Assembly (NCBI RefSeq): GCF_037892605.1
Contig: NZ_JBBKTU010000001.1
Span: 434,001 to 498,000, forward strand
Reading direction: 5' to 3'
DNA: 64,000 bases
DNA from: Lacibacter sp. H407
GTDB taxonomy: Bacteria > Bacteroidota > Bacteroidia > Chitinophagales > Chitinophagaceae
Part shown: piece by piece, positions 1-64,000 of the stretch
How positions within the stretch are numbered: position 1 is the stretch's first letter
How the letters are laid out: every line of letters starts with the position of its first letter
The notes under the pieces: model-generated
The model's database searches: none
Seen by the model: the letters and a program-made list of their open reading frames with translations, nothing else
Told to the model about the DNA's origin: nothing
Program-made: the position numbers and the translations under genes

Positions 1-1432
1 CTTTTTCTTTTGCCGCAGCAATTGCCCTCGCCTTTGCATCCGCAATAAACGCTGTATGTACATTCGTAATACTTGTTAAAAGCTGATTATATAATTTATC
101 TCTGTAAATTTCCCTGAAGCCTGTAGCATTTGGGTGCATGGTACCAAACTTATCGCCCTGCCTTGCAAGTGACTGGGAGAGAGAGTTTACATAACCTTCG
201 CAATTGCAGATTCCATTTCGCAAAGCTTCATTAGATACATCCACAAAATCCCACCCGTGCAATGCAGCAGCTACCGCAACAGCTTTATTCAACGGAGCCA
301 AAAACCGATCATAAATAAATTTCCAGTCTGTTTCGTTTAAATTATTCTCGGCTGTCCAGCAAAGTCGTTTGTCGGAAACAATTCCAGGCATACAAAAATT
401 CGCATCAAAGCCCCCGCCTGGTAAAGGATTACCAGTTATTACATTGGGATAGTTAAACCAAACAACTCTTCCAACGTCTACTTTTGATTGCAGATAAGTC
501 TTAAACAAAAGGAAATTATCCGGAAGACGTGTAAATGCAGTTTGTACTCTAGACATTAACTCCTGATCATTTTTAAACTCTGAAAAAACAGAAGTTAATC
601 CCTGCACAACAACATCTCCAAATCCCAAATCATTTCCACCTCCGTCAGATAATAAAATATCCAAACCATCATAACCTTTGGCCCTTAACCAAGCTGTTAC
701 AAGATCAACCTGTAAACCTTGCTTGGTTCCTGCAGAAGGGTTTTTCTCATCTTTTAATTGAGCATTCTGATAAAAGTCTGTAAGTTTCGCACCACTGCAT
801 GTAACATTGATATAATCAATTTCAATACGTTTACGTTCTACTTTCAATTTCCGCACAGCCAACTCACCTCCGCCATTTGCAGAACGATGACAAGGATCAT
901 TCAACCATGCACTGCCTTTAGCACCTTCGCCAGACGCATACGAATCTCCCAATAAAGCGATCGTTAATGGCCTTGGCATAACAAAACTCAATACTCTTCC
1001 ATTGCTGATGGTTAAGGAACTGGTGGCACCTGAAGGGGTGTGCGTTCGAGCCCATGAATAAAACAGCTTTGTACCTTTTGAAAAAACTCTTTCTCTTGAA
1101 TTGATAGCCGGCCTCCCACTATGCGGGAAGATGACCACAGCTTCAACCTTTCCATCAATAACAGCACCAACCTGTGTAGTAACTGATTCAAAATACTTAG
1201 TGGGATCCCGACGGGCAAGATCAAATGCATTAGCGACAGCAATAGAATCTGTACCATACACTACACTGATGCGCACCTGAGAAACCGAAAGACCTCTTAA
1301 ATCAACAATAGCCGAAGCAAAACGCTCACCAGGTGCCAGAGGAGCTTTCAAAGAAGTAAAGAACTGCGCATGCACACTTTGATAAAATAAGAATGCTGCT
1401 AAAAATAAAACAGGCATTGTAAGCTTGTTCAT
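1..1432 (-). CDS. Secreted SGNH/GDSL-type hydrolase, C-terminus cut by window edge
   Basis: The reading frame opens with ATG at 1432 and runs off the left edge, so about 477 codons are visible. Residues 1-22 form a signal peptide ending in HAQ. An extra N-terminal domain of roughly 130 residues follows. The SGNH block I motif GDSYASGEG starts at G162, with S164 as the expected nucleophile. Near the visible end, the sequence FGTMHPNATG matches the block V histidine region. SGNH proteins are esterases or lipases acting on lipids, acylated glycans or similar esters; the substrate here cannot be told. It lies 47 bp downstream of the secreted 405-residue protein on the same strand, so the two are probably co-transcribed and both exported. 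The family call is firm, the specificity unknown. Confidence 0.85.
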   Translation of the reverse strand, partial: MNKLTMPVLFLAAFLFYQSVHAQFFTSLKAPLAPGERFASAIVDLRGLSVSQVRISVVYGTDSIAVANAFDLARRDPTKYFESVTTQVGAVIDGKVEAVVIFPHSGRPAINSRERVFSKGTKLFYSWARTHTPSGATSSLTISNGRVLSFVMPRPLTIALLGDSYASGEGAKGSAWLNDPCHRSANGGGELAVRKLKVERKRIEIDYINVTCSGAKLTDFYQNAQLKDEKNPSAGTKQGLQVDLVTAWLRAKGYDGLDILLSDGGGNDLGFGDVVVQGLTSVFSEFKNDQELMSRVQTAFTRLPDNFLLFKTYLQSKVDVGRVVWFNYPNVITGNPLPGGGFDANFCMPGIVSDKRLCWTAENNLNETDWKFIYDRFLAPLNKAVAVAAALHGWDFVDVSNEALRNGICNCEGYVNSLSQSLARQGDKFGTMHPNATGFREIYRDKLYNQLLTSITNVHTAFIADAKARAIAAAKEK

Positions 1433-1479
1433 GGTATTATATTTTTGGGGGTTGACATTAATTTATTGTTGAGTTGGGC

Positions 1480-2697
1480 CTACCGCATTAAACATGCAAT
1501 TGATACCACCGGTATGAACCCTGTAAACTTCCAGTTCTTATCAAAAATGCCACGCATACCATAGTTCAATACCACATTACGGTTCATGCGCCAATCGCCG
1601 CCAATGGCAATGGTATTAGGCTGCACGATATTCCACTTAACAGAATTACCCACTACCTCAAATCCGTCAGGCGATTCAAATACTTTTGACAATGCTTCAA
1701 CCGGTGTACGTAAGCCTTTTCTTTCATATAAAAATTCTGCAAAAAAGGTAAAATAGGAACCTCCGTAGCGTAGGTTAAGCCCGGCCGTTAGTAATGTATT
1801 ATCTGCTACTGCAACCTGCGTTAACTCATCGCCGGTTGATGTATTACGAACTTGAAAATTCAGTTCTTCCTGATACCAGCTGTTGCGCACTAATCCGGAG
1901 AGCAGCCATTTTTTTCCCATACCAATACTGAAGTTTGCCCAGCCGGCCCATGCCGTACTTCGGTTTAACCGAAGTGATTTAAGAGACCCGCTGCTATCGG
2001 TTTGATAGGAATACACTCTGCCGAATGCTGCATCAAGAGAAGTTACATTCCAATGCTCGGCAATAAATACTTTTGCCCGTTCATTGATTTCTGCATTACG
2101 TCGAGTGTTGATTGTTAAGAGTAAATCTTCCGTTGCTTTGATCTGGTTCCGCAATTCAGGTTTTGCAAGAATGTTTACAGTAGTGTCTAACTGTTGTTTT
2201 AATTCTTTCAGCTTTGTTTCCAGTTCGATCTTTTCGGCGCCGAAACGTTCGGAGATGTCGGCATACAGTTCTTTTGCCATTAACGGATCTCTTGATCGGA
2301 AAATGTTTGTCTTTACTGCAAACCCTATTCGCCGGTCATTATTCTCATCTTGTACAGAACCAACAGACAGATCAACCGAAGCAAGCTTTCGCATAAAGCC
2401 GGATGCTGCTTGATACTTACTCAAATCTTTACGGTTATAGAATAATTCCCAGAAAGGTTGCGATTGTATTGCCAGGTTGGGACTCAGCCGCCATGATTTA
2501 AACGACCAGTCAACTTTAAAATCTTTAATATCGGCTGTACGATTGATTTGTGAAGGTGTTACACCCATCACGTCAAATACAGGAGAAGCAGGTATTGCAA
2601 ATTCTTTAGGAGACACTTTGTTGGGTGCACCGGCATCCTGTGCAGAAACATCAACAAGCATTACTATAAACAGGGGTAAAAAAATGAAACGCTGCAT
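1480..2697 (-). CDS. Secreted protein of unknown function, probable outer-membrane beta-strand protein
   Basis: This 405-residue protein starts with a clear signal peptide (residues 1-19, ending VSAQ). A helical, charged stretch at about residues 140-215 is rich in Glu, Lys and Leu and could form a coiled coil. The last 190 residues alternate polar and aromatic positions as in outer-membrane beta strands, with Trp/Tyr-rich segments. I do not recognise a named domain. It is the first gene of a probable two-gene unit with the SGNH hydrolase downstream, so it may help anchor or present that enzyme; that is inference from position only. The start is ATG directly before the signal peptide. Confidence 0.7.
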   Translation of the reverse strand: MQRFIFLPLFIVMLVDVSAQDAGAPNKVSPKEFAIPASPVFDVMGVTPSQINRTADIKDFKVDWSFKSWRLSPNLAIQSQPFWELFYNRKDLSKYQAASGFMRKLASVDLSVGSVQDENNDRRIGFAVKTNIFRSRDPLMAKELYADISERFGAEKIELETKLKELKQQLDTTVNILAKPELRNQIKATEDLLLTINTRRNAEINERAKVFIAEHWNVTSLDAAFGRVYSYQTDSSGSLKSLRLNRSTAWAGWANFSIGMGKKWLLSGLVRNSWYQEELNFQVRNTSTGDELTQVAVADNTLLTAGLNLRYGGSYFTFFAEFLYERKGLRTPVEALSKVFESPDGFEVVGNSVKWNIVQPNTIAIGGDWRMNRNVVLNYGMRGIFDKNWKFTGFIPVVSIACLMR

Positions 2698-3018
2698 AGT
2701 GATTTATTTCGTCCTCAAAGTTGCAGTTGTGCCCTAATTGTTTCTATACCTGATGCCTGTGGTTTTAAATAATAAAAAATACCTGAAAGGAGGTAGAGAA
2801 CTTACGGCTTTAGATTTTATCTTACCGAAGAAAATAAACCCAACATTAACTAATTGCTTATGTACTACTATTCTCATAAACTGAAAGATTGCACACTTTT
2901 CTTCTTATTCAACTTCCACACTGCAATTCATTAGTCAGCTTTATATAACAATCCTGTTCACTATCAAATTAATCAAGCCACAGTAATACTTACGTGCATA
3001 TATAGCACAGCTAAAAAA
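2698..3018. other. Divergent intergenic region, 321 bp
   Basis: This AT-rich region must hold the promoters of the secreted-protein unit (leftward) and the histidine kinase (rightward). I find no good TAnnTTTG element on either strand; the nearest leftward candidate is CAACTTTG about 25 bp before the ATG. An AAAGGAGGT word at 2786-2794 looks like a Shine-Dalgarno but no start codon follows within 15 bases. Confidence 0.5.
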
Positions 3019-5025
3019 ATGACTATGCAAAGAATCTTAAACTTATGTCTTCTCTTATTGACCCTGTGCTGTTGTGGGATAAATGTTATTGCGCAAACCC
3101 CGGAACAATTAGTAGATAGTTTACGAAAAGAATTACCAAAACAAAAGGAAGATTCAAATAAGGTAAACCTGTTGATAGAAATCTGTAATAATATAAGCTA
3201 TTACGATCTGGACCAAGCCGTCAACTATGGATTGCAGGGGTTGGCCCTTAGTAAAAAAATTGGTTATCAAAAAGGCTCTTCAAAAATGGCCTACATCCTT
3301 GGCTTTGTATATGCCGATCAGAATAAATTTAAAGAATCAGCCAATATGTATGATGAAGCCGAACAGATTGCTATAGCAGAAAAAAATCAGGAATTACTTG
3401 CAAAAATCAGTAACGGCAGAGGTAGTTGGCATTTTATGCAGAGCGATTTTTTTAATGCCTCCTATCATTATTCCAAAGCGTGTGAATATTTTCAATTAGT
3501 TAAAGATACCGCCAGAGAATTAATAGCCTATCAGAACCTCATTGCAACGATCGGTTCGTTAGAAAATTATGATAAGAGTATAAAACTGAGCCTCGAGTTG
3601 GTTGAAAAAGTAAAACGCTTTAACGACAGCTCACAAGTAGCGTTTGCTTATAATCATTTGATTGTTGCATATCTCGGAATTAAAAAGACAGATGAAGCTT
3701 CTAAATACGTTCCCTATTTAAGAGCATATATAGAAAAAACCAGCGATCTTGCATTTGCTGCTGACTCGTACAGTATACTGGGCCTCTACTATGAACGTAA
3801 GGGTGAATATGACACTGCTCTTATGCTTCATAAAACCGGATTAAAAATATCACTTCGTGAAAATTTTCAGCCGGCATATCTCAATCTTGCAATAGGCAGG
3901 ACCTATTTAAAGAAAAAAGATTTACCAAATGCATACTACTATCTTAATGAAGCATTAGTTCTTGCAAAAAAATCAAAATCAATTGATGTGCAATACCGGG
4001 TATGTGCACAAATGAGTACATATTATGCAGCCATTAATGACTATAAAAATGCATACAAATACAGTATTGAATATGAAAAACTGAATGATAGTGTGCTATC
4101 AACTAAAACCAGACAATATGCTTCTTTTCTCGAAGCATCGTTTGAAAACAGTAAAAAGGAAAAACAAATTTCAGCGCTCGAATTATCTAACACACAAAAC
4201 GAGCTTGCTGTAGTACGCAGAAACAGGATGCTCATTATTACTGGTTTGCTTGCTATAACATTATTATCAATTCTTGGATTTCTGTATAGGGTGAGTCAAC
4301 AAAAAAGAACCATTGCAGAAAAAGACAAAATATTACAACAGGAACAAATCAAATTCCTCGAACGGCAACAACAGGTTGTTTCGTTACAAAGTATGGTGAA
4401 CGGGCAGGAAACAGAACGCACACGTATTGCTAAAGACTTACACGACGGACTTGGAGGTTTATTTTCTACTGTAAAAATGCATTTCAGCACATTGCAGCAC
4501 GAGCAACAGGAGTTGCAAACCAATCCCCTCTTTTCTAAAAGCTATGAACTTATTAATACCGCTTCGGAAGAAGTACGCCGCATTGCACACAATATGATGC
4601 CTGAAGTATTACTGAAGATGGGTGTTGTACAAGCTACACAGGAATTATGCAACAGCATCAGCGCAGGCAAATTGCTGAAAGTAGCCATGCAATCGTACGG
4701 TATGGAAAAACGATTGAATGCCTCAACGGAGATCATGCTCTTCCGCATTATACAGGAACTACTTAACAACATTATTAAACATTCGCAGGCAACCGAAGCC
4801 ATTGTTCAATTTAACAGAGAGGGCAATCGCTTAAGTATTACGGTAGAAGATAATGGCCGTGGATTCAATATGAAAGAAAGCGATGAGAAAATAAGTGCAG
4901 GCCTTTCATCGGTAAAAAGCAGGGTACAATATTTAAACGGGCAGTTGTCTATCGATTCACAAAAAGAGATTGGGACAACCGTGCTGATGAATTTTTTAAT
5001 TAACGATGGAGAAATAGTTACATAA
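3019..5025 (+). CDS. TPR-containing sensor histidine kinase (HisKA_3/NarX-type)
   Basis: This 668-residue kinase has a signal peptide (1-25), a periplasmic stretch of tetratricopeptide-like helical repeats (about 30-370), one membrane segment at about 395-420, a short Gln/Glu-rich coiled coil, then a HisKA_3 dimerisation domain. The phosphoacceptor is His475 in KDLHDGLGG. A HATPase domain follows, with an N-box (ELLNNIIKHS) and a G-box (DNGRGF). It should autophosphorylate and pass phosphate to the LuxR-type regulator encoded 40 bp downstream. The TPR sensor domain suggests recognition of a protein or peptide ligand in the periplasm, but the signal is unknown. Kinases of this architecture are common in Bacteroidota. 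The start fits the signal peptide. Confidence 0.9.
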   Translation: MTMQRILNLCLLLLTLCCCGINVIAQTPEQLVDSLRKELPKQKEDSNKVNLLIEICNNISYYDLDQAVNYGLQGLALSKKIGYQKGSSKMAYILGFVYADQNKFKESANMYDEAEQIAIAEKNQELLAKISNGRGSWHFMQSDFFNASYHYSKACEYFQLVKDTARELIAYQNLIATIGSLENYDKSIKLSLELVEKVKRFNDSSQVAFAYNHLIVAYLGIKKTDEASKYVPYLRAYIEKTSDLAFAADSYSILGLYYERKGEYDTALMLHKTGLKISLRENFQPAYLNLAIGRTYLKKKDLPNAYYYLNEALVLAKKSKSIDVQYRVCAQMSTYYAAINDYKNAYKYSIEYEKLNDSVLSTKTRQYASFLEASFENSKKEKQISALELSNTQNELAVVRRNRMLIITGLLAITLLSILGFLYRVSQQKRTIAEKDKILQQEQIKFLERQQQVVSLQSMVNGQETERTRIAKDLHDGLGGLFSTVKMHFSTLQHEQQELQTNPLFSKSYELINTASEEVRRIAHNMMPEVLLKMGVVQATQELCNSISAGKLLKVAMQSYGMEKRLNASTEIMLFRIIQELLNNIIKHSQATEAIVQFNREGNRLSITVEDNGRGFNMKESDEKISAGLSSVKSRVQYLNGQLSIDSQKEIGTTVLMNFLINDGEIVT

Positions 5026-5065
5026 GGCTGGCTTTTTGTATTTTCAGCGGAGCGAACAAAGTACT

Positions 5066-5698
5066 ATGATCAAAATCCTCGTTGTTGATGATCATCCTTT
5101 AGTGGGTGATGGTATTTCCACTATGTTGAAAGATGAACTGCATCTGAATGTTTGTGGCATTTGTAAAAATGGCAAACAGGCTATTGAATCTTTCACTGAA
5201 TCAGAACCGGATGTGATACTCCTCGATATCAGCCTTCCTGATATTGATGGTATCGAATTATGCAGCATCATCCGCAAACAAAACAAAGAAGTAAAGATCA
5301 TTGGTCTTACTTCCACCAATGAAGCCGGCATCATCAGCCAGTTTTTGGCAAAAGGTGGTAATGGCTATTTACTGAAAGATATGGAGCGATATGAATTACT
5401 GGAAGCTATTGATGAAGTAATGAATGGCAAAATTTATCTCAGCAAAGCAGCCAACCAAAAAATTCTGGAGCAATTCAACTCATTAAAGGATGCTGCGCAA
5501 GAGTTACCCGGTCTTACACGCAGAGAAAAAGAAATACTGAAATTATTGTACGATGGATTCAATGGCCCTCAAATTGCTGAGAAGCTTTTTTTAAGTCATT
5601 ATACCATCGAAACACACCGCAAAAACCTAATGCAGAAACTGAATGTAAGCTCAACGCAACAGTTATTAAAACTAGCCCTTGAACACAAACTGATCTGA
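5066..5698 (+). CDS. NarL/FixJ-type response regulator (REC + LuxR HTH)
   Basis: The receiver domain has the acidic pair D8-D9, phosphoacceptor D54 in ILLDISLPD, and a Lys near residue 104 (LLKDME). A LuxR-type helix-turn-helix occupies about residues 150-208 (LTRREKEILKLL, then the recognition helix around YTIETHRKNL). I start it at ATG 5066 rather than the upstream in-frame start at 5036, because receiver domains begin with this MIKILVVDDH segment. It follows the TPR kinase by 40 bp and is its expected partner. The stop codon abuts the stop of ruvB on the other strand with no spacer. Target genes are unknown. Confidence 0.92.
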   Translation: MIKILVVDDHPLVGDGISTMLKDELHLNVCGICKNGKQAIESFTESEPDVILLDISLPDIDGIELCSIIRKQNKEVKIIGLTSTNEAGIISQFLAKGGNGYLLKDMERYELLEAIDEVMNGKIYLSKAANQKILEQFNSLKDAAQELPGLTRREKEILKLLYDGFNGPQIAEKLFLSHYTIETHRKNLMQKLNVSSTQQLLKLALEHKLI

Positions 5699-6733
5699 TC
5701 AGCTGAACAAATTTGGCCCAGCCCCACTGCTGTAGGGTTTCTTTCCTAAATGTTCATACGCTTTGGCGGTAACTTCTCTTCCCCTTGGTGTACGTTGTAA
5801 AAAGCCTTCCTGTATCAGGAATGGTTCATACACTTCTTCCAGTGTACCCGCTTCCTCGCCAACAGCTGTTGCAATTGTTGTGATGCCCACAGGGCCACCT
5901 TTGAACTTCTCAATTATGGTGAGGAGAATTTTGTTGTCCATATCATCTAACCCGTACTCATCTACATTCAATGCTTTGAGGCCATGTTGTGTTACACCCA
6001 AATCAATTACACCATTACCCAATACCATTGCAAAGTCACGCATACGACGCAACAATCCATTTGCAATACGTGGTGTGGCACGACTGCGACCAGCAATTTC
6101 TTTTGTAGCATCGCTGGTGATCTTCACATTTAAAATTCCGGCAGCTCGTTGAATAATTTTTTGCAATGTTTCTGCATTATAATATTCCAGTCTTGACTTA
6201 ATTGCGAAACGTGATAACAATGGCGCACTCAACAAGCCACTTCGTGTTGTCGCACCCACCAATGTAAATGGATTGAGGTTGAGTTGAATGCTTCTTGCAT
6301 TGGGACCGCTGTCGATCATGATATCGATACGGTAATCTTCCATCGCCGCATATAAATATTCTTCCACCACAGTACTTAGGCGATGGATCTCGTCAATAAA
6401 CAACACATCATGCGGTTCGAGGCTGGTAAGCAATCCCGCCAGGTCACCGGGTTTTTCAATAACCGGTCCGCTTGTTTCTTTAATGTTCACACCAAGTTCG
6501 TTCGCAACAATTCTACTCAACGTTGTTTTTCCCAAACCGGGAGGACCATGAAACAATACATGATCCAATGCTTCGCCACGCATCTTCGCAGCTTTAATAA
6601 ATATCTTGAGATTATCGATGATCTGTGGCTGGCCGGAAAAATCTTCTATACTCGACGGACGAATATTATTTTCAAACTCCTTATCAACAGAAGTTAATGC
6701 TTCTTTATCGCTATTTAAATTGGGATTGGCCAT
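5699..6733 (-). CDS. ruvB: Holliday junction branch migration helicase RuvB
   Basis: This 344-residue AAA+ motor drives branch migration of Holliday junctions with RuvA, ahead of cleavage by RuvC. Walker A is GPPGLGKT at residues 63-70, Walker B is DEIH at 114-117, and the sensor 1 region reads LVGATTRSG. The C-terminal winged-helix DNA-binding domain ends with a family-typical RTPRGREVT segment. Length and order match the family. ruvC is also in this window (about 22.8 kb) but not linked, which is normal in Bacteroidota. It is convergent with the response regulator with zero spacing, so transcription must end inside or past the opposing gene. Confidence 0.98.
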
Positions 6734-6765
6734 CGGTTGTAAAACTAAGGAAAAAGGGCATGAAG

Positions 6766-6793
6766 TGAGTGGTGAGTAGTGAATGGTGAGTGG
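6766..6793. repeat. Tandem heptanucleotide array, consensus TGARTRG
   Basis: Four consecutive 7-bp units of the form TGAGTGG/TGAGTAG/TGAATGG fill the gap between the end of the M23 peptidase gene and the start of ruvB. The same heptad family, in the other orientation, borders the S41 protease stop codon at 9494-9528, and a short version lies at 37180-37200. Confidence 0.75.
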
Positions 6794-6808
6794 TAAAGCG
6801 ATAGTTTG

Positions 6809-7525
6809 CTATTCATGATTGATATACCTGTTCATCTGCAAAAGCAAATCAGCATCCGGACAATTTTCTAAATAAAAATCTTTATCACTCAAACGGCAAA
6901 CACCGGGATAATCACCTTCTTTTAACTCAATATCAATAATGATCTGAAAATGCAGATGCGGAGGCCAGTGACCATTTTCATGCGGCTCACCAAAATGTGC
7001 AAATGGTTCACCACGGTTGATATACTGTCCTTCTGTGATTGCCAGATCTTTCAAACTTACATGTCCATACAATGTATAAAACGCAACACTTTCCAACTGA
7101 TGCAATAAGATGATCGTAGCACCATAATCGCCATACGCATCATTGAATTTAAAACTGTGTACCATGCCGCCGATAGGTGCAGATACAGGTGTTCCTGCTT
7201 TCCCCCAAATATCAGTCCCCAAATGCAATCGCCTTGGTTCTCCTCCATCGGGTGAATCAAATACATTACTCCGGCTGTAAACACTGCGAAGCTCAGCATA
7301 GCCGCCAATACCATAACGAGCGCCGGCATTTCCAAGTTGTTGATCAACATAGCTGCTGAACTTTGACACATCTTCAATCACTTCTTTTGTAAGTTCTGTA
7401 TTTGATTCAGTGAAATTCATTTTCAGCAATCGATCCTTTTCAGGTTCAAAAGGCACAACGGGATAGTATTGATGTTTGTTCTTTTCCAGAATATTGATGA
7501 GTGGAGTCGCCATTTGTGTAAGCAT
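6809..7525 (-). CDS. M23-family (LytM-like) peptidoglycan metallopeptidase
   Basis: The LytM/peptidase M23 fold is seen from about residue 98 to 200 of 238. The zinc ligands are H101 and D105 (HLGTD) and H190/H192 (PPHLHF), with a further His in the LYGHVS strand. Such enzymes cut peptide cross-links in peptidoglycan, and all catalytic residues are present, so it should be active rather than a degenerate activator. No signal peptide or membrane segment is visible at either candidate start (ATG 7525 or ATG 7513), which is odd for a wall enzyme. It could use another export route or act on a cytoplasmic substrate. Its upstream neighbour is a small Cys-containing protein separated by a strong terminator, so it has its own promoter. 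Confidence 0.88.
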   Translation of the reverse strand: MLTQMATPLINILEKNKHQYYPVVPFEPEKDRLLKMNFTESNTELTKEVIEDVSKFSSYVDQQLGNAGARYGIGGYAELRSVYSRSNVFDSPDGGEPRRLHLGTDIWGKAGTPVSAPIGGMVHSFKFNDAYGDYGATIILLHQLESVAFYTLYGHVSLKDLAITEGQYINRGEPFAHFGEPHENGHWPPHLHFQIIIDIELKEGDYPGVCRLSDKDFYLENCPDADLLLQMNRYINHE

Positions 7526-7580
7526 TCTTTATGTTGCTAAATTACCATTCTGTCAGCAAGCATGCAGAAATATATTCTCA

Positions 7581-7608
7581 AAAAAGAACCCCGGTCAAGT
7601 GACCGGGG
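7581..7608 (-). terminator. Intrinsic terminator after the 159-residue protein gene
   Basis: A perfect 9-bp GC-rich stem (CCCCGGTCA / TGACCGGGG, two-base loop, 7589-7608) is followed on the minus strand by TTCTTTTTTG. It lies 21 bp past the stop of the gene ending at 7630. Confidence 0.9.
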
Positions 7609-7629
7609 CGATGTTAATATAGGTGAGCC

Positions 7630-8109
7630 TTACGAAACAAGTTCAGGCTGTTGTACTTCAAACAGCTGATCATAATGGATCGTTATATTTTCTGCTAATT
7701 GTTCTTCTAACATCGATGCAAACGTTTCAAAATAAACGATCACATCTTCCCGTACGTTCCGTTTCAACCAACGAAAGCCACCGGGCAATTGTTGCAACAC
7801 GGCTTTGTCTTCCAGATATTCAAGATTATGGATATCACTCGGCGTTAAACCAATTTCCTGCAATTTAGTGATCAGCAAACCGGCAGGTGCATTTGTAACT
7901 CCACAATAATCTTCTGCCAACTCAGTCCATTCTCCAATACCGGTGTGTGCATACGCCAGTATTTCTTCTTTGCTCAATTTGGTAACCACCTGTGTAAGGT
8001 TACCGCAATTGCAGGCGCCATGGTTGCCCCATGCATAAGCTGCTCCATTGCGGAGACGGGCTGCTGTTTCACGCAGCGCTTCGATCAATTGAATATTTGC
8101 TTGTGCCAT
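7630..8109 (-). CDS. Conserved hypothetical cytoplasmic protein with CNCGNL motif
   Basis: This 159-residue protein has no signal peptide or membrane segment. Near the N-terminus it carries a Gly/Cys-rich stretch (AYAWGNHGACNCGNL) that holds two Cys close to a His and could bind a metal. A third Cys lies in EDYCGV. The remainder is mixed helical and acidic, with a Trp/Arg-rich segment (GGFRWLKR). I recall similar proteins in Bacteroidota but no assigned function. It is transcribed alone, leftward, and ends at a strong terminator. Confidence 0.65.
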   Translation of the reverse strand: MAQANIQLIEALRETAARLRNGAAYAWGNHGACNCGNLTQVVTKLSKEEILAYAHTGIGEWTELAEDYCGVTNAPAGLLITKLQEIGLTPSDIHNLEYLEDKAVLQQLPGGFRWLKRNVREDVIVYFETFASMLEEQLAENITIHYDQLFEVQQPELVS

Positions 8110-8208
8110 ACGCTAATTTCCTACTAATACAAAAATCCTGCGTCTTTTGTTGAAACATTAACATCAGCAAAAAATATTTAGATCAACATTTCGTTTAAGC
8201 TCTATCGC

Positions 8209-9300
8209 ATGAAGAAACATTACATCTCTTTACTGACTGTTTTCCTTTTGTTTAGCTTTTTTACACAGGCACAAATGATCACCGGTGTGTGGAAGGGAAA
8301 AGTGGGCAATGGATTACGTCCTGCTAAACTGGAACTCAAACTGATTCAACGGGGCGATAGTTTGTTTGGCACTTCGTACTACTACGAATCGGTGAACAGC
8401 TACCGTCGCTATGCAGTGAAAGGTTATTTCAATCAGCAAACCAATGAAGTGATTTGGTGGGATGATGAATTGCTCGAAGCAAAGACAGGACGGATTGCTA
8501 TTACCTCTCCCGGCGCTGTGCCGTTGTTGATGGAAGCTGATTTTAATTGTCCAGGCGGTGGCGTAATGATGCTTGATGGAAAAGCGGTGACCAAAGAAGA
8601 ACAAAAGAACAAAGGTGATCTGCATTTAGATAAAGTGGAGCAACCACAGTTTACAGATGAATGGGATTATGTGATCGAGAATTATACAGTAGGTGCAAAC
8701 GATCCTTACTTCATCGACAGTGTGGCAACGATTCATAAAACAAACAGACAACCGGAAATTGTAGCAGTTACTCCTCCACGGGTTATTGTAACGGAACAAC
8801 CGAAACGTGAAGAACCAAAACCCGAACCCGTAGTTGTACAACCGCAACCAACTATACCCAAGGAAACACAACCTGTTACCAAAACAGAAAACAAACCACC
8901 TGTAAAAGAGCCAACAGTTATTTCTACCAAAGCACCAACTATCAAAGAGAAATTTATTGAACGCAAAAAAGTATTAACAACAGAATTGCCATTACTGGGT
9001 GATACCATTGAACTTCATTTTTATGACAACGCAGAGATCGATGGCGATTCAATTTCACTGTTCATGAATAACCGTTTGGTTTTTGAACATGTTAAACTCA
9101 GCGACAAACCGCATATTGTAAAGTTTGCTGTTACTGAACTGAGTGAAAGTAATGAACTGGTGATGGTTGCCGAAAATCTCGGCTCCATACCACCGAATAC
9201 GTCCTATATGATCGCCTATGTGAATGGTGTACGCTATACGGCTAATCTTGAAAGCACAGAGAACAGCAGTGCGATGATACGGTTTGTAAGGAAAGAGTGA
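8209..9300 (+). CDS. Secreted two-domain protein with Pro-rich linker
   Basis: The 363-residue protein has a signal peptide (1-21, ending TQA). An N-terminal beta-rich domain of about 130 residues opens with GVWKGKVG. A Pro/Lys/Glu-rich linker (about 185-240) follows. The C-terminal domain starts near ELPLLGDTIELHFYDN and ends with an AMIRFVRK-like strand. That C-terminal module (IELHFYDN, then LVMVAENLGSIPPNT) is one I recall at the end of several Bacteroidota envelope proteins. Function is unknown; it is probably periplasmic or surface-exposed, with the linker acting as a spacer. It is monocistronic and convergent with the S41 protease gene, sharing the terminator at 9434-9459. Confidence 0.72.
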   Translation: MKKHYISLLTVFLLFSFFTQAQMITGVWKGKVGNGLRPAKLELKLIQRGDSLFGTSYYYESVNSYRRYAVKGYFNQQTNEVIWWDDELLEAKTGRIAITSPGAVPLLMEADFNCPGGGVMMLDGKAVTKEEQKNKGDLHLDKVEQPQFTDEWDYVIENYTVGANDPYFIDSVATIHKTNRQPEIVAVTPPRVIVTEQPKREEPKPEPVVVQPQPTIPKETQPVTKTENKPPVKEPTVISTKAPTIKEKFIERKKVLTTELPLLGDTIELHFYDNAEIDGDSISLFMNNRLVFEHVKLSDKPHIVKFAVTELSESNELVMVAENLGSIPPNTSYMIAYVNGVRYTANLESTENSSAMIRFVRKE

Positions 9301-9433
9301 GTGGAGAAGATTGTTCGCTTCACTTACAATAGTTCAACACAGAGAGATGAGATACGGAGAACACTGAGATTGAGCGAGGCCATTCCAAACGGCCAAGCGA
9401 TGAACATACGAATGATGATTTAGCAAATAACAA

Positions 9434-9459
9434 AAGGGTGTACAAGAATGTACACCCTT
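9434..9459. terminator. Bidirectional terminator between convergent genes
   Basis: A perfect 11-bp stem (AAGGGTGTACA / TGTACACCCTT) with a 4-base loop is flanked by A-rich sequence on the left and CTTTATAAA on the right. It can serve both the secreted protein (+) and the S41 protease (-). Confidence 0.85.
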
Positions 9460-9493
9460 CTTTATAAATTCAGATTAAGATGAACTGTGGCTT

Positions 9494-9528
9494 GCACTCA
9501 TCATTCATTACTCATCACTCATCACTCA
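9494..9528. repeat. Tandem heptanucleotide array abutting a stop codon
   Basis: Five 7-bp units of the type TCACTCA/TCATTCA/TTACTCA (reverse complement TGARTRA) end exactly at the TTA that is the stop codon of the S41 protease gene. Only 34 bp separate the array from the shared terminator. It is the same family as 6766-6793. Confidence 0.78.
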
Positions 9529-12500
9529 TTACTTCAACTGCTTCAATATTTCTTCAATGGCTTTGTCCAGTTGCGGATCTTTTCCGTTCAGCTTATCTTC
9601 AAAACTATTGATGATATAAATATCCGGTTGCACGCCACTCATCTCCAGGTCTTTTCCATCAAGTGAATAACAACCCCACGCAGGCATGCGTACACTTGAC
9701 CCATCCACCAATCCAATACCACTGGTGAAAATGATCCAGCGATAGGTTTCATTCCCGATAATTTTACCCAGCTTCAATGCTTTGAATCCCTGCGCTGTCA
9801 TTTCTGCATCACTCAACGATTGTTCATTGATCAATAATACAATTGGTTTATCAGCTGGTGAAAAATTGGATTGTGGTGTCAGCTTTCCTTCACGATACTT
9901 CCATTGTAAATACGTACGCTGACTTAAAAACTTCAACACCTCATCGTGTACATTTCCGCCCGTGTTATAACGAAGATCAAAGATGAGTGCATCTTTTGTT
10001 GTTAACTCCTGCGTCATATCAATAATGAACTGCTCTAATTCACCGGTACCCATATTTTTCATATACCCATACGCAATACGTCCCTTTCCTTTTTCATCCA
10101 CACGCTTTTGATTTGCATCCACCCATTCATCGTACAGATTTGAAAACAAGCTTGCCTGCGGATGAATTTTCACATTGATCATTTGTCCGTTACGGTTAAA
10201 TGTAAGACGTAGCTCCCTATCTCTTGATGGTGCTGTGAAGTAATAATTCCTGTCCATCTTTGTATCAACTATAACATCATTCACTTTCACCAATACATCA
10301 CCCGGTTTAACATCCACTGATTTACGATCGGCAGCCGAGCGACGTGCAATGTATTTTACTTTATACGGATCATCATTCTCGAAAATAATTCCGGTTTCCA
10401 TAGTTGCACTTTGCAGTGATACGTTTTCATCATCACCAAATGTGCCAAAGCCCTGGTGTGATGAGTTAAGCTCACCAAACATATCATTCAACATTGTACG
10501 CAAATCGGCACGGCTGTTCAAATGCGGTAAAAACTGTTTGTAATAATCTCTTGTTTTCTTCCAGTCGAGTCCATGAAACTTTTCATCATAATACCCTTCT
10601 TCCATACCGGCCCATGCTTCATAAAACATTTGATTGAATTCTTCTGCCAGACTTCTTCGAAATGTAAAACTGATGGCTACCGGATCAACTTTATTAGCAT
10701 CGAGATTCAGCTTTACGATATTTCCATTGGTCAACGCATATAATTTATCACTCACTTCCACTACTTCAAAGCCGAAGGTATTATCTGTACCAGCAATTTT
10801 TTCAGTTTTATTTTGTTCAAATGGCTCGATCACCGTTTTCCAAATCGCATTTCTTCCTTCACCATGATTGCTAACATACAGCACTGTTGCCTTCTCACCT
10901 TTCTGGAATACATTGATCAGAAATTGTGCTCCGGCTGAAGGACTTACCTGCTGCATCCGTTCCATCAGCAGATCCATATCAATACTGATGGGTTGTGATT
11001 GTTGTAACGAATCTGTTTTTGCAGCAGCCGGCTTCTTCTCATCTTTAAACAGTTCATTGTATTTATCAAGGCGATAGGGTTCATCAATTTTTTCCAACGG
11101 CAGGCGATACACTTTTGCATTGGCCATACCAAAAGGATAAGATGGCTTCAGGCGTTGTGAAGTGAAGTAAATATATTTTCCATCGGCCGACCATACCGGA
11201 CCGGCTTCTGTTATTCCGGTATTGGTAAGATTTGTTGTTTTATTGTTTTTGATATGATGAATAAAAATGTCCTGCTCAAAATTGCGGATCGCCGTAAACA
11301 ACACATACTCATCGTTTGGAGAAAAACCCGGATCACTATTTTGAAAAGCCCATATCTCATCTTTCACAATGGTTTTGCTTTGTAAGGTTTTTAAATCCAG
11401 CAATCGCACTTCATCTCGTCCGCTGAGATAAACTGCCATTGTACGTTTTCTATTCAATACAAGACTTCTGTTGTTTCGTTTATCGCTAGTGATTTGTTTA
11501 GCAGCGCTGCTACTATCGGCACGAATGCTGTACCAGTTGGTATAGCCATCGAGTGTTTGATTAAACAATACAGTTTTACTGTCACTCATCCAACGTACTT
11601 CACGTACACGCTCTGCAGAGTTGCGGTTGATCTGTTGTACAAATTTTCCATCTACATCACTCACAAATAATTCGCCACGGGAAACAAATGCCAGTTTTTT
11701 CCCATCGGGTGCTACATCAAATGCACTGATGTTGCCACGTACTTCATAATCTTTATCTTTTGGTAATACCTGATTACGTACAATCGAGATATTCAGTTTC
11801 TTTTCTTTATCAGTCTTTACATCATACAGCCACAGTTGATAATCTTTTTCAAACACTACTTTGCCACCTGCTGCATTTACCTGCGGCGTTTTGATAGAAG
11901 AAGAAAAACGGGTCAGGCCCTTTTTCTTTCCACTCTCCATTGTGTAGAGATTGTATTCACCATTTGCTTCGTCTGAAATAAAATAGATGTTCCCGCTTCT
12001 GTCAATGCTGGCTGCAAAATCTTTTCCTTCCCAGCTTGTGTACTTCTTGTGTTGTTTTGTTTTGAGGTTATACGACTGAATCTCAGGATTGAATGCGCCT
12101 TTGTATCGTTTCCGATTTACCTGGCTTATGCTTTCCCAAGTATCATTGAAAAAGATCTCACCGCTGGTTGGGTGTTCCACCAGGTTATGATCGTACTGGA
12201 AAAAATTACTGCCAAACACACGTTGCGGTGTACCACCATCGGCGCTTACTTTATAACCGGCTACCTGTCCCATGCGGCCGCTGTTGAAATAAATATGTTT
12301 GGAATCCCAACTCCAGCTGGTTACTTCATCATTAGCGCTGTGATAAGTGATTTGTTTTACATCGCCACCACTCACCGACATCATATAAACTTCCGGATTG
12401 CCGGTTTGACGACCGGTAAATGCGATCCACTTTCCATCGGGCGAAACACGTGCTGATGTTTCATAACCCTGCATGGCTGTAACACGAACTGCCTGTCCAT

Positions 12501-12654
12501 CGTTTACATTGGCTTTCCATAGATCTCCTTCAAAAGAAAAGATCACAGTTTGGCCATCGGGTGTTAATGTTGGATTGGAAAGAAAATATGCATTGTCCTG
12601 CGCAAAGGACTGACTGATGATAAAGCTGCTCAACAGCAACAACAAGTATTTCAT
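9529..12654 (-). CDS. Tricorn-like S41 protease with beta-propeller and PDZ domain
   Basis: This protein of about 1041 residues has a signal peptide (1-19, ending SFAQ). A long region of WD40-like PD40 beta-propeller repeats (about 20-660) shows recurring segments such as SPDGKWIAF and SADGKYIYF. A helical segment and a PDZ-like domain (around GDVLVKVNDV) come next. The C-terminal S41 core contains the nucleophile Ser in QSLSDAE. Tricorn proteases degrade peptides; exported Bacteroidota versions probably process peptides in the periplasm. I start at ATG 12654, since the upstream in-frame ATG at 12756 would add 34 residues before a perfect signal peptide and would overlap the upstream gene's terminator. 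It is monocistronic. Confidence 0.93.
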   Translation of the reverse strand: MKYLLLLLSSFIISQSFAQDNAYFLSNPTLTPDGQTVIFSFEGDLWKANVNDGQAVRVTAMQGYETSARVSPDGKWIAFTGRQTGNPEVYMMSVSGGDVKQITYHSANDEVTSWSWDSKHIYFNSGRMGQVAGYKVSADGGTPQRVFGSNFFQYDHNLVEHPTSGEIFFNDTWESISQVNRKRYKGAFNPEIQSYNLKTKQHKKYTSWEGKDFAASIDRSGNIYFISDEANGEYNLYTMESGKKKGLTRFSSSIKTPQVNAAGGKVVFEKDYQLWLYDVKTDKEKKLNISIVRNQVLPKDKDYEVRGNISAFDVAPDGKKLAFVSRGELFVSDVDGKFVQQINRNSAERVREVRWMSDSKTVLFNQTLDGYTNWYSIRADSSSAAKQITSDKRNNRSLVLNRKRTMAVYLSGRDEVRLLDLKTLQSKTIVKDEIWAFQNSDPGFSPNDEYVLFTAIRNFEQDIFIHHIKNNKTTNLTNTGITEAGPVWSADGKYIYFTSQRLKPSYPFGMANAKVYRLPLEKIDEPYRLDKYNELFKDEKKPAAAKTDSLQQSQPISIDMDLLMERMQQVSPSAGAQFLINVFQKGEKATVLYVSNHGEGRNAIWKTVIEPFEQNKTEKIAGTDNTFGFEVVEVSDKLYALTNGNIVKLNLDANKVDPVAISFTFRRSLAEEFNQMFYEAWAGMEEGYYDEKFHGLDWKKTRDYYKQFLPHLNSRADLRTMLNDMFGELNSSHQGFGTFGDDENVSLQSATMETGIIFENDDPYKVKYIARRSAADRKSVDVKPGDVLVKVNDVIVDTKMDRNYYFTAPSRDRELRLTFNRNGQMINVKIHPQASLFSNLYDEWVDANQKRVDEKGKGRIAYGYMKNMGTGELEQFIIDMTQELTTKDALIFDLRYNTGGNVHDEVLKFLSQRTYLQWKYREGKLTPQSNFSPADKPIVLLINEQSLSDAEMTAQGFKALKLGKIIGNETYRWIIFTSGIGLVDGSSVRMPAWGCYSLDGKDLEMSGVQPDIYIINSFEDKLNGKDPQLDKAIEEILKQLK

Positions 12655-12716
12655 ATTTGGAGGTTTTGTACTGGGAAAGTACGAAACTACCCGATTGGAA
12701 AGCTTTGAAATGAAGA

Positions 12717-12753
12717 AAGGTTGATGAATGGTGAAAAACCATTTATCAACCTT
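12717..12753 (-). terminator. Probable terminator of the lipoprotein gene
   Basis: A 15-bp near-perfect inverted repeat (AAGGTTGATGAATGG against CCATTTATCAACCTT) with a 7-base loop begins 22 bp past the lipoprotein stop and is followed on the minus strand by TTCTTCATTTC. The single mismatch is a G-T pair on the plus strand. It contains the words TGAATGG and TGAA, which resemble the nearby heptad repeats. Confidence 0.6.
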
Positions 12754-12775
12754 CACTATCGTTGTATCAACTGTA

Positions 12776-13198
12776 TTACTTTTTCGGCGCTTCTACCTGG
12801 TACTCTTTCAGGTGACGATAGAATAATGACCCGTTCTCAACTTTTACCAACCGGTATTCCATAAATGTACTGTCGGCATCATAAAATCCAATGATGCAGG
12901 AAAGATCATCATCACCTCTTTTCAATTCAGGTTTTGGCATGATGCCCATGTTCGGCAAAGTGAAGATCTTTTCACTGCTTGCATCTTTATACGAAAACTT
13001 CACTTCAAAATTCAACGATTCTTTTTGCTCAAACAATTGCACTTTAAACTGCGCACTATCCGCAGCATTTACTACATACTCCTTTATTGCTGCAGGATTT
13101 ACAGTTGCACGTTCCTTTACAAAAGGTTCGTTGTTGTTAGGATTCTTTTCGCCGCAAGCTGCAAACGCTAACGCTGCAATAACTACTAATCTTTTCAT
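12776..13198 (-). CDS. Small lipoprotein of unknown function
   Basis: This 140-residue protein has a lipoprotein signal, with a lipobox ending LAFAAC at residue 15. The acylated Cys is followed by GEKNPNNNE, a flexible tether. The rest is one beta-rich domain of about 110 residues without a motif I recognise. It lies just upstream of the S41 protease on the same strand but is separated from it by a hairpin, and follows leuS by 45 bp. It is probably attached to the inner or outer membrane, facing the periplasm. Confidence 0.7.
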   Translation of the reverse strand: MKRLVVIAALAFAACGEKNPNNNEPFVKERATVNPAAIKEYVVNAADSAQFKVQLFEQKESLNFEVKFSYKDASSEKIFTLPNMGIMPKPELKRGDDDLSCIIGFYDADSTFMEYRLVKVENGSLFYRHLKEYQVEAPKK

Positions 13199-13221
13199 TC
13201 TGTTTTGAATTTAAGGGGTGA

Positions 13222-13238
13222 TGCGGCTTTTCGCCGCA
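13222..13238 (-). terminator. Short GC hairpin after leuS
   Basis: A 6-bp stem (TGCGGC / GCCGCA) with a 5-base loop lies 5 bp past the leuS stop on the minus strand. No clear U-tract follows, so it may be a weak terminator or only an RNA-end stabiliser. Confidence 0.45.
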
Positions 13239-13243
13239 ATAAC

Positions 13244-16021
13244 TTATATAACTACGTTGATCATTTTGTTCTTTACATAAATGATCTTCTTTGGTTGTTT
13301 GCCATCGAGCCATTTCAAGACCACTTCGTTGTTCAACACGATCTGTTCTACTTCTGCTTGTGTAATGCTGAGATCCAATGTTAACTCGGTTCTTGTTTTA
13401 CCGTTAATGGCAACCGGGTAATCTTTGGTTGATTCAGTTACATACTTCGCTTCAAATTTCGGAAACGCAGCATCAAGAATAGAACCACTGTTGCCCAATG
13501 CACTCCACAACTCTTCACTCACATGCGGTGCATACGGTGTTAAAAGAATAAGCAACTGCTCCAGGATTTCTTTCTTGTGACATTTGAGATCGCTGAGTTC
13601 ATTTACAGCGATCATGAACGTACTTACACCGGTATTGAAACTGAAACGTTCGGTATCGTCTTCAATTTTCTTAATGGTCTTGTGTAATACTTTCAGTTCA
13701 GCATCAGTTGCTTTATCGTTATTCCAAACCTGGCCTTTCACTTCATCATAAAACAAACGCCAGAGTTTTTTAATGAAGCGATGTACACCTTCAATACCCT
13801 TCGTGTCCCAGGGTTTGCTGATCTCAACCGGACCAAGGAACATTTCATACATCCGGAACGTATCTGCACCGTATTTGGATACAAGATCATCAGGGTTGAC
13901 GGTGTTGAATTTGCTCTTACTCATCTTCTCCACTTCACTGCCGCAGATGTATTTACCATCTTCTAAAATAAATTCTGCACCTGCATGTTCATTGTTGCGC
14001 CATTTCCTGAATGTTTCCATATCCAGTTCATATCCATCAACAAAGTTTACATCCACATGAAGCTTATCTAATTTCTTACCATCGTATTCTTCATCACCTT
14101 TCAACAAACCTTTTGAAACAAACGTGTTTGTTCCGTTAATGCGATAAACAAACCGGGAAGAACCTTGTATCATCCCTTGATTCACCAATTTCTTAAAAGG
14201 TTCATCGTAGCCGATATGTCCAAGATCATATAAGGCTTTCGTCCACATACGGCTGTACAATAAATGTCCAACTGCATGCTCTGTTCCACCAATATAAATA
14301 TCGACCTGGTTCCAGTAATCACTTACACTGCGATCACAAAATGCTTTATCATTATGCGGATCCATATAACGTAAGAAATACCAGGATGAACCTGCATAGC
14401 CGGGCATCGTGTTTGTTTCTAATTCTTTCGCCACCCATTCAGGAATATTTGCCAACGGACCTTCACCTTCAGGACCGGGAGAATAACTATCTACTTCCGG
14501 TAACAGCAATGGCAATTCAGTTTCGCTTAACGCATAAGCTGTTCCTTCTTTCCATTGAATCGGGAACGGTTCGCCCCAATAACGCTGACGACTAAACGCT
14601 GCATCACGCATTCTGTAATTTACCTTGCGAGTACCAATTCCCAATTCCTCCAGCTTACCAATTACAATTTCAGCAGCTTCACGCATGCCTGTGCCATTTA
14701 AGAAACCACTGTTTTCAAGCGTTGCATCTTTTGTTGCATTGGCATCTTCACCATTAAAATGTTTACCAATAATGTTAGTGATGGGAATATTAAAATGCTT
14801 TGCAAATTTGAAATCACGTTCATCGCCGCATGGCACCGCCATGATAGCACCTGTACCATACCCTGCTAATACATATTCTGATATCCAGATCGGAATTTCT
14901 CTTCCATCAAACGGATTCACTGCATATGCGCCAGTAAACACACCACTGATCTTTTTTTCCGCTTGCCGTTCACGCTCACTTCTGCTTTTTACATAAGCAA
15001 TGTATTCATCAACGGCAGTTGTTTGCTCAGCTGATTTTATTTGATCAACTAATTCCAACTCTGGAGCAATCACCATAAAGTCAACACCGAAGATGGTATC
15101 GGGTCTCGTTGTATAAACTCTGAGTTGTTGTTCGTGACCTTTTATTGCAAAATCAATTTCAGCACCGCTTGATTTTCCGATCCAGTTGGTTTGCATTTCT
15201 TTCATGCTTTCGCTGAATTCAATGCGCTCTAACCCTTCGAGTAAACGATCAGCATATTCAGTTATACGCAAATACCACTGACGTAATTTCTTTTTCACTA
15301 CCGGATGTCCGCCACGTTCACTTACACCATTCACTACTTCATCGTTCGCTAACACAGTACCCAATGCTTCGCACCAGTTTACTTCGCCATAACCGCAATA
15401 GGCAAGGCGATATTGCATGAGGATGTCCTGCTGCGTTTTTTCAGCAAATGACTTCCACTCTTCTGCAGTAAACGAAGTAATCGGGAATTGGGAATTAGGA
15501 ATTGGGTGGCTGGCATTACCTTCTGTTTCAAACGAAGCGATCAGCACATCGATCTTTTCAGCTTTGTTTGTTGTACGGTTGTAAAAACTATTAAAGAGTT
15601 GTAAGAAGATCCACTGTGTCCATTTGTAATAACCGGGATCACAAGTGCGTACCTCACGGTCCCAATCGTAACAGAAACCAATATTATCTAACTGTCGGCG
15701 GAAATTATTAATATTCTGATCGGTACTAACGGCGGGGTGTACCCCATGTTCAATGGCATATTGCTCAGCCGGCAAACCAAATGCATCGTAGCCCATCGGG
15801 TGCAATACATTAAATCCTTTCAGGCGTTTGAAACGGGAATAAATATCGCTGGCAATATAACCGAGCGGATGACCCACGTGCAATCCTGCACCACTCGGAT
15901 ACGGAAACATGTCTAACACATAAAACTTTGGCTTGTCACTTACATTCGAAACCTTGTAGGCATTTGTATTGATCCATTGCTGTTGCCATTTCTTCTCAAT
16001 TTCTCTGAACTTATATTCCAT
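13244..16021 (-). CDS. leuS: Leucyl-tRNA synthetase
   Basis: This 925-residue class I synthetase charges tRNA-Leu. The HIGH-type motif is HVGH at residues 48-51 (after PYPSGAG), and KMSKS is at about 699-703. The CP1 editing domain is present (TTRPDTIFGVDFMV; later YGTGAIMAVPCGDERD), as is the C-terminal anticodon-binding region. Length is usual for bacterial LeuRS. Residues 172-181 (HPIPNSQFPI) are encoded by three 7-bp GGGAATT-type repeats at 15483-15506. They sit in a variable loop before FTAEEW where I recall family members differing in length. The start ATG matches the conserved N-terminus. Confidence 0.98.
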   Translation of the reverse strand: MEYKFREIEKKWQQQWINTNAYKVSNVSDKPKFYVLDMFPYPSGAGLHVGHPLGYIASDIYSRFKRLKGFNVLHPMGYDAFGLPAEQYAIEHGVHPAVSTDQNINNFRRQLDNIGFCYDWDREVRTCDPGYYKWTQWIFLQLFNSFYNRTTNKAEKIDVLIASFETEGNASHPIPNSQFPITSFTAEEWKSFAEKTQQDILMQYRLAYCGYGEVNWCEALGTVLANDEVVNGVSERGGHPVVKKKLRQWYLRITEYADRLLEGLERIEFSESMKEMQTNWIGKSSGAEIDFAIKGHEQQLRVYTTRPDTIFGVDFMVIAPELELVDQIKSAEQTTAVDEYIAYVKSRSERERQAEKKISGVFTGAYAVNPFDGREIPIWISEYVLAGYGTGAIMAVPCGDERDFKFAKHFNIPITNIIGKHFNGEDANATKDATLENSGFLNGTGMREAAEIVIGKLEELGIGTRKVNYRMRDAAFSRQRYWGEPFPIQWKEGTAYALSETELPLLLPEVDSYSPGPEGEGPLANIPEWVAKELETNTMPGYAGSSWYFLRYMDPHNDKAFCDRSVSDYWNQVDIYIGGTEHAVGHLLYSRMWTKALYDLGHIGYDEPFKKLVNQGMIQGSSRFVYRINGTNTFVSKGLLKGDEEYDGKKLDKLHVDVNFVDGYELDMETFRKWRNNEHAGAEFILEDGKYICGSEVEKMSKSKFNTVNPDDLVSKYGADTFRMYEMFLGPVEISKPWDTKGIEGVHRFIKKLWRLFYDEVKGQVWNNDKATDAELKVLHKTIKKIEDDTERFSFNTGVSTFMIAVNELSDLKCHKKEILEQLLILLTPYAPHVSEELWSALGNSGSILDAAFPKFEAKYVTESTKDYPVAINGKTRTELTLDLSITQAEVEQIVLNNEVVLKWLDGKQPKKIIYVKNKMINVVI
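15483..15506. repeat. Heptanucleotide repeat (GGGAATT type) inside leuS
   Basis: Three consecutive 7-bp units (GGGAATT twice, AGGAATT) plus GGG lie in frame inside leuS. Because 21 bp is seven codons, the array does not break the frame. It codes for part of a surface loop at residues 172-181. Confidence 0.65.
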
Positions 16022-16127
16022 GTACCGTTTCGGTTGGTTTTATTTTGTTGTCGACTATTATTAATTCTATTTATCTGTTGTTGCGTCGCACACTGCATCT
16101 GCAATGCATCTTTCTTCATTTTTGGTT

Positions 16128-16206
16128 CCACAAAGAACACAAAGTGAATCACAAAGATCACGGGCTTCGTGTGCTTTGTGTGTTTGTTCTCTGTGACCTT
16201 TGTGCT
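16128..16206. repeat. Inverted CACAAAG repeat element between leuS and ftsX
   Basis: The left arm carries three spaced CACAAAG words, and the right arm carries their reverse complement CTTTGTG with CTCTGTG variants, around a short GGGCTT centre. The arms could form a long imperfect stem-loop of about 75 nt. It lies in the 432-bp gap between divergent genes and codes for nothing I can see. Confidence 0.65.
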
Positions 16207-16368
16207 ACTCTCTGTTCATTTGAAAAACAGAACGTACAAGTGAGTGACACAACAGGCGATGAACAGAGCTGTGAAAGAAGACTTAAAAAACTGTATTCTT
16301 CCTTCTTTCTGCACAACCCGTAAAATAATGGCAGATATCAACCGTTAAGTGGGCAACAAAATTAAGGA

Positions 16369-16394
16369 TTGCAGGGCTAAATCTGCTAAATTTG
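16369..16394 (+). promoter_or_regulatory. Candidate Bacteroidota promoter for ftsX
   Basis: A perfect TAnnTTTG element (TAAATTTG, 16387-16394) lies 15 bp after a TTG at 16369, slightly short of the usual spacing. The predicted start of transcription near 16400 favours the ATG at 16454 over the upstream GTG at 16349. Confidence 0.45.
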
Positions 16395-16453
16395 CCCACA
16401 TCCTGTGTAGGGCAGGATTCTTAAGCTTTACGAACTTACAAAATCAACACTGC

Positions 16454-17332
16454 ATGGCGCAAGAACAAAGCAAAGCTTCTATGAAACGCTCGAAGCCATC
16501 TTACCTGTATAGTATTATAGGTGTGGCATTGGTGCTCTTCATTCTCGGTGTACTTGGATGGATCTTTTTAAACTTCCAGAAAGTGGGTAACACGTTGCGT
16601 GAAAATATCCAGTTTCATGCATGGCTGAGCACTACCAACAAAAAATCGATCGACAGTTTAACCACATACGTGGCAGCTCAACCTTATGTAAAATCATCGG
16701 CCTACATCAACAAAGAAATGGCCAAAGAAATTTACAACAAGGATGGCAACGAAAGCTGGGAAAATATTCTTGACGAAAACCCATTACCGGAAAGTGTGGA
16801 TTTTTATGCCAAGGCAGACTATGTGCAGAAAGACAGTCTGGATATTATTACGGCAGATCTGCTGACGAAATTCCCCGGCGTGATCAGTGAAGTGCAATAC
16901 CCCAAAGACTTAGTGAATACATTAAATGAACGGGCGCAGAAAGTGGGACTTGTGTTGCTGATCGTCGCCATTTTATTGAGTGCGATCGTGATCGTGTCGA
17001 TCGATACCACTATTCGATTGGCCATGTTCAGCAACCGGTTTTTGATCAAAACCATGCAGATGGTGGGTGCTACCCGAGGGTTTATTGCCCGGCCGATGAA
17101 CGTACGGGCGATCATCAACGGACTGATCAGTTCAGGTATTGCTATTGCTGCTATTTGGGCGGTGATCACCTGGGCCGAAAGCTATATTCCTGATATGAAG
17201 GCGCTTCGTGATCCGAAAATTTACCTCATTCTCTTTGGTTCCATTATTCTGATTGGCGTGGGCATTTCGCTGTACAGCACCCACCGAAGTGTGATGAAGT
17301 ATTTGCGGATGAAACTCGACGAGTTGTATTAA
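16454..17332 (+). CDS. ftsX: Cell division protein FtsX
   Basis: This protein of about 292 residues has the FtsX layout. A short cytoplasmic N-terminus precedes a first membrane helix at about 18-40 (SIIGVALVLFILGVLGWIF). A periplasmic domain of about 120 residues follows, then three further membrane helices (around 170-190, 225-245 and 265-285) typical of the FtsX permease core. FtsX with FtsE controls peptidoglycan hydrolases at the septum; ftsE is not adjacent, which is common in this phylum. I chose ATG 16454 because the upstream GTG extension (16349) lies before a good promoter element. DUF3098 and uppP follow, a neighbourhood I recall as conserved in Bacteroidota. Confidence 0.92.
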   Translation: MAQEQSKASMKRSKPSYLYSIIGVALVLFILGVLGWIFLNFQKVGNTLRENIQFHAWLSTTNKKSIDSLTTYVAAQPYVKSSAYINKEMAKEIYNKDGNESWENILDENPLPESVDFYAKADYVQKDSLDIITADLLTKFPGVISEVQYPKDLVNTLNERAQKVGLVLLIVAILLSAIVIVSIDTTIRLAMFSNRFLIKTMQMVGATRGFIARPMNVRAIINGLISSGIAIAAIWAVITWAESYIPDMKALRDPKIYLILFGSIILIGVGISLYSTHRSVMKYLRMKLDELY

Positions 17333-17334
17333 CA

Positions 17335-17405
17335 GTTGATAGTTCATAGTTAATGGTTCATGGAAAAATGGCCCGGCTATGAACTATGAACCATCGACCA
17401 TGAAC
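17335..17405. repeat. Inverted heptanucleotide arrays (GTTNATR type)
   Basis: Four 7-bp units of the form GTTGATA/GTTCATA/GTTAATG/GTTCATG (17335-17362) start 2 bp past the ftsX stop. After a 15-bp GC-richer centre, four inverted units occupy 17378-17405. The arms can pair imperfectly, with one to three mismatches per unit. Confidence 0.75.
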
Positions 17406-17445
17406 TATTCCAAAATCCTTATATTGCACCCCTCAAACTGAGACT

Positions 17446-17682
17446 ATGAGTCAGAAAAAAACAGCAACGATTTTTACAAAAGAGAACTACAAATGGATGA
17501 TGATCGGCGCAGCCGCTATTATTGTTGGCTTATTGCTGATGATCGGTGGAAAGAGCGCCGATCCAAATGTGTTCAATAAAGAGGAGGTGTACAGTTTCCG
17601 CAGAATTACTTTGGCACCGATTCTGATCATTGCCGGATTGATCATTGAGATCTACGCCATCATGAAAAAGCCAAAAGACTAA
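17446..17682 (+). CDS. DUF3098 family small membrane protein
   Basis: This 78-residue protein has two membrane helices (about 18-34 and 54-72), a short loop between them, and a Lys-rich C-terminus (MKKPKD). It matches DUF3098 in size, topology and the segment KSADPNVFN. It sits between ftsX and uppP, a position I recall as conserved, which suggests a role in envelope division or lipid carrier metabolism. The biochemical function is unknown. A TATATTGC word near 17421 could be a weak promoter for it. Confidence 0.85.
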   Translation: MSQKKTATIFTKENYKWMMIGAAAIIVGLLLMIGGKSADPNVFNKEEVYSFRRITLAPILIIAGLIIEIYAIMKKPKD

Positions 17683-17689
17683 AAGACAT

Positions 17690-17790
17690 AATTTGAAAAT
17701 GAACCGATTTGAAAATTTGAAAATGAACAATTCAAATACTCAAATCGGTTTTTTTATTTTCAAATTTTCAAATTAACCCATTTTCAAATT
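17690..17790. repeat. Nested inverted repeat of TTTGAAAA words
   Basis: The region is bounded by a perfect 12-bp inverted repeat (AATTTGAAAATG at 17690-17701, CATTTTCAAATT at 17779-17790). Inside are further TTTGAAAA copies and their complements, plus the terminator stem at 17702-17750. It ends 7 bp before the TTG start of uppP. Confidence 0.75.
17702..17757 (+). terminator. Intrinsic terminator after DUF3098 gene
   Basis: A perfect 10-bp stem (AACCGATTTG / CAAATCGGTT) with a 29-base loop is followed by a run of seven T. The loop itself consists of TTTGAAAA repeat units that can pair further. Confidence 0.7.
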
Positions 17791-17797
17791 TGCATTC

Positions 17798-18619
17798 TTG
17801 ACTACATTTGAATCAATCATCATCGCCATTGTAGAAGGCTTAACTGAATATCTTCCTGTTTCATCTACCGGGCACATGATCCTTGCTGAACGGCTGATGG
17901 AAGTGCCGGCCGATAATTTTACCAAACTGTTTACCGTTGCCATACAGCTCGGTGCTATCCTCAGCGTAGTGGTGTTATACTGGAAAAAATTTGTTGATTT
18001 CAAACGCTGGGAATTTTATGCAAAGTTGCTGGTAGCTGTAGTACCTGCGTTGCTGCTGGGTTTTTTATTCAGCGACCAGATCGATGAATTACTGGAGAGT
18101 CCGCTTACTGTTTCAATTACGTTGTTGGTTGGTGGTGTTGTGTTGTTGTTTATTGACAACGTGTTCAAGCAACACACCATCCACGAAGAAAAAGATATTT
18201 CGTTTGGCAAAGCATTCATCATCGGTTTGTGGCAATGTGTGGCCATGATTCCCGGTGTTAGCCGCAGTGCCGCCAGTATTATTGGTGGTATGCAGCAAAA
18301 ACTTACTCGCCCATTAGCAGCTGAGTTTTCTTTTTTTCTTGCAGTACCAACCATGGCCGCTGCAACAGGCTACTCCTTGTTTTTGAAAGACTGGACAGAA
18401 AACGGCATTGAGCAAAAAGGATATGAATTGATTCTTTCATCTGCCCAAAACACACAGGCATTTATTATCGGGAACGTAGTTGCCTTTGTGGTTGCCATGC
18501 TCGCCATCAAATTTTTTATAGGCTTTTTACAAAAGCACGGCTTTCGTTTGTTTGGCTGGTACAGAATTATTGCAGGCATCATTTTGCTCATTCTTATCTT
18601 CACGGGTTATCTCAAATAG
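17798..18619 (+). CDS. uppP: Undecaprenyl-diphosphatase UppP (BacA)
   Basis: This 273-residue multi-spanning membrane protein dephosphorylates undecaprenyl pyrophosphate to recycle the lipid carrier for peptidoglycan and surface glycans. Signature residues are E13, E17 and H26 in [14 protein letters not shown], and PGVSRS from about residue 152 (the family usually has PGxSRSG; here Ala follows). About eight hydrophobic helices are visible. The start is TTG at 17798: no ATG or GTG lies between the in-frame stop at 17774 and the conserved N-terminus, and the TTG gives the normal family length. A repeat element ends 7 bp upstream, so the ribosome-binding region is made of repeat sequence. Confidence 0.96.
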
Positions 18620-18682
18620 GGAATTCGTTTTATTATCTTATTTTCATAGCAGCAGATCACCAGTTCCACATAAACCAACTGT

Positions 18683-19993
18683 ATGCAAACAGCTCCAAAG
18701 AAAATTGTAAATGCATGGACCATGTATGATTGGGCCAACAGTGTTTACAATCTTGTTATTACATCAACCATGTTTCCGGCTTATTACGAAGAAGTAACCA
18801 GGGGCGATTCGGGCACAGGCGTGGTTCGTTTCCTGGGACGGGACTTTGTAAACACAGCCTTGTATAATTATGCATTGGGCATTGCATTTTTGATCGTAGC
18901 CATTCTTTCGCCCATTTTATCATCCATTGCAGATTTTAAAGGAAACAAAAAACATTTCATGCGGTTCTTCGCTATTCTTGGGAGTATTTCCTGCAGCATG
19001 TTGTTTTTCTTTAGAGGAGAGAATCTTAATCTCGGTATTGGCATGATCATTCTTGCCTGTATTGGTTTTTGGGGAAGCCTTGTTTTTTACAATTCTTACT
19101 TACCTGAAATTGCCGCAGAAGAAGACAGAGACCGCATCAGCGCAAAGGGTTTCAGCATGGGTTATATTGGCAGTGTTATTTTGCAACTTGTTTGTTTTGT
19201 TATATTGTTTAATAAAGAATGGTTTGGTTTTACAACCGGTGAAGCGTTGCGTTCTTCATTTTTACTGGTAGGTATCTGGTGGTTTTTATTTTCGTTGATC
19301 CCATTAGCCATCTTACCCATTACTCCAAAAACAGAACGAAAGAGCAAACACAATGTTCTGGCAAATGGTTTTTTTGAATTAAAGAAAGTATGGCACCAGG
19401 TAATGCAAATGCCTGTATTGAAACGTTACCTTACCTCCTTCTTCTTTTACAATATGGGTGTTCAGACTGTTATGCTGGCAGCAACCTTATACGGAAAGAG
19501 CGAACTGGGGATCCCTGTTAACAATCTCATCATCGCCATCCTGTTGATACAATTGGTTGCCATTGCCGGCGCTTTCACTATTTCCAAGATCAGCAGTATG
19601 ATCGGCAATATTCAAACGCTTATGATTGTTGTTGCACTATGGATCGTGCTGTGTTATGTTGGGTACCTGATTCCAAAGGGTGGCATTTATGAATTTTACG
19701 GATTGGCTGTTGCCGTTGGGTTTGTAATGGGCGGTATTCAATCGTTGAGCCGTTCAACTTATTCAAAGCTTATGCCCAAAACAAAAGACACCACTTCCTT
19801 TTTTAGCTTCTATGATGTAACAGAAAAGATCGCTATCGTGATCGGGATGTTTAGCTTTGGCCTTATCACAGAGTTGTTCAATGGCTCACAGCGTAATTCT
19901 GTACTCGCCTTGATGGGCTTCTTTGCAATTGGCCTGGTGTTTCTTTGGCATACACTTCGCACACAAAAGAAGGAACAAATAAAACAGTCATGA
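18683..19993 (+). CDS. MFS transporter, UMF1/Atg22-like family
   Basis: This 436-residue protein has about 12 membrane helices. It opens with the family-typical segment AWTMYDWANSVYNLVI and has a central cytoplasmic loop rich in Lys (TPKTERKSKHN). UMF1-family MFS proteins are thought to export small molecules such as amino acids, but the substrate cannot be told from sequence. Its stop overlaps the start of the next gene (ATGA), so transporter and metallo-hydrolase are translationally coupled and may act in one pathway. Confidence 0.88.
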   Translation: MQTAPKKIVNAWTMYDWANSVYNLVITSTMFPAYYEEVTRGDSGTGVVRFLGRDFVNTALYNYALGIAFLIVAILSPILSSIADFKGNKKHFMRFFAILGSISCSMLFFFRGENLNLGIGMIILACIGFWGSLVFYNSYLPEIAAEEDRDRISAKGFSMGYIGSVILQLVCFVILFNKEWFGFTTGEALRSSFLLVGIWWFLFSLIPLAILPITPKTERKSKHNVLANGFFELKKVWHQVMQMPVLKRYLTSFFFYNMGVQTVMLAATLYGKSELGIPVNNLIIAILLIQLVAIAGAFTISKISSMIGNIQTLMIVVALWIVLCYVGYLIPKGGIYEFYGLAVAVGFVMGGIQSLSRSTYSKLMPKTKDTTSFFSFYDVTEKIAIVIGMFSFGLITELFNGSQRNSVLALMGFFAIGLVFLWHTLRTQKKEQIKQS

Positions 19994-20850
19994 ACCTTTA
20001 TACGATCAATACAGGAAATTTCAAGTTAGATGGAGGTGCTATGTTTGGTGTAGTACCTAAAGTAATGTGGAATAAACTAAACCCGGCCGATGAAAATAAT
20101 TTGTGCAGTTGGGCCATGCGTTGTTTGCTGATTGAAGATGGAAATCGTTTGATCTTGATCGATAATGGCATTGGTGATAAACAGGATGAAAAATTTCTTG
20201 GTCATTATCACTTACATGGCGATAATACATTGGAAAAATCGTTAGCAAAATATGGTTTTGGAAAAGATGATATTACCGATGTGTTTTTAACGCATTTGCA
20301 TTTTGATCATTGTGGTGGAAGTATTGTACGTGATGGCGATAAATTTGTTCCTGCATTTAAGAATGCAACATTCTGGAGTAATGAACAACACTGGGAATGG
20401 GCCACTAAACCCAACGACAGAGAGAAAGCTTCGTTCTTAAAAGAAAATATTTTACCAATTGAAGAAAGCGGACAATTAAAGTTTGTGGTACCGGGTGAAA
20501 AAAAGTTTCATCAGCTACCTTCTTCATCATTTGCTGCAGGTATTGATATCCGTTATGTGAGCGGACATACAGAAAGTATGATGTTGCCGCAGATCCAATA
20601 CAAAGGAAAAACAATTGTGTACATGGCAGATCTGTTACCCTCGGCTGCACATTTACCTATTCCCTATGTAATGGCGTATGATACAAGACCTTTGCAAACA
20701 TTAAATGAAAAGAAAGAATTCTTAGCCGAAGCTGCGGAGAATGATTACATCTTATTCTTCGAGCATGATCCGCACATTGAATGTTGCAGCTTACAACAAA
20801 CAGAAAAAGGTGTGCGGATGAAAGATGCGTTTCGGTTGGATGAGTTGTAA
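19990..20850 (+). CDS. MBL-fold metallo-hydrolase
   Basis: This protein of about 286 residues has the metallo-beta-lactamase fold, with zinc ligands H102, H104, D106 and H107 in THLHFDHCGG. Further ligands lie in the segments SGHTESM and ADLLPSAAH and in the late FEHDPHIE. It has no signal peptide. The fold covers lactonases, phosphodiesterases and thiolesterases; overall it looks like quorum-lactonase-type or general hydrolases, without a firm substrate. I start at ATG 19990, which overlaps the MFS stop as ATGA; the in-frame extension to 19945 lies wholly inside the MFS gene. Confidence 0.9.
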   Translation: MNLYTINTGNFKLDGGAMFGVVPKVMWNKLNPADENNLCSWAMRCLLIEDGNRLILIDNGIGDKQDEKFLGHYHLHGDNTLEKSLAKYGFGKDDITDVFLTHLHFDHCGGSIVRDGDKFVPAFKNATFWSNEQHWEWATKPNDREKASFLKENILPIEESGQLKFVVPGEKKFHQLPSSSFAAGIDIRYVSGHTESMMLPQIQYKGKTIVYMADLLPSAAHLPIPYVMAYDTRPLQTLNEKKEFLAEAAENDYILFFEHDPHIECCSLQQTEKGVRMKDAFRLDEL

Positions 20851-20859
20851 TTTAAAGCT

Positions 20860-20918
20860 GTCACTCTCGACTACGCTCGATTGACTATGCCGTCCTTCGA
20901 CTCACGCTGAAGACTCAC
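20860..20918. repeat. REP-like palindromic repeat (CTCGACTACGCTCGA type)
   Basis: Two related units lie between convergent genes. The first carries CTCGACTACGCTCGA, the second CTTCGACTCACGCTGAAG; each can fold back on itself and is flanked by GACT/TCAC words. They resemble the dispersed CTTCGACTCCGCTCAG-type repeats known from many Bacteroidota genomes. They may also serve as the 3' end structure for both flanking genes, as no ordinary terminator is present. Confidence 0.65.
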
Positions 20919-20931
20919 AACTAACCACTCA

Positions 20932-21735
20932 TTATCGTGTACTGATCAATGCCGTCATTTTATGACGTGTATTGCGATAGCCCATCATATCTACTTTTAC
21001 ACTGCCAACTGATATAGGGCTTTCAATTCGAACAGGAATACGGTTGGCATCATCAGTAACCCATACCGTCATTTTTTCGCCTCCTTTAAAAATTGTTCCT
21101 TCTATCAACAATGGTTTAAACTTGATGGCGTTGAAACGTCCGTATTTTGTTTTGATGGTTTCCTTTCCGAGGTAACGTATATATAAACCATAGGTCTTAT
21201 CATCAATAAACATATTGAAGGGAATACGGTCGTTCGGTTTGTATTTATTAAAATCAATATTCCGTGAATAATAAATTGCACTCAATACATCCTGTACACA
21301 TTCCGGTGTTTTAAACGTACCACCCTGCGAGGTTGCAGTATTAGCTCCCTGGTTAAATGTAACTGTTTCAAATTTTTTAAAATCACCTTCTAAAATATTC
21401 CGGATGAACTTGTAGGGTTGCAATGTATTTGTGTCAATAAAACTCTCGTACTTATCCCTTACTTTAAACAAACCATCAAAGAACGAATTTGTTTTTCCAT
21501 CACCGATAATATGGTACACCGGTTTTCCATTATATCGTTCAAGGTTAATATTAAAATTCGCTTCACCGCCATTTACATAAACTCCGGCAAGCGTATAATA
21601 CACATTGTATTTGATCGATTCACCGGTTTGCCATGCTGAGTTGCGGATACCACCACAGAATTCATCACCCGTTTGTGTAGAAGCAGGTGTAAATGATACA
21701 AGCAACAAGGTTAAGAAGGCCGTAATGATCTTCAT
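20932..21735 (-). CDS. DUF3108 domain-containing exported protein
   Basis: This 267-residue protein has a signal peptide (about 1-21) and then a single beta-rich domain with the DUF3108 hallmarks: an early WQTGESIKYNVYY segment, a GDGKTNSFFDG stretch, and late YGRFNAIKFKP and VWVTDDANRIPVRIE segments. DUF3108 proteins are periplasmic and structurally related to lipid-binding LolA/LolB-like folds; their role is unproven. The gene starts inside the stop of the flippase-like gene (ATGA overlap), so the two are coupled. Confidence 0.88.
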   Translation of the reverse strand: MKIITAFLTLLLVSFTPASTQTGDEFCGGIRNSAWQTGESIKYNVYYTLAGVYVNGGEANFNINLERYNGKPVYHIIGDGKTNSFFDGLFKVRDKYESFIDTNTLQPYKFIRNILEGDFKKFETVTFNQGANTATSQGGTFKTPECVQDVLSAIYYSRNIDFNKYKPNDRIPFNMFIDDKTYGLYIRYLGKETIKTKYGRFNAIKFKPLLIEGTIFKGGEKMTVWVTDDANRIPVRIESPISVGSVKVDMMGYRNTRHKMTALISTR

Positions 21736-22778
21736 CGTTCTTTAAATAATTTAATCGTCAACAACAACAAACTCCCAATCAATGCCGGTAGTACGAGGTT
21801 GAGTAGCCAAATGCCTGCTGTACCTGCAAGGATAGCCACACTGTTTGCACTGAACACACTTACAATACTCAATGCCACCGCACCCCTTATTCCCACATCT
21901 GCAATGGCAAACCCCGGTACTATAGCCATTACTAAAAAGATCAATGCAATGCTCCAGAATCCTTCCCACAAAGGCAGTTCAACCTGCAGCGCCTGCCATA
22001 TTAATAAGTACTGTAATGCAAAAACCAAGAATCGTAAAAACGAATAAAACAGGATCGCAAGATACGTCTTGTTCGATAAGCCTTGCAACACGCTGGTAAA
22101 TGATAACTTTTCTTTTAGCCACGGGATCCATTGCAACATTCTCGCCAACAATTGCATTCTGAAAAAGAACAAAGCAGTGATGGCTGTAAAAAACAAGACC
22201 GAAAAACCAAACACCCGTAACAAAACTCCTGAAAAATGTGTTCCTCCCAGTTGCACCTTATATAACTGCGGCTGCAGCAATTGCAATGCGATCCATCCAC
22301 AGATCAATGTTACCAGCAATTGACCCACACTGCTCACGAGGGTTAACGCTATTCCCTGCATCCGGAAATTCGCCGGCAAATAAAGTACCCGCCCTCCATA
22401 CTCTCCAATGCGATTGGGCGTATTTACCGCTAACGACAATCCACTTAACACCGACTCAAATGCTTTTTGAAACGATAATGGCACAAACCTGTTGACAAGA
22501 AAATACCATTTATATGTTTCCAAACCCCAGTTTACAGGCATCAGTGCAATGGCCAGCCATAGTTTCCAGCTATCGCTGCCGGTAAACGCATTTTTCATTT
22601 GCTGCCATGCAAGAGGTAAGTCGGGTTGAAGCTTCACTTGGTTGTATAAGGAGATGCTAATCCACACAAAAAGTACGGGCCCCAGAAAGTAATTGATAAA
22701 GATTTTGAGATTCCTGCTCAGATTCAGTTTATTTTGTTCAAAAATAACCTGCTCCTTGCAAAGTTTTTCGAAAATCAT
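21732..22778 (-). CDS. Flippase-like lysylphosphatidylglycerol-synthase TM family protein
   Basis: About 348 residues with roughly eight membrane helices match the LPG_synthase_TM / UPF0104 type (segments NRIGEYGGRVLYL and, late, GFAIADVGIRGAVAL). Family members are thought to move lipids across the inner membrane or modify them. No soluble synthase domain is attached. The longest frame starts at 22808, but that would place codons antisense to the RuvC active-site motif; ATG 22778 is the better start. Either start overlaps the 5' end of ruvC on the other strand. The downstream DUF3108 gene is translationally coupled. Confidence 0.85.
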   Translation of the reverse strand: MIFEKLCKEQVIFEQNKLNLSRNLKIFINYFLGPVLFVWISISLYNQVKLQPDLPLAWQQMKNAFTGSDSWKLWLAIALMPVNWGLETYKWYFLVNRFVPLSFQKAFESVLSGLSLAVNTPNRIGEYGGRVLYLPANFRMQGIALTLVSSVGQLLVTLICGWIALQLLQPQLYKVQLGGTHFSGVLLRVFGFSVLFFTAITALFFFRMQLLARMLQWIPWLKEKLSFTSVLQGLSNKTYLAILFYSFLRFLVFALQYLLIWQALQVELPLWEGFWSIALIFLVMAIVPGFAIADVGIRGAVALSIVSVFSANSVAILAGTAGIWLLNLVLPALIGSLLLLTIKLFKER

Positions 22779-23319
22779 TCTGGGGATCGATCCGGGAACT
22801 GTGATCATGGGTTACGGACTCATCGGTATTAAACAAAATCAATTGCATTTGATCGAGATGGATGTATTGAAGTTGACCAAACATAAAGATGTGTACATCC
22901 GTCTGCAACTCATTCATGAAAAAGTAAAAGAAGTAATTGAAACCCATCACCCAACCGATTTTGCAATTGAAGCCCCCTTTTTTGGAAAAAATGTACAGAG
23001 TATGCTCAAACTCGGAAGAGCGCAAGGTGTTGCTATTGCAACTGCTATGAGTGCGGGTTTATCGGTTACAGAATACTCACCCAAAAAAGTAAAACAGGCT
23101 GTTACCGGGAATGGCAATGCCGACAAAGAACAGGTTTGGAAAATGCTGCAACACTATCTGCAGTTCAAAGCCAAACCAAAATACTTTGATGCAACCGACG
23201 CATTGTCTGTTGCTTTGTGCCATCATTTTCAAACATCCGGCACCGTATTAAAATCTACTGGTAAACTAAAAGGCTGGGATGATTTTTTGAAACAAAATCC
23301 GGGTAGAATAAAAAAATAG
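22756..23319 (+). CDS. ruvC: Holliday junction resolvase RuvC
   Basis: RuvC cuts Holliday junctions after RuvAB migration. The catalytic core begins IILGIDPGT (D12 with this start), continues with FAIEAPFFGKN (catalytic Glu), and ends with FDATDALSVALCHH (the last acidic pair). An ATG at 22693 would add a 21-residue Arg/Phe/Leu-rich extension unlike RuvC proteins and deep inside the divergent gene. The TTG at 22756 gives a normal start six codons before IILGIDPGT and a length of 187 residues. The 5' end overlaps that of the divergent flippase-like gene by about 23 bp. The 3' end is 14 bp from the convergent hypothetical gene. Confidence 0.95.
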   Translation: MQSFSKIILGIDPGTVIMGYGLIGIKQNQLHLIEMDVLKLTKHKDVYIRLQLIHEKVKEVIETHHPTDFAIEAPFFGKNVQSMLKLGRAQGVAIATAMSAGLSVTEYSPKKVKQAVTGNGNADKEQVWKMLQHYLQFKAKPKYFDATDALSVALCHHFQTSGTVLKSTGKLKGWDDFLKQNPGRIKK

Positions 23320-23333
23320 ACCTTGCCACATTA

Positions 23334-23807
23334 TTACTTCGCTTGCTGATACAATAATGCATGTTTTTTCCTCTCATAATATTTATGAATCAGCGTGAAT
23401 GCAAAAGGGATAGACGGATCAACCATGAGAGCGGTTTGCCAAAATGTATTCGACAAATAAAGAGAGTCGTTTAACTTCTTCCATTTGTACATTTTCGTAT
23501 TTCTTATTTCTGAAAAATACTTTTCGAAACAAGCATCACAATCTGTTGTTCTTGTTTGTTTATAACACTTTCCTCTTGTATCAAAGTAGCAGGTAAGGTC
23601 CATTTTATTGAAAGCAGTATCCTGAAGCGAAAGACGCAACGTAGAATCGGTAGCATATACAAACGATCTGACCTTATTAACGGCAGTATATTTTTTGAAT
23701 TGTTTTTCAACATTTCGTTTTGATCTCAATAAATACGATTGAGACAAACTGCTCAAAGAAAAGCATATAACGGAAACAAAAAGCAGGAACAGGTATCTGG
23801 CTGACAA
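23334..23807 (-). CDS. Exported protein of unknown function
   Basis: This 157-residue protein has a good signal peptide (about 1-22, SARYLFLLFVSVICFSL). A domain follows with a CDACFEKYF segment and an upstream CYFDTRGKCY segment; the four Cys could form disulfides in the periplasm. The only start near the signal peptide is TTG at 23807. It follows the small membrane protein by 33 bp, so it is probably the last gene of the greA-HIT run. I do not recognise the family. Confidence 0.6.
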   Translation of the reverse strand: MSARYLFLLFVSVICFSLSSLSQSYLLRSKRNVEKQFKKYTAVNKVRSFVYATDSTLRLSLQDTAFNKMDLTCYFDTRGKCYKQTRTTDCDACFEKYFSEIRNTKMYKWKKLNDSLYLSNTFWQTALMVDPSIPFAFTLIHKYYERKKHALLYQQAK

Positions 23808-23840
23808 GTTAGATTTTTTCAGTTTATTAAACAGGAACCA

Positions 23841-24230
23841 TCAATCAGTAACCCGCATCTTTTTGAGCGATAGTAAAAAGATCACTGCCGGGATATAACC
23901 CAATGCATACATCCAGTTGAAATGCCCAAACAACAGATCTACCAATAATTTCAATGTAACTACAATAACAAAACTGATCGGCCCCCATTTTTCCATGCTC
24001 CATGTGCCACTTAATGCAACAAACGAAAACACCATCATCAACGCATTTACTGCAGGATATAATGTATCAACCCCGCTTTTATTTAATGCAGTGTTGCCGG
24101 TAAATGAATACACAATTTCCCACAAGCCCCATGCAAATAACAACACACAGAGAATGGTGATCAATTGAGGTCGTGGGCTTTTTTTGGCACGTTTCCGTTT
24201 ATAACCGTATTGATCGTGGAGCTGACTCAT
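23841..24230 (-). CDS. Small integral membrane protein, four helices
   Basis: This 129-residue protein has a Lys/Arg-rich cytoplasmic N-terminus (YGYKRKRAKK) followed by four hydrophobic helices at about 22-43, 55-75, 83-100 and 105-121. No motif is recognised. Its start overlaps the stop of the HIT gene (ATGA), so it is translated with it, which is the only clue to its role. Confidence 0.7.
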   Translation of the reverse strand: MSQLHDQYGYKRKRAKKSPRPQLITILCVLLFAWGLWEIVYSFTGNTALNKSGVDTLYPAVNALMMVFSFVALSGTWSMEKWGPISFVIVVTLKLLVDLLFGHFNWMYALGYIPAVIFLLSLKKMRVTD

Positions 24231-24631
24231 GCTTGCTGTTGGTTTAAATGGTCCAGTATTTTTTGTTGAGCAGCTTTCATCTGCTCTTCGGTTAATTTCA
24301 ATTTTGCACGTGTAAAATTCAGATCATCGGCACTGTTGATGGGTACAAGATGCAAATGTGCATGCGGCACTTCCAACCCAATGGCAGCAATGCCCACCCG
24401 ATCGCATGGAAATGATGCTTCAATAGCTTTGGCAATTGGTTTTGCAAACAACAACAACTCCGCCAGATCTGCATCATCTACATCAAAAATTTTATCAGTT
24501 TCCTTTTTGGGAACAACGAGCGTATGACCTTCAGCTAAAGGAAATATATCAAGAAATGCAAAAAAACGATCGCTCTCTGCGATCTTGTAAGATGGTATTT
24601 CGCCCGCAATGATCTTTGAAAAAATACTCAT
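24227..24631 (-). CDS. HIT family nucleotide hydrolase
   Basis: This 134-residue histidine-triad protein of the HINT branch has the triad H90-A-H92-L-H94 in PHAHLHLVP. It also has the usual early segments SIFSKIIAGEIPS and AEGHTLVVPK. HINT proteins hydrolyse nucleoside phosphoramidates such as AMP-lysine. I start at ATG 24631, the standard family N-terminus; the longer frame to 24694 adds residues not seen in the family. It lies downstream of greA (181 bp gap), a pairing I recall in Bacteroidota, and overlaps the next gene by ATGA. Confidence 0.94.
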   Translation of the reverse strand: MSIFSKIIAGEIPSYKIAESDRFFAFLDIFPLAEGHTLVVPKKETDKIFDVDDADLAELLLFAKPIAKAIEASFPCDRVGIAAIGLEVPHAHLHLVPINSADDLNFTRAKLKLTEEQMKAAQQKILDHLNQQQA

Positions 24632-24812
24632 GCCGCCAAACAATTTTGAACGAAGATAAAAGAAGACACGTTGTAATAATGCTCCCTTTTTCATGAAATT
24701 AAAGTTAGTACAAAATCCGCCCTTCGCTTCTTGCCACTCGCTAACAACAACTTACATACTCACATTACAAAGCTTTCAAATTAACACGCAAAGCTCAAAG
24801 CCCGCAGCAGCT

Positions 24813-25283
24813 TTACACCGTAATATCTTCGATCTTAAATTTTACAACACCTGCCGGCACCTGTACTTCAGCCACATCGCCAATTTCTTTTCCCAGCAAT
24901 CCTTTTCCAATAGGAGAAGAAACAGAAATTTTTCCGGCTTTCAGATCAGCTTCCTGTTCACTTACGATCTGGTACGTAAGCTTCTTTTTTGTAGCCAGGT
25001 TGGTAATGGTTACTTTGGTTAATATGGCAACACGGCTTGTATCAATCGTTGTTTCATCCAACACACGGGCGTTGGCCAGCACATTTTCCAATTGGTTGAT
25101 CTTTGCTTCCAGCATTCCCTGCGCTTCTTTGGCCGCATCGTATTCTGCATTTTCTTTCAAATCACCTTTTTCTCTTGCTTCGGCGATGGCTCTTGATGCA
25201 GCAGGACGTTCCACTCCACGCATATGCTGAAGTTCGGCCTGTAATCGCTCCAGTGTTTCTTTGGTTACATAATTGACACTCAT
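24813..25283 (-). CDS. greA: Transcription elongation factor GreA
   Basis: This 156-residue protein rescues backtracked RNA polymerase by stimulating transcript cleavage. The N-terminal coiled coil has the tip acidic segment (DLKENAEYDAAKE, about residues 41-53), and the C-terminal FKBP-like domain contains SPIGKGLLGK. Its leader is unusual: a real Shine-Dalgarno AAGGAGG (25288-25294) lies four bases before ATG, an intrinsic terminator lies 27 bp upstream of the start codon, and a TTG-N16-TATTTTTG promoter lies just before that. This suggests control by early termination. Confidence 0.97.
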   Translation of the reverse strand: MSVNYVTKETLERLQAELQHMRGVERPAASRAIAEAREKGDLKENAEYDAAKEAQGMLEAKINQLENVLANARVLDETTIDTSRVAILTKVTITNLATKKKLTYQIVSEQEADLKAGKISVSSPIGKGLLGKEIGDVAEVQVPAGVVKFKIEDITV

Positions 25284-25310
25284 AAATCCTCCTTGAGTTT
25301 ACGGTTATAC

Positions 25311-25348
25311 AAAAAAAATAACAACGCCTCAGTTGTGCTGAAGCGTTG
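25311..25348 (-). terminator. Leader terminator/attenuator upstream of greA, possible small RNA
   Basis: On the minus strand an 11-bp stem (CAACGCTTCAG / CTGAGGCGTTG, 5-base loop) is fully paired counting one U-G pair, and is followed by TTATTTTTTTTG. On the plus strand the wobble becomes a C-A mismatch, so the structure is built for the greA direction. It sits between a promoter and the greA ribosome-binding site. It could also end a transcript from the VF530 gene 190 bp upstream. Confidence 0.85.
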
Positions 25349-25365
25349 CATGTTTTATTGAATAA

Positions 25366-25392
25366 CAAAAATAGCCTTTTTTTTGAAACCAA
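25366..25392 (-). promoter_or_regulatory. Promoter upstream of the greA leader terminator
   Basis: A perfect TAnnTTTG element (TATTTTTG, 25373 to 25366) has a TTG 16 bp upstream (25392 to 25390). Transcription from here would begin near 25358 and reach the U-tract after about 48 nt. Confidence 0.6.
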
Positions 25393-25540
25393 CAGCCTTT
25401 GTTTATTTACGTAAAAAAACCGCCCGTATGACCACAGACTGTATCGATTATATTAAGCGCCGGATGAGATAATGCTGATGAAAATTAATTTGTGGGCATT
25501 TCGATGCAATCGCCATTTTTAAAAAGGATGCGGATCGCTT

Positions 25541-25750
25541 TTATATGATCGACAAATACAATTCCTCTACTTTCTTCCTGGCCCATGGCGTTTTGCGCAG
25601 AAAGGTTAAACTTGATTTGATACTTGGATTACTGGTAAAACAATTGATGCGGATCAACTGCCCCAGCTCTTCCCAGCCAAAATGATCTACCAGTTTTGTG
25701 ACGATCATTTCCAATGTTTTGCCGTGCAGCGGATCATTTGATTGATTCAT
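25541..25750 (-). CDS. VF530-type small DNA-binding protein (DUF2132)
   Basis: This complete 69-residue protein matches the VF530 family end to end: [18 protein letters not shown], then [22 protein letters not shown] and a closing VEELYL. The Vibrio fischeri structure gave the name, and the fold is predicted to bind DNA. The cellular role is unknown. It is transcribed alone or into the greA leader. Confidence 0.88.
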
Positions 25751-25812
25751 GGAACCAAGTTAAATGAAAACGGTGTTTTCAGCAAAGAGAAACCATTTGC
25801 TTTTATTCACTG

Positions 25813-25839
25813 TTGCAATGAATGAATCGCCTATTTTTG
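25813..25839 (+). promoter_or_regulatory. Promoter of the DUF2911 gene
   Basis: TTG (25813-25815), 16-bp spacer, TATTTTTG (25832-25839). The -7 element overlaps the possible extended start at 25822, so translation must begin at ATG 25855, giving a leader of only about ten bases. Confidence 0.6.
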
Positions 25840-25854
25840 ACCAAACTCGTGTAC

Positions 25855-26409
25855 ATGAAATATCTGCTTGTCGTGGTTCTATTCATTTCTTCATGCATTA
25901 CAGTATCAGCACAGGATAAAAAGCCGGCCGGTATCAACTATAACCCCAACGCAAAAAAAGATACCACTAAAAAAAGTATCCGATCAGCTGCTGTTGGAAA
26001 AATCGGTTCAGCCAATGTACGTATCAACTATTACTCACCGGGTGTGCGGGGCCGCATTATCTGGGGAGGTGTGGTGCCGCTGGATGAAGTATGGGTTACC
26101 GGTGCTCATGCAGCTACCAATATTCAAATTGATAAAGCATTTCGTATCGGCAACAAAACCATTCCGGCCGGCACCTATGCCATTTTCACGATTCCGTCGA
26201 AAAACGAATGGACCTTTATTCTCAACAAAAATCATGAGCAGCATTTGACTGATGATTATGATGCGAAAGATGACATCATCCGTTTTAAAGTGAAACCGAT
26301 AACATTATCAAACCCGCTGGAACGTTTACAGTATTTTATTGAAAAAGGAAAGATCATCGTTGGCTGGGACAAACTTAAAATTGAAGTACCCGTTACCGTT
26401 AGCAACTGA
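25855..26409 (+). CDS. DUF2911 domain-containing exported protein
   Basis: This protein of about 184 residues has a signal peptide (1-20, ending VSAQ). A single DUF2911 domain follows, with the segments VRINYYSPGVRGRIIWG, PLDEVWVTGAHAATN and IPAGTYAIFTIP. The family is widespread in Bacteroidota, secreted, and without known function. The start at 25855 is fixed by the signal peptide and by the promoter just upstream. It is convergent with the dehydrogenase gene with no spacer (26409/26410). Confidence 0.9.
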   Translation: MKYLLVVVLFISSCITVSAQDKKPAGINYNPNAKKDTTKKSIRSAAVGKIGSANVRINYYSPGVRGRIIWGGVVPLDEVWVTGAHAATNIQIDKAFRIGNKTIPAGTYAIFTIPSKNEWTFILNKNHEQHLTDDYDAKDDIIRFKVKPITLSNPLERLQYFIEKGKIIVGWDKLKIEVPVTVSN

Positions 26410-27333
26410 TCATTGCAGCCCCAGCTTATCGGCCAGCACTTTACTCATTTTAAAAAATGCTTCGTGTGTATAGCCGGCAATATGTGGTGTTAATATTACA
26501 TTCGGTTGCGAAGCCAGCCAGTTGAATTGCTGTTGCTCCATTTCTGTATATGTAGTGAGCTTTTCATTTTCCAATACATCCAATCCTGCTCCTGCGATCA
26601 ATCCTCTTTGTAAGGCATCGATGATGGCCGCTTTGCCATGCACTTTACCACGGGACGTATTTAAAAAGAACGGACGTTGCAGCGCTGCTTCAAAAAACGA
26701 AGTATCTGCATAATGATAGGTTTCATTGGTAAGCGGTAAATGCATACTGATCACATCACTATACCGCAACACTTGTTCAAGCGATGCTTCTTTTACCTGT
26801 TCGCCCCCAAATTCATATTGGTATTTATCATGCGCCAAAATGGTTACATCAAAGCCACGGAGTTTTTTTGCAAACGCCCGGCCGGTATGTCCAAAGCCAA
26901 TGATTCCAACTGTTTTTCCATTGAGTTCTACCCCACGATTTTCATCACGCAGCCATTTGAGTTGCTTTACTTCGTTGTAACTGCTGTTGATCTTATTCAT
27001 CAGGTTGAGCAACAGCGCCAATGCATGTTCACCCACTGCATCGCAATTGCCTTCGGGGCTGCTGAATACTTTAATATCTCTGCTTTCAGCAAATGGCACA
27101 TCGATCAGTTCCAATCCGCTGCCCAGGCGTCCGATCCAGCGCAACTCCTTGGCTTCTTCCAACAATCCACGATCAACTTTTACACGTGTTGACACAACCA
27201 AGCCTGCTGCATCATGGATCACTGCTTTCAATTCGTCGTACGTGATCGCAGGAGTATAAATCACTTCATATCCACCCTCCTGCAGTTTCTGCTGCAGGTA
27301 TTCATGACAACTGGCTGTAATAATTACTTTCAC
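26410..27333 (-). CDS. D-isomer 2-hydroxyacid dehydrogenase (SerA-like)
   Basis: About 307 residues form the two-domain NAD-dependent fold. The Rossmann motif is [13 protein letters not shown], the substrate-binding Arg lies in a LGRLGSGLE-like segment ([10 protein letters not shown]), another catalytic region reads NTSRGKVHG, and the active-site His is in LTPHIAGYT. It could be phosphoglycerate dehydrogenase or another 2-keto acid reductase; no ACT domain is present, so serine synthesis is not assured. The start is GTG 27333 ([12 protein letters not shown]); the longer TTG frame to 27381 adds a Ser-rich tail encoded by a repeat-like TGTTGAT stretch. It follows rsmA by 60 bp. Confidence 0.88.
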
Positions 27334-27393
27334 TGTTGATTTTCTGCTGTTGATTGTTGAAGAAGATGATGCTGTATACAAAATCCGTACTGC

Positions 27394-28149
27394 TTATTGC
27401 ATTCTGAATGTAAGTTTTGCAAAATCTTCTACTGATAATTGTTCGGCCCGTTTATTAAATAACTCGTCTTTTAAAAATTCTGCATCAAACATTCCCCTCA
27501 CTCCATTCCGCAACATTTTCCGTCGTTGATTGAAGGCTGTTTTTACCAATAACTTAAACTTCTGTTCACTTTTCATTTCGGGTATAACAGCTACCGGCTT
27601 TAATTTGATAACTCCACTATTTACATTCGGTGGCGGATTAAATGCTGCCGGTTCTACATCAAACAAATATTCCACATCAAAATAAGCCTGTACCAAAACA
27701 CTCAGTATACCATACGATTTATTGCCGGGTTTAGATGCAATACGCTGGGCCACTTCTTTCTGAAACATACCTACTACACAATCCACGTGTTCTTTCCAAT
27801 CCAACACCTTAAACAAAATTTGTGACGAGATGTTGTATGGAAAATTACCGACCACCACAAAACGATCGGTGAATGGCATGGCTGTATCCAAAAAACTTTC
27901 GTGTAACAACTTCCCTTTGATCGCCGGATATGTTTGTTCGAGGTAACCGATCTTTTCAAGATCAAGTTCCACTGCTTTAAAATCAAGAGTTGGTTGTTTG
28001 AGAAAATATTTTGTAATAGCTCCCGCACCGGGACCCACTTCTACTAATCGTTTGGGTTCCTCCTGCATTACGGCATCAACAATGCGTTGACAAATGGTCT
28101 CATCTTTCAGAAAATGCTGACCTAATGATTTCTTTAACGTATACTCCAC
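27394..28149 (-). CDS. rsmA: 16S rRNA dimethyladenosine transferase RsmA (KsgA)
   Basis: This 251-residue SAM-dependent enzyme dimethylates two adjacent adenines near the 3' end of 16S rRNA during 30S assembly. The N-terminal KKSLGQHFL is the family hallmark, SAM-binding motif I is VEVGPGAGA (36-44), and the catalytic NFPY is at about 102-105. The C-terminal FNQRRKMLRN segment is also typical. The start is GTG at 28149, which places KKSLGQHFL at residue 6. It is probably co-transcribed with the downstream dehydrogenase. Confidence 0.96.
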   Translation of the reverse strand: MEYTLKKSLGQHFLKDETICQRIVDAVMQEEPKRLVEVGPGAGAITKYFLKQPTLDFKAVELDLEKIGYLEQTYPAIKGKLLHESFLDTAMPFTDRFVVVGNFPYNISSQILFKVLDWKEHVDCVVGMFQKEVAQRIASKPGNKSYGILSVLVQAYFDVEYLFDVEPAAFNPPPNVNSGVIKLKPVAVIPEMKSEQKFKLLVKTAFNQRRKMLRNGVRGMFDAEFLKDELFNKRAEQLSVEDFAKLTFRMQ

Positions 28150-28165
28150 GCTGCAAAAGTAGCAG

Positions 28166-28198
28166 AAAAAAGCCCCCCGAATTTGCGGAGGGCTTTTT
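28166..28198 (-). terminator. Intrinsic terminator of the 660-residue T9SS protein gene
   Basis: On the minus strand, AAAAAGCCCTCCG pairs with CGGGGGGCTTTTT across a short AT-rich loop, followed by a T-tract. It begins 8 bp past the stop at 28206 and ends just before rsmA, insulating the two. Confidence 0.85.
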
Positions 28199-28205
28199 AG
28201 AAATT

Positions 28206-30188
28206 TTAATGCGATACAATTATTCGTTTTTGGAATGTTTCATCACCGGTTTTAAACTGAACATTGTATTGACCGGGACTCCAATTAGCCGCTTCACGAA
28301 CTGTCCACGTATTCACTCCCGGGTTCACCAGTTGGAATGTTTGGTACACTACTGATCCGGTACTGTTTGTGATCCGTATCTCAGCAGTTTCGTTCCGGTC
28401 GGCTGTAAACGTAATTTTAAATTGATCGTTTACAGGGTTAGGAGCCACCACTAAGGCATAACTGTTGTTTTGCCGCAGGTAAAGACGCACTGAATTTGTA
28501 TAATGTACCATTCCACCCGTTCCAACATATTTCAATCTATAAAATACTTCTGTTGAACGGAGCGTGCTGATGTCATCGGGCTCAAGATAAGCACCGTTGC
28601 TACGTGGCGAAATTCGTGAACCCACACTTGTATAATTTACACCATTGGTGCTTCTTTCAATTTGAAAATAGGCAACACCTCCCTCGCTTTCACTGTTCCA
28701 GTTGATCCACGCCGTTTTGCCTTTTAACCGTGCATTAAAGCTATGCGGCTTACCACTTAATACTTCACAAAAGTTGAGCATTGTAAGTGTAATAGTATCC
28801 ATTGCATAAGCAATACCACAGCTATCCATGAGTTGTTGCGAAACAATATAAGTACCTGGCTGATCTACATTTATACGACCACCAACTGTAGGGCCAACGA
28901 TACTTCCATTCGTTGTTGTCCAATTGTAAACGGATGTTGGAATGGCATTGGTTACCCATATATCAGCGGCACCGCCAGGGCACAACATCGGGAAATCAGT
29001 ATCTAATTGTGCCATCGGCGCACGAAAGAAACTGAATGGCCCCACAAAATCTTTCAGCTCTGCGGTAAATGAGGTGGATGCTCTTGATTTTACCAATATT
29101 CTTCTGAATGGCAATCCACACACATCACCATCCCTTACCAACGGATCAAGACCAAGCTTACTGAGGTTTACGGAGAATTCCATGAACTGCCGGGCAACAT
29201 AATTATCTACTACGTTTTGGTTGCCTAATACAAGTTTAAACGGACCTGCCCATGTATTGTTGATACTTTGCAATCCGTTATAAAATGCGCCCGCCGTTTT
29301 CGGTATAATACCTGCATAGCCATAAGTTGCACTTGCACTTGCACCATCAAATGAACCTGCCCAACTGAAAGCAGTTGGTGTCATCAGCAATGCATCTTTA
29401 TGAACCCATATTCTTGCTTCAACCATACTAAGATTAGAACTGCTATACTCCGCTGTTAATATAATATCGCCGGCATTTACAATATTTCCGGCTCCATCAA
29501 ATGTCCAGGAAGTATGTCCTGCATCGGGTCCATATCCTTTAAAATTGAGGTTGGGTCTATCGTAATAAATATCTGTTTGATACATTTCGAAATCGAAATA
29601 ACGGTTACCTGTTGTGTTTTCAATTGACACACCACCGAATAACCAAAGCGAATCGTTTGTTTCAGTACCATCACCATCCCTTCTTACGTGCATGAACATA
29701 TCAAGAATTTCGTTCTTATCGGGTATGCTTTGCGAAACAGGAGTTGTCCAGGTATTTGGATTCATTCCGTTTTTATTACTGCCCGATGCAAATATGGTTG
29801 AATCATCACCGTGATGGTCCCGAATAAAAATGGCATCAATCAGCAACATCCCATTCAATACATGAAACTGAGGGTAACGCATATTCCGGAAGAAGGGATA
29901 GTTTCTTGTAGCAGGTTGCGAATTATACAATGCCAGAATACTTGCAGCACCAGTTGTGTCGATAATAAAATCACCAACCCCCAGCCCACTATAAGCATCA
30001 TTCTTAAACCAGTCATCGCTACCAATGGTGATAAAACCAGAAGTTCCAGCTCCGTTAAGATAGTAGTTGGCTCTCAAATCGGCCTCAACACCAAACCTTG
30101 CTTTGATTTGATGCGTTGTAATTTGAGCAGTGAGTGTTTGGTCAGTTAGTGCAACGAAAAGAAACAGACTGAGTAAAAGTTGTTTCAT
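28206..30188 (-). CDS. Large secreted protein with T9SS type A sorting domain
   Basis: The 660-residue protein has a signal peptide (1-21, ending LTAQ). A long domain of unknown function (about 22-370) is rich in Asn, Gly and Asp, and a Pro/Cys-bearing Ig-like segment (about 380-480) follows. The C-terminal 75 residues have the Por secretion pattern: VVAPNPVNDQFKITF, an EIRITNSTGSVV strand, and a final FQKRIIVSH. That tail directs export through the type IX system and attachment at the cell surface. The function of the surface part is unknown. A small exported protein is encoded just upstream, separated by a hairpin. Confidence 0.88.
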   Translation of the reverse strand: MKQLLLSLFLFVALTDQTLTAQITTHQIKARFGVEADLRANYYLNGAGTSGFITIGSDDWFKNDAYSGLGVGDFIIDTTGAASILALYNSQPATRNYPFFRNMRYPQFHVLNGMLLIDAIFIRDHHGDDSTIFASGSNKNGMNPNTWTTPVSQSIPDKNEILDMFMHVRRDGDGTETNDSLWLFGGVSIENTTGNRYFDFEMYQTDIYYDRPNLNFKGYGPDAGHTSWTFDGAGNIVNAGDIILTAEYSSSNLSMVEARIWVHKDALLMTPTAFSWAGSFDGASASATYGYAGIIPKTAGAFYNGLQSINNTWAGPFKLVLGNQNVVDNYVARQFMEFSVNLSKLGLDPLVRDGDVCGLPFRRILVKSRASTSFTAELKDFVGPFSFFRAPMAQLDTDFPMLCPGGAADIWVTNAIPTSVYNWTTTNGSIVGPTVGGRINVDQPGTYIVSQQLMDSCGIAYAMDTITLTMLNFCEVLSGKPHSFNARLKGKTAWINWNSESEGGVAYFQIERSTNGVNYTSVGSRISPRSNGAYLEPDDISTLRSTEVFYRLKYVGTGGMVHYTNSVRLYLRQNNSYALVVAPNPVNDQFKITFTADRNETAEIRITNSTGSVVYQTFQLVNPGVNTWTVREAANWSPGQYNVQFKTGDETFQKRIIVSH

Positions 30189-30211
30189 AGTAACGGATTT
30201 AAATTAGGGAA

Positions 30212-30245
30212 GAAAGGCTGTACACTGTAACCTGTACAGCCTTTC
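30212..30245 (-). terminator. Hairpin between small exported protein gene and T9SS gene
   Basis: A perfect 13-bp stem (GAAAGGCTGTACA / TGTACAGCCTTTC) with an 8-base loop begins 8 bp past the stop of the upstream gene. TTCCCTAATTT follows on the minus strand, a modest U-tract. Confidence 0.7.
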
Positions 30246-30252
30246 AAAAAAG

Positions 30253-30660
30253 TTAACCTCTTTTGCTAACAATACGAATCATCTCTACAGGAGAATTAAC
30301 GGTAGTGCCATCAGCCATACGGGCCACAACACGGTAGTAAAGGGAGCCGGGAAATGCGCCCGTATCTCTGTACTTGTAAGTTGGGTTTCCTGCTGTGCAG
30401 CCTACCTCATCAATTTCAAAAAACATTACGCCGTCGAACGAACGTTCAACGCTGAAACAAACTACTGATGACGGATCTTCAATAGCCCAGTTCAGTGCCA
30501 CATCGGCCGCCTGACGGTGAATGCGGAAATAACCGAAACCCTGCGGAGCTGCGGCAGTTGCTTTTTCAATTGCAAATGGTTGCTTGGAAACCAGACCATC
30601 GTGGGCCTGTACTGAGTTGAACGACAGCGCAAGCGCTGCCACAATAATCATTGTTTTCAT
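30253..30660 (-). CDS. Small exported protein of unknown function
   Basis: This 135-residue protein has a signal peptide (1-19, ending VQA). It then has one beta-sandwich-like domain with segments WAIEDPSSVVCFSVERSFDG and LYYRVVARMADG. That is the pattern of a fibronectin III-like or T9SS-associated module, like the VNYTSVGSR region preceding the sorting domain in T9SS proteins, but it lacks a sorting tail. I start at ATG 30660, directly before the signal peptide. It lies upstream of a T9SS cargo gene and may be functionally linked. Confidence 0.7.
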   Translation of the reverse strand: MKTMIIVAALALSFNSVQAHDGLVSKQPFAIEKATAAAPQGFGYFRIHRQAADVALNWAIEDPSSVVCFSVERSFDGVMFFEIDEVGCTAGNPTYKYRDTGAFPGSLYYRVVARMADGTTVNSPVEMIRIVSKRG

Positions 30661-30842
30661 GGGGATTACGATTTTAGCACAAATTAGAGTCTCTGCATCC
30701 GAAAACCTAAGATTTGTCAATGAATTTCCACTTATCAATCCACCTTTTTTCCCTTCGTTTTTACCGTAAATTCTGCACATTTCTACGAACCGTAATTTTC
30801 ACTTCGTGAAAATTGATTGATTCCCATCCGTTTAGCTGATAC

Positions 30843-30871
30843 TTGCGAACGGAAGCAATCCTTTACATTTG
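30843..30871 (+). promoter_or_regulatory. Promoter of pdxA
   Basis: TTG (30843-30845), 18-bp spacer, TACATTTG (30864-30871), a full match to the Bacteroidota consensus. ATG follows 18 bp after the -7 element, so the leader is about ten bases. Confidence 0.65.
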
Positions 30872-30889
30872 TAGGAATAACATTGAACC

Positions 30890-31993
30890 ATGATGACTTC
30901 TGAACAAAAACCGGTGATCGGCTTCAGCTGTGGCGACCTGAATGGCATTGGTCTTGAATTGATAATCAAAACACTAAGCGATACCCGGCTGTCTGAAATA
31001 TGCACACCCGTTGTATTCGCCTCAAACAAAGCGATCAATTTTTATAAAAAGTCGGTGACTGATGGAAATTTCTCTTATCAGGCAATAAGGGATTTCCAGC
31101 GTCTGAGTCCAAAAACGGTGAATGTGTATAGTTGCTGGGAAGAGGAAGTGAGTATACAACCAGGGCAACTGACCGATATTGGCGGCACTTATGCCATTAA
31201 ATCGCTAAACGAAGCGGTAAAAGCGTTGAGAGAAAAGCAGATCGATGCGTTGGTAACAGCACCTATTCACAAAAAAAATGTTCAATCGGAAGAATTTCCA
31301 TACACGGGCCATACGCCTTACCTGAAGGCAGCATTTGAAGCAAAGGATGTGGTGATGTTTATGGTAGCTGATAATATTCGTGTGGCATTGGTTACAGAAC
31401 ATGTACCTGTTGCAGAAGTGGCACAACACATTACACGTGAGAGCATTGTTAGCAAATTGAAATTGGTGAATCAATCGCTCAAAAAAGATTTTGGAATTGA
31501 TAAGCCAAAAATTGCGGTGCTGGGATTAAATCCACATGCAGGTGATGAAGGATTGATCGGCAAAGAAGAAGAAGAAATTATTAAACCGGCCATCAAAGAA
31601 GCAAAACAGAATGATGTGTTTTGTTTTGGACCTTACAGTTCTGATGCATTTTTTGCAAGAGGGCAGTATGAAAAATTTGATGCGGTGCTGGCAATGTACC
31701 ACGATCAGGGTTTGATCCCGTTCAAATCACTGGCTATTGGTGAAGGTGTAAATTATACAGCAGGTCTGGATGGCATCCGCACAAGTCCCGATCATGGAAC
31801 TGCATTTGATATTGCCGGAAAAGGCAAGGCTGATGAATCATCGTTCCGTGCAGCATTATTTACAGCCATTGATATTTTCCGTAGCAGAAAAGGCTATGCC
31901 GATGCAAGAAGTAATCCATTGCGGAAAATTAGTGCATCGATGTTTGCAAGAGTGGTGGACGAAAAAATTGAAGAAGAACAAAGTAACCGGTAA
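30890..31993 (+). CDS. pdxA: 4-hydroxythreonine-4-phosphate dehydrogenase PdxA
   Basis: This 367-residue enzyme oxidises 4-phosphohydroxy-L-threonine in the DXP-dependent pyridoxal phosphate pathway; dxs in this same window makes the other precursor. Family segments are PVIGFSCGDLNGIGLE at the N-terminus, LVTAPIHKKN, the metal-binding GHTPYL, LNPHAGDEGLIGKEE, and MYHDQGLIPFK with the late metal His. Length is a little above the E. coli protein. Two adjacent ATGs (30890, 30893) are possible. It is monocistronic and convergent with the LolA-like gene. Confidence 0.96.
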   Translation: MMTSEQKPVIGFSCGDLNGIGLELIIKTLSDTRLSEICTPVVFASNKAINFYKKSVTDGNFSYQAIRDFQRLSPKTVNVYSCWEEEVSIQPGQLTDIGGTYAIKSLNEAVKALREKQIDALVTAPIHKKNVQSEEFPYTGHTPYLKAAFEAKDVVMFMVADNIRVALVTEHVPVAEVAQHITRESIVSKLKLVNQSLKKDFGIDKPKIAVLGLNPHAGDEGLIGKEEEEIIKPAIKEAKQNDVFCFGPYSSDAFFARGQYEKFDAVLAMYHDQGLIPFKSLAIGEGVNYTAGLDGIRTSPDHGTAFDIAGKGKADESSFRAALFTAIDIFRSRKGYADARSNPLRKISASMFARVVDEKIEEEQSNR

Positions 31994-32004
31994 GCAGCTG
32001 CAGC

Positions 32005-32718
32005 TTATTTCAACATCGCATCGGTAACACCTTTGTTGATGACGTACGAGCTATAGCTGATCTCTACTCTGCCCTTTTTATTTTTTGGCAGCTCAGGTTT
32101 TTTTGTTCCATCATCGTATTCTAATGTAATTCCTTTTGGAAGTTTATAGTCTTTGGTGTTGAAGGAAAAGATCACTTTGTCGGGCAAACCCCATTCTGCA
32201 TATTTCCCAAACTGCATTTCCATATCGTACGTACCGTTATCTTTTGTAGTAGTACTTGCCTTACGTATCAGGAAATTCTTTTCGTCGATATACATCGTAG
32301 TTAATACTACATCACTGCTTTCACTCAACGGAAGTAATTTAATGATGCGTAAAGGAATTCCTGCAATGGTTGTTTGACCGGCATCGATCGCTGTATAGTC
32401 TTCCGTAAGCAACAGCGAACTTACATTTACACTTACTCCGCCTTTTGGTAATAATGAAATTCCACCATCCCGTTTAATAGCAAAACGGTTTGGTTTTTTA
32501 AAGTACGATTTGATATTGGCAATGGGCGCTTTAATGAACACCACATCGGTTTTCATTTTTCCGGTGGCGATATAATCATTCACCCTATCCATTTTTGCTT
32601 TTACTTTCTTCAGTAATTCTTCGGCCGGTTGTGCCGTTGCTGATGAGGCATGAAATAAGAGACATGAAGTAAGAACGATCTTACAACACAACAACACCCA
32701 AGTGAATTTCTGATTCAT
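32005..32718 (-). CDS. LolA-like outer-membrane lipoprotein carrier/sorting protein
   Basis: About 237 residues start with a signal peptide (MNQKFTWVLL onward, ending TAQ). One beta-rich domain resembles the LolA/LppX fold: an early VKAKMDRVNDYIATGKM helix, then an unclosed beta-sheet with YFKKPNRFAIKR and LIRKASTTTKDNG. Such proteins carry lipoproteins or lipids across the periplasm. ATG 32739 would add seven residues; I prefer 32718. It follows the ABC permease by 48 bp and probably belongs to that operon. Confidence 0.78.
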   Translation of the reverse strand: MNQKFTWVLLCCKIVLTSCLLFHASSATAQPAEELLKKVKAKMDRVNDYIATGKMKTDVVFIKAPIANIKSYFKKPNRFAIKRDGGISLLPKGGVSVNVSSLLLTEDYTAIDAGQTTIAGIPLRIIKLLPLSESSDVVLTTMYIDEKNFLIRKASTTTKDNGTYDMEMQFGKYAEWGLPDKVIFSFNTKDYKLPKGITLEYDDGTKKPELPKNKKGRVEISYSSYVINKGVTDAMLK

Positions 32719-32766
32719 ATTTATTGCAACTTTAGCCATTACATTTTCACTTTAAAAACTATATAT

Positions 32767-33642
32767 CTAACTCAACACATCTTTCCTTTTAAAGATAAAG
32801 ATCGATGCACCTACCAGTAAAACAATGTGCAGCAACAACACTCCTGCGCTACGCAGCACCGCCGGTAAATTGCGAATGGTGCCCGGGATCGATTCTCCAT
32901 CTGCATTCAGCTTCATTTCAAAAAATCCTTTCCATGCGATCATATGCGAGGTAAAGAAAAAATCTTTTACACTTTGAAACAACGGAATATCCAATGTTGT
33001 AAGAATGGTGAATACAATGATTACACTCATGGTGGCAACAATGGGGCCAAGCGAGTTTTCTGCAAAAATGGAGAAGAAAAATCCGACTGCAGAAACTGTG
33101 ATGAGTGCTATTGCCGCAAAGCCAAATGCAAGTAAATACCGCCAGAAAATATCATCTCCATTCAGGATAATGATCTCATAGCTTTTTGCATTCATCAATC
33201 CATCTGTACCAAATATGAGCATCGAAACAAACAGACCAAGTATTGCGATCCAGATGAGCAGAATAACAGCATAGATGGCCGAGGCAAAAAACTTACTCAA
33301 CAATAATTTGGTGCGGCTTACCGGTTTGGTAATGAGTAATCGTAAGGTACCCATGTTAGCTTCGCCTGCAATCATATCCGCACTTACCAATGCAACAAGT
33401 AACGGCACGTGTATCAACAACGTTTGTAAAATAACAAAGCAAACAAAATAACCGTTGAGCGGATTTCCAATAACATCAAAATTATCTTTCACATCTTTTA
33501 ACACAAAGTCCATATACTTGGCACCATCTGCATAAATGGCAACCTGTATTAATACCACGATCGCTAACACCGCAATAAATGCGATATAAGTTCGTGGTCG
33601 CTTGAACACTTTGAACAACTCAATTTTTAAAAGGCTCCACAT
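32767..33642 (-). CDS. ABC-2 type transporter permease
   Basis: This 291-residue protein has about six membrane helices. It opens with a cytoplasmic LLKIELFKVFKRPRTYIAF segment usual in ABC-2 permeases and has a central NMGTLRLLITKPVSRTKLLLSKF stretch at the coupling region. It forms the membrane half of an exporter with the ATPase encoded upstream, overlapping it by 23 bp. The substrate is unknown; peptides, lipids or drugs are all possible. Confidence 0.9.
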   Translation of the reverse strand: MWSLLKIELFKVFKRPRTYIAFIAVLAIVVLIQVAIYADGAKYMDFVLKDVKDNFDVIGNPLNGYFVCFVILQTLLIHVPLLVALVSADMIAGEANMGTLRLLITKPVSRTKLLLSKFFASAIYAVILLIWIAILGLFVSMLIFGTDGLMNAKSYEIIILNGDDIFWRYLLAFGFAAIALITVSAVGFFFSIFAENSLGPIVATMSVIIVFTILTTLDIPLFQSVKDFFFTSHMIAWKGFFEMKLNADGESIPGTIRNLPAVLRSAGVLLLHIVLLVGASIFIFKRKDVLS

Positions 33643-34555
33643 GTTGATTGGCTGTTGTGATCTTTAAAAAATAATCTTCCAACGTATGTCGTGCAGTTAC
33701 ACCCAACACTTCCACCCCTCTTTCTACCAGAAAACGTGTTAATGCAGGTACTTCTTCTTTACACAACTTCAACTCAATACCGGACGCATCTGTTCCTAAA
33801 AATTTATTAACGTACGGACTTGTTTTGATCAATTGTTCACAGGCATTTTTATCACCCGTTTCTACATACACCACCGTATCATCGGGGTGAAATAATTCCT
33901 TCACTGTTCCTTCCACTAATTTTTTTCCTTTGTCAATGATGAGCATGCGATTGGCAATCTGTTCTATTTCACTCAGCAAATGAGAAGACACCAATACCGT
34001 CTTCTGCATTTTTTCACTCAACAAAAGTATCAGGTTACGGATATCAGCGATCCCTTGCGGATCTAGTCCATTTGTTGGCTCATCCAAAATGATCAATTGG
34101 GGATCGTGTACCAGTGCAACGGCAATGCCTAACCGCTGTTTCATTCCTTGCGAAAAGGTGCGCACTTTACTATGCGCCCGTTGTGCAAGACCAACCAGTT
34201 CCAGTTGATCCATCAACTGTTGCCTGCTGCGTTTTACACTGCTCATTTTTGCAAACAATTGCAGCGTTTCAAATGCAGTTAAATATTTGTAGAGATCAGG
34301 ACGCTCAATAACAGCACCGGTGTTACTTAAAATTTCTTTTCGGTGTTTGTTCAGGTTATATCCAAAAACTTCGATCTCTCCTTCGGTTGGAGTAATAAGT
34401 GTAAGCAACATGCGGATAGTGGTAGATTTTCCGGCGCCATTCTGCCCTAAAAAACCATACACATCGCCTTTCCTTACTGTAAACGAGAGATCGCTGACGG
34501 CTGTTACTTCTTTAAAAACTTTACTGAGATGGGTAACCTGAATGATCGTTTCCAT
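33620..34555 (-). CDS. ABC transporter ATP-binding protein
   Basis: This 311-residue ATPase has Walker A GQNGAGKST (about 38-46), signature FSQGMKQR (in place of LSGGQ), Walker B LIILDEPTNG, and a switch His in VLVSSHLLSE. A C-terminal extension of about 90 residues after the core is usual for the gliding/drug-export type (CcmA/NatA-like). It pairs with the overlapping ABC-2 permease gene. A winged-helix regulator is encoded 57 bp upstream on the same strand. Confidence 0.94.
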   Translation of the reverse strand: METIIQVTHLSKVFKEVTAVSDLSFTVRKGDVYGFLGQNGAGKSTTIRMLLTLITPTEGEIEVFGYNLNKHRKEILSNTGAVIERPDLYKYLTAFETLQLFAKMSSVKRSRQQLMDQLELVGLAQRAHSKVRTFSQGMKQRLGIAVALVHDPQLIILDEPTNGLDPQGIADIRNLILLLSEKMQKTVLVSSHLLSEIEQIANRMLIIDKGKKLVEGTVKELFHPDDTVVYVETGDKNACEQLIKTSPYVNKFLGTDASGIELKLCKEEVPALTRFLVERGVEVLGVTARHTLEDYFLKITTANQHVEPFKN

Positions 34556-34612
34556 AATCGTTGCTGCTTCAATAACACCGAAGTAAAGATAAGGTTTGCA
34601 GCAAAGGGAAAC

Positions 34613-34897
34613 TTATTTGGGAAGATAAGTTTGCAAGGCTTTCACATACGCTTCAAAAGCTGTAATACCCTGCGGGGTGATCTTACAAATGGTTTGTGGA
34701 TAGTTATCTTTAAACTGTTTGATCACATCTACATAACCTGCTTCTTTGAGTTTGCTGATCTGCACACTGAGGTTGCCTGCTGTTGAACCTGTTTTTTCAC
34801 GGATAAAGGTAAACTCAGCTTCCTTTACACCAATGAGCAGACTCATTACGGCCAGGCGTAACTGCGAATGTAATATGGGATCCAGTTCTTTAAACAT
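34613..34897 (-). CDS. Winged-helix transcriptional regulator (HTH_34 type)
   Basis: This 94-residue protein consists almost wholly of a winged helix: LDPILHSQLRLAVMSLL (helix 1), FTFIREKTGSTAGNLSVQISKL (HTH with recognition helix), then a wing with YPQTICKITPQG. I start at ATG 34897; the longer frame to 34939 adds a Cys/Asn-rich piece lying inside the upstream gene. It overlaps the 3' end of the membrane protein gene by 8 bp and precedes the ABC ATPase gene by 57 bp, so it probably senses something and controls this operon. Confidence 0.85.
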   Translation of the reverse strand: MFKELDPILHSQLRLAVMSLLIGVKEAEFTFIREKTGSTAGNLSVQISKLKEAGYVDVIKQFKDNYPQTICKITPQGITAFEAYVKALQTYLPK

Positions 34898-35549
34898 GTT
34901 GTTCCTTTCTGCTTTGCAGGTATTTGTTACGCAACACAATTCCTGGAATTAACCAGGCAAATGAAGCAGAAGCTGCCATGAGCAGAAAATCAAATTTTGC
35001 GATAGTGAATGCACTGATAATGGCTGCGACCCAACAAAAAATCCCACCAAACACCATCAATTTAAATTTACGGGTAGCGCCTGTTACAATGGTTGGATAA
35101 CCGTATACAAACATGAGGTATCCCGAGCCGTAAGTCCAGAAATTCGGAATATCTGTTTTGCCGGACAAAACGCCGTAATCACGTAACAATGGATTCAGAT
35201 CATTCGCAGCAATATTGTTGAGAATATTTACAACAAAAATTCCTATGCCAAAACAAAGCCACACATAACCCATCATATCATGATCCCAACCTTTTGCTTT
35301 CCGCTCGTTCCGTTCTCTGATCGATATAAATATTTGCGGAACAATCGCCAATAATGCCAATAACCAAATATCAAATGGCAAACTCCAACCAAAATGAATA
35401 ATACCTACTTGTACCAAACTGCACACAGTTATAACAGCACCCCATAAAATGGGACCAATGCCTGTGTCCACAAAATCGTTTTTTGCCCGGCTGATCATTT
35501 GTTGAATGATCAGCAAACTTTCCTGCTCCGTCAATTGCTTTTCCTGCAT
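34890..35549 (-). CDS. Multi-spanning membrane protein, paralogue 1
   Basis: This 219-residue protein has a cytoplasmic N-terminal helix (LTEQESLLIIQQMISRAKNDF) and about five or six membrane helices. It is clearly related to the next gene upstream (shared pattern: QxMI(S/N)(R/K)A(K/Q)N, a GP-x-LWG/YLLWG start to helix 1, matching helix spacing, and IVPGYLLR/LIPGIVLRNK at the end). Its ATG shares one base with the stop of that gene. Function unknown; the link to a winged-helix regulator and ABC exporter suggests a membrane sensor or accessory role. Confidence 0.75.
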   Translation of the reverse strand: MQEKQLTEQESLLIIQQMISRAKNDFVDTGIGPILWGAVITVCSLVQVGIIHFGWSLPFDIWLLALLAIVPQIFISIRERNERKAKGWDHDMMGYVWLCFGIGIFVVNILNNIAANDLNPLLRDYGVLSGKTDIPNFWTYGSGYLMFVYGYPTIVTGATRKFKLMVFGGIFCWVAAIISAFTIAKFDFLLMAASASFAWLIPGIVLRNKYLQSRKEQHV

Positions 35550-36136
35550 CAGTGTTGAGTTTTAAAACGTGAACGTAAGAGATAACCGGGAACAATCCAT
35601 GTGGTGATAACAGCAAGCGCCAGCAACAAAAATGAAAATTGGTAAGGAATCAACACAGATACCAGTGCCAATACCCAGCAACAAATTGCACCGATACGCA
35701 ACGGTTTGAATTTTAAAATAACTCCCGATAAAAATGTGGGCATACCATAGAGCATTAAAACCAACGGATTAAATAATTGGGGTTGTCCGCTTCTGCCAAC
35801 AATAATTCCAACAAGAAAACCCATAATTACAAATACCAGCCAAACATAACTGTTGATCTCATCTGTATACGTTCGAACATTTGTGTTTTTCTTTACACGG
35901 GCAAGATAGATCATTTGATAGATCACTGTTGGAATGGTGAGCATCCACACATACATGAGGCTTTTCCCATTGCCATAAAAATAAATGGCAATAAAACTGG
36001 TAATACTGCACACAAGAACTACCCAGCCCCATAATAAATACAAATGACCGTTTTCGCTAAAACGGTTTTGCGCTTTGTTAATCATGCTTTCGATCAACTG
36101 CAAACTGTCACGGGTGGATAATTCCTGTTGTTCCAT
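35549..36136 (-). CDS. Multi-spanning membrane protein, paralogue 2
   Basis: This 195-residue protein (start ATG 36136, MEQQELSTRDS; the longer frame to 36157 is less likely) has a soluble N-terminal helix and five or six membrane helices. It is homologous to its downstream neighbour, so the pair arose by tandem duplication. It heads the probable six-gene unit that runs through the regulator, ABC genes and LolA-like gene. A terminator lies immediately upstream, so the promoter must be in the short gap near 36140-36160. Confidence 0.75.
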   Translation of the reverse strand: MEQQELSTRDSLQLIESMINKAQNRFSENGHLYLLWGWVVLVCSITSFIAIYFYGNGKSLMYVWMLTIPTVIYQMIYLARVKKNTNVRTYTDEINSYVWLVFVIMGFLVGIIVGRSGQPQLFNPLVLMLYGMPTFLSGVILKFKPLRIGAICCWVLALVSVLIPYQFSFLLLALAVITTWIVPGYLLRSRFKTQH

Positions 36137-36163
36137 GTTTGAATGTTTAAACGTCAAAAATAA

Positions 36164-36192
36164 GGGAGTCCCGAAGTGTTTACTCCGGGACT
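36164..36192 (-). terminator. Intrinsic terminator after the 212-residue protein gene
   Basis: A 7-bp stem (AGTCCCG, 36167-36173 / CGGGACT, 36186-36192) is followed on the minus strand by CCCTTATTTTTGACG. It separates the gene ending at 36201 from the membrane-protein operon. Confidence 0.78.
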
Positions 36193-36200
36193 AATACACA

Positions 36201-36839
36201 TTATTTACACGCATTGTATGCCTGCTCGTTTTGTTCTTTGCCCCAATTCGGATGAATGGCAGATGCCGGTTTGAATGTTGCAAAACGCTTTGCGCCTTCT
36301 TCAAATACCGGTTTTGCATTCGCACATCCACCACCAAATTGTTCAGGTGTTCTGCTGATCCCTTGCGCTTCCCACATGTAGGGACGTGGATTTGTTGGAT
36401 CCAGTTTTTTTGATAATGCAATATTTTCAGCAATAATAGCGCCGTACTGCATGTACCTGCTCATGGGATCGGCACTCATTTTCACAGTAGCGATCATTGA
36501 TTTTACCAGTGCGATCTCAGAATTATTTTTTTCCAACTCTTCCGCTTTTGCAAGAAAGGCTGTTGCTTTATCTGCTAACGGATCAAACTGTTTTGTATCC
36601 TGTAACATAAATGCATGCCATACCTGCGCAACAGCTGCATAATAAAACGGAAGCCATTGATTTTTTTCTGCATTGCCGATACGTTCAAAAGCGTTGACAA
36701 CATCCAGCATAGCATCCGGTGTTTTTGCATCGGCCATAGCCTGCATATTTTTTTGCATAGCGCCTGTATAACGTTCACTCTGTGCAATAGCAGCTGTAAA
36801 AAGATGAGCGAAAAGAACGGCAAGAAGTACTTGTTTCAT
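36201..36839 (-). CDS. Exported helical-repeat protein of unknown function
   Basis: The 212-residue protein has a signal peptide (1-19, ending AIAQ). It then has an all-helical domain resembling TPR-like repeats (ERIGNAEKNQWLPFYYAAVAQ, then DPLADKATAFLAKAEELEK and DPTNPRPYMWEAQG). The end carries a Cys pair (GGGCANA and YNACK) that may form a disulfide. It is followed by a terminator. The upstream small 2TM protein gene is only 28 bp away, so the two may be co-transcribed, together with the TonB-dependent receptor gene upstream. Confidence 0.72.
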   Translation of the reverse strand: MKQVLLAVLFAHLFTAAIAQSERYTGAMQKNMQAMADAKTPDAMLDVVNAFERIGNAEKNQWLPFYYAAVAQVWHAFMLQDTKQFDPLADKATAFLAKAEELEKNNSEIALVKSMIATVKMSADPMSRYMQYGAIIAENIALSKKLDPTNPRPYMWEAQGISRTPEQFGGGCANAKPVFEEGAKRFATFKPASAIHPNWGKEQNEQAYNACK

Positions 36840-36867
36840 GATGTATAATTGTATTGATGATAAAATT

Positions 36868-37167
36868 TTATTGGTTCTTTTTCAGTTTTTCATATTCCCG
36901 TTCTACACTATTGCTTTTGGGATAAACGTAAGCACCAAAATAATGCGATGCTATGCCAATACCCCAGCCCAGCATTGGCCACACCGGCCAGGGAACACCA
37001 CCACCGTAATGTTTTGCTCCATTGATGGACCACAAGATCCAGAAGAATGCATTGACCAATAAATACGTGATCAGATGTTGCTTGAACGATGCACGTTTTT
37101 CTGCAATTTCCCAGAGTTGCTTGTCCTTTTCGTCGTTTGAATCAGGGATTCGTTGAAAGTTACTCAT
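36868..37167 (-). CDS. 2TM domain-containing protein
   Basis: This 99-residue protein has a charged N-terminus (DSNDEKDKQLWEIAEKRASFK), two membrane helices at about 31-46 and 58-80, and a charged C-terminal helix (EREYEKLKKNQ). It matches the 2TM domain family of Bacteroidota, found alone or fused to regulators or kinases. Function unknown. A short heptad repeat lies between this gene and the upstream TonB receptor gene, which is on the same strand. Confidence 0.82.
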   Translation of the reverse strand: MSNFQRIPDSNDEKDKQLWEIAEKRASFKQHLITYLLVNAFFWILWSINGAKHYGGGVPWPVWPMLGWGIGIASHYFGAYVYPKSNSVEREYEKLKKNQ

Positions 37168-37179
37168 GTTTGATAAAGT

Positions 37180-37200
37180 TGAATGATGAATGATGATTTA
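37180..37200. repeat. Short heptad repeat meeting the TonB receptor stop codon
   Basis: Two exact TGAATGA units are followed by TGATTTA, whose last three bases (TTA) are the receptor's stop codon. It is the same heptad family as 6766-6793 and 9494-9528, and the second array that ends at a stop codon. Confidence 0.6.
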
Positions 37201-39447
37201 TAAATTATTATTGATGGCATCCTCAGATCTGTCTACACCAAAACTGATGAATGCACCAATGAAAATGAACATGCGTGACGGCGGCACCAGTTCTGTTTTG
37301 CGCATACCGTTGGTTGAATAGTTATAGCCATACACCTGTTTAAAGTTGAATACGTTACTGATGCTTAACACATATACCGGAAACATTTTTGCATTTTGCT
37401 TTCCAATAGCCGGAAGATAATTCAGTGAAAAGCTCATGTTGTGATAAGCAGGGATGCGACCCTGATCTGCAAAAAATGTTTTTGAGATATTGGGATCGTA
37501 CTGAATATTATAGTACGGTCGACCACTTGCATAATTGTATGAAAAATTGACATTGGTTTTGATCTTCGTTACAAATTTCTTTACCACCAATGAAGCCGTA
37601 TGCTTTGCTGCAAAATTTGGAGTGATAGCTGTTGGGAAATTTAAGAAATCACGTTTTGTGTCGAGGAACGAATAGGATATCCAGTAATCAAGATCTTTTA
37701 CATGTTTCTTATCACGCCAGAACAATTCAAAGCCGCTTGCTTCACCAAAACCATTGTTGCTGCTTCCAATTTCTCTACCATTTACATTGGATGTTTTCAA
37801 TAAATTATCATACTCTTTGTAAAATGCTTCTACACGAAAAGTTGTAAGACTGGTTGTTTTTTGATACTGCGCAATGTAATGCGTTGCTTTCATGAATGTG
37901 AGTGGATTGACAGCGGGTTGATAGCGCAACTCCGGATTCTGATAAAAAATTCCATACGCCAATGATGCCTGGCTTTCTCTACCCAGCTTGTACGCCAGTG
38001 AAACACGTGGTGCGAGATTTGTTTTATTGAGCATGGCCGAATGCTCAGCTCTTGTTCCGATTTTTGCAGCCAGTTTATTGGTGAGATATACATCCTGTTC
38101 TGCAAATACCGAATATATATTTTCAATGAGGCGTGTATTGAACATCATGCCGTTAAAGGCAGTAAACTTGCTTTTATCATCGCTATGATTATACTCTGTT
38201 CCAACACGCAACGTATTTAATCCTCTGAACTTTTTTTCAAGTACAAAACGGGCGTTGGCATAGAATCCTTTGCTGTTAATATCAAACTGTTTAAATTCTA
38301 ATCCACTCAACAACACATCATTTTTATTTTCATCCTGCATTCCAAAGCTGATATCATCTTTGTTGGTTGAAACAGAAACACCTGTTATCAACTTCCATTT
38401 ATTCTTCAAACTTTCTTTCCATGAAAGATTGTGGTACATATTGCCGTTTTCCAATGAGAAGCGGTCTTTATAACCCAATGAATCAAGACTGTTTTGTGTG
38501 AAGCCCAAACCATTGGTAATATAGTAACCATAATACTTCAACATCCCGTTCTTTGATGTCTTGATACGAAAATTGGCATCCATGTTATGTGAGCTCGGCG
38601 CCTTTGAATAATCCTGTTGTTGTTTGATCACGGCAAATGCTGCTGTAAGATTGGAGTAATTATAATTTACGCCCCATGATGCTGTTTTCTCTTTATTCAA
38701 TTTTTGAAAGCCGGCACCAAGACTTAACACCGACAGATTTAATGTGGCAGATGATTGCTCCGGCAAATCGATCGACTCCAATATTAAAGCAGACGATAAT
38801 GCCTGACCATACAATGCACTGTAACCACCCGTACTGAAAACCGTTCCTTTAAAAATGAATGGAGAAAAGCGGCCACGTTGTGCAATACCGGGCACACTGC
38901 TGAAAAAGAAATTGTTCACCAATGTTCCATCAATAAATGTTTTTGTTTCAGTAGCAGTTCCACCTCTAACAAATAATCCTTCACTCTCTCCTACCTGTTG
39001 TGCACCTGGCAATGTTTTTAATGCACCTGTTATGTCGCCATTTGCACTGGCTGTTGTTACAATATCGATCGATGATAATACCGCCGCAACACGGTTACGA
39101 TCACTGGCTTCAAAAGATCCTGCTGTAATTACAACGGCGCTGATCTCGGTGATCTCTTCTTTTAATTGAATAGGCAATTGCAGGTCGCCTCCTTTTAACT
39201 CAACCGGCATTTCCAATGCTTTATAACCAATGGCTGAGATGATAAGGATCTGATTGCCTTTATCTGTTGTTTTGAAACTGAAGCGACCTGTTGAATCGGC
39301 AGTAGCACCGTCGTATGAATCCTTGATACTAATAGAGGCACCTGGCACAGGCTTCTTTTTATTGTCCAATACAGTACCGGTGATAGTTGTTTGCCCAAGT
39401 ACCAATTGGGTGATGATAAGGCTGATGAAGAAGGTAAATGCTTTCAT
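37198..39447 (-). CDS. TonB-dependent receptor with CarboxypepD_reg-like domain
   Basis: About 749 residues: signal peptide (1-18, MKAFTFFISLIITQLVLG), CarboxypepD_reg-like domain (about 20-100, ITGTVLDNKKKPVPGASISI), plug domain (about 115-220, containing PGAQQVGESEGLFVRGG), then a large beta-barrel ending in phenylalanine- and tyrosine-rich strands. It lacks the long SusC signature and looks like a smaller receptor, perhaps for iron-siderophore or a small nutrient; the ligand cannot be read. Start at ATG 39447 is supported by the signal peptide and by a promoter whose -7 element covers the upstream alternative at 39465. Confidence 0.93.
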   Translation of the reverse strand: MKAFTFFISLIITQLVLGQTTITGTVLDNKKKPVPGASISIKDSYDGATADSTGRFSFKTTDKGNQILIISAIGYKALEMPVELKGGDLQLPIQLKEEITEISAVVITAGSFEASDRNRVAAVLSSIDIVTTASANGDITGALKTLPGAQQVGESEGLFVRGGTATETKTFIDGTLVNNFFFSSVPGIAQRGRFSPFIFKGTVFSTGGYSALYGQALSSALILESIDLPEQSSATLNLSVLSLGAGFQKLNKEKTASWGVNYNYSNLTAAFAVIKQQQDYSKAPSSHNMDANFRIKTSKNGMLKYYGYYITNGLGFTQNSLDSLGYKDRFSLENGNMYHNLSWKESLKNKWKLITGVSVSTNKDDISFGMQDENKNDVLLSGLEFKQFDINSKGFYANARFVLEKKFRGLNTLRVGTEYNHSDDKSKFTAFNGMMFNTRLIENIYSVFAEQDVYLTNKLAAKIGTRAEHSAMLNKTNLAPRVSLAYKLGRESQASLAYGIFYQNPELRYQPAVNPLTFMKATHYIAQYQKTTSLTTFRVEAFYKEYDNLLKTSNVNGREIGSSNNGFGEASGFELFWRDKKHVKDLDYWISYSFLDTKRDFLNFPTAITPNFAAKHTASLVVKKFVTKIKTNVNFSYNYASGRPYYNIQYDPNISKTFFADQGRIPAYHNMSFSLNYLPAIGKQNAKMFPVYVLSISNVFNFKQVYGYNYSTNGMRKTELVPPSRMFIFIGAFISFGVDRSEDAINNNL

Positions 39448-39464
39448 TTCTGATAAATATATCA

Positions 39465-39496
39465 CAAACGTAGACTAGTTTATTTTATAAACCAAA
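39465..39496 (-). promoter_or_regulatory. Promoter of the TonB-dependent receptor
   Basis: TTTG (39496 to 39493), 20-bp spacer, TACGTTTG (39472 to 39465), a full consensus match. The leader to ATG 39447 is about ten bases. Confidence 0.65.
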
Positions 39497-39529
39497 TATT
39501 CAAGCCAGATTTTTTTTAGGAATTATAAA

Positions 39530-39558
39530 AAAATGCCCCCTGGATCTGGGGGCATTTT
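39530..39558 (-). terminator. Intrinsic terminator of the second T9SS protein gene
   Basis: An 11-bp stem (AAAATGCCCCC / GGGGGCATTTT) with a 7-base loop is followed on the minus strand by further T residues. It lies 16 bp past the stop at 39575. Confidence 0.9.
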
Positions 39559-39574
39559 CCGTTAGTTCATTTGC

Positions 39575-42500
39575 TTATTTTCTTTTCAGGAGAAGTTGAG
39601 AGCTTTTAAGTTGGCCTGTTCTTACCTCTAAAATATAATTGCCTGCCGGCAACAGGGGAAGATTATTTAACTGAATTGAATTTGTCCCTTTAAACACCGA
39701 TCTGATGGTAGTATAAACAATCCTTCCATGTTGATCGAATAAACGGACGTACGCATCTCCGCTTACTTCAACTGTTGCCTGTATATTTATTAACTGGTCA
39801 AATGGATTAGGTGATGCGATCACTTTGGTGGATGCACTACTATACAATTTGATAACTGCACTGTAGCTTGATTTACCATCTTCATCCACCATTTTCAAAC
39901 GATAGAAATTAAAAGCTGCAAGTGGAGATGCATCTACAAATTGATAAGCAGTTTCAGTAACTGAATTTCCGGTTGCTTTTACCGAACCAATGGAAAGGAA
40001 ATTAATCCCATCGCCACTTCTTTCAATTAGGTAATGACTTGCGTTGATCTCAGTAGCTGTTCTCCAGTTCAAATGTGATTGTCCGTTCAATAAACGTCCA
40101 TTGAACGACAGCAACTGAACAGGCAACGTACCTGAAACAGTAATTGACGCCGTTGCTACAGATAAACAACCGGAGCCGGATAACTTATCGGCAACAACTT
40201 CAATATTGTATGTACCTGGTGATGTGAATGTTTGTGTAGTGATTGTTTCTGCACCACCATTTCCAAATTCTGATGTTGCATAACTTAATCCGCTGCCTGC
40301 ATCTTCAACAATATATAACACACCTGACTGTGTATTTGATACAGTATAGGTAACTGTTTGCCCAACGGAGATCGATGATGTTGTTGGACTGATCAACGGT
40401 GTTGTTGGAGCAGAACAGGAAACAGTTGTGGTAGAACCGCATGCGGTGTTTAATGTGCTGCTTGTTGCCTGCGCACCAACACTTAATACTCCGCCTGCAT
40501 ACAATGGGTTAGATGCTGACACGGTTACTGTCCATGCTGATTGAGCAGAGAGTGCCACCGAGCCAATCAATCCTCCATCCTGGTACAAATAAACTGTACC
40601 CGTAAACGGACCGGTGATGGTTCCTGATACGGATGTATTGCCTTCGGTGTATGATCCGGTGATCGTGGGGCAAACAGTGGTCGCAGCTCTTGCTGTTGCA
40701 GACGAAGAGTTGGCACTAACAGAACAGCTTCCGTTTTGTGCCGTTGCATAATAGCTTGTTCCGTTTACCAACGCAGCAACAGTTACAGACCATGTACCAT
40801 TCGCCTGAACGGTTGTTGTACCTTGTAAAACATTCGAACCATTATAGACACGAATAGTTGTACCTGCAGGTTCGGATGAAGTTCCTGTAACTGTTGTTAC
40901 AGCTCCGGTTAAATTACCTTGAATATCTGTTGTAATAACTGGTGCCGATGTAAAACAGGTAGCCGTTAACGTTGCTGCTGTACTAATGCACTGTCCGCTT
41001 GCCTGTTGACGAACAGTAATTATATCACCAGTTTGAAATGTTTGACTGGAAAAACTATACGCACTTCCTGAAGCTGTTGTTGATGCAACAATAAATCCAT
41101 TTACAAATAAACGAACAGTGGCACCCGTTACTGCTGTTCCACTAATAGTTGAGCCCGGATAGAGAACTGTTTGCGTAATTGTTGGCGCTGCGGTTTGTGT
41201 GAGTGTTAAACAACTGAAGGCAGGTGCGGATTCGCACTTACCTGATTCAATTACCGAGAATGCATAACTGGACGATGTCATATCATTCGCACCACCGGTA
41301 CACGCAGCGTTTGGTCCGCCATTGTTTGTACTGTTATATTCCCAAATAGTACCTGAAGGATCGGTTGTTTGGTTATAAGTAATTTTCAACGTTGTTGTTG
41401 CATCGTCTGCCAACAAAACAAGGTTGCCTCCCGCTGCAATTGTATATAATTTGATTCGTGCGTTAGCCGGTTTTGTTCCTTGTATACCTTTATTCGTAAT
41501 ACAAGTAATGACGGTTGTTGTGTTAGTTGAAACATTTGATGGAGAGCAACTTGTTACCGCTACACTGTTACTTGTTAAACACATACTCTCGCCGGTTGAT
41601 TGTGCTTTTGCAGTAATAATATCTCCACTTGCAACGCTTGCAATGATATAAGTCCACGGGCTTCCGCTCGTTGCAGTTGTTGTGCCGGCCAATACAGCAT
41701 TTTTATAAACTGAGATAGTAGCTGTTGAAGGTTTAGTTGCATCAAGTCTTGTCCACGTGCCGGTAATATTCACGTTTGATCCCGAAGCAATACCTGTATT
41801 TACAGCTGGCGCAGCAGTACATGCATCCGAAGGGCCAGAGCCACCTGAGGTGATATCAGTCAATGTAAAGCTTGGCGTATTCTCGCCTAAAAATTCCCAT
41901 GCATCTGTTGTGCTTGTAAAATTATCATCATTCAAACCATAAATATCAGAACGTGTTCCCTGGAATGCTGACCCTGGATTTGTATTGGTTGAAATAACCA
42001 GACGGATTGGTGTTGATGCTGTGATACCTAATGCAGACAGCGGCACATAAAAATCATAGAAATAATCCGCATTACCTGATTCACGACTCAGTGCAACAGA
42101 GATCAATTGATTGGTTGCAAGAGAATAAGTGTTGCTTGCTGTTGGGTTTACAATACCATCCACATTATAAATAGCCACACGCCCATTTGTACCTGTTTCG
42201 AGTGCCACTTCCAGTTCAAAACCGGGGTTACCATTTCCACTGTTTGTTGGAGCCACATAATTGGGATCAGCAGCAGAACCCGATGCGCCAAGTTTCAGAT
42301 CAGTATCTATTAAAATATTATACGCCTTTGCACCACTAACAATACTGCCAATTCGTAAACGGAACAAGAGGTTTGTTCCATCATTGTAAATATAACAGCC
42401 GCTGTTATCAACTGTTTTTACAATATCAGAATAACCACCATCAGGTCCTGTAGCGAGGTCGCCTGTTGGTTCAATCATTACCGGTTTAATAATCTTATAC

Positions 42501-42709
42501 AATATTTCACTTTGAGTAATATCGCTTGTAGTAAAGCCTGCAGATGTTGCAGAACTAAAAAAATCCTGGTTTGGATTGAGAACAAGCGGACCTGCAGCAC
42601 CTGCAGGACGGACAATTAATCCAGGTGACTGGGCATAGGTTACAGATGTCAGCAACAATAAAAAAAAGGGCATCAGCAGCCCTTTAAAATGCGGGTGTGG
42701 GAATTTCAT
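39575..42709 (-). CDS. Large surface protein with repeated beta domains and T9SS sorting domain
   Basis: About 1044 residues. The signal peptide (1-27) ends TYAQ. An N-terminal beta-sandwich (about 30-270) is followed by at least five Ser/Thr-rich Ig-like segments, recognisable from recurring patterns such as VNITGTWTR, STISGTAVTG, TVTGTSSEP and SVSGTITGP, each about 90 residues apart. A TASITVSG segment and an LNWRTATEINASHYLIERSGDG domain precede the T9SS sorting tail (IASPNPFDQLINIQ to LLLKRK). This is a cell-surface or released adhesin-like protein. The start is ATG 42709; the longer frame would extend over the promoter. Confidence 0.9.
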   Translation of the reverse strand: MKFPHPHFKGLLMPFFLLLLTSVTYAQSPGLIVRPAGAAGPLVLNPNQDFFSSATSAGFTTSDITQSEILYKIIKPVMIEPTGDLATGPDGGYSDIVKTVDNSGCYIYNDGTNLLFRLRIGSIVSGAKAYNILIDTDLKLGASGSAADPNYVAPTNSGNGNPGFELEVALETGTNGRVAIYNVDGIVNPTASNTYSLATNQLISVALSRESGNADYFYDFYVPLSALGITASTPIRLVISTNTNPGSAFQGTRSDIYGLNDDNFTSTTDAWEFLGENTPSFTLTDITSGGSGPSDACTAAPAVNTGIASGSNVNITGTWTRLDATKPSTATISVYKNAVLAGTTTATSGSPWTYIIASVASGDIITAKAQSTGESMCLTSNSVAVTSCSPSNVSTNTTTVITCITNKGIQGTKPANARIKLYTIAAGGNLVLLADDATTTLKITYNQTTDPSGTIWEYNSTNNGGPNAACTGGANDMTSSSYAFSVIESGKCESAPAFSCLTLTQTAAPTITQTVLYPGSTISGTAVTGATVRLFVNGFIVASTTASGSAYSFSSQTFQTGDIITVRQQASGQCISTAATLTATCFTSAPVITTDIQGNLTGAVTTVTGTSSEPAGTTIRVYNGSNVLQGTTTVQANGTWSVTVAALVNGTSYYATAQNGSCSVSANSSSATARAATTVCPTITGSYTEGNTSVSGTITGPFTGTVYLYQDGGLIGSVALSAQSAWTVTVSASNPLYAGGVLSVGAQATSSTLNTACGSTTTVSCSAPTTPLISPTTSSISVGQTVTYTVSNTQSGVLYIVEDAGSGLSYATSEFGNGGAETITTQTFTSPGTYNIEVVADKLSGSGCLSVATASITVSGTLPVQLLSFNGRLLNGQSHLNWRTATEINASHYLIERSGDGINFLSIGSVKATGNSVTETAYQFVDASPLAAFNFYRLKMVDEDGKSSYSAVIKLYSSASTKVIASPNPFDQLINIQATVEVSGDAYVRLFDQHGRIVYTTIRSVFKGTNSIQLNNLPLLPAGNYILEVRTGQLKSSQLLLKRK

Positions 42710-42742
42710 TCTAAAGGTTTTACAAAGAGATTGAATAAAAAA

Positions 42743-42750
42743 CAAAAATA
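42743..42750 (-). promoter_or_regulatory. Candidate -7 element for the T9SS surface protein
   Basis: TATTTTTG (42750 to 42743) is a perfect TAnnTTTG, 33 bp before ATG 42709. No clear TTG lies at the expected distance upstream. Confidence 0.4.
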
Positions 42751-42850
42751 AGTAGTAACAACTAGCAGGAATGTAGTAGAAGCTATGGTTCATCTATAGT
42801 AGGTTTCTCTACAAACGTAAGATTGACAAATATTAGGTTAAGTGTTATCC

Positions 42851-43330
42851 CTATTTCTGCCCAATCTTTTCCCGTAAAAGTAACCGGGCATTGTGTGTAG
42901 CATCCGTGTCATCAAACGCATCTTTCGGAATCAGGAAAAAGGAACGGTCATCAATGTACAGATGAAAGAAGTTCGGTGTTTCAATAAAGTATTTAAATGC
43001 ACTGTAATTCCATTTTTTACTGCCATTTGGATTTTCAAGATGCATGTATGTATCAAGGAACGTAAGATTAAATGAATCCCGAAAGGTTTTTGCACGACTG
43101 TAAACCGTGAACGGTAAAATAAACCACAACGATACCATTAATGAAAACCATAGAAATGAGCTCAACAGAAAAGCAACCGGTGCAATTTTTTTCCAGAAGA
43201 ACATAGCTGCAGCAAACAACGCAAACACGTTTACCAGAATAATCAGGATGCGTATTTCTTTTTTAGAAATAAAATGATAACGTAATGCCTGGATTACTTT
43301 TTTACGATCGTACCGGAACGAAATATTCAT
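42851..43330 (-). CDS. YcxB-like membrane protein
   Basis: The 159-residue protein has a basic N-terminus (RYDRKKVIQALRYH), two membrane helices at about 27-46 and 50-72, and a C-terminal domain with the YcxB pattern (a beta-strand around WNYSAFKYFIETPNFFHLYID, then RSFFLIPKDAF). YcxB-like proteins are widespread small membrane proteins of unknown role. It follows the PhoD-like phosphatase gene by 19 bp on the same strand, so the two are probably co-transcribed. Confidence 0.8.
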   Translation of the reverse strand: MNISFRYDRKKVIQALRYHFISKKEIRILIILVNVFALFAAAMFFWKKIAPVAFLLSSFLWFSLMVSLWFILPFTVYSRAKTFRDSFNLTFLDTYMHLENPNGSKKWNYSAFKYFIETPNFFHLYIDDRSFFLIPKDAFDDTDATHNARLLLREKIGQK

Positions 43331-43349
43331 AACTCGATTTTCTTTTCTA

Positions 43350-44714
43350 TTATTGACGTGGATATTTCAACTCATTTTCACTCACACTCCACTCTCCCAG
43401 CTTATCACCTTTTATACCAAAAAACTCAACTGATAATTTACGTTGCCCTCTTGCACCACTAAAATTGAATTTTCCATAATTCTGTTTTTCATCCAATCCA
43501 AACACACGGTAAGGATTTTTTGCTTCTGCTCCGCCAAATGTATGTGTACCTGCTGTTAAAGGAGAAACTGTTATATCGTATAAAGGATATGCACCTTGGC
43601 GGTTTACTTTGATCACTTCCGTATGATGACGATCGCCACTCATAAATAACACACCTGTAATTTTATTTTCCTGTAGAAACTGTATTAATTCATTGTATTC
43701 TGCCGGGCAGTTCAATAATTTATCAAATGGTGAATCGGGATTCAACACCTGGCTTCCATTGGCAATAATTTTAAATGGTGCTTTGCTGTACAGCAATGAA
43801 TTTTTTAACCAATCCATTTGCACTTTGCCCCACATCTGCTTATCTGCATTTGGTTTTCCATCAATTGAATCTTTCATATTATCTGCACTTCTCCACCAAC
43901 GATCATCCATCATAAAAATATCTACATCGGCATAACTGATCATAGAATAAATGCCCTGATCATTCATACCATACGAAGTATTGAGCCAGTAATTGGTAAA
44001 TACATTGCGGGAAGTATTCTTCAGGATATAATTCTTCCCCATATCGTTGGGGCCATAGTCATGATCATCCCACATGGCATAATGCGAAGTTGATTTTAAA
44101 AACTTTTGCAACACCGGTACTGAACGGTCATGACTGGCTCTGTTCCACAAACCCCATGTATCATAAAAATCTACTTCACGGGTGTACCAGTTATCGCCCA
44201 TCCACAACATAAAGGCTGCTTTTTCTTTCGCCATGCTTTCAAAAATACTTGAGTCTCCTCCGTATGGTTTTCCCGGCCGGTCAATAGCCGGTTCATTGAT
44301 ATAAGCACAGGAACCTGTTAAGAAAGAAAAATCTGGAGCAGGTTTGCGCCATTGCCATAATTCCTTTGTTGTAAATGAGCCATCTGCCTTTGCAGGTTTC
44401 CTGTTGGAAACATTATTAATGATGAATTGATACTCGTATGTTGTATTCAGTTCCAACGCCACCACATCAAATACGAGTGGAGCAAACCATTGATCAGCAG
44501 TTGTTTTCTTGATCATACGTTTTGCAGTTGTCGGTTGTCCTTTTTTCCAAACCCACAAGTCGGCACTGCTGCCGGGTTTCACTTCGATCCACAATTTAGC
44601 AGTGCGTAATTCAACCGGGCCAAGCATGGGACCACTAACCAACTGTGCATTGGTTGAAAGTGCTGCAAAAAAAATCAGTACCGGCAGGTAGGCGAAACAA
44701 TAAAAGCTTCTCAT
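43350..44714 (-). CDS. PhoD-like alkaline phosphatase family protein
   Basis: This 454-residue exported protein has a signal peptide (1-23). An N-terminal fibronectin-like domain (about 25-120) precedes a metallophosphatase domain. Metal-binding signatures visible are TGSCAYI, MGDNWYTREVDFYDTWG, WDDHDYGPND and MSGDRHHTEV. PhoD-type enzymes cleave phosphodiesters and phosphomonoesters such as teichoic acids or phospholipid head groups with Fe and Ca ions. It may help scavenge phosphate, though no PHO-box-like site is evident. The start is divergent from the lipoprotein gene with only 26 bp between. Confidence 0.93.
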   Translation of the reverse strand: MRSFYCFAYLPVLIFFAALSTNAQLVSGPMLGPVELRTAKLWIEVKPGSSADLWVWKKGQPTTAKRMIKKTTADQWFAPLVFDVVALELNTTYEYQFIINNVSNRKPAKADGSFTTKELWQWRKPAPDFSFLTGSCAYINEPAIDRPGKPYGGDSSIFESMAKEKAAFMLWMGDNWYTREVDFYDTWGLWNRASHDRSVPVLQKFLKSTSHYAMWDDHDYGPNDMGKNYILKNTSRNVFTNYWLNTSYGMNDQGIYSMISYADVDIFMMDDRWWRSADNMKDSIDGKPNADKQMWGKVQMDWLKNSLLYSKAPFKIIANGSQVLNPDSPFDKLLNCPAEYNELIQFLQENKITGVLFMSGDRHHTEVIKVNRQGAYPLYDITVSPLTAGTHTFGGAEAKNPYRVFGLDEKQNYGKFNFSGARGQRKLSVEFFGIKGDKLGEWSVSENELKYPRQ

Positions 44715-44740
44715 AAATTCGTGTATAAAGTTGGAAGTAA

Positions 44741-45856
44741 GTGCTCGAAAGCTGCAAAGTAAATAAAGTTTGTTTGATAACCGGCTTCTGCCGATGGTTT
44801 CCTGTTATCTGTCTGATAATTTGCATAAGCGCCTGCAAACAAACGCCGCAGGTAATAGTTGACCGTGGATTTTATTATTGGAAAAGCACACTTCAATTAT
44901 CAACAAACGAAATAACAGCTTTGCAACAGTTAGAAGTAAAGAAATTGTATGTGAAGTTTTTTGATGTAGAATGGAACGGAGAACAATCATCTGCACAACC
45001 GGTGGCAAAGCTATCGATCGATTCAGCTTCACTTCAACATCTAAAGAAGCAACAGGTTCAAATAATCCCTGTTGTTTTTATCACCAATGAAGCATTAACG
45101 AAACTTGATACAATTGCCGGCAAGGAATTGGCAAAAAAAATCATGAAACTTCTTTCTGAAATGTTGCAGAAGAACCAATTGAATCAGGTTCCTGAATTTC
45201 AATTGGATTGCGATTGGACTGTTTCCACAAAAGACACCTACTTCAGTTTGGTGAATACCGTGAAGCATTTGTTACGTGCAGATAAAAAAACATTTGCTGA
45301 TACTGCGATACTTTCTGCAACAATTCGTTTGCATCAGGTGAAGTACAGCAGCAAGTCGGGTATTCCGCCCGTTGACCGGGGTTTGCTGATGTGTTACAAT
45401 ATGGGCAATTTAAAAAATCCGGCAACCAACAATTCTATCCTTGAAACGGATGAACTAAAAAAATACCTTGGCGGCTTGCAACACTATCCGTTGCCATTGG
45501 ACTATGCGTTGCCTGTTTTCAATTGGTATATATTGTATCGAAACGGTCAATACAAAGGCATCGTTTATCAGATTCCAAAAGAAGAATTAAACGGGAATAT
45601 TGGTGAATGGAAACAAAACCGTTTTACATTTCAAAAAGATGCTGTACTCAATGGAATAAATTTTCAACCGCAGGATCAATTGCGACTTGAAGAAAATACA
45701 GCCGACGAATTGTTGCAAGCAGCCGATTATATTATTCGTCAATCCGCAGCACAAAATCAGCATTTCACCGTTTCATTTTATCATCTCGATCAATTACTTT
45801 TAACGAAACACCCCATCCATGAACTGGAAACAATTTATCGTAAGTTTTATCAGTAG
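44741..45856 (+). CDS. Lipoprotein of unknown function with TIM-barrel-like motifs (perhaps DUF3142)
   Basis: Up to 371 residues from GTG 44741; a TTG at 44774 would give a more compact signal. The hydrophobic stretch WFPVICLIICISAC ends in a lipobox Cys. The mature part has conserved-looking blocks VDRGFYYWK, YVKFFDVEW, FQLDCDWTVSTKDTYF, SATIRLHQVKY and PPVDRGLLMCYNMGNL, then PLDYALPVFNW. Acidic residues at the ends of hydrophobic strands (FDVEW, QLDCDW) suggest a glycosidase-like TIM barrel; I half-recall DUF3142 with similar blocks. It overlaps the next gene by 38 bp, a strong hint of joint function. Confidence 0.7.
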   Translation: MLESCKVNKVCLITGFCRWFPVICLIICISACKQTPQVIVDRGFYYWKSTLQLSTNEITALQQLEVKKLYVKFFDVEWNGEQSSAQPVAKLSIDSASLQHLKKQQVQIIPVVFITNEALTKLDTIAGKELAKKIMKLLSEMLQKNQLNQVPEFQLDCDWTVSTKDTYFSLVNTVKHLLRADKKTFADTAILSATIRLHQVKYSSKSGIPPVDRGLLMCYNMGNLKNPATNNSILETDELKKYLGGLQHYPLPLDYALPVFNWYILYRNGQYKGIVYQIPKEELNGNIGEWKQNRFTFQKDAVLNGINFQPQDQLRLEENTADELLQAADYIIRQSAAQNQHFTVSFYHLDQLLLTKHPIHELETIYRKFYQ

Positions 45857-48251
45857 TTGTTTGCTCTGCTTTCCGCAAAACAGTATTGGTTGCGGACCAG
45901 ATGCAGATCCGTATGACTATTATACGTCCTTCTTTTCACAACACTTGCAGGACGACAACAGTTATCGACCATTTTATTATACCGGCTATCGGTTTTTATT
46001 TGATGAAGAGGAACCGGTAAGCACCAAGGAATCAACCAGTGCAGAATGGATCAACTATGCATCAAACAAAGCAACGAAAAAAGATGTACAGGATTTTGTA
46101 TTGAAATACAATTATAAACAACTCAGTAATCTGTATTATCATATTGAAAAAAAACAACCGCTCCTGGTTCCTGATTCAGTAAAACAAAACAGTCTTACGA
46201 AATGGTTTTTGCAAAGTAAAGATCTGGAAGCGTTGGGCTACCTCATGTTTGCCAAACAGGCGGAGCCATTTGTTATTGGCGATGAAGATTTTTGGGAAGA
46301 GCGAAACCGTGATGATGCAAAAATGAAACGGCTGATCAAAAACGGTATTCAACTCTGGACGGTAGCTAAAAATGAATTTATAAAACTCCGCTATGGTTAT
46401 CAAGTAACACGATTGGCACATTACAGTGAGCAATACAAAGAATGTATCAGCTACTATGATACATACATCAAACCAAATCAAACAAACAGTGTATTGCAGG
46501 AATTATCACTTGCATTAAAAGCGGGCGCTATGTACAAATTGGGCAGCAACGAAGAAGCGGCCTATCACTTTACGCAGCTTTGTGCAACCAATGCAATCAA
46601 ACGAAAAAGTAATTTTCTGAGCTTTACATTCAGCACAAGAGATGAAGAAGGAACAAAAAAAGTAACAAAAGAAGCTGTGTTGAAATTCTGCAAAACCGAT
46701 CGGGAAAAAGCAAATGTTACGGCTGTGTATGCATTCAACAGTTTAGTCAATAACCTGCCGGAGTTGAAAGAAATTTATCAACTGGATCCAACTTCCCCAT
46801 TATTGGAATTATTAAGCATTCGTGAGATCAACAAACTGGAAGAAAAATACCTGCATCCTTCTATTGAACAACTGAAAGGAAAAAAACTGATCTATTCCTG
46901 GAGTTTATTCAGCTGGGATTACGATAACGCTAACTACGATAGTTTGTACAATGAAAGTAAAAAGCAAACCAAAGAGATGATCAACTTCTGTCATCAAGTG
47001 GCGCAAGACAAACGGATTGCCAATCGTGGATTATTTGAAGTAGCTGCTGCTTATGCAGCCTACATGAGCAAAGACTTGAAAAAGGCAAGAGAGTATTTGC
47101 GGATAGCGAAGGACATGCCTCTTTCTGCCGCTGTAAAAGATCAATGGATGCTGACAAGTTTATTGGTAAGCATCAATGAAAAAGGAAAACTCGATCCTTC
47201 GTTTGAAGAGGAAATACTGCCTGCTGTTCAATGGCTCGAAAGCAAAGCAAAAAAAGACGAAGAATGGCGTAAGTTTTACCGGAATCTTTTTACAGAAATA
47301 TTAGCTGTGCAGTACAGTAAACAAAAAGATGCTTCGAAAACGGCACTGGTATTAGGTTGTGCAGACAGGATCATGATAATGCCCAACGAAGGAGAAGACA
47401 TGTATAGCTATTGGAGCGGGAACGCTATTGCGTTTCTACGTACACAGATGAACAGTAACGAAGTGGAAGCGCTGCACACATTGATGCAGGCAAACACAAA
47501 ATCAAAATGGGAACAGTACCTCGTAAATCATAATCAATTTTCAAAAGACGATGTATGTGATATAGCTGGCACTACTTACCTGCGTGAACAGGATTGGGAC
47601 AATGCAGAAAGATGGTTCAAACAAGTGCCTGCTGCATATTATAAAAAAGAACCGTACAGCACTTACCTGGCTGCAAATCCATTTGCCGATCTGCTGTATG
47701 ATACACATGCTCCAACCAAACAGGATAATGTACAGTATACCAAGTTGCAATATGTTCAAAAAATGAAACAGCTTGCCCTGCAAACAACGAAAGGAACGGC
47801 TGAAGAAAAAGCAAACGCATACTTTCAAATGGCCAATGGTATTTATCAATCCAGTTATTGGGGTAACAGCTGGATGTTACAGGAATATGGCTGGAGCAGT
47901 GGTGATGGATTAAAAAGCAATACAACAAAAGATGATTGGCAATGGGAGTATTATGGAGTGTATGCTGCCGAACAACTTTATCTCAAAGCAAGAGAGTTAA
48001 CAGCTAATCAGAATTTGAAAGCACATTATACATTTATGGCAGCGAAGTGTGCACAAAAGCAACATGCAATTCCGGTTTATGAATCATTTGCTGATTACGA
48101 TCAATATGAAAAAGCAAATGAGCAGTACGCAAAAGATTTCCGGAAGAATAAATACTTCGAAGACTTTGTAAAAAACTACCGGCAAACAAAAACATTTACC
48201 GAAGTATTTAACAGCTGTGTGTATTTGAAAGATTATGTGAACGGGAAGTAA
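45819..48251 (+). CDS. Large exported protein of unknown function with TPR-like helices
   Basis: This 810-residue protein has a signal peptide (about 1-23); the mature end begins near IGCGPDADPYDYYTSFF, so it may be lipid-modified at Cys25 although the lipobox is poor. The remainder is helical, with TPR-like pairs (YKECISYYDTYIKP, AAYHFTQLCATNA, DWDNAERWFKQVPAAYY, then LYLKARELTANQNLKAHYTFMAAKCAQK) and many Trp/Tyr. It is expressed with the overlapping lipoprotein gene and ends at a strong terminator. I recall Bacteroidota proteins opening with CGPxxxPYDYY but no function. Confidence 0.72.
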   Translation: MNWKQFIVSFISSCLLCFPQNSIGCGPDADPYDYYTSFFSQHLQDDNSYRPFYYTGYRFLFDEEEPVSTKESTSAEWINYASNKATKKDVQDFVLKYNYKQLSNLYYHIEKKQPLLVPDSVKQNSLTKWFLQSKDLEALGYLMFAKQAEPFVIGDEDFWEERNRDDAKMKRLIKNGIQLWTVAKNEFIKLRYGYQVTRLAHYSEQYKECISYYDTYIKPNQTNSVLQELSLALKAGAMYKLGSNEEAAYHFTQLCATNAIKRKSNFLSFTFSTRDEEGTKKVTKEAVLKFCKTDREKANVTAVYAFNSLVNNLPELKEIYQLDPTSPLLELLSIREINKLEEKYLHPSIEQLKGKKLIYSWSLFSWDYDNANYDSLYNESKKQTKEMINFCHQVAQDKRIANRGLFEVAAAYAAYMSKDLKKAREYLRIAKDMPLSAAVKDQWMLTSLLVSINEKGKLDPSFEEEILPAVQWLESKAKKDEEWRKFYRNLFTEILAVQYSKQKDASKTALVLGCADRIMIMPNEGEDMYSYWSGNAIAFLRTQMNSNEVEALHTLMQANTKSKWEQYLVNHNQFSKDDVCDIAGTTYLREQDWDNAERWFKQVPAAYYKKEPYSTYLAANPFADLLYDTHAPTKQDNVQYTKLQYVQKMKQLALQTTKGTAEEKANAYFQMANGIYQSSYWGNSWMLQEYGWSSGDGLKSNTTKDDWQWEYYGVYAAEQLYLKARELTANQNLKAHYTFMAAKCAQKQHAIPVYESFADYDQYEKANEQYAKDFRKNKYFEDFVKNYRQTKTFTEVFNSCVYLKDYVNGK

Positions 48252-48266
48252 ATACGGTACTTACAA

Positions 48267-48300
48267 AAACCTCCCGGCGTGTTACCGGGAGGTTTTTTAT
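48267..48300. terminator. Shared bidirectional terminator
   Basis: An 11-bp stem (AAACCTCCCGG / CCGGGAGGTTT) with a 7-base loop has T runs on both strands. It serves the 810-residue protein gene on the plus strand, and directly follows the stop of the small lipoprotein gene on the minus strand. Confidence 0.92.
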
Positions 48301-48426
48301 TTATCTGACACGTATACATTTACGATATGATCCATGAGCAGCTTCATAGGGTGACAGGGATCTAGTACAGGAACTCAGATAAAAGATGCTTACAAGTAAT
48401 AATGAGTAAGCGATTGTTTTCTTCAT
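48301..48426 (-). CDS. Small 41-residue lipoprotein
   Basis: ATG at 48426 to TAA at 48303-48301 encodes 41 residues. The N-terminus is MKKTIAYSLLLVSIFYLSSC, a complete lipoprotein signal with lipobox LSSC at residues 17-20. The mature peptide has only 22 residues, with two Arg/Lys-rich patches and one more Cys (SYRKCIRVR). It is flanked by a terminator that begins at its stop codon and by an AT-rich upstream region with a possible TTGG-N20-TATTTTTA promoter. Small lipoproteins of this kind are known in Bacteroidota, but their roles are not. Confidence 0.75.
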   Translation of the reverse strand: MKKTIAYSLLLVSIFYLSSCTRSLSPYEAAHGSYRKCIRVR

Positions 48427-48604
48427 GGGGTACGGATTTAATAGGGTTTAAAAATAGGTTTTCATTATTTATTTAACCAACCTTTATATTTTATAATTAA
48501 AAAAATAAGTGTTTCCTCTTGGAAAAATTGAGAAAATCGAAAAACTACTTTGTAGTACTACTATTTTATTTTCAGCATATACGCTGGCAACTGCATCAAA
48601 AAAG

Positions 48605-48631
48605 AAAACGCTCCGGAGAACCGGAGCGTTT
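48605..48631 (-). terminator. Intrinsic terminator after the ribonucleotide reductase gene
   Basis: A perfect 11-bp stem (AAACGCTCCGG / CCGGAGCGTTT) with a 4-base loop is followed on the minus strand by TCTTTTTTG. It begins 42 bp past the nrdJ stop. Confidence 0.92.
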
Positions 48632-48672
48632 GTTATAGGAACCTCTGTTGAGATTAATTGTTGATGCAGAAT

Positions 48673-51600
48673 TTAACTGCAACCCATACTGTTACCACAA
48701 TTCAAACATTTGTAACATGTACCGCTTCTGATGGTGATATGTCCGCACGTGTTACAAGTAGGTGCATCACTCTGCATACTTTTTGCTGCGGCATTCACTG
48801 CATCCAGACTGTTATCCATCTTCACAGTGTTGATGACACGTTGTGCTTTTTGTGTTTGCACCGGTGTGCTCACTACACCTACCACACGTACATCACTTAA
48901 CTCAGGAGTTTTTTTTTCGTACTCCAGTCCGGTAGGAATATCATCCCAATCATCAGTGCCGGTATTGTCTACTTCCGGTTTGTCTAATACATGAACCAGA
49001 TCAGTACGTCCTAAGTATTCGTATGCAAGGCAACGGAACACAAAGTCAACGATCGAAGTGGTTGATTTAATATTCGGATGATCCACCATACCACTTGGTT
49101 CAAACTTGGTGAATACAAATTTCTCTACAAACTCTTCTAACGGAACACCGTATTGCAAGCCTACAGAAATTGAGATCGCAAAGCTGTTCATTAAACTGCG
49201 AAGCGTACTACCTTCTTTAGCCAGGTCAACAAAAATTTCTCCTAATGTACCATCACCATATTCACCGGTGCGGAGGAAGATCGCCTGTCCGTTGATCTTT
49301 GCTTTTTGTGTAAAGCCTCTGCGTTTGGCTGGTAGTTTTCTACGTTCTACAATTCGTGCAAGATCACGCTTCAATTTTGTATCAGGCGATGACTGCACAC
49401 GCTTGTTCAACTCTTCCAGTAATTCTTCAACGGTGAGTTTCGCCATATCTACCATCGGGCTTTCGGTAGATGCTTCTTCTTCTGTTGATTGAGCCGAAGC
49501 TAAATCAGCATTACCCTTTTTACGCTTATCACCTTTTGTGCTCAATGGCTGGCTCAGTTTAGAACCATCACGATACAATGCACATGCTTTCAATCCAAGC
49601 TTCCAGCTTTCGTAATACGCTTCTGCAATTTCTTCAACAGATGCTTCATTTGGGAGGTTGATGGTTTTTGAAATGGCACCACTCAGGAATGGTTGTGCAG
49701 CACCCATCATACGAATATGACCGCTGTGATGAATGTAACGTTCGCCTTTTTTACCGCATTTGTTTGCACAATCAAAAACCGGATAATGTTCCAGCTTCAG
49801 GTATGGAGCACCTTCCACCGTCATTGTACCACAGATATAATCATTTGCTTCAGCGATCTGCTCTTCAGAAAAACCTAAAGCTTCCAATAAGCTCCATTCA
49901 AAATCATTGTACTGCTCTGGTGTAAATCCAAGACGTTGTAAACACTCTTCGCCCAACGCATATTTATTAAATACAAATCCAATTTCAAATGCGCTGGCCA
50001 ATGTGCCTTCAATTTTCTTGATCTCATCTGCAATAAATCCACGATCACTTAACGATTGCGGGTTTACATGTGGAGCACCGTTCAACGAAGCAGCACCTAC
50101 TGCATATTTTACAATTGCTTCACTTTCTCTTTCATTGTAGCCTAATTTTTTAAGCGCTGCCGGTACTGATTGGTTGATGATCTTGAAATAACCACCACCG
50201 CTCAATTTTTTAAACTTCACCAACGCAAAGTCTGGTTCAACGCCAGTTGTATCGCAATCCATTACCAAACCAATTGTTCCTGTTGGAGCAATTACGGTTG
50301 TTTGTGCATTACGGTAACCATATTTTTCACCCAACTCTACAGCATCATCCCAACTCTTGCAGGCACTGGTCAATAAATAATCAGGACAGTGTTGTGCTTT
50401 GATCCCCTGTGGTTTAATACTCAATCCAACATACGCATCTTCTGCATCGTAAGCAGCAGCACGGTGGTTACGCATTACACGCAACATATCTTCCGCATTT
50501 TCTTCGTAGCGTGGAAACGCACCCAGGAACGACGCCATCTCTGCAGATGTTTTGTAAGAGATACCCGTCATTACAGCGGTCAATGCACCGGCAATACCAC
50601 GTGCCTGTTCGCTATCGTAAGGAATACCCATTACCATCAACATTGAACCAAGGTTGGCATATCCCAAACCTAATGTTCTGTAATCGTAAGAAAGTTGCGC
50701 TACTTCCTTTGATGGGAACTGAGCCATCAACACAGAAATTTCCAATACTGCAGTCCACAAACGACATACATATTCAAAACCCTGTACATCGAACACTTGT
50801 GTTTCTTCGTCAAACAAACGACGAAGGTTTACAGATGCAAGATTACAAGCAGTGTTATCGAGGAACATATACTCACTGCAAGGATTTGATGCATTGATGC
50901 GTCCGCCTTTTGGTGAAGTATGCCATTCGTTAATAGTCGTATCATATTGAGTACCGGGATCAGCACAACGCCATGCAGCGTAAGCAATCTGGTTCCACAC
51001 TTCCTGTGAAGGAATTTTTTTCATGGTGCGGCCATCGGATCTTGCTTTCAGTTCCCAGTCTTCGCCTTTTTCTAACTTCTCAAAAAACTCATTCGGGATA
51101 CGAACAGAGTTGTTGGAATTTTGTCCGCTTACTGTACGGTATGCTTCACCTTCATAATCAGATGCATAACCTGCATTGATCAACGCACCTACTTTTTTCT
51201 CTTCTTCAACTTTCCAGTTGATGAAGTCTAATATTTCAGGATGATCTAAATCCAAACAAACCATCTTAGCAGCACGACGTGTTGTACCACCGCTTTTGAT
51301 TGCACCTGCAGCACGGTCGCCGATTTTCAGGAAGCTCATCAAACCACTGGACGTACCACCACCGCTCAACTTTTCACCTTCACCACGAATGGTAGAGAAG
51401 TTTGTACCTACACCAGAACCATATTTAAAGATCCTTGCTTCACGTACCCACAGATCCATGATACCTCCATCGTTCACCAGGTCATCACTTACACTAAGAA
51501 TAAAACAGGCATGTGGTTGCGGACGCTCGTATGCTGAAGTCGATTTCTTTAACTCCCCATCAGTTGGATCTACATAATAATGGCCTTGTGGCTTTCCGGT

Positions 51601-52047
51601 GATGCCATAACTTTCATACAGACCTGTGTTGAACCATTGCGGACTGTTAGGCACGCACACCTGGTTCAAAATGCTATATACTAACTCATCATAAAAAACT
51701 TCTGCATCTTTTGCGCTGGCGAAATAACCATAACGCTCACCCCATACTTTCCAGCAGTTGGCCATACGATGTGCAACCTGCTTCGATGAAGTTTCTCTGC
51801 CTAATGAACCATCCGGTTGTGGAACACCCGCCTTACGGAAATATTTTTGCGCCAAGATATCTGTTGCAATCTGACTCCATCCCTTCGGCACCTCTACATT
51901 ATTCATCTCAAATACTATCTCGCCCGATGGGTTGCGGATTACAGAGGTGCGGTAATCGTACTCAAACAGGTCGAAGGGAGTTACACCCTCTTTTGTGAAC
52001 CGGCGGCTGAACTGCAGCCCCTGATCTTGTTTCTTTTTGCTGGCCAT
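48673..52047 (-). CDS. nrdJ: Adenosylcobalamin-dependent ribonucleotide reductase (class II)
   Basis: This 1124-residue enzyme reduces ribonucleotides to deoxyribonucleotides with adenosylcobalamin as radical source. Visible landmarks are the substrate-binding NPCSEYMFLDNTACNLASVN segment, a following acidic/Cys barrel region, and AQTTVIAPTGTIGLVMDCDTTGVEPDF, typical of class II. A linker with many Glu/Ser precedes a C-terminal TSCPD-like domain and a zinc ribbon (CNTCGH, CYKCLNCGNSMGC). No other reductase gene is in this window. The leader has an inverted repeat but no B12-box, so a cobalamin riboswitch is not supported. The gene is divergent from GGGP synthase. Confidence 0.94.
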   Translation of the reverse strand: MASKKKQDQGLQFSRRFTKEGVTPFDLFEYDYRTSVIRNPSGEIVFEMNNVEVPKGWSQIATDILAQKYFRKAGVPQPDGSLGRETSSKQVAHRMANCWKVWGERYGYFASAKDAEVFYDELVYSILNQVCVPNSPQWFNTGLYESYGITGKPQGHYYVDPTDGELKKSTSAYERPQPHACFILSVSDDLVNDGGIMDLWVREARIFKYGSGVGTNFSTIRGEGEKLSGGGTSSGLMSFLKIGDRAAGAIKSGGTTRRAAKMVCLDLDHPEILDFINWKVEEEKKVGALINAGYASDYEGEAYRTVSGQNSNNSVRIPNEFFEKLEKGEDWELKARSDGRTMKKIPSQEVWNQIAYAAWRCADPGTQYDTTINEWHTSPKGGRINASNPCSEYMFLDNTACNLASVNLRRLFDEETQVFDVQGFEYVCRLWTAVLEISVLMAQFPSKEVAQLSYDYRTLGLGYANLGSMLMVMGIPYDSEQARGIAGALTAVMTGISYKTSAEMASFLGAFPRYEENAEDMLRVMRNHRAAAYDAEDAYVGLSIKPQGIKAQHCPDYLLTSACKSWDDAVELGEKYGYRNAQTTVIAPTGTIGLVMDCDTTGVEPDFALVKFKKLSGGGYFKIINQSVPAALKKLGYNERESEAIVKYAVGAASLNGAPHVNPQSLSDRGFIADEIKKIEGTLASAFEIGFVFNKYALGEECLQRLGFTPEQYNDFEWSLLEALGFSEEQIAEANDYICGTMTVEGAPYLKLEHYPVFDCANKCGKKGERYIHHSGHIRMMGAAQPFLSGAISKTINLPNEASVEEIAEAYYESWKLGLKACALYRDGSKLSQPLSTKGDKRKKGNADLASAQSTEEEASTESPMVDMAKLTVEELLEELNKRVQSSPDTKLKRDLARIVERRKLPAKRRGFTQKAKINGQAIFLRTGEYGDGTLGEIFVDLAKEGSTLRSLMNSFAISISVGLQYGVPLEEFVEKFVFTKFEPSGMVDHPNIKSTTSIVDFVFRCLAYEYLGRTDLVHVLDKPEVDNTGTDDWDDIPTGLEYEKKTPELSDVRVVGVVSTPVQTQKAQRVINTVKMDNSLDAVNAAAKSMQSDAPTCNTCGHITIRSGTCYKCLNCGNSMGCS

Positions 52048-52463
52048 AATAATGTGTAAGTTTAGATGGTTAGTAAGTCCAAGAAATCGTTAAACGAAAG
52101 AATACGAAAATATTTTTTCCAAGCTAAAGTCCAAAGTCATAGTTATAAACAGGTTGTGGAAATCACGTGGAAACGCAATACAGCTATGCTTTTCCATGTG
52201 GATATCGAGTTTTCAACCCTCCGGATTTCAAAATGAGTATAAAAAACCTTGGCGATATGAAAAGAATTCCCTTAGCCTTGCCTGCATTGAATTTGAAGGC
52301 GTAAGCAGCCGGAAATTTAACTAACGTAGCTACCTAAACGCAGTATTTGAGCAGCCCTGAAAACTGTCCGTTTTGACCGGTTTTGGGTTCCGTGAGATAA
52401 AAACAGTCCAATCTCGAAAAGCTGGACATTTTTTTGCATTTTTGCAGGAATAGTATTCGCTGA
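52048..52463. other. Divergent intergenic region between nrdJ and GGGP synthase, 416 bp
   Basis: Main feature: an imperfect hairpin at 52164-52200 (CACGTGGAAA pairing with TTTCCATGTG, with one G-T pair, and a second inner helix). Three similarly oriented TGTGGANAN-type words (52155-52163, 52166-52174, 52197-52205) and one inverted copy resemble DnaA boxes; the last, TGTGGATAT, differs from the consensus TGTGGATAA at one position. A 23-codon open frame at 52233-52304 is not convincing. Near 52436-52444 CATTTTTGC resembles a -7 element for GGGP synthase. Confidence 0.55.
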
Positions 52464-53219
52464 ATGAAGCAAGACATCTATACACAATTACGGGAGAGAA
52501 AACTGAGAGGACAAAAATCATTCGCTGTTTTGATCGATCCCGATAAAGTAAATCCGTCGGCTGTTGAACAACTGGTGCGCCTGTCTGTGGACGCCAAAGT
52601 GGATTATTTTTTAGTAGGAGGCAGCCTGGTTATTTCCAATCAATTGGATGAAGTAGTGCAGCAGATCAAAGCTTCCTGCGATATTCCGGTAATCCTGTTT
52701 CCCGGAAGCCCCTCACAAATCAGCAATTATGCAGATGCGCTGTTATACCTGTCGCTCATTTCCGGGCGTAACCCTGAATTACTGATTGGTCAGCATGTGA
52801 TCTCCGCTCCTTTTGTAAAACAAAGTGGGCTGGAAATTATTTCAACCGGTTACATGGTAGTTGATGGTGGTGCACCAACAACGGTATCGTATATCAGCAA
52901 TGCTACGCCTCTTCCTTCCGATAAAAATGAAATTGCCATGTGTACGGCTATGGCCGGCGAAATGCTGGGCATGAAGGTGATTTACATGGATGCCGGCAGC
53001 GGTGCCAAACGTGCTATCAGTGAAAACATGATACAGGCAGTAGCACAACAAATAGAGGTGCCGCTTATTATTGGTGGCGGTATTACTGACCCCGAAAAAG
53101 CATACCGCAACTGTAAAGCAGGTGCTGATGTGATCGTGATTGGCAATGCTATAGAGAAAAACGCCACACTTATCAGAGAAATGGCCGCAGCTATACATAG
53201 TGTGCCTGTAAAAGCATAA
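52464..53219 (+). CDS. Geranylgeranylglyceryl phosphate synthase family protein (GGGPS/PcrB)
   Basis: This 251-residue TIM-barrel prenyltransferase transfers a prenyl group from a polyprenyl diphosphate to sn-glycerol-1-phosphate. Motifs are FAVLIDPDKV, DYFLVGGSL, ILFPGSPSQIS, the STGYMVVDGG segment, MDAGSGAKRA, and IIGGGITDPEKA (phosphate binding). The bacterial members make ether-linked or related prenyl-glycerol products; group II Bacteroidota members are known to have this activity. The substrate length is not readable from sequence. The start ATG is preceded by a possible promoter near 52436. Confidence 0.92.
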   Translation: MKQDIYTQLRERKLRGQKSFAVLIDPDKVNPSAVEQLVRLSVDAKVDYFLVGGSLVISNQLDEVVQQIKASCDIPVILFPGSPSQISNYADALLYLSLISGRNPELLIGQHVISAPFVKQSGLEIISTGYMVVDGGAPTTVSYISNATPLPSDKNEIAMCTAMAGEMLGMKVIYMDAGSGAKRAISENMIQAVAQQIEVPLIIGGGITDPEKAYRNCKAGADVIVIGNAIEKNATLIREMAAAIHSVPVKA

Positions 53220-53319
53220 GTTTACTTCCTACGTATTATTTTTACCGGGTATTCAATTCACTGTTTAACCCAAATGCATTTGATCAGGCATTTGATTTTA
53301 TCAGGACCCTAAACCCGGT

Positions 53320-54699
53320 ATGCTTTTGAAAACCATTGTCCACACGTTCGCTTCGTTACTTCTCTGCTCGTTGCTTTCGGCACAGCAAAATCCTTTTTAT
53401 AATTTTCAAACCGATGATACAATTCTGAAAAAGAATTGGGTACAATCTGTACAAAACGTAAAAAAATCCTGGCTGGCGCAAGTAACACCATCATTGAAAA
53501 AAGATTATGAAGAGATCTATAAAACACATTTCGAACAGATTGAAAAAACAATCACAGGTAAAAGTTGCATTACAGCTAAAGAACCATATTCGTACCTGCA
53601 ACGGGTATTGAGTAAAATCATTCAAGCGAATCCAGTACTGAAAGCCGATGAGCTTCGCTTATTTTTCACACGTGACTGGTGGCCGAACGCCTACAGCATG
53701 GGCGATGGTTCGATTGCCATCAATGCAGGGCTTGTGATACATCTGCAGAACGAAGCAGAACTCGCATTTGTGTTGTGTCATGAATTGGCGCACTATTATC
53801 GGTCACATACACGTCAGTCGGTTGATCAATACGTTACAGTAACCAACAGTCCTGAATTCCAAAAGAAACTCAAGGAGCTTTCGAAAAAACAATATGGTGT
53901 AAATGCAGAGCTTGAAAAACTCAGTCTCAATTTGATTTTCAACAGCAGGCATCACGGTCGCACAAGGGAAACAGAAGCTGATATGCAGGCTTTCAGCTTT
54001 TTTAAGAATACAGGATATGATGCAAACGGCATTGTATCGTTATTGCAATTACTTGATACGGTTGATAAAGCAACTGTTTTTCCGAAGCTCAACGTACAAA
54101 CAATACTCAACTTCGAAAACTATCCGTTTAAAAAGAAATGGATACAGGACGAGTCGGTAATCTTCAGTAAAATAAATATGCAGACTGCTGAAGAACAAGC
54201 AAAAGAGATAGACTCGTTCAAAACACATCCAGATATCCCTCAACGTATTGCTGCATTGAAAGACTCAGTTGCTTCACAAACAACCGGTAAGGATTTTCTG
54301 GTTGATGAAAATTATTTTCAGAAACTGAAAGAAGAGCTTTTACTTGAAATGATTGAACATACGTATCAGTCGGATAATGTAAGCCGAAACATCTATTATA
54401 ACTTGCTTTTATTACAACAGCAGAAACAAACAAATCTTGCTGCATATTTAATCGCAAGAGATTTGAATAAGCTGTACGAACAACAAAAAAATCACAAGGC
54501 AGGTTTACTACTTGATACGGAGAACAAATTCTATTCAGATGATTACAATCAGCTCCTTCGCTTTCTCAACCGCATACGACTTAATGAAATGGCGCAAGTA
54601 ACCCGGAGTTTCTGCAACCGTTACTTATTGCCGCTAAAAGAACTTCAACCGGTAGCAGAACAAATAAACATAGCCGAAAAAAACAATAATCAACATTAA
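53320..54699 (+). CDS. Exported M48 family metallopeptidase
   Basis: The 459-residue protein has a signal peptide (1-21, LLCSLLSAQ). The zinc motif HELAH is at residues 154-158, and the third ligand Glu is in RETEADMQAFSFF. The C-terminal part (about 260-459) is helical and carries no further catalytic motif, as in BepA-like periplasmic proteases that handle outer-membrane proteins. The next gene starts 13 bp downstream on the same strand, so the two are co-transcribed. Two GCATTTGAT words 15 bp apart lie upstream and could be a regulator site. Confidence 0.9.
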   Translation: MLLKTIVHTFASLLLCSLLSAQQNPFYNFQTDDTILKKNWVQSVQNVKKSWLAQVTPSLKKDYEEIYKTHFEQIEKTITGKSCITAKEPYSYLQRVLSKIIQANPVLKADELRLFFTRDWWPNAYSMGDGSIAINAGLVIHLQNEAELAFVLCHELAHYYRSHTRQSVDQYVTVTNSPEFQKKLKELSKKQYGVNAELEKLSLNLIFNSRHHGRTRETEADMQAFSFFKNTGYDANGIVSLLQLLDTVDKATVFPKLNVQTILNFENYPFKKKWIQDESVIFSKINMQTAEEQAKEIDSFKTHPDIPQRIAALKDSVASQTTGKDFLVDENYFQKLKEELLLEMIEHTYQSDNVSRNIYYNLLLLQQQKQTNLAAYLIARDLNKLYEQQKNHKAGLLLDTENKFYSDDYNQLLRFLNRIRLNEMAQVTRSFCNRYLLPLKELQPVAEQINIAEKNNNQH

Positions 54700-54712
54700 A
54701 AAAATCTCAGAA

Positions 54713-56269
54713 ATGAAAAGACTAACAGTTTTAATTATGCTTATGAGCTTTATTGCAAGCACGCAAGCACAAAAGTTAAGTATCGCCAATATCCAGAAGT
54801 CAAGCGTACTGCGCAACTCCGATGCCATTAAAGAAGGCAGCGAGGTGAAAGGTTATTATTTCTTTTATGTAAGTGATAAGATCGACCGTAAAACCAACGA
54901 GTACACATTACAGATCATGGATCAAAACCTGAACAAATTAAAAGAAGTAAAATTCCAGGACTCGAAAAACGTCACTATCATTGAATCGTCGTTTAACGGA
55001 ACTGATCTTGTGTTTTTATTTTATAATTCTGACGCCAATATTCTCGACTATCAGGTTTACGGTGCGGATGGTACAAAGAAATTCTCCTACACTAAAAGTA
55101 TTTCAAAAAAAGATGAAGCTTACTTAAGAATGAACTATTTAATGGATGATGAGGACAGTAATTTTAAAGGATTATATCCGGTAGAGGGCAAAGGATTTAT
55201 TTCAAATGTCCCCAGTCGTGATAATAAAGATTTTACATTTCAGATTAGCTACGTAGGCACTGCTGCAAAAAAACAATGGACCTATGTTCCGGCGATGGAT
55301 GGCAAAATGTTTGTGGGTGATTACCTTGGTACCCATAAGAATGTGGTATATGTTGAAATGCTGAAATACTCCAGCAGAATGGATCGCAATCCCGACTCCT
55401 ATATACTGGGCCTGTCACTTGAAAACGGGAAACTGCTGTTTCAAAAATCAACCAACGAAGGGAAATACAATTTCTACCCAATCAGTATGTCCGTTTTAAA
55501 TGATGGTAAAGCTTATTTGTACGGAGAGTATTTTGATAAAGGTGGCAATGTAATGAAAGATAAATCAAAAGGGTTTGCATTTATAGGTATTGACGAATCA
55601 GGAAAAACGCTGAGTGAAAAATATTCTTCCTGGGCTCTTGATCTTGGCAAACATCTTGGGGTAAGTGGTAGTGGTAAGATTGATGACTTTGGGTTTATGT
55701 TCCTGCATAATATGATACAAACAGAAGATGGCAGCATTTATGCAATTGGCGAAGGTTATAAAAAAGCTGCAAGCGCACTTGGAATTGCCTCAACTATACT
55801 TGTAGGTGCTGCGGGCGGTGGTACAAGTGTGAGCACAGTTAAACTGAAAGTAACCGATATGCTTGTTATTAAGTTTGATCCTGATTTTACTGTTAAAGAA
55901 GCGTCAATCTATAAGAAAAGTGATAACGATGTTCAACTTGCGGGCGGTTCTGAATTTATGAGCACCCAAATGTTAGGGAAAGCTGTAAAATATGGCTATG
56001 GTGCTTTTGATTATGCTTACACACAGGTAAATAGAGATCGTAGTTCATTCTCTGTTTGCTACAGTGATTATGAGCGTGGCAAAGGTTACAAAGGAACCAC
56101 CTTCAACTCCATAACATACAGCGATGGCAAACTTACTCAGGATAAGATCCAAACAAAATCAGACGCCACAAGATCAATTGTATTACCAGCCCGCCAGGGA
56201 CAAGTATTGATTATGGATTATTATAAAAAAGATAAGAAACTGGATTTGCATTTTGAAAAGCTGAATTAA
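54713..56269 (+). CDS. Exported DUF6770-like protein
   Basis: This 518-residue protein has a signal peptide (1-19, ASTQAQ). A long beta-rich region follows, consistent with a propeller-like fold, with repeats like YYFFYVSDKIDRKTNEYTLQ, FQISYVGTAAKKQW and VYVEMLKYSSRMDR. Near residues 355-380 is a Gly/Ala-rich helix (ASTILVGAAGGGTSVS). It fits my memory of DUF6770 in size and in the opening LSIANIQKSSVLR; that assignment is tentative. It is expressed behind the M48 peptidase gene, perhaps as a partner. It ends at a bidirectional terminator. Confidence 0.72.
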   Translation: MKRLTVLIMLMSFIASTQAQKLSIANIQKSSVLRNSDAIKEGSEVKGYYFFYVSDKIDRKTNEYTLQIMDQNLNKLKEVKFQDSKNVTIIESSFNGTDLVFLFYNSDANILDYQVYGADGTKKFSYTKSISKKDEAYLRMNYLMDDEDSNFKGLYPVEGKGFISNVPSRDNKDFTFQISYVGTAAKKQWTYVPAMDGKMFVGDYLGTHKNVVYVEMLKYSSRMDRNPDSYILGLSLENGKLLFQKSTNEGKYNFYPISMSVLNDGKAYLYGEYFDKGGNVMKDKSKGFAFIGIDESGKTLSEKYSSWALDLGKHLGVSGSGKIDDFGFMFLHNMIQTEDGSIYAIGEGYKKAASALGIASTILVGAAGGGTSVSTVKLKVTDMLVIKFDPDFTVKEASIYKKSDNDVQLAGGSEFMSTQMLGKAVKYGYGAFDYAYTQVNRDRSSFSVCYSDYERGKGYKGTTFNSITYSDGKLTQDKIQTKSDATRSIVLPARQGQVLIMDYYKKDKKLDLHFEKLN

Positions 56270-56295
56270 GTTTCGACTATCGATCAGAAAATAAA

Positions 56296-56320
56296 AAAAG
56301 GAGCAATGCTCCTTTTCTTT
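56296..56320. terminator. Bidirectional terminator between convergent genes
   Basis: A 9-bp stem (AAAAGGAGC / GCTCCTTTT) with a 3-base loop has A-rich sequence on the left and CTTTATTT on the right. It serves the DUF6770-like gene (+) and the M28 peptidase gene (-). Confidence 0.85.
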
Positions 56321-56343
56321 ATTTATATGAATGTTTTCTGTTA

Positions 56344-57630
56344 TTATCTCAACTCTTCCACTTTCACTCTTGTTGGTGAATCTTTCCCACTCACAATACT
56401 TCTTGCACTCAATGCAATGGACTTAATGATCATGGTCATATTATCAAGATCAAGTGTTTCCACTTCATCCGACACTTTGTGATAGTTTGGTTCACTATCC
56501 ATTTTTGATGTAGAAATGGTATGTGCAGGAACGCCCAGGCGTGCAAGCGTTGCATTATCGGAACGATAGAATAAATTCTGATCAGTATACGGATCGGGAT
56601 AAAATGCAAATCCTGTTCCTTCCAGGTTCTTCTGCATAATTGCACCCATATCTGTTTTTTCGAAACCGGTAATATATGCAGAGTTTTTACCCCACTTACT
56701 TTCTGTACCAATCATTTCAATATTGAACATGGCAGCCACTTTTGCCGGATCAAATTGTTTTGAAAAATATTGTGCACCATAACCACCCGATTCTTCTGCA
56801 GTAAAGGCAGCAAAGATGATGGTGCGTTCGTTGTTGTTTAATGCTTTGTAATATTTTGCCAGCAGAATAACAGCGGTAGTTCCTGCGGCATCGTCATTTG
56901 CACCATTAAAGATCGAATCACCATCAACCGGCTTGCCAATACCGATATGATCGTAGTGCCCGGAGAAGATCACATACTCATCCTTTTCACTTTTTCCGGG
57001 AATAATTCCTACAACATTCGACAACTTTTGTTCTGTAATTTCATGCTGTGCTTCAATACTGTAAGTTGATGGATCAACAGCAGTTAAAACAAACACAACA
57101 CTGTTCTTCATCGGAAACATGCCACGCTTGAACCCGGTCAAACGTCCAAAATTCTTACTGTATGAAGTGTCAACTAAAACAATGTAATTTTTTCCAGACC
57201 TGATATACTTCTGAGCTTCTGAAAACAGGTTGACTCCTGCTGCAAGTTTTACTTTTTCATAACCCGATTGTTCATTGATCGTTACACTGGCTGCAGTTGT
57301 AATTACAACAACATTCTTTGGATCAACTGATTGCTGATCGAAGCTGCAAGTCAATCCTTTGAACCGTGGAGTAAGAATCGTAAACTCCTGGCGGTATGTG
57401 CCACTGCTGTTCCATGTTTCTAAACCGGCTGCTTTAAATTCGGCAGCAATAAAATCAGCTGCTTTATCGATCTCAGGTGAAAATACTCTCCTGCCTTTCA
57501 TTTCATCGGATGCAAGTACACGCTCAATCCGTTCCACTTCCTTTGCATTGATAATGTTGTCAACTTTCGTTTGTGCAAATAAAAACGTGGCTATTGCGGT
57601 CAATAACCACGTTGCAAAAAATTTCTTCAT
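56344..57630 (-). CDS. Exported M28 family aminopeptidase
   Basis: The 428-residue protein has a signal peptide (1-19, TFLFAQ). The M28 zinc-binding core is visible: SGHYDHIG, then NGANDDAAG (bridging Asp), TAEESGGYG (catalytic Glu pair), an IEMIGTESKW segment, and a late HTISTSKMD with the last ligand region. An insert of about 100 residues between the N-terminal helix and the core resembles a PA domain. It lies 29 bp downstream of a LytTR response regulator, possibly in one operon, and might be co-regulated. Confidence 0.92.
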   Translation of the reverse strand: MKKFFATWLLTAIATFLFAQTKVDNIINAKEVERIERVLASDEMKGRRVFSPEIDKAADFIAAEFKAAGLETWNSSGTYRQEFTILTPRFKGLTCSFDQQSVDPKNVVVITTAASVTINEQSGYEKVKLAAGVNLFSEAQKYIRSGKNYIVLVDTSYSKNFGRLTGFKRGMFPMKNSVVFVLTAVDPSTYSIEAQHEITEQKLSNVVGIIPGKSEKDEYVIFSGHYDHIGIGKPVDGDSIFNGANDDAAGTTAVILLAKYYKALNNNERTIIFAAFTAEESGGYGAQYFSKQFDPAKVAAMFNIEMIGTESKWGKNSAYITGFEKTDMGAIMQKNLEGTGFAFYPDPYTDQNLFYRSDNATLARLGVPAHTISTSKMDSEPNYHKVSDEVETLDLDNMTMIIKSIALSARSIVSGKDSPTRVKVEELR

Positions 57631-57659
57631 TGATAAGGTATTACTTTAAAATGTTTCGA

Positions 57660-58397
57660 TTATAAACTCATCATTTCTTTAAACTTCACAGCTTGTCTGC
57701 GACTCACTTCAATTTTATCGCCACCATGAATTTCCAATAACAAACCGCCGTTGAAATAAGGTTCTACTTTTTCAATCATGCGGAGATTCACAATGTGTTT
57801 GCGGTTTGCACGAAAGAATATTTTTTCATCTAGTCGCTCTTCCAATGCATTCAGTGATTTTAAGATGAGCGGTTTGTTGGGACCAAAATAAACTTTCGCA
57901 TAGTTGCCCACACTTTCAAACAAACGGATATCGCTCAGCTTTACAAACCAGCAGCGTTCGCCATCTTTCACAAACACCTGATCGTTCTCACTCAACATGC
58001 TGCGGTTTACCGACAGTGGTTCACCATCAACCGTTGTTTCTTTTTCTTCCTCGTCGAGTTTGTGCAATGCATCTGCCAAACGCTTGGGTTCGATCGGCTT
58101 CAGCAAATAATCCAATGCATTTACTTCAAATGCACGCAAGGCATATTCGTCATACGCAGTGGTGAAGATCACTTCGGGTGTACGATCCAGTTCACTCAAC
58201 AGATCAAAGCCTGTTTTGCCGGGCATTTGAATATCTAAGAAAATCAGATCGGGGTTCAATGCTTCGATCTTTTGCAGACCTTCATCTACATTCGATGCTT
58301 CATCGATCACTTCTATATCCGGAAATTCAATCAACAGCTTTTTCAGCTCATTTCTGGCCAATCGTTCATCATCAATAATGATTGCTCTTTTATTCAT
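57660..58397 (-). CDS. LytTR-family response regulator
   Basis: This 245-residue regulator has a receiver domain (acidic pair D9-D10, phosphoacceptor D55 in LIFLDIQMPGKTG, Lys in LLKPIEPKRL) and a C-terminal LytTR DNA-binding domain (about 140-243: VFVKDGERCWFVKLSDIRLFE, then FFRANRKHIVNL). It is the expected partner of the LytS-like kinase encoded 43 bp upstream on the same strand. LytTR sites are usually direct repeats; I did not find a candidate. Confidence 0.95.
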   Translation of the reverse strand: MNKRAIIIDDERLARNELKKLLIEFPDIEVIDEASNVDEGLQKIEALNPDLIFLDIQMPGKTGFDLLSELDRTPEVIFTTAYDEYALRAFEVNALDYLLKPIEPKRLADALHKLDEEEKETTVDGEPLSVNRSMLSENDQVFVKDGERCWFVKLSDIRLFESVGNYAKVYFGPNKPLILKSLNALEERLDEKIFFRANRKHIVNLRMIEKVEPYFNGGLLLEIHGGDKIEVSRRQAVKFKEMMSL

Positions 58398-58440
58398 GGA
58401 TGGTTTTATTTATACGAATTAAACGAATAGTTTAAAGTTA

Positions 58441-59496
58441 CTACAATCCCGCAGGCATTACCACTCTGGCTTCCACTTCATTTCCATTTACATCGCTGAT
58501 GGAAAAACCGGCATCATTACCAAACATCAGCTTCAACCGGCTTTGTGTGCTGGAAATACCAAACCCATCCGGATTAAAATCGCCATTCAGCCGGCCTGTA
58601 TTCCGGATCACCAGTTCATGATGATCGTTCACAAACTTTGAGCTGATCTTAATGACACCACCGGTAACATTTTTGCTGATGCCGTGCTTGATCGCATTCT
58701 CTACAAGCGTTTGCAACATCATTGGTGGTACAGGTTGCTCCAACGTATCTTCATCAATATCAAAATTCACTTTCAACCGTTCTTCAAAACGCATTTGTTC
58801 CAATGCCAGGTAATCTTTTACAATGCTCAGTTCTTTTTCAAACGGAACGGTTTCCTGTTTTTCTACCTGCATACTACTGCGCAGGATATTACTCAACTCG
58901 GTAATAGCTGTTCTTGCACGGGTAGGGTTTTCATCGACCAATGCACGGATGCCATTCAACGAATTGAAAATAAAATGCGGATTGATATGTGCTTTGATCG
59001 TTTTGAGTTCCAGCTCCTTCACCACACTCTGCATCTTTAACGCATCGAGTTGCTGTTTACGAAAGCTTTCAACATAATGGTAAATAAAATAAATGAGGTT
59101 CCATACCAGTAAGGTTACAAACGCATTAATGGCCGAACCTACCAGGAGCCTTGTAAAACTGTATTGTTTTTGTTCCGGTGTAAAGAGGTCGAATATATTA
59201 AAAAGCGAAAGCGAAATAAACGGATACAGCATCGAAAAAGCAAGTGTAAGTACAAGGAAATAAACCACCTGCCGTTCAAAAGTTTTATGCAGCAGATTGG
59301 TTTGAATGATTACCCAGCGCATGAAATGGGTAATGATCAACCCCAGCACGGCAATAATGAGGGAACGTATGATGAAGGAAGAAGTGATCTCCCGGTTATA
59401 GGTCCAGGCAAAAAAGAAATTCATGAGCATATTGCCGCCCCAGCCAGCCAGCTGGCACCACCAATAAGCTCCCATTTTACTGATTCCTATACGCAT
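58441..59496 (-). CDS. LytS/YehU-type sensor histidine kinase
   Basis: This 351-residue kinase has four membrane helices (about 10-30, 38-65, 72-95, 112-135) without a periplasmic sensor domain. The His_kinase domain has the phosphoacceptor His in KAHINPHFIFNSLNG, and a HATPase domain carries the N-box ENAIKHG and a G-box variant (DGFGISSTQSRL). It should signal to the LytTR regulator directly downstream. Signals for this class in Bacteroidota are often small metabolites or membrane state; none is evident here. Confidence 0.94.
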   Translation of the reverse strand: MRIGISKMGAYWWCQLAGWGGNMLMNFFFAWTYNREITSSFIIRSLIIAVLGLIITHFMRWVIIQTNLLHKTFERQVVYFLVLTLAFSMLYPFISLSLFNIFDLFTPEQKQYSFTRLLVGSAINAFVTLLVWNLIYFIYHYVESFRKQQLDALKMQSVVKELELKTIKAHINPHFIFNSLNGIRALVDENPTRARTAITELSNILRSSMQVEKQETVPFEKELSIVKDYLALEQMRFEERLKVNFDIDEDTLEQPVPPMMLQTLVENAIKHGISKNVTGGVIKISSKFVNDHHELVIRNTGRLNGDFNPDGFGISSTQSRLKLMFGNDAGFSISDVNGNEVEARVVMPAGL

Positions 59497-59692
59497 AGTA
59501 GCTACAAATCTAACCGTTAAGATATAGGTTTCGCCTGCCTAAAGGTACAAAGGGCGAAAAATTTGGGTAAATGGTCAGGAGCCGAAACAGTTTTTGTGCA
59601 CAAATTCAACCATTTCCTGCTTTGGCTGTTACACAAACATTCCTTTACATTGCTTGTAAGTTTTTTACCTTTACTTAATTATTCAGGAATTT

Positions 59693-61615
59693 ATGGAAAT
59701 AAAACCCGGTTCCCTGCTACAGAAAATTGATTCTCCGGCCGATTTGAAAAAGCTGCCAATGGATCAATTACCACAGGTTTGCGATGAACTTCGCCAGTAT
59801 ATTATTGATGTGGTAAGTGTGCATGGTGGTCATTTTGGTGCCAGCCTTGGTGTGGTGGAATTGTCAACAGCCCTTCACTATGTGTATGATACCCCGTACG
59901 ACCAATTGGTATGGGACGTTGGTCATCAGGCCTACGGACACAAGATATTGACCGGCCGCCGGGATAACTTTCATACGAACCGCAAATACAACGGACTCAG
60001 TGGCTTTCCTAAACGCAGCGAAAGTGAATATGATACATTTGGCGTTGGTCACTCTTCCACGTCGATTTCTGCTGCTTTGGGTATGGCAATGGCCGCCAAG
60101 TTAAAAGGCGAAAACAGAAAATCGATTGCGGTAATTGGCGACGGTGCCATGACGGCAGGCCTGGCGTTTGAAGCCATGAACCATGCCGGTGTGGCCGATA
60201 GTGATGTGCTGATCATTCTGAATGATAACTGCATGAGCATCGACCCGAATGTGGGTGCGTTGAAAGAATATCTCACCGATATTACTACCTCCCCTACTTA
60301 CAATCGTATTAAAGATGATGTGTGGAAGGCGTTGGGCAAACTTCCTGTTGGTAAAACATTTACCCGTGAAATGGCAAGCAAGCTGGAACACAGCATCAAA
60401 GGATTTGTGAACAAGAGCAGTAATTTGTTTGAAGCGTTGAAGCTGCGCTATTTCGGCCCCATCGATGGACATAATATTACCAAGCTGGTTGATACGTTGA
60501 AAGACCTCAAAAATATTCCCGGACCTAAACTGTTGCATATAGTAACTGTTAAAGGAAAAGGATATGAGTTGGCCGAGAAAGATCAAACCAAATGGCATGC
60601 GCCCGGTTTGTTTGATAAAGTAACCGGCGAAATTCAAAAGAAAAAATTCGATACTGTACAGCCTCCCAAATACCAGGATGTGTTTGGACATACCATGATT
60701 GAACTGGCAGAACAAAATGCAAAAATTGTGGGTGTTACACCTGCAATGCCAAGTGGTTCCTCGCTCAAATTCATGATGGACAAAATGCCACACCGTGCAT
60801 TTGATGTGGGCATTTGCGAACAGCATGCCGTTACACTTAGTGCAGGTATGGCAACGCAGGGCATGAAGGTGTACTGTAATATTTATTCATCATTTATGCA
60901 ACGGGCATATGATATGGTGGTGCATGATGTGGCCATTCAAAAACTTCCGGTGATCTTTTGTTTGGATCGTGCAGGATTGGTAGGAGAAGATGGGCCAACA
61001 CATCATGGTTGTTATGATATTGCTTATATGCGTTGTGTACCTAACATGATCGTTGCTGCTCCAATGAATGAAGCGGAGTTGCGTAACATGATGTACACGG
61101 CTCAACTCGATTCACATAAATTACCGATCTCGATTCGTTATCCGAGAGGCGAAGGTGTAATGCCTGAGTGGAGAAACGAAATGAAAGAAATTGAAATCGG
61201 TAAAGGCCGTAAGTTGAAAGATGGAGAAGGCCTTGCAATACTTTCGTTTGGCCATCCCGGCAATTTTGCAGCAAGTGCTATTCGTGAATTAAAGAACGAT
61301 GGCATCAATCCTGCACATTACGATATGCGTTTTGCAAAACCGATCGATGAAGAAATGCTCCATGAAGTATTTGCGAAATTTGATAAGATCGTAACGATTG
61401 AGGATGGAACGGTAGTGGGTGGTTTCGGAAGTGCGGTATTGGAATTTATGGCTGCACATAATTACAAAGCTGAAGTTAAGATCATGGGTATTCCTGACAG
61501 CCTTGTAGAACACGGCACACCGAAACAATTATATGAAGAAATTGGCATTGATGCCAATGGTATTGCAAAAACGGTGAGAGAGATGATGAATGTAAGAGTA
61601 ACAGTAAATGCTTAA
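59693..61615 (+). CDS. dxs: 1-deoxy-D-xylulose-5-phosphate synthase
   Basis: The 640-residue enzyme condenses pyruvate and glyceraldehyde 3-phosphate, the first step of the MEP isoprenoid pathway; its product also feeds pyridoxal (pdxA is in this window) and thiamine synthesis. The thiamine-diphosphate site is GDGAMTAG (D150) with the downstream NDNCMSI. The early HFGASLGVVELS and DVGHQAYGHK hold catalytic His residues. A central DRAGLVGEDGPTHHG transketolase motif and a C-terminal transketolase_C domain complete it. A TACCTTTA near 59666 could be a -7 element, but its upstream spacing is poor. Confidence 0.98.
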   Translation: MEIKPGSLLQKIDSPADLKKLPMDQLPQVCDELRQYIIDVVSVHGGHFGASLGVVELSTALHYVYDTPYDQLVWDVGHQAYGHKILTGRRDNFHTNRKYNGLSGFPKRSESEYDTFGVGHSSTSISAALGMAMAAKLKGENRKSIAVIGDGAMTAGLAFEAMNHAGVADSDVLIILNDNCMSIDPNVGALKEYLTDITTSPTYNRIKDDVWKALGKLPVGKTFTREMASKLEHSIKGFVNKSSNLFEALKLRYFGPIDGHNITKLVDTLKDLKNIPGPKLLHIVTVKGKGYELAEKDQTKWHAPGLFDKVTGEIQKKKFDTVQPPKYQDVFGHTMIELAEQNAKIVGVTPAMPSGSSLKFMMDKMPHRAFDVGICEQHAVTLSAGMATQGMKVYCNIYSSFMQRAYDMVVHDVAIQKLPVIFCLDRAGLVGEDGPTHHGCYDIAYMRCVPNMIVAAPMNEAELRNMMYTAQLDSHKLPISIRYPRGEGVMPEWRNEMKEIEIGKGRKLKDGEGLAILSFGHPGNFAASAIRELKNDGINPAHYDMRFAKPIDEEMLHEVFAKFDKIVTIEDGTVVGGFGSAVLEFMAAHNYKAEVKIMGIPDSLVEHGTPKQLYEEIGIDANGIAKTVREMMNVRVTVNA

Positions 61616-61634
61616 TTGAACTTTGTATAAAAGG

Positions 61635-61667
61635 AAAATCCCATTGCTGAGCAGTGGGATTTTTTTT
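61635..61667 (+). terminator. Intrinsic terminator of dxs
   Basis: A 13-bp stem with one wobble (AAAATCCCATTGC / GCAGTGGGATTTT) and a 3-base loop is followed by a run of T. Its T-run reaches to the stop of the convergent gene at 61669. Confidence 0.9.
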
Positions 61668-61668
61668 A

Positions 61669-62577
61669 TCAATACAGAATATCACAAGACACAAGCATAT
61701 TTAATGGAGACTTAATTTTTGATGGCATCTTATCATAGTCAAAAGGATAAAGAATTCTATCGGCATGAAGCATCCATTTATATCCATTCAAATTCAAAGA
61801 CCTTGTATAAGTGACGGTAGTAGTATTGCTAAATGAACAATAAATGCCTGGACCAACAACAGGTCTTTTTTTTATATTGATCCGTTCCTTGTTTATACTA
61901 TCAGCTATCCACTGAACCCCAACAAAAAACTGGTCATCGCTCAGGAAAATACCTTGGTCTTCAACATCAATGTGCAATACATTGTTTTTTGATGAGTTCT
62001 TTGTTATAACAATATCCTTTTTCATCAACTCGTAAGCGGGCTCTCCAAATTTTCCAACGTTGTAAATATGAATACGAACAGGATTTGCTTCATTAAAACC
62101 AATCCCTTTTATAGAAATACGCTTTAGCTGAAATTGCCCAACGTTATCCGGGACATTGACTCTTGTAGCCATTTCAAATCGCACACAATCATCGGAGTTC
62201 ATGTCAAACCTCTTCTTGCCTTTCGTTAAACCTATGGTCATTGATTGCTTTTTGCCAACAAAAACTTCAGATAACTGAACAGGCAAAGGTTGAAGAAAAA
62301 CAGTAGGCTCCTTTTTTAAATCACTGGTAGCAATTTTCTGATCCCTGTATCCGATACTTGTTATTAATAGCGTATCATCGCCAATAATATCTATTTCAAA
62401 AAAACCGCTACTATCAGCATCGGTAATCAGCTTTGTGTTTTGAAGAAGAATGCTGGCGAATGGAATACCTTTTTTTGAATCAGCATCAACACAAAAACCT
62501 TGTATTCTTTCCAAAGCTTGTACTGCTTTGCTATTAGCAACTAAACTTACAAGTACAAAGCAAAGAAGGTGTTTCAT
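61669..62577 (-). CDS. Exported protein with CarboxypepD_reg-like domain
   Basis: This 302-residue protein has a signal peptide (about 1-18). A CarboxypepD_reg-like beta-sandwich (about 25-100) has the pattern IQGFCVDADSKKGIPFASILL and LLITSIGYRDQKI. A C-terminal region of about 190 residues contains VRIHIYNVGKFGEPAYELM and YKWMLHADRIL, with no known domain. Such proteins are envelope-anchored or periplasmic in Bacteroidota, and lack the TonB barrel seen in receptors. Neighbours are dxs (convergent) and scpA (upstream on the same strand, terminated before it). Confidence 0.78.
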   Translation of the reverse strand: MKHLLCFVLVSLVANSKAVQALERIQGFCVDADSKKGIPFASILLQNTKLITDADSSGFFEIDIIGDDTLLITSIGYRDQKIATSDLKKEPTVFLQPLPVQLSEVFVGKKQSMTIGLTKGKKRFDMNSDDCVRFEMATRVNVPDNVGQFQLKRISIKGIGFNEANPVRIHIYNVGKFGEPAYELMKKDIVITKNSSKNNVLHIDVEDQGIFLSDDQFFVGVQWIADSINKERINIKKRPVVGPGIYCSFSNTTTVTYTRSLNLNGYKWMLHADRILYPFDYDKMPSKIKSPLNMLVSCDILY

Positions 62578-62641
62578 GCAGCCAAAATAATACCTGGATT
62601 GTTAACAAAAACGGAAATGATTTTTCGGCTTACAACAGCAA

Positions 62642-62673
62642 TAAAAAAAGCCTCACCATATCTGATGAGGCTT
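62642..62673 (-). terminator. Intrinsic terminator of scpA
   Basis: An 8-bp stem (AAGCCTCA / TGAGGCTT, 10-base loop) is followed on the minus strand by a run of T (TTTTTTATTG). It begins 22 bp past the scpA stop. Confidence 0.88.
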
Positions 62674-62694
62674 CCGTAATACGTTTTGTAAAAA

Positions 62695-63498
62695 TCAATT
62701 TCCTTCTTCGGGATTCTGTGGATACACAAATGAATCTTCTGCATCTTCTTCCCGGCTCTCGTTCCACTCAACAATGAAATTATTTTTTCCTTCACCAACC
62801 AACAAAGTCATATAACGTTGTTGCGAAAGTTCCAGCAGCGACAGGAATAAGAAAATAGCATGAATGCGATTCTCCACTACATCAAATAATTTTTCGAAGG
62901 CCATTGTTTTTTCCTTCTTCACCACATCGAGCATGTACTCACGGCTGCCTTCCATGGTGTAGTTGTATTGCACCACCGTATGCACCGGTTTATTGAAACG
63001 ATCGTGGTGTTTTTTCATTACCCGTTCAAAGGTCTTCATGAGTTTGAACATGGTAATGGTTTGTATCTCGGTTCCTTCACCTGCTTCTTCGCCAATGCCG
63101 GCGAGCTCGCTGGCAATATTGCCACGCTTCACCATCAACATCCGCATTGCTTCCATCTCCGCCATCTGCACACTCGCTTCTTTGAAACGTTTGTATTCAA
63201 GTATTTTATCGATCAACTCCTGACGTGGGTCAATTTCATTTCCCTGCTCATCAATTTCTTTGCGGGGCAACAGCATTTTTGCTTTGATCCGCATCAACGT
63301 TGAAATGAACAAAATGAATTCACTCGACAATTCAATATTCAGCTTTTCGGTTTGATGGATAAAATCCATGAAGTCTTTTATGATGCGGGTAATGGGGATA
63401 TTGTAAATATCCAGTTCATCACGCTCAATAAAAAACAACAGCAGATCGAAAGGACCTTCAAACTGGGGTAGCTTTATCTGGTATGATTCTGTTTGCAA
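62695..63498 (-). CDS. scpA: Segregation and condensation protein A
   Basis: About 267 residues form the kleisin that bridges SMC heads with ScpB. The N-terminus IKLPQFEGPFDLLLFFIERDELDIYNIPI is the family hallmark, and the C-terminal winged-helix segment (FLSLLELSQQRYMTLLVGEG) is also typical. No ATG is near; the frame reaches back to TTG 63552, but that stretch contains the terminator hairpin of the upstream gene. The TTG at 63498 gives a first residue five codons before IKLPQFEGPF, the usual position. scpB and smc are not in the window. Confidence 0.94.
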   Translation of the reverse strand: MQTESYQIKLPQFEGPFDLLLFFIERDELDIYNIPITRIIKDFMDFIHQTEKLNIELSSEFILFISTLMRIKAKMLLPRKEIDEQGNEIDPRQELIDKILEYKRFKEASVQMAEMEAMRMLMVKRGNIASELAGIGEEAGEGTEIQTITMFKLMKTFERVMKKHHDRFNKPVHTVVQYNYTMEGSREYMLDVVKKEKTMAFEKLFDVVENRIHAIFLFLSLLELSQQRYMTLLVGEGKNNFIVEWNESREEDAEDSFVYPQNPEEGN

Positions 63499-63520
63499 AG
63501 TATTTCTGTTTTTAACGAAC

Positions 63521-63548
63521 AAGTCCCGGCCAATCTGTGCCGGGACTT
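63521..63548 (-). terminator. Hairpin between DUF3078 gene and scpA
   Basis: A perfect 10-bp stem (AAGTCCCGGC / GCCGGGACTT) with an 8-base loop begins 24 bp past the stop of the DUF3078 gene. The U-tract is poor (TGTTCGTT), so the terminator may be weak and let scpA be read through. Its presence argues that scpA starts downstream of it. Confidence 0.65.
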
Positions 63549-63572
63549 GCAAATGTAGGGAACTAAACCTTA

Positions 63573-64000
63573 TTAAAAGTTGGCGGTAAAACCAATGCCC
63601 ATGAGGGATTTGAGCTGCGTACCCATGAGTCCGCCGGTTTCCACATTTTTTGTATCGTGGTCGTAAATGAGGTCGAAATTGTAGCTGATGCCGATGTATT
63701 TATTCACCTTGAAACCCAAGGTGTTGGTCCAGAACACATCGATATTCTGGGGGTTGTTTTTGTAATTGCTGAACAGATCGAGCCGACTGGCCAGGCTGAT
63801 GTTCTTTGCCAGATCTTTTTTGAGATTGGCGGTTAAAAATGCACCGATCTCGTTGATAGATGATTGGGTGGTATCTGTAAAATTAAACAGTCTTCGTATG
63901 TCCTTATTAGCTTCGTTTACGATAACCCAACGGGAAGTGACCGGCGACAGAAATACATCGAAGGTTGCATTGGGCTTGTACATGATACCCGGCGAAACGA
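63573..64000 (-). CDS. DUF3078 domain-containing protein, N-terminus cut by window edge
   Basis: The visible part is the C-terminal 141 residues of a protein that begins beyond the right edge; the frame stays open past the internal Met at 63983 (VSPGIMYKPN). The segments VFLSPVTSRWVIV, FLTANLKKDLAKNISLASRLDLFSNY, DVFWTNTLGFKVNKYIGISYNFDLIYD and a final LMGIGFTANF are those of DUF3078, a Bacteroidota outer-membrane beta-barrel-like family. Function unknown. It is followed by a hairpin and scpA. Confidence 0.85.
   Translation of the reverse strand, partial: VSPGIMYKPNATFDVFLSPVTSRWVIVNEANKDIRRLFNFTDTTQSSINEIGAFLTANLKKDLAKNISLASRLDLFSNYKNNPQNIDVFWTNTLGFKVNKYIGISYNFDLIYDHDTKNVETGGLMGTQLKSLMGIGFTANF

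Follow-up and report, generated by a model that had tools for sequence, protein, structure and literature searches.

A conserved terminator hairpin ahead of greA in Lacibacter sp. H407 and other Chitinophagaceae, a probable transcription attenuator

Introduction

The transcription elongation factor GreA governs backtracking, fidelity and repair. In E. coli, expression of its gene is attenuated in the leader, where about two thirds of the transcripts stop at the terminator GraL, giving rise to short RNAs of 49-59 nt and 37-47 nt (PMC6829880). According to that paper, the effect requires cleavage-competent GreA, with residues D41 and E44 needed for feedback, and switching the arms of the GraL stem largely abolishes the response, with termination in vitro remaining. 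The same paper observed no GreA effect on GraL in vitro and leaves the factor connecting the two to be named; why a stop signal stands ahead of greA is a question even in E. coli.

Attenuators before greA have also been reported in Proteobacteria, bacilli and Clostridia, and greA/rnk takes seventh place in the same survey's ranking of gene families in which a 5' terminator is frequent (Naville and Gautheret, 2010; PMC2965389). A text search of that survey gave no matches for Bacteroidetes, greA is not named in two further papers (PMC7815308, PMC6296669), and a literature search of open-licence papers found no report of a greA-leader attenuator in Bacteroidota. Here, we describe the greA leader of Lacibacter sp. 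H407 and compare it with the leaders of its relatives. greA attenuators as such are already known; new here are the host phylum, a stem that hardly changes, the lack of a visible antiterminator, and the rare Shine-Dalgarno (SD) motif.

Results and Discussion

Layout of the greA leader in Lacibacter sp. H407

The window, that is, the whole 64-kb stretch of DNA that was analyzed, contains greA on the minus strand, flanked upstream by a VF530 gene in the same orientation and downstream by a gene with a HIT domain (Pfam). The features of the leader are listed in Table 1.

Table 1. Features of the greA leader region, in positions of the window
Feature	Position	Strand	Basis and remarks
TTG, candidate -33 element	25390-25392	-	Read from the sequence; 16 nt ahead of the -7 box
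TATTTTTG, candidate Bacteroidota-type -7 box (TAnnTTTG)	25366-25373	-	Read from the sequence
Terminator hairpin, 12 pairs, basal stem GCAACGC/GCGTTGT	25321-25349	-	Scan, fold and relatives
T-run TATTTTTTTT, directly 3' of the stem	25311-25320	-	Sequence and scan
Predicted stopped RNA, about 48 nt	25311-25360 (ends approximate)	-	Start assumed 5 nt past the box
AAGGAGG, strong SD of greA	25288-25294	-	-11.2 kcal/mol, calculated with an assumed anti-SD tail
greA, transcription elongation factor GreA, 156 aa	24813-25283 (ATG 25283-25281)	-	Pfam GreA_GreB_N and GreA_GreB; TIGR01462 above cut-off

The order of elements that the initial annotation had read on the minus strand, with TTG-N16-box, hairpin, T-run, AAGGAGG and ATG, was recovered with every element in its place. 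The hairpin itself was likewise recovered; it had been described as an 11-bp stem, and the correct count is 12 pairs, including two G-U pairs. The 5' end of the hairpin is separated from the TATTTTTG box by 16 nt. The candidate promoter, TTG-N16-TATTTTTG, which we take to be of the Bacteroidota type, is absent from the list of a sigma-70 scan. For a box of this type, omission by such a scan is expected. The whole 64-kb window gave no Rfam match at gathering level, and 20 weak matches of the leader to Rfam families (E up to 10) were rejected, all of them lying under the cut-offs of the respective families. A weaker terminator-like hairpin is located ahead of the greA promoter (25422-25439, minus strand) and could end the VF530 message.

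The leader resembles GraL in that a terminator hairpin with a T-run lies in the greA leader just past the promoter. The predicted length of the short RNA is similar, and the cleavage residues D41 and E44 are retained in the GreA of Lacibacter sp. H407, which shares 45% identity with E. coli GreA. The differences concern the letters of the stem, the Bacteroidota-type promoter box, the rare SD and the distance from the hairpin to the ATG, which is 37 nt in Lacibacter in contrast to 102 nt for GraL. The terminator scan used for the family leaders also finds the GraL hairpin, and the RNA model R1 (see below) does not match it (L099; best value there E > 1). Thus, the likeness to GraL that had been proposed from the sequence holds for the layout and the predicted length, and it fails for sequence kinship, because the stems differ and R1 has no match. 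The layout shared with E. coli may be of ancient or of convergent origin.

Based on this architecture and on the conservation, covariation and near-restriction to greA described below, the greA leader of Lacibacter sp. H407 probably attenuates transcription in the manner of E. coli GraL; this assessment excludes feedback by GreA, which is weighed separately. RNA polymerase would start a few nucleotides past the box, the hairpin would form behind it within about 40 nt, and some of the transcripts would be released at the T-run as the short RNA of Table 1, whereas the remaining transcripts would be read through into greA. The hairpin thus probably sets the amount of GreA. With the same assumption of a start 5 nt past the box, stopped RNAs of 35-56 nt (median 45) are predicted for 82 leaders. 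Judged by a 5'-leader terminator that is kept across species, the locus would belong to the broad class of attenuated greA genes.

Conservation in Chitinophagaceae

In 12 kb of sequence, nine terminator-like sites were found, and the greA hairpin has the most pairs among them. This number of sites is not above that in shuffled sequences (9 vs. a mean of 12.1), so that the significance of the hairpin rests on its conservation. The 121-nt leader folds better than its shuffles (z -3.1; 2 of 200 shuffles were as good). GreA is present in 189 of 195 genomes of the family, and 85 family leaders were analyzed, comprising that of Lacibacter sp. H407, those of the 29 best GreA matches, 15 that had been missed by the RNA model, and 40 from further down the list of matches. 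According to the scan, 84 of the 85 leaders contain a terminator-like hairpin. The initial annotation had named the lack of a conserved hairpin in close relatives as an outcome that would speak against it; evidently, the hairpin is conserved. Of these 84 leaders, 67 also have a TAnnTTTG box at a distance of up to 32 nt on the 5' side of the hairpin, and the number rises to 82 when a relaxed form is allowed. The distance from the end of the hairpin to the ATG was 23-66 nt (median 32). In three leaders (L263, L279, L261) the stretch between T-run and SD is longer and, by eye, may hold a second small hairpin.

The controls were 213 genes of the family, taken from the window and from ten regions of 20 kb in family genomes, and 162 genes from regions of other families. 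The comparison is weakened because the control genes adjoin greA and are partly orthologous to one another. A terminator-like site at -110 to -15 was found for 23 of the 213 and 14 of the 162 genes, a hairpin with TAnnTTTG just 5' of it for one and none, respectively, and TAnnTTTG alone, in a stretch of 46 nt, for 13 of the 213. The genes were called with a crude caller, and 17 greA rows called by it served as a check; 14 of these had the hairpin, and nine of them also TAnnTTTG. At least some of the misses are accounted for by misplaced starts, as in L108, where the hairpin is present once the start is set by alignment (L263, same genome). A single control gene combines a box with a subsequent terminator-like hairpin in the leader; it was found in two Lacibacter relatives (L100:1356-2234, plus strand; L101:17529-18407, minus strand), and its protein presumably resembles FtsX.

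The neighborhood of greA bears on whether the hairpin is instead an ordinary terminator or insulator of upstream transcription, with the greA promoter downstream of it. Such a terminator would suit the VF530 gene upstream and the same-strand upstream neighbors in six of ten family greA rows, and, judged by eye, the gene preceding greA in some of the deeper families seems to end just before the hairpin, which may there be merely the terminator of that gene. However, most family leaders have the box on the 5' side of the hairpin, and the hairpin is kept in three leaders (L100, L103, L109) in which the upstream neighbor is on the opposite strand and no same-strand open reading frame of at least 50 aa ends within 400 nt upstream of greA. 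Any terminator-like site was found for 3 of the 58 family control genes with an opposite-strand neighbor. We regard an insulator as unlikely and attenuation as the preferred reading.

The T-run was called in 84 of the 85 leaders, directly after the stem. A hairpin that stabilizes the greA mRNA needs no T-run; therefore, although one family member (L050) has kept the hairpin and lost the T-run, it is very unlikely that the element stabilizes the message or pauses the polymerase without release of RNA.

Near-restriction to greA

The RNA model R1 matched 157 of the 195 family genomes at E <= 0.01, four of them twice, and the matches cover 86 of 101 genera. The neighboring gene was checked for 15 matches, and 13 of these are located ahead of greA. 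The other two (L313:127-164, plus strand; L312:1057-1097, minus strand) have the same basal GCAACGC/GCGTTG stem away from greA, in L313 with a long T-run; they represent either chance or a reused terminator. The notion that the element is absent where the model misses was rejected for the genomes read. Among the 38 genomes without a match, 15 fetched leaders and one further genome (G031, L309) were read, and all 15 fetched leaders have the hairpin by eye, that of L050 lacking the T-run.

An exact pattern was found in 101 stretches of the genome collection, 80 of which were listed as loci (one locus twice). For 79 of these 80, greA follows 18-80 nt downstream on the same strand, and in the remaining one (L139) the sequence ends 48 bases past the motif. 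TAnnTTTG is present at most 45 nt 5' of the pattern in 59 of the 80 listed rows, and an SD in 47. In the genome of Lacibacter sp. H407, the strict pattern occurs once.

Covariation and letter constraint in the stem

In a MAFFT alignment of 30 leaders, 18 cells were changed on both sides of a pair, compared with a mean of 3.6 after shuffling, and none of 500 shuffles reached this number. In a model-fitted alignment, which is biased towards the structure and comprises 82 of the 85 leaders (L049, L050 and L053 had no match under the limit), 58 cells were changed on both sides compared with 11.4, again reached by none of 500 shuffles. The number of pairs with a both-side change was four in both alignments and was not above that of the shuffles (reached by 65 and 327 of 500, respectively), because the variation is confined to the upper stem. 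Compensatory changes across Chitinophagaceae, which had been suggested as a check, are thus found in this part of the stem. The basal CAACGC/GCGUUG pairs are nearly invariant, and 4 of the 12 pairs never vary. Among 78 distinct aligned leaders, pair 4 is changed from A-U to G-U in three and pair 7 from C-G to U-G in two. Taken together, covariation above and nearly fixed letters below indicate that the upper stem is kept for pairing and the base also for its letters. A single U-G pair had been taken as a sign of selection in the direction of greA, and the relatives agree with this, with UG in 60, CG in 9 and UA in 9 of the 78 distinct leaders. In L049 and L309 the stem is respelled, which shows that its letters can shift over longer times.

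We infer that the nearly unchanging basal stem has a role in recognition or in the tuning of termination. The need for the stem letters in E. coli fits such a constraint in Chitinophagaceae. Conservation almost letter for letter exceeds the needs of pairing, and GraL is reported to act also in trans, with nudE as a likely target (PMC6829880), yet relatives differ freely in the loop and the 5' end, which are single-stranded and would be the usual sites of pairing with targets, so that a mainly trans-acting small RNA with only secondary read-through expression of greA is highly improbable.

Other families of Bacteroidota

In a sample of the phylum, R1 matched 9 of 296 genomes, all nine of them Chitinophagaceae; a single sequence motif spanning the phylum was therefore rejected. 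A terminator-like hairpin within 160 nt was found in 33 of 40 greA leaders from other families, and TAnnTTTG just 5' of it in eight. Under looser limits, which were chosen after looking (-5 kcal/mol, TAnnTT[T/C]G), 19 further Bacteroidia leaders outside Chitinophagaceae, most of them from families already sampled, had a hairpin directly after the box in 17 cases, and in 16 of the 19 within 160 nt. The same limits gave 2 of 213 family control genes, which are orthologues of one gene, 0 of 162 control genes elsewhere, and 10 of the 17 self-called greA rows. The letters of the stem are alike within a family and different between families.

Candidate regulators

In the predicted transcript of Lacibacter sp. 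H407, about 11 nt precede the hairpin. For 82 leaders, folds formed in the absence of the 3' arm reached at best -3.9 kcal/mol, in a test that covered the sequence 5' of this arm. As there is no visible competing fold and no room for a leader peptide or an aptamer, the polymerase itself is the most likely point of regulation. In Enterobacteria and bacilli, greA-leaders also have a 5' terminator ahead of the gene; in contrast to the Lacibacter leader, in which none is visible, a clear antiterminator is given for each of them in the description by Naville and Gautheret (PMC2965389). The rimP-leader, as described in the same paper, is more similar in this respect: it is a short terminator ahead of transcription-factor genes, its stem is highly conserved, and it lacks a visible antiterminator. 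Recognition by a protein such as NusA has been proposed for it. It precedes a different gene and has the stem GGGc...gCCC, whereas the greA leader has CAACGC...GCGUUG.

The likeliest regulator would be GreA, which could cleave backtracked RNA near the T-run and thereby increase termination, as in E. coli; NusA- or NusG-type factors would be the alternatives. By analogy with GraL, feedback of GreA on its own leader in Lacibacter sp. H407 is a serious possibility, which we put forward tentatively. With one stem that is nearly fixed in its letters in dozens of genera and no visible antiterminator, the question of why a stop signal precedes greA narrows to what the polymerase and its factors read there.

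The Shine-Dalgarno motif of greA

Strong SDs are rare in Bacteroidia, in which the anti-SD is hidden in a pocket formed by bS21, bS18 and bS6, and they have been noted for some ribosomal genes, among them rpsU and rpsR (PMC9976891, PMC8710568). A text search for greA in PMC9976891 gave no matches. Already the initial annotation had singled out the strong SD of greA as rare, and the counts bear this out. With an assumed anti-SD tail, because no 16S end was found in the genome itself, 34 of the 85 family greA leaders pair at <= -10 kcal/mol, compared with 0 of the 213 controls. The corresponding values are 35 of 85 vs. 1 of 213 at <= -8 kcal/mol and 38 of 85 vs. 15 of 213 at <= -6 kcal/mol, and five of the 85 leaders reach <= -14 kcal/mol. 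Outside Chitinophagaceae, 6 of 40 greA leaders pair at <= -8 kcal/mol. Within the family, a strong SD is missing from more than half of the 85 leaders. On a GreA tree of 109 rows, of which 80 or fewer had been picked by motif, the SD requires at least 16 changes, compared with 28-41 in 100 shuffles; apparently, it is clustered in clades and has been switched repeatedly. Together with its lack in more than half of the leaders, this indicates that the SD is selected in some lineages and is no fixed part of the element.

Both rpsU (-13.4 kcal/mol) and greA have a strong SD in the genome of Lacibacter sp. H407. Like the rpsU-type mRNAs of Bacteroidota, greA thus combines a rare strong SD with a hidden anti-SD. 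However, the pairing of -14 to -21 kcal/mol given for rpsU (PMC9976891) is stronger than the -11.2 kcal/mol of greA, and an rpsU-like extended pairing (-13 to -14 kcal/mol or better) is not reached by the greA of the window. It is our conjecture that greA responds, via its strong SD, to ribosomes lacking bS21. Through its strong SD, greA would join the short list of SD genes of Bacteroidia as a non-ribosomal member.

A more far-reaching and rather unlikely scenario is that greA is gated twice in Chitinophagaceae. The first gate would be a GreA-sensitive terminator with a stem that is read by the elongation complex, and, at the second, ribosomes with a free anti-SD, for example those lacking bS21, would mainly translate the full-length mRNA. 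Much of Bacteroidota would have retained the first gate in a respelled form, and the second would have arisen only in some lineages. If true, the supply of GreA would follow the make-up of the ribosomes.

A general use of SDs in the genome of Lacibacter sp. H407 was considered and is not supported, since AAGGAGG-N3-9-ATG occurs 45 times compared with 42 times for the reversed control, that is, at chance level. By eye, about 7 of the first 30 of these 45 places look like gene starts, including those of greA and rpsU. Besides greA, the likely gene starts with AAGGAGG comprise L225, L238, L240, L242, L249 and L250. L242 encodes bS21 (Pfam); of the remaining five, judged by eye, one appears to encode a lysine-rich protein, one an Hsp20-like protein and one an ABC transporter, and two encode other proteins.
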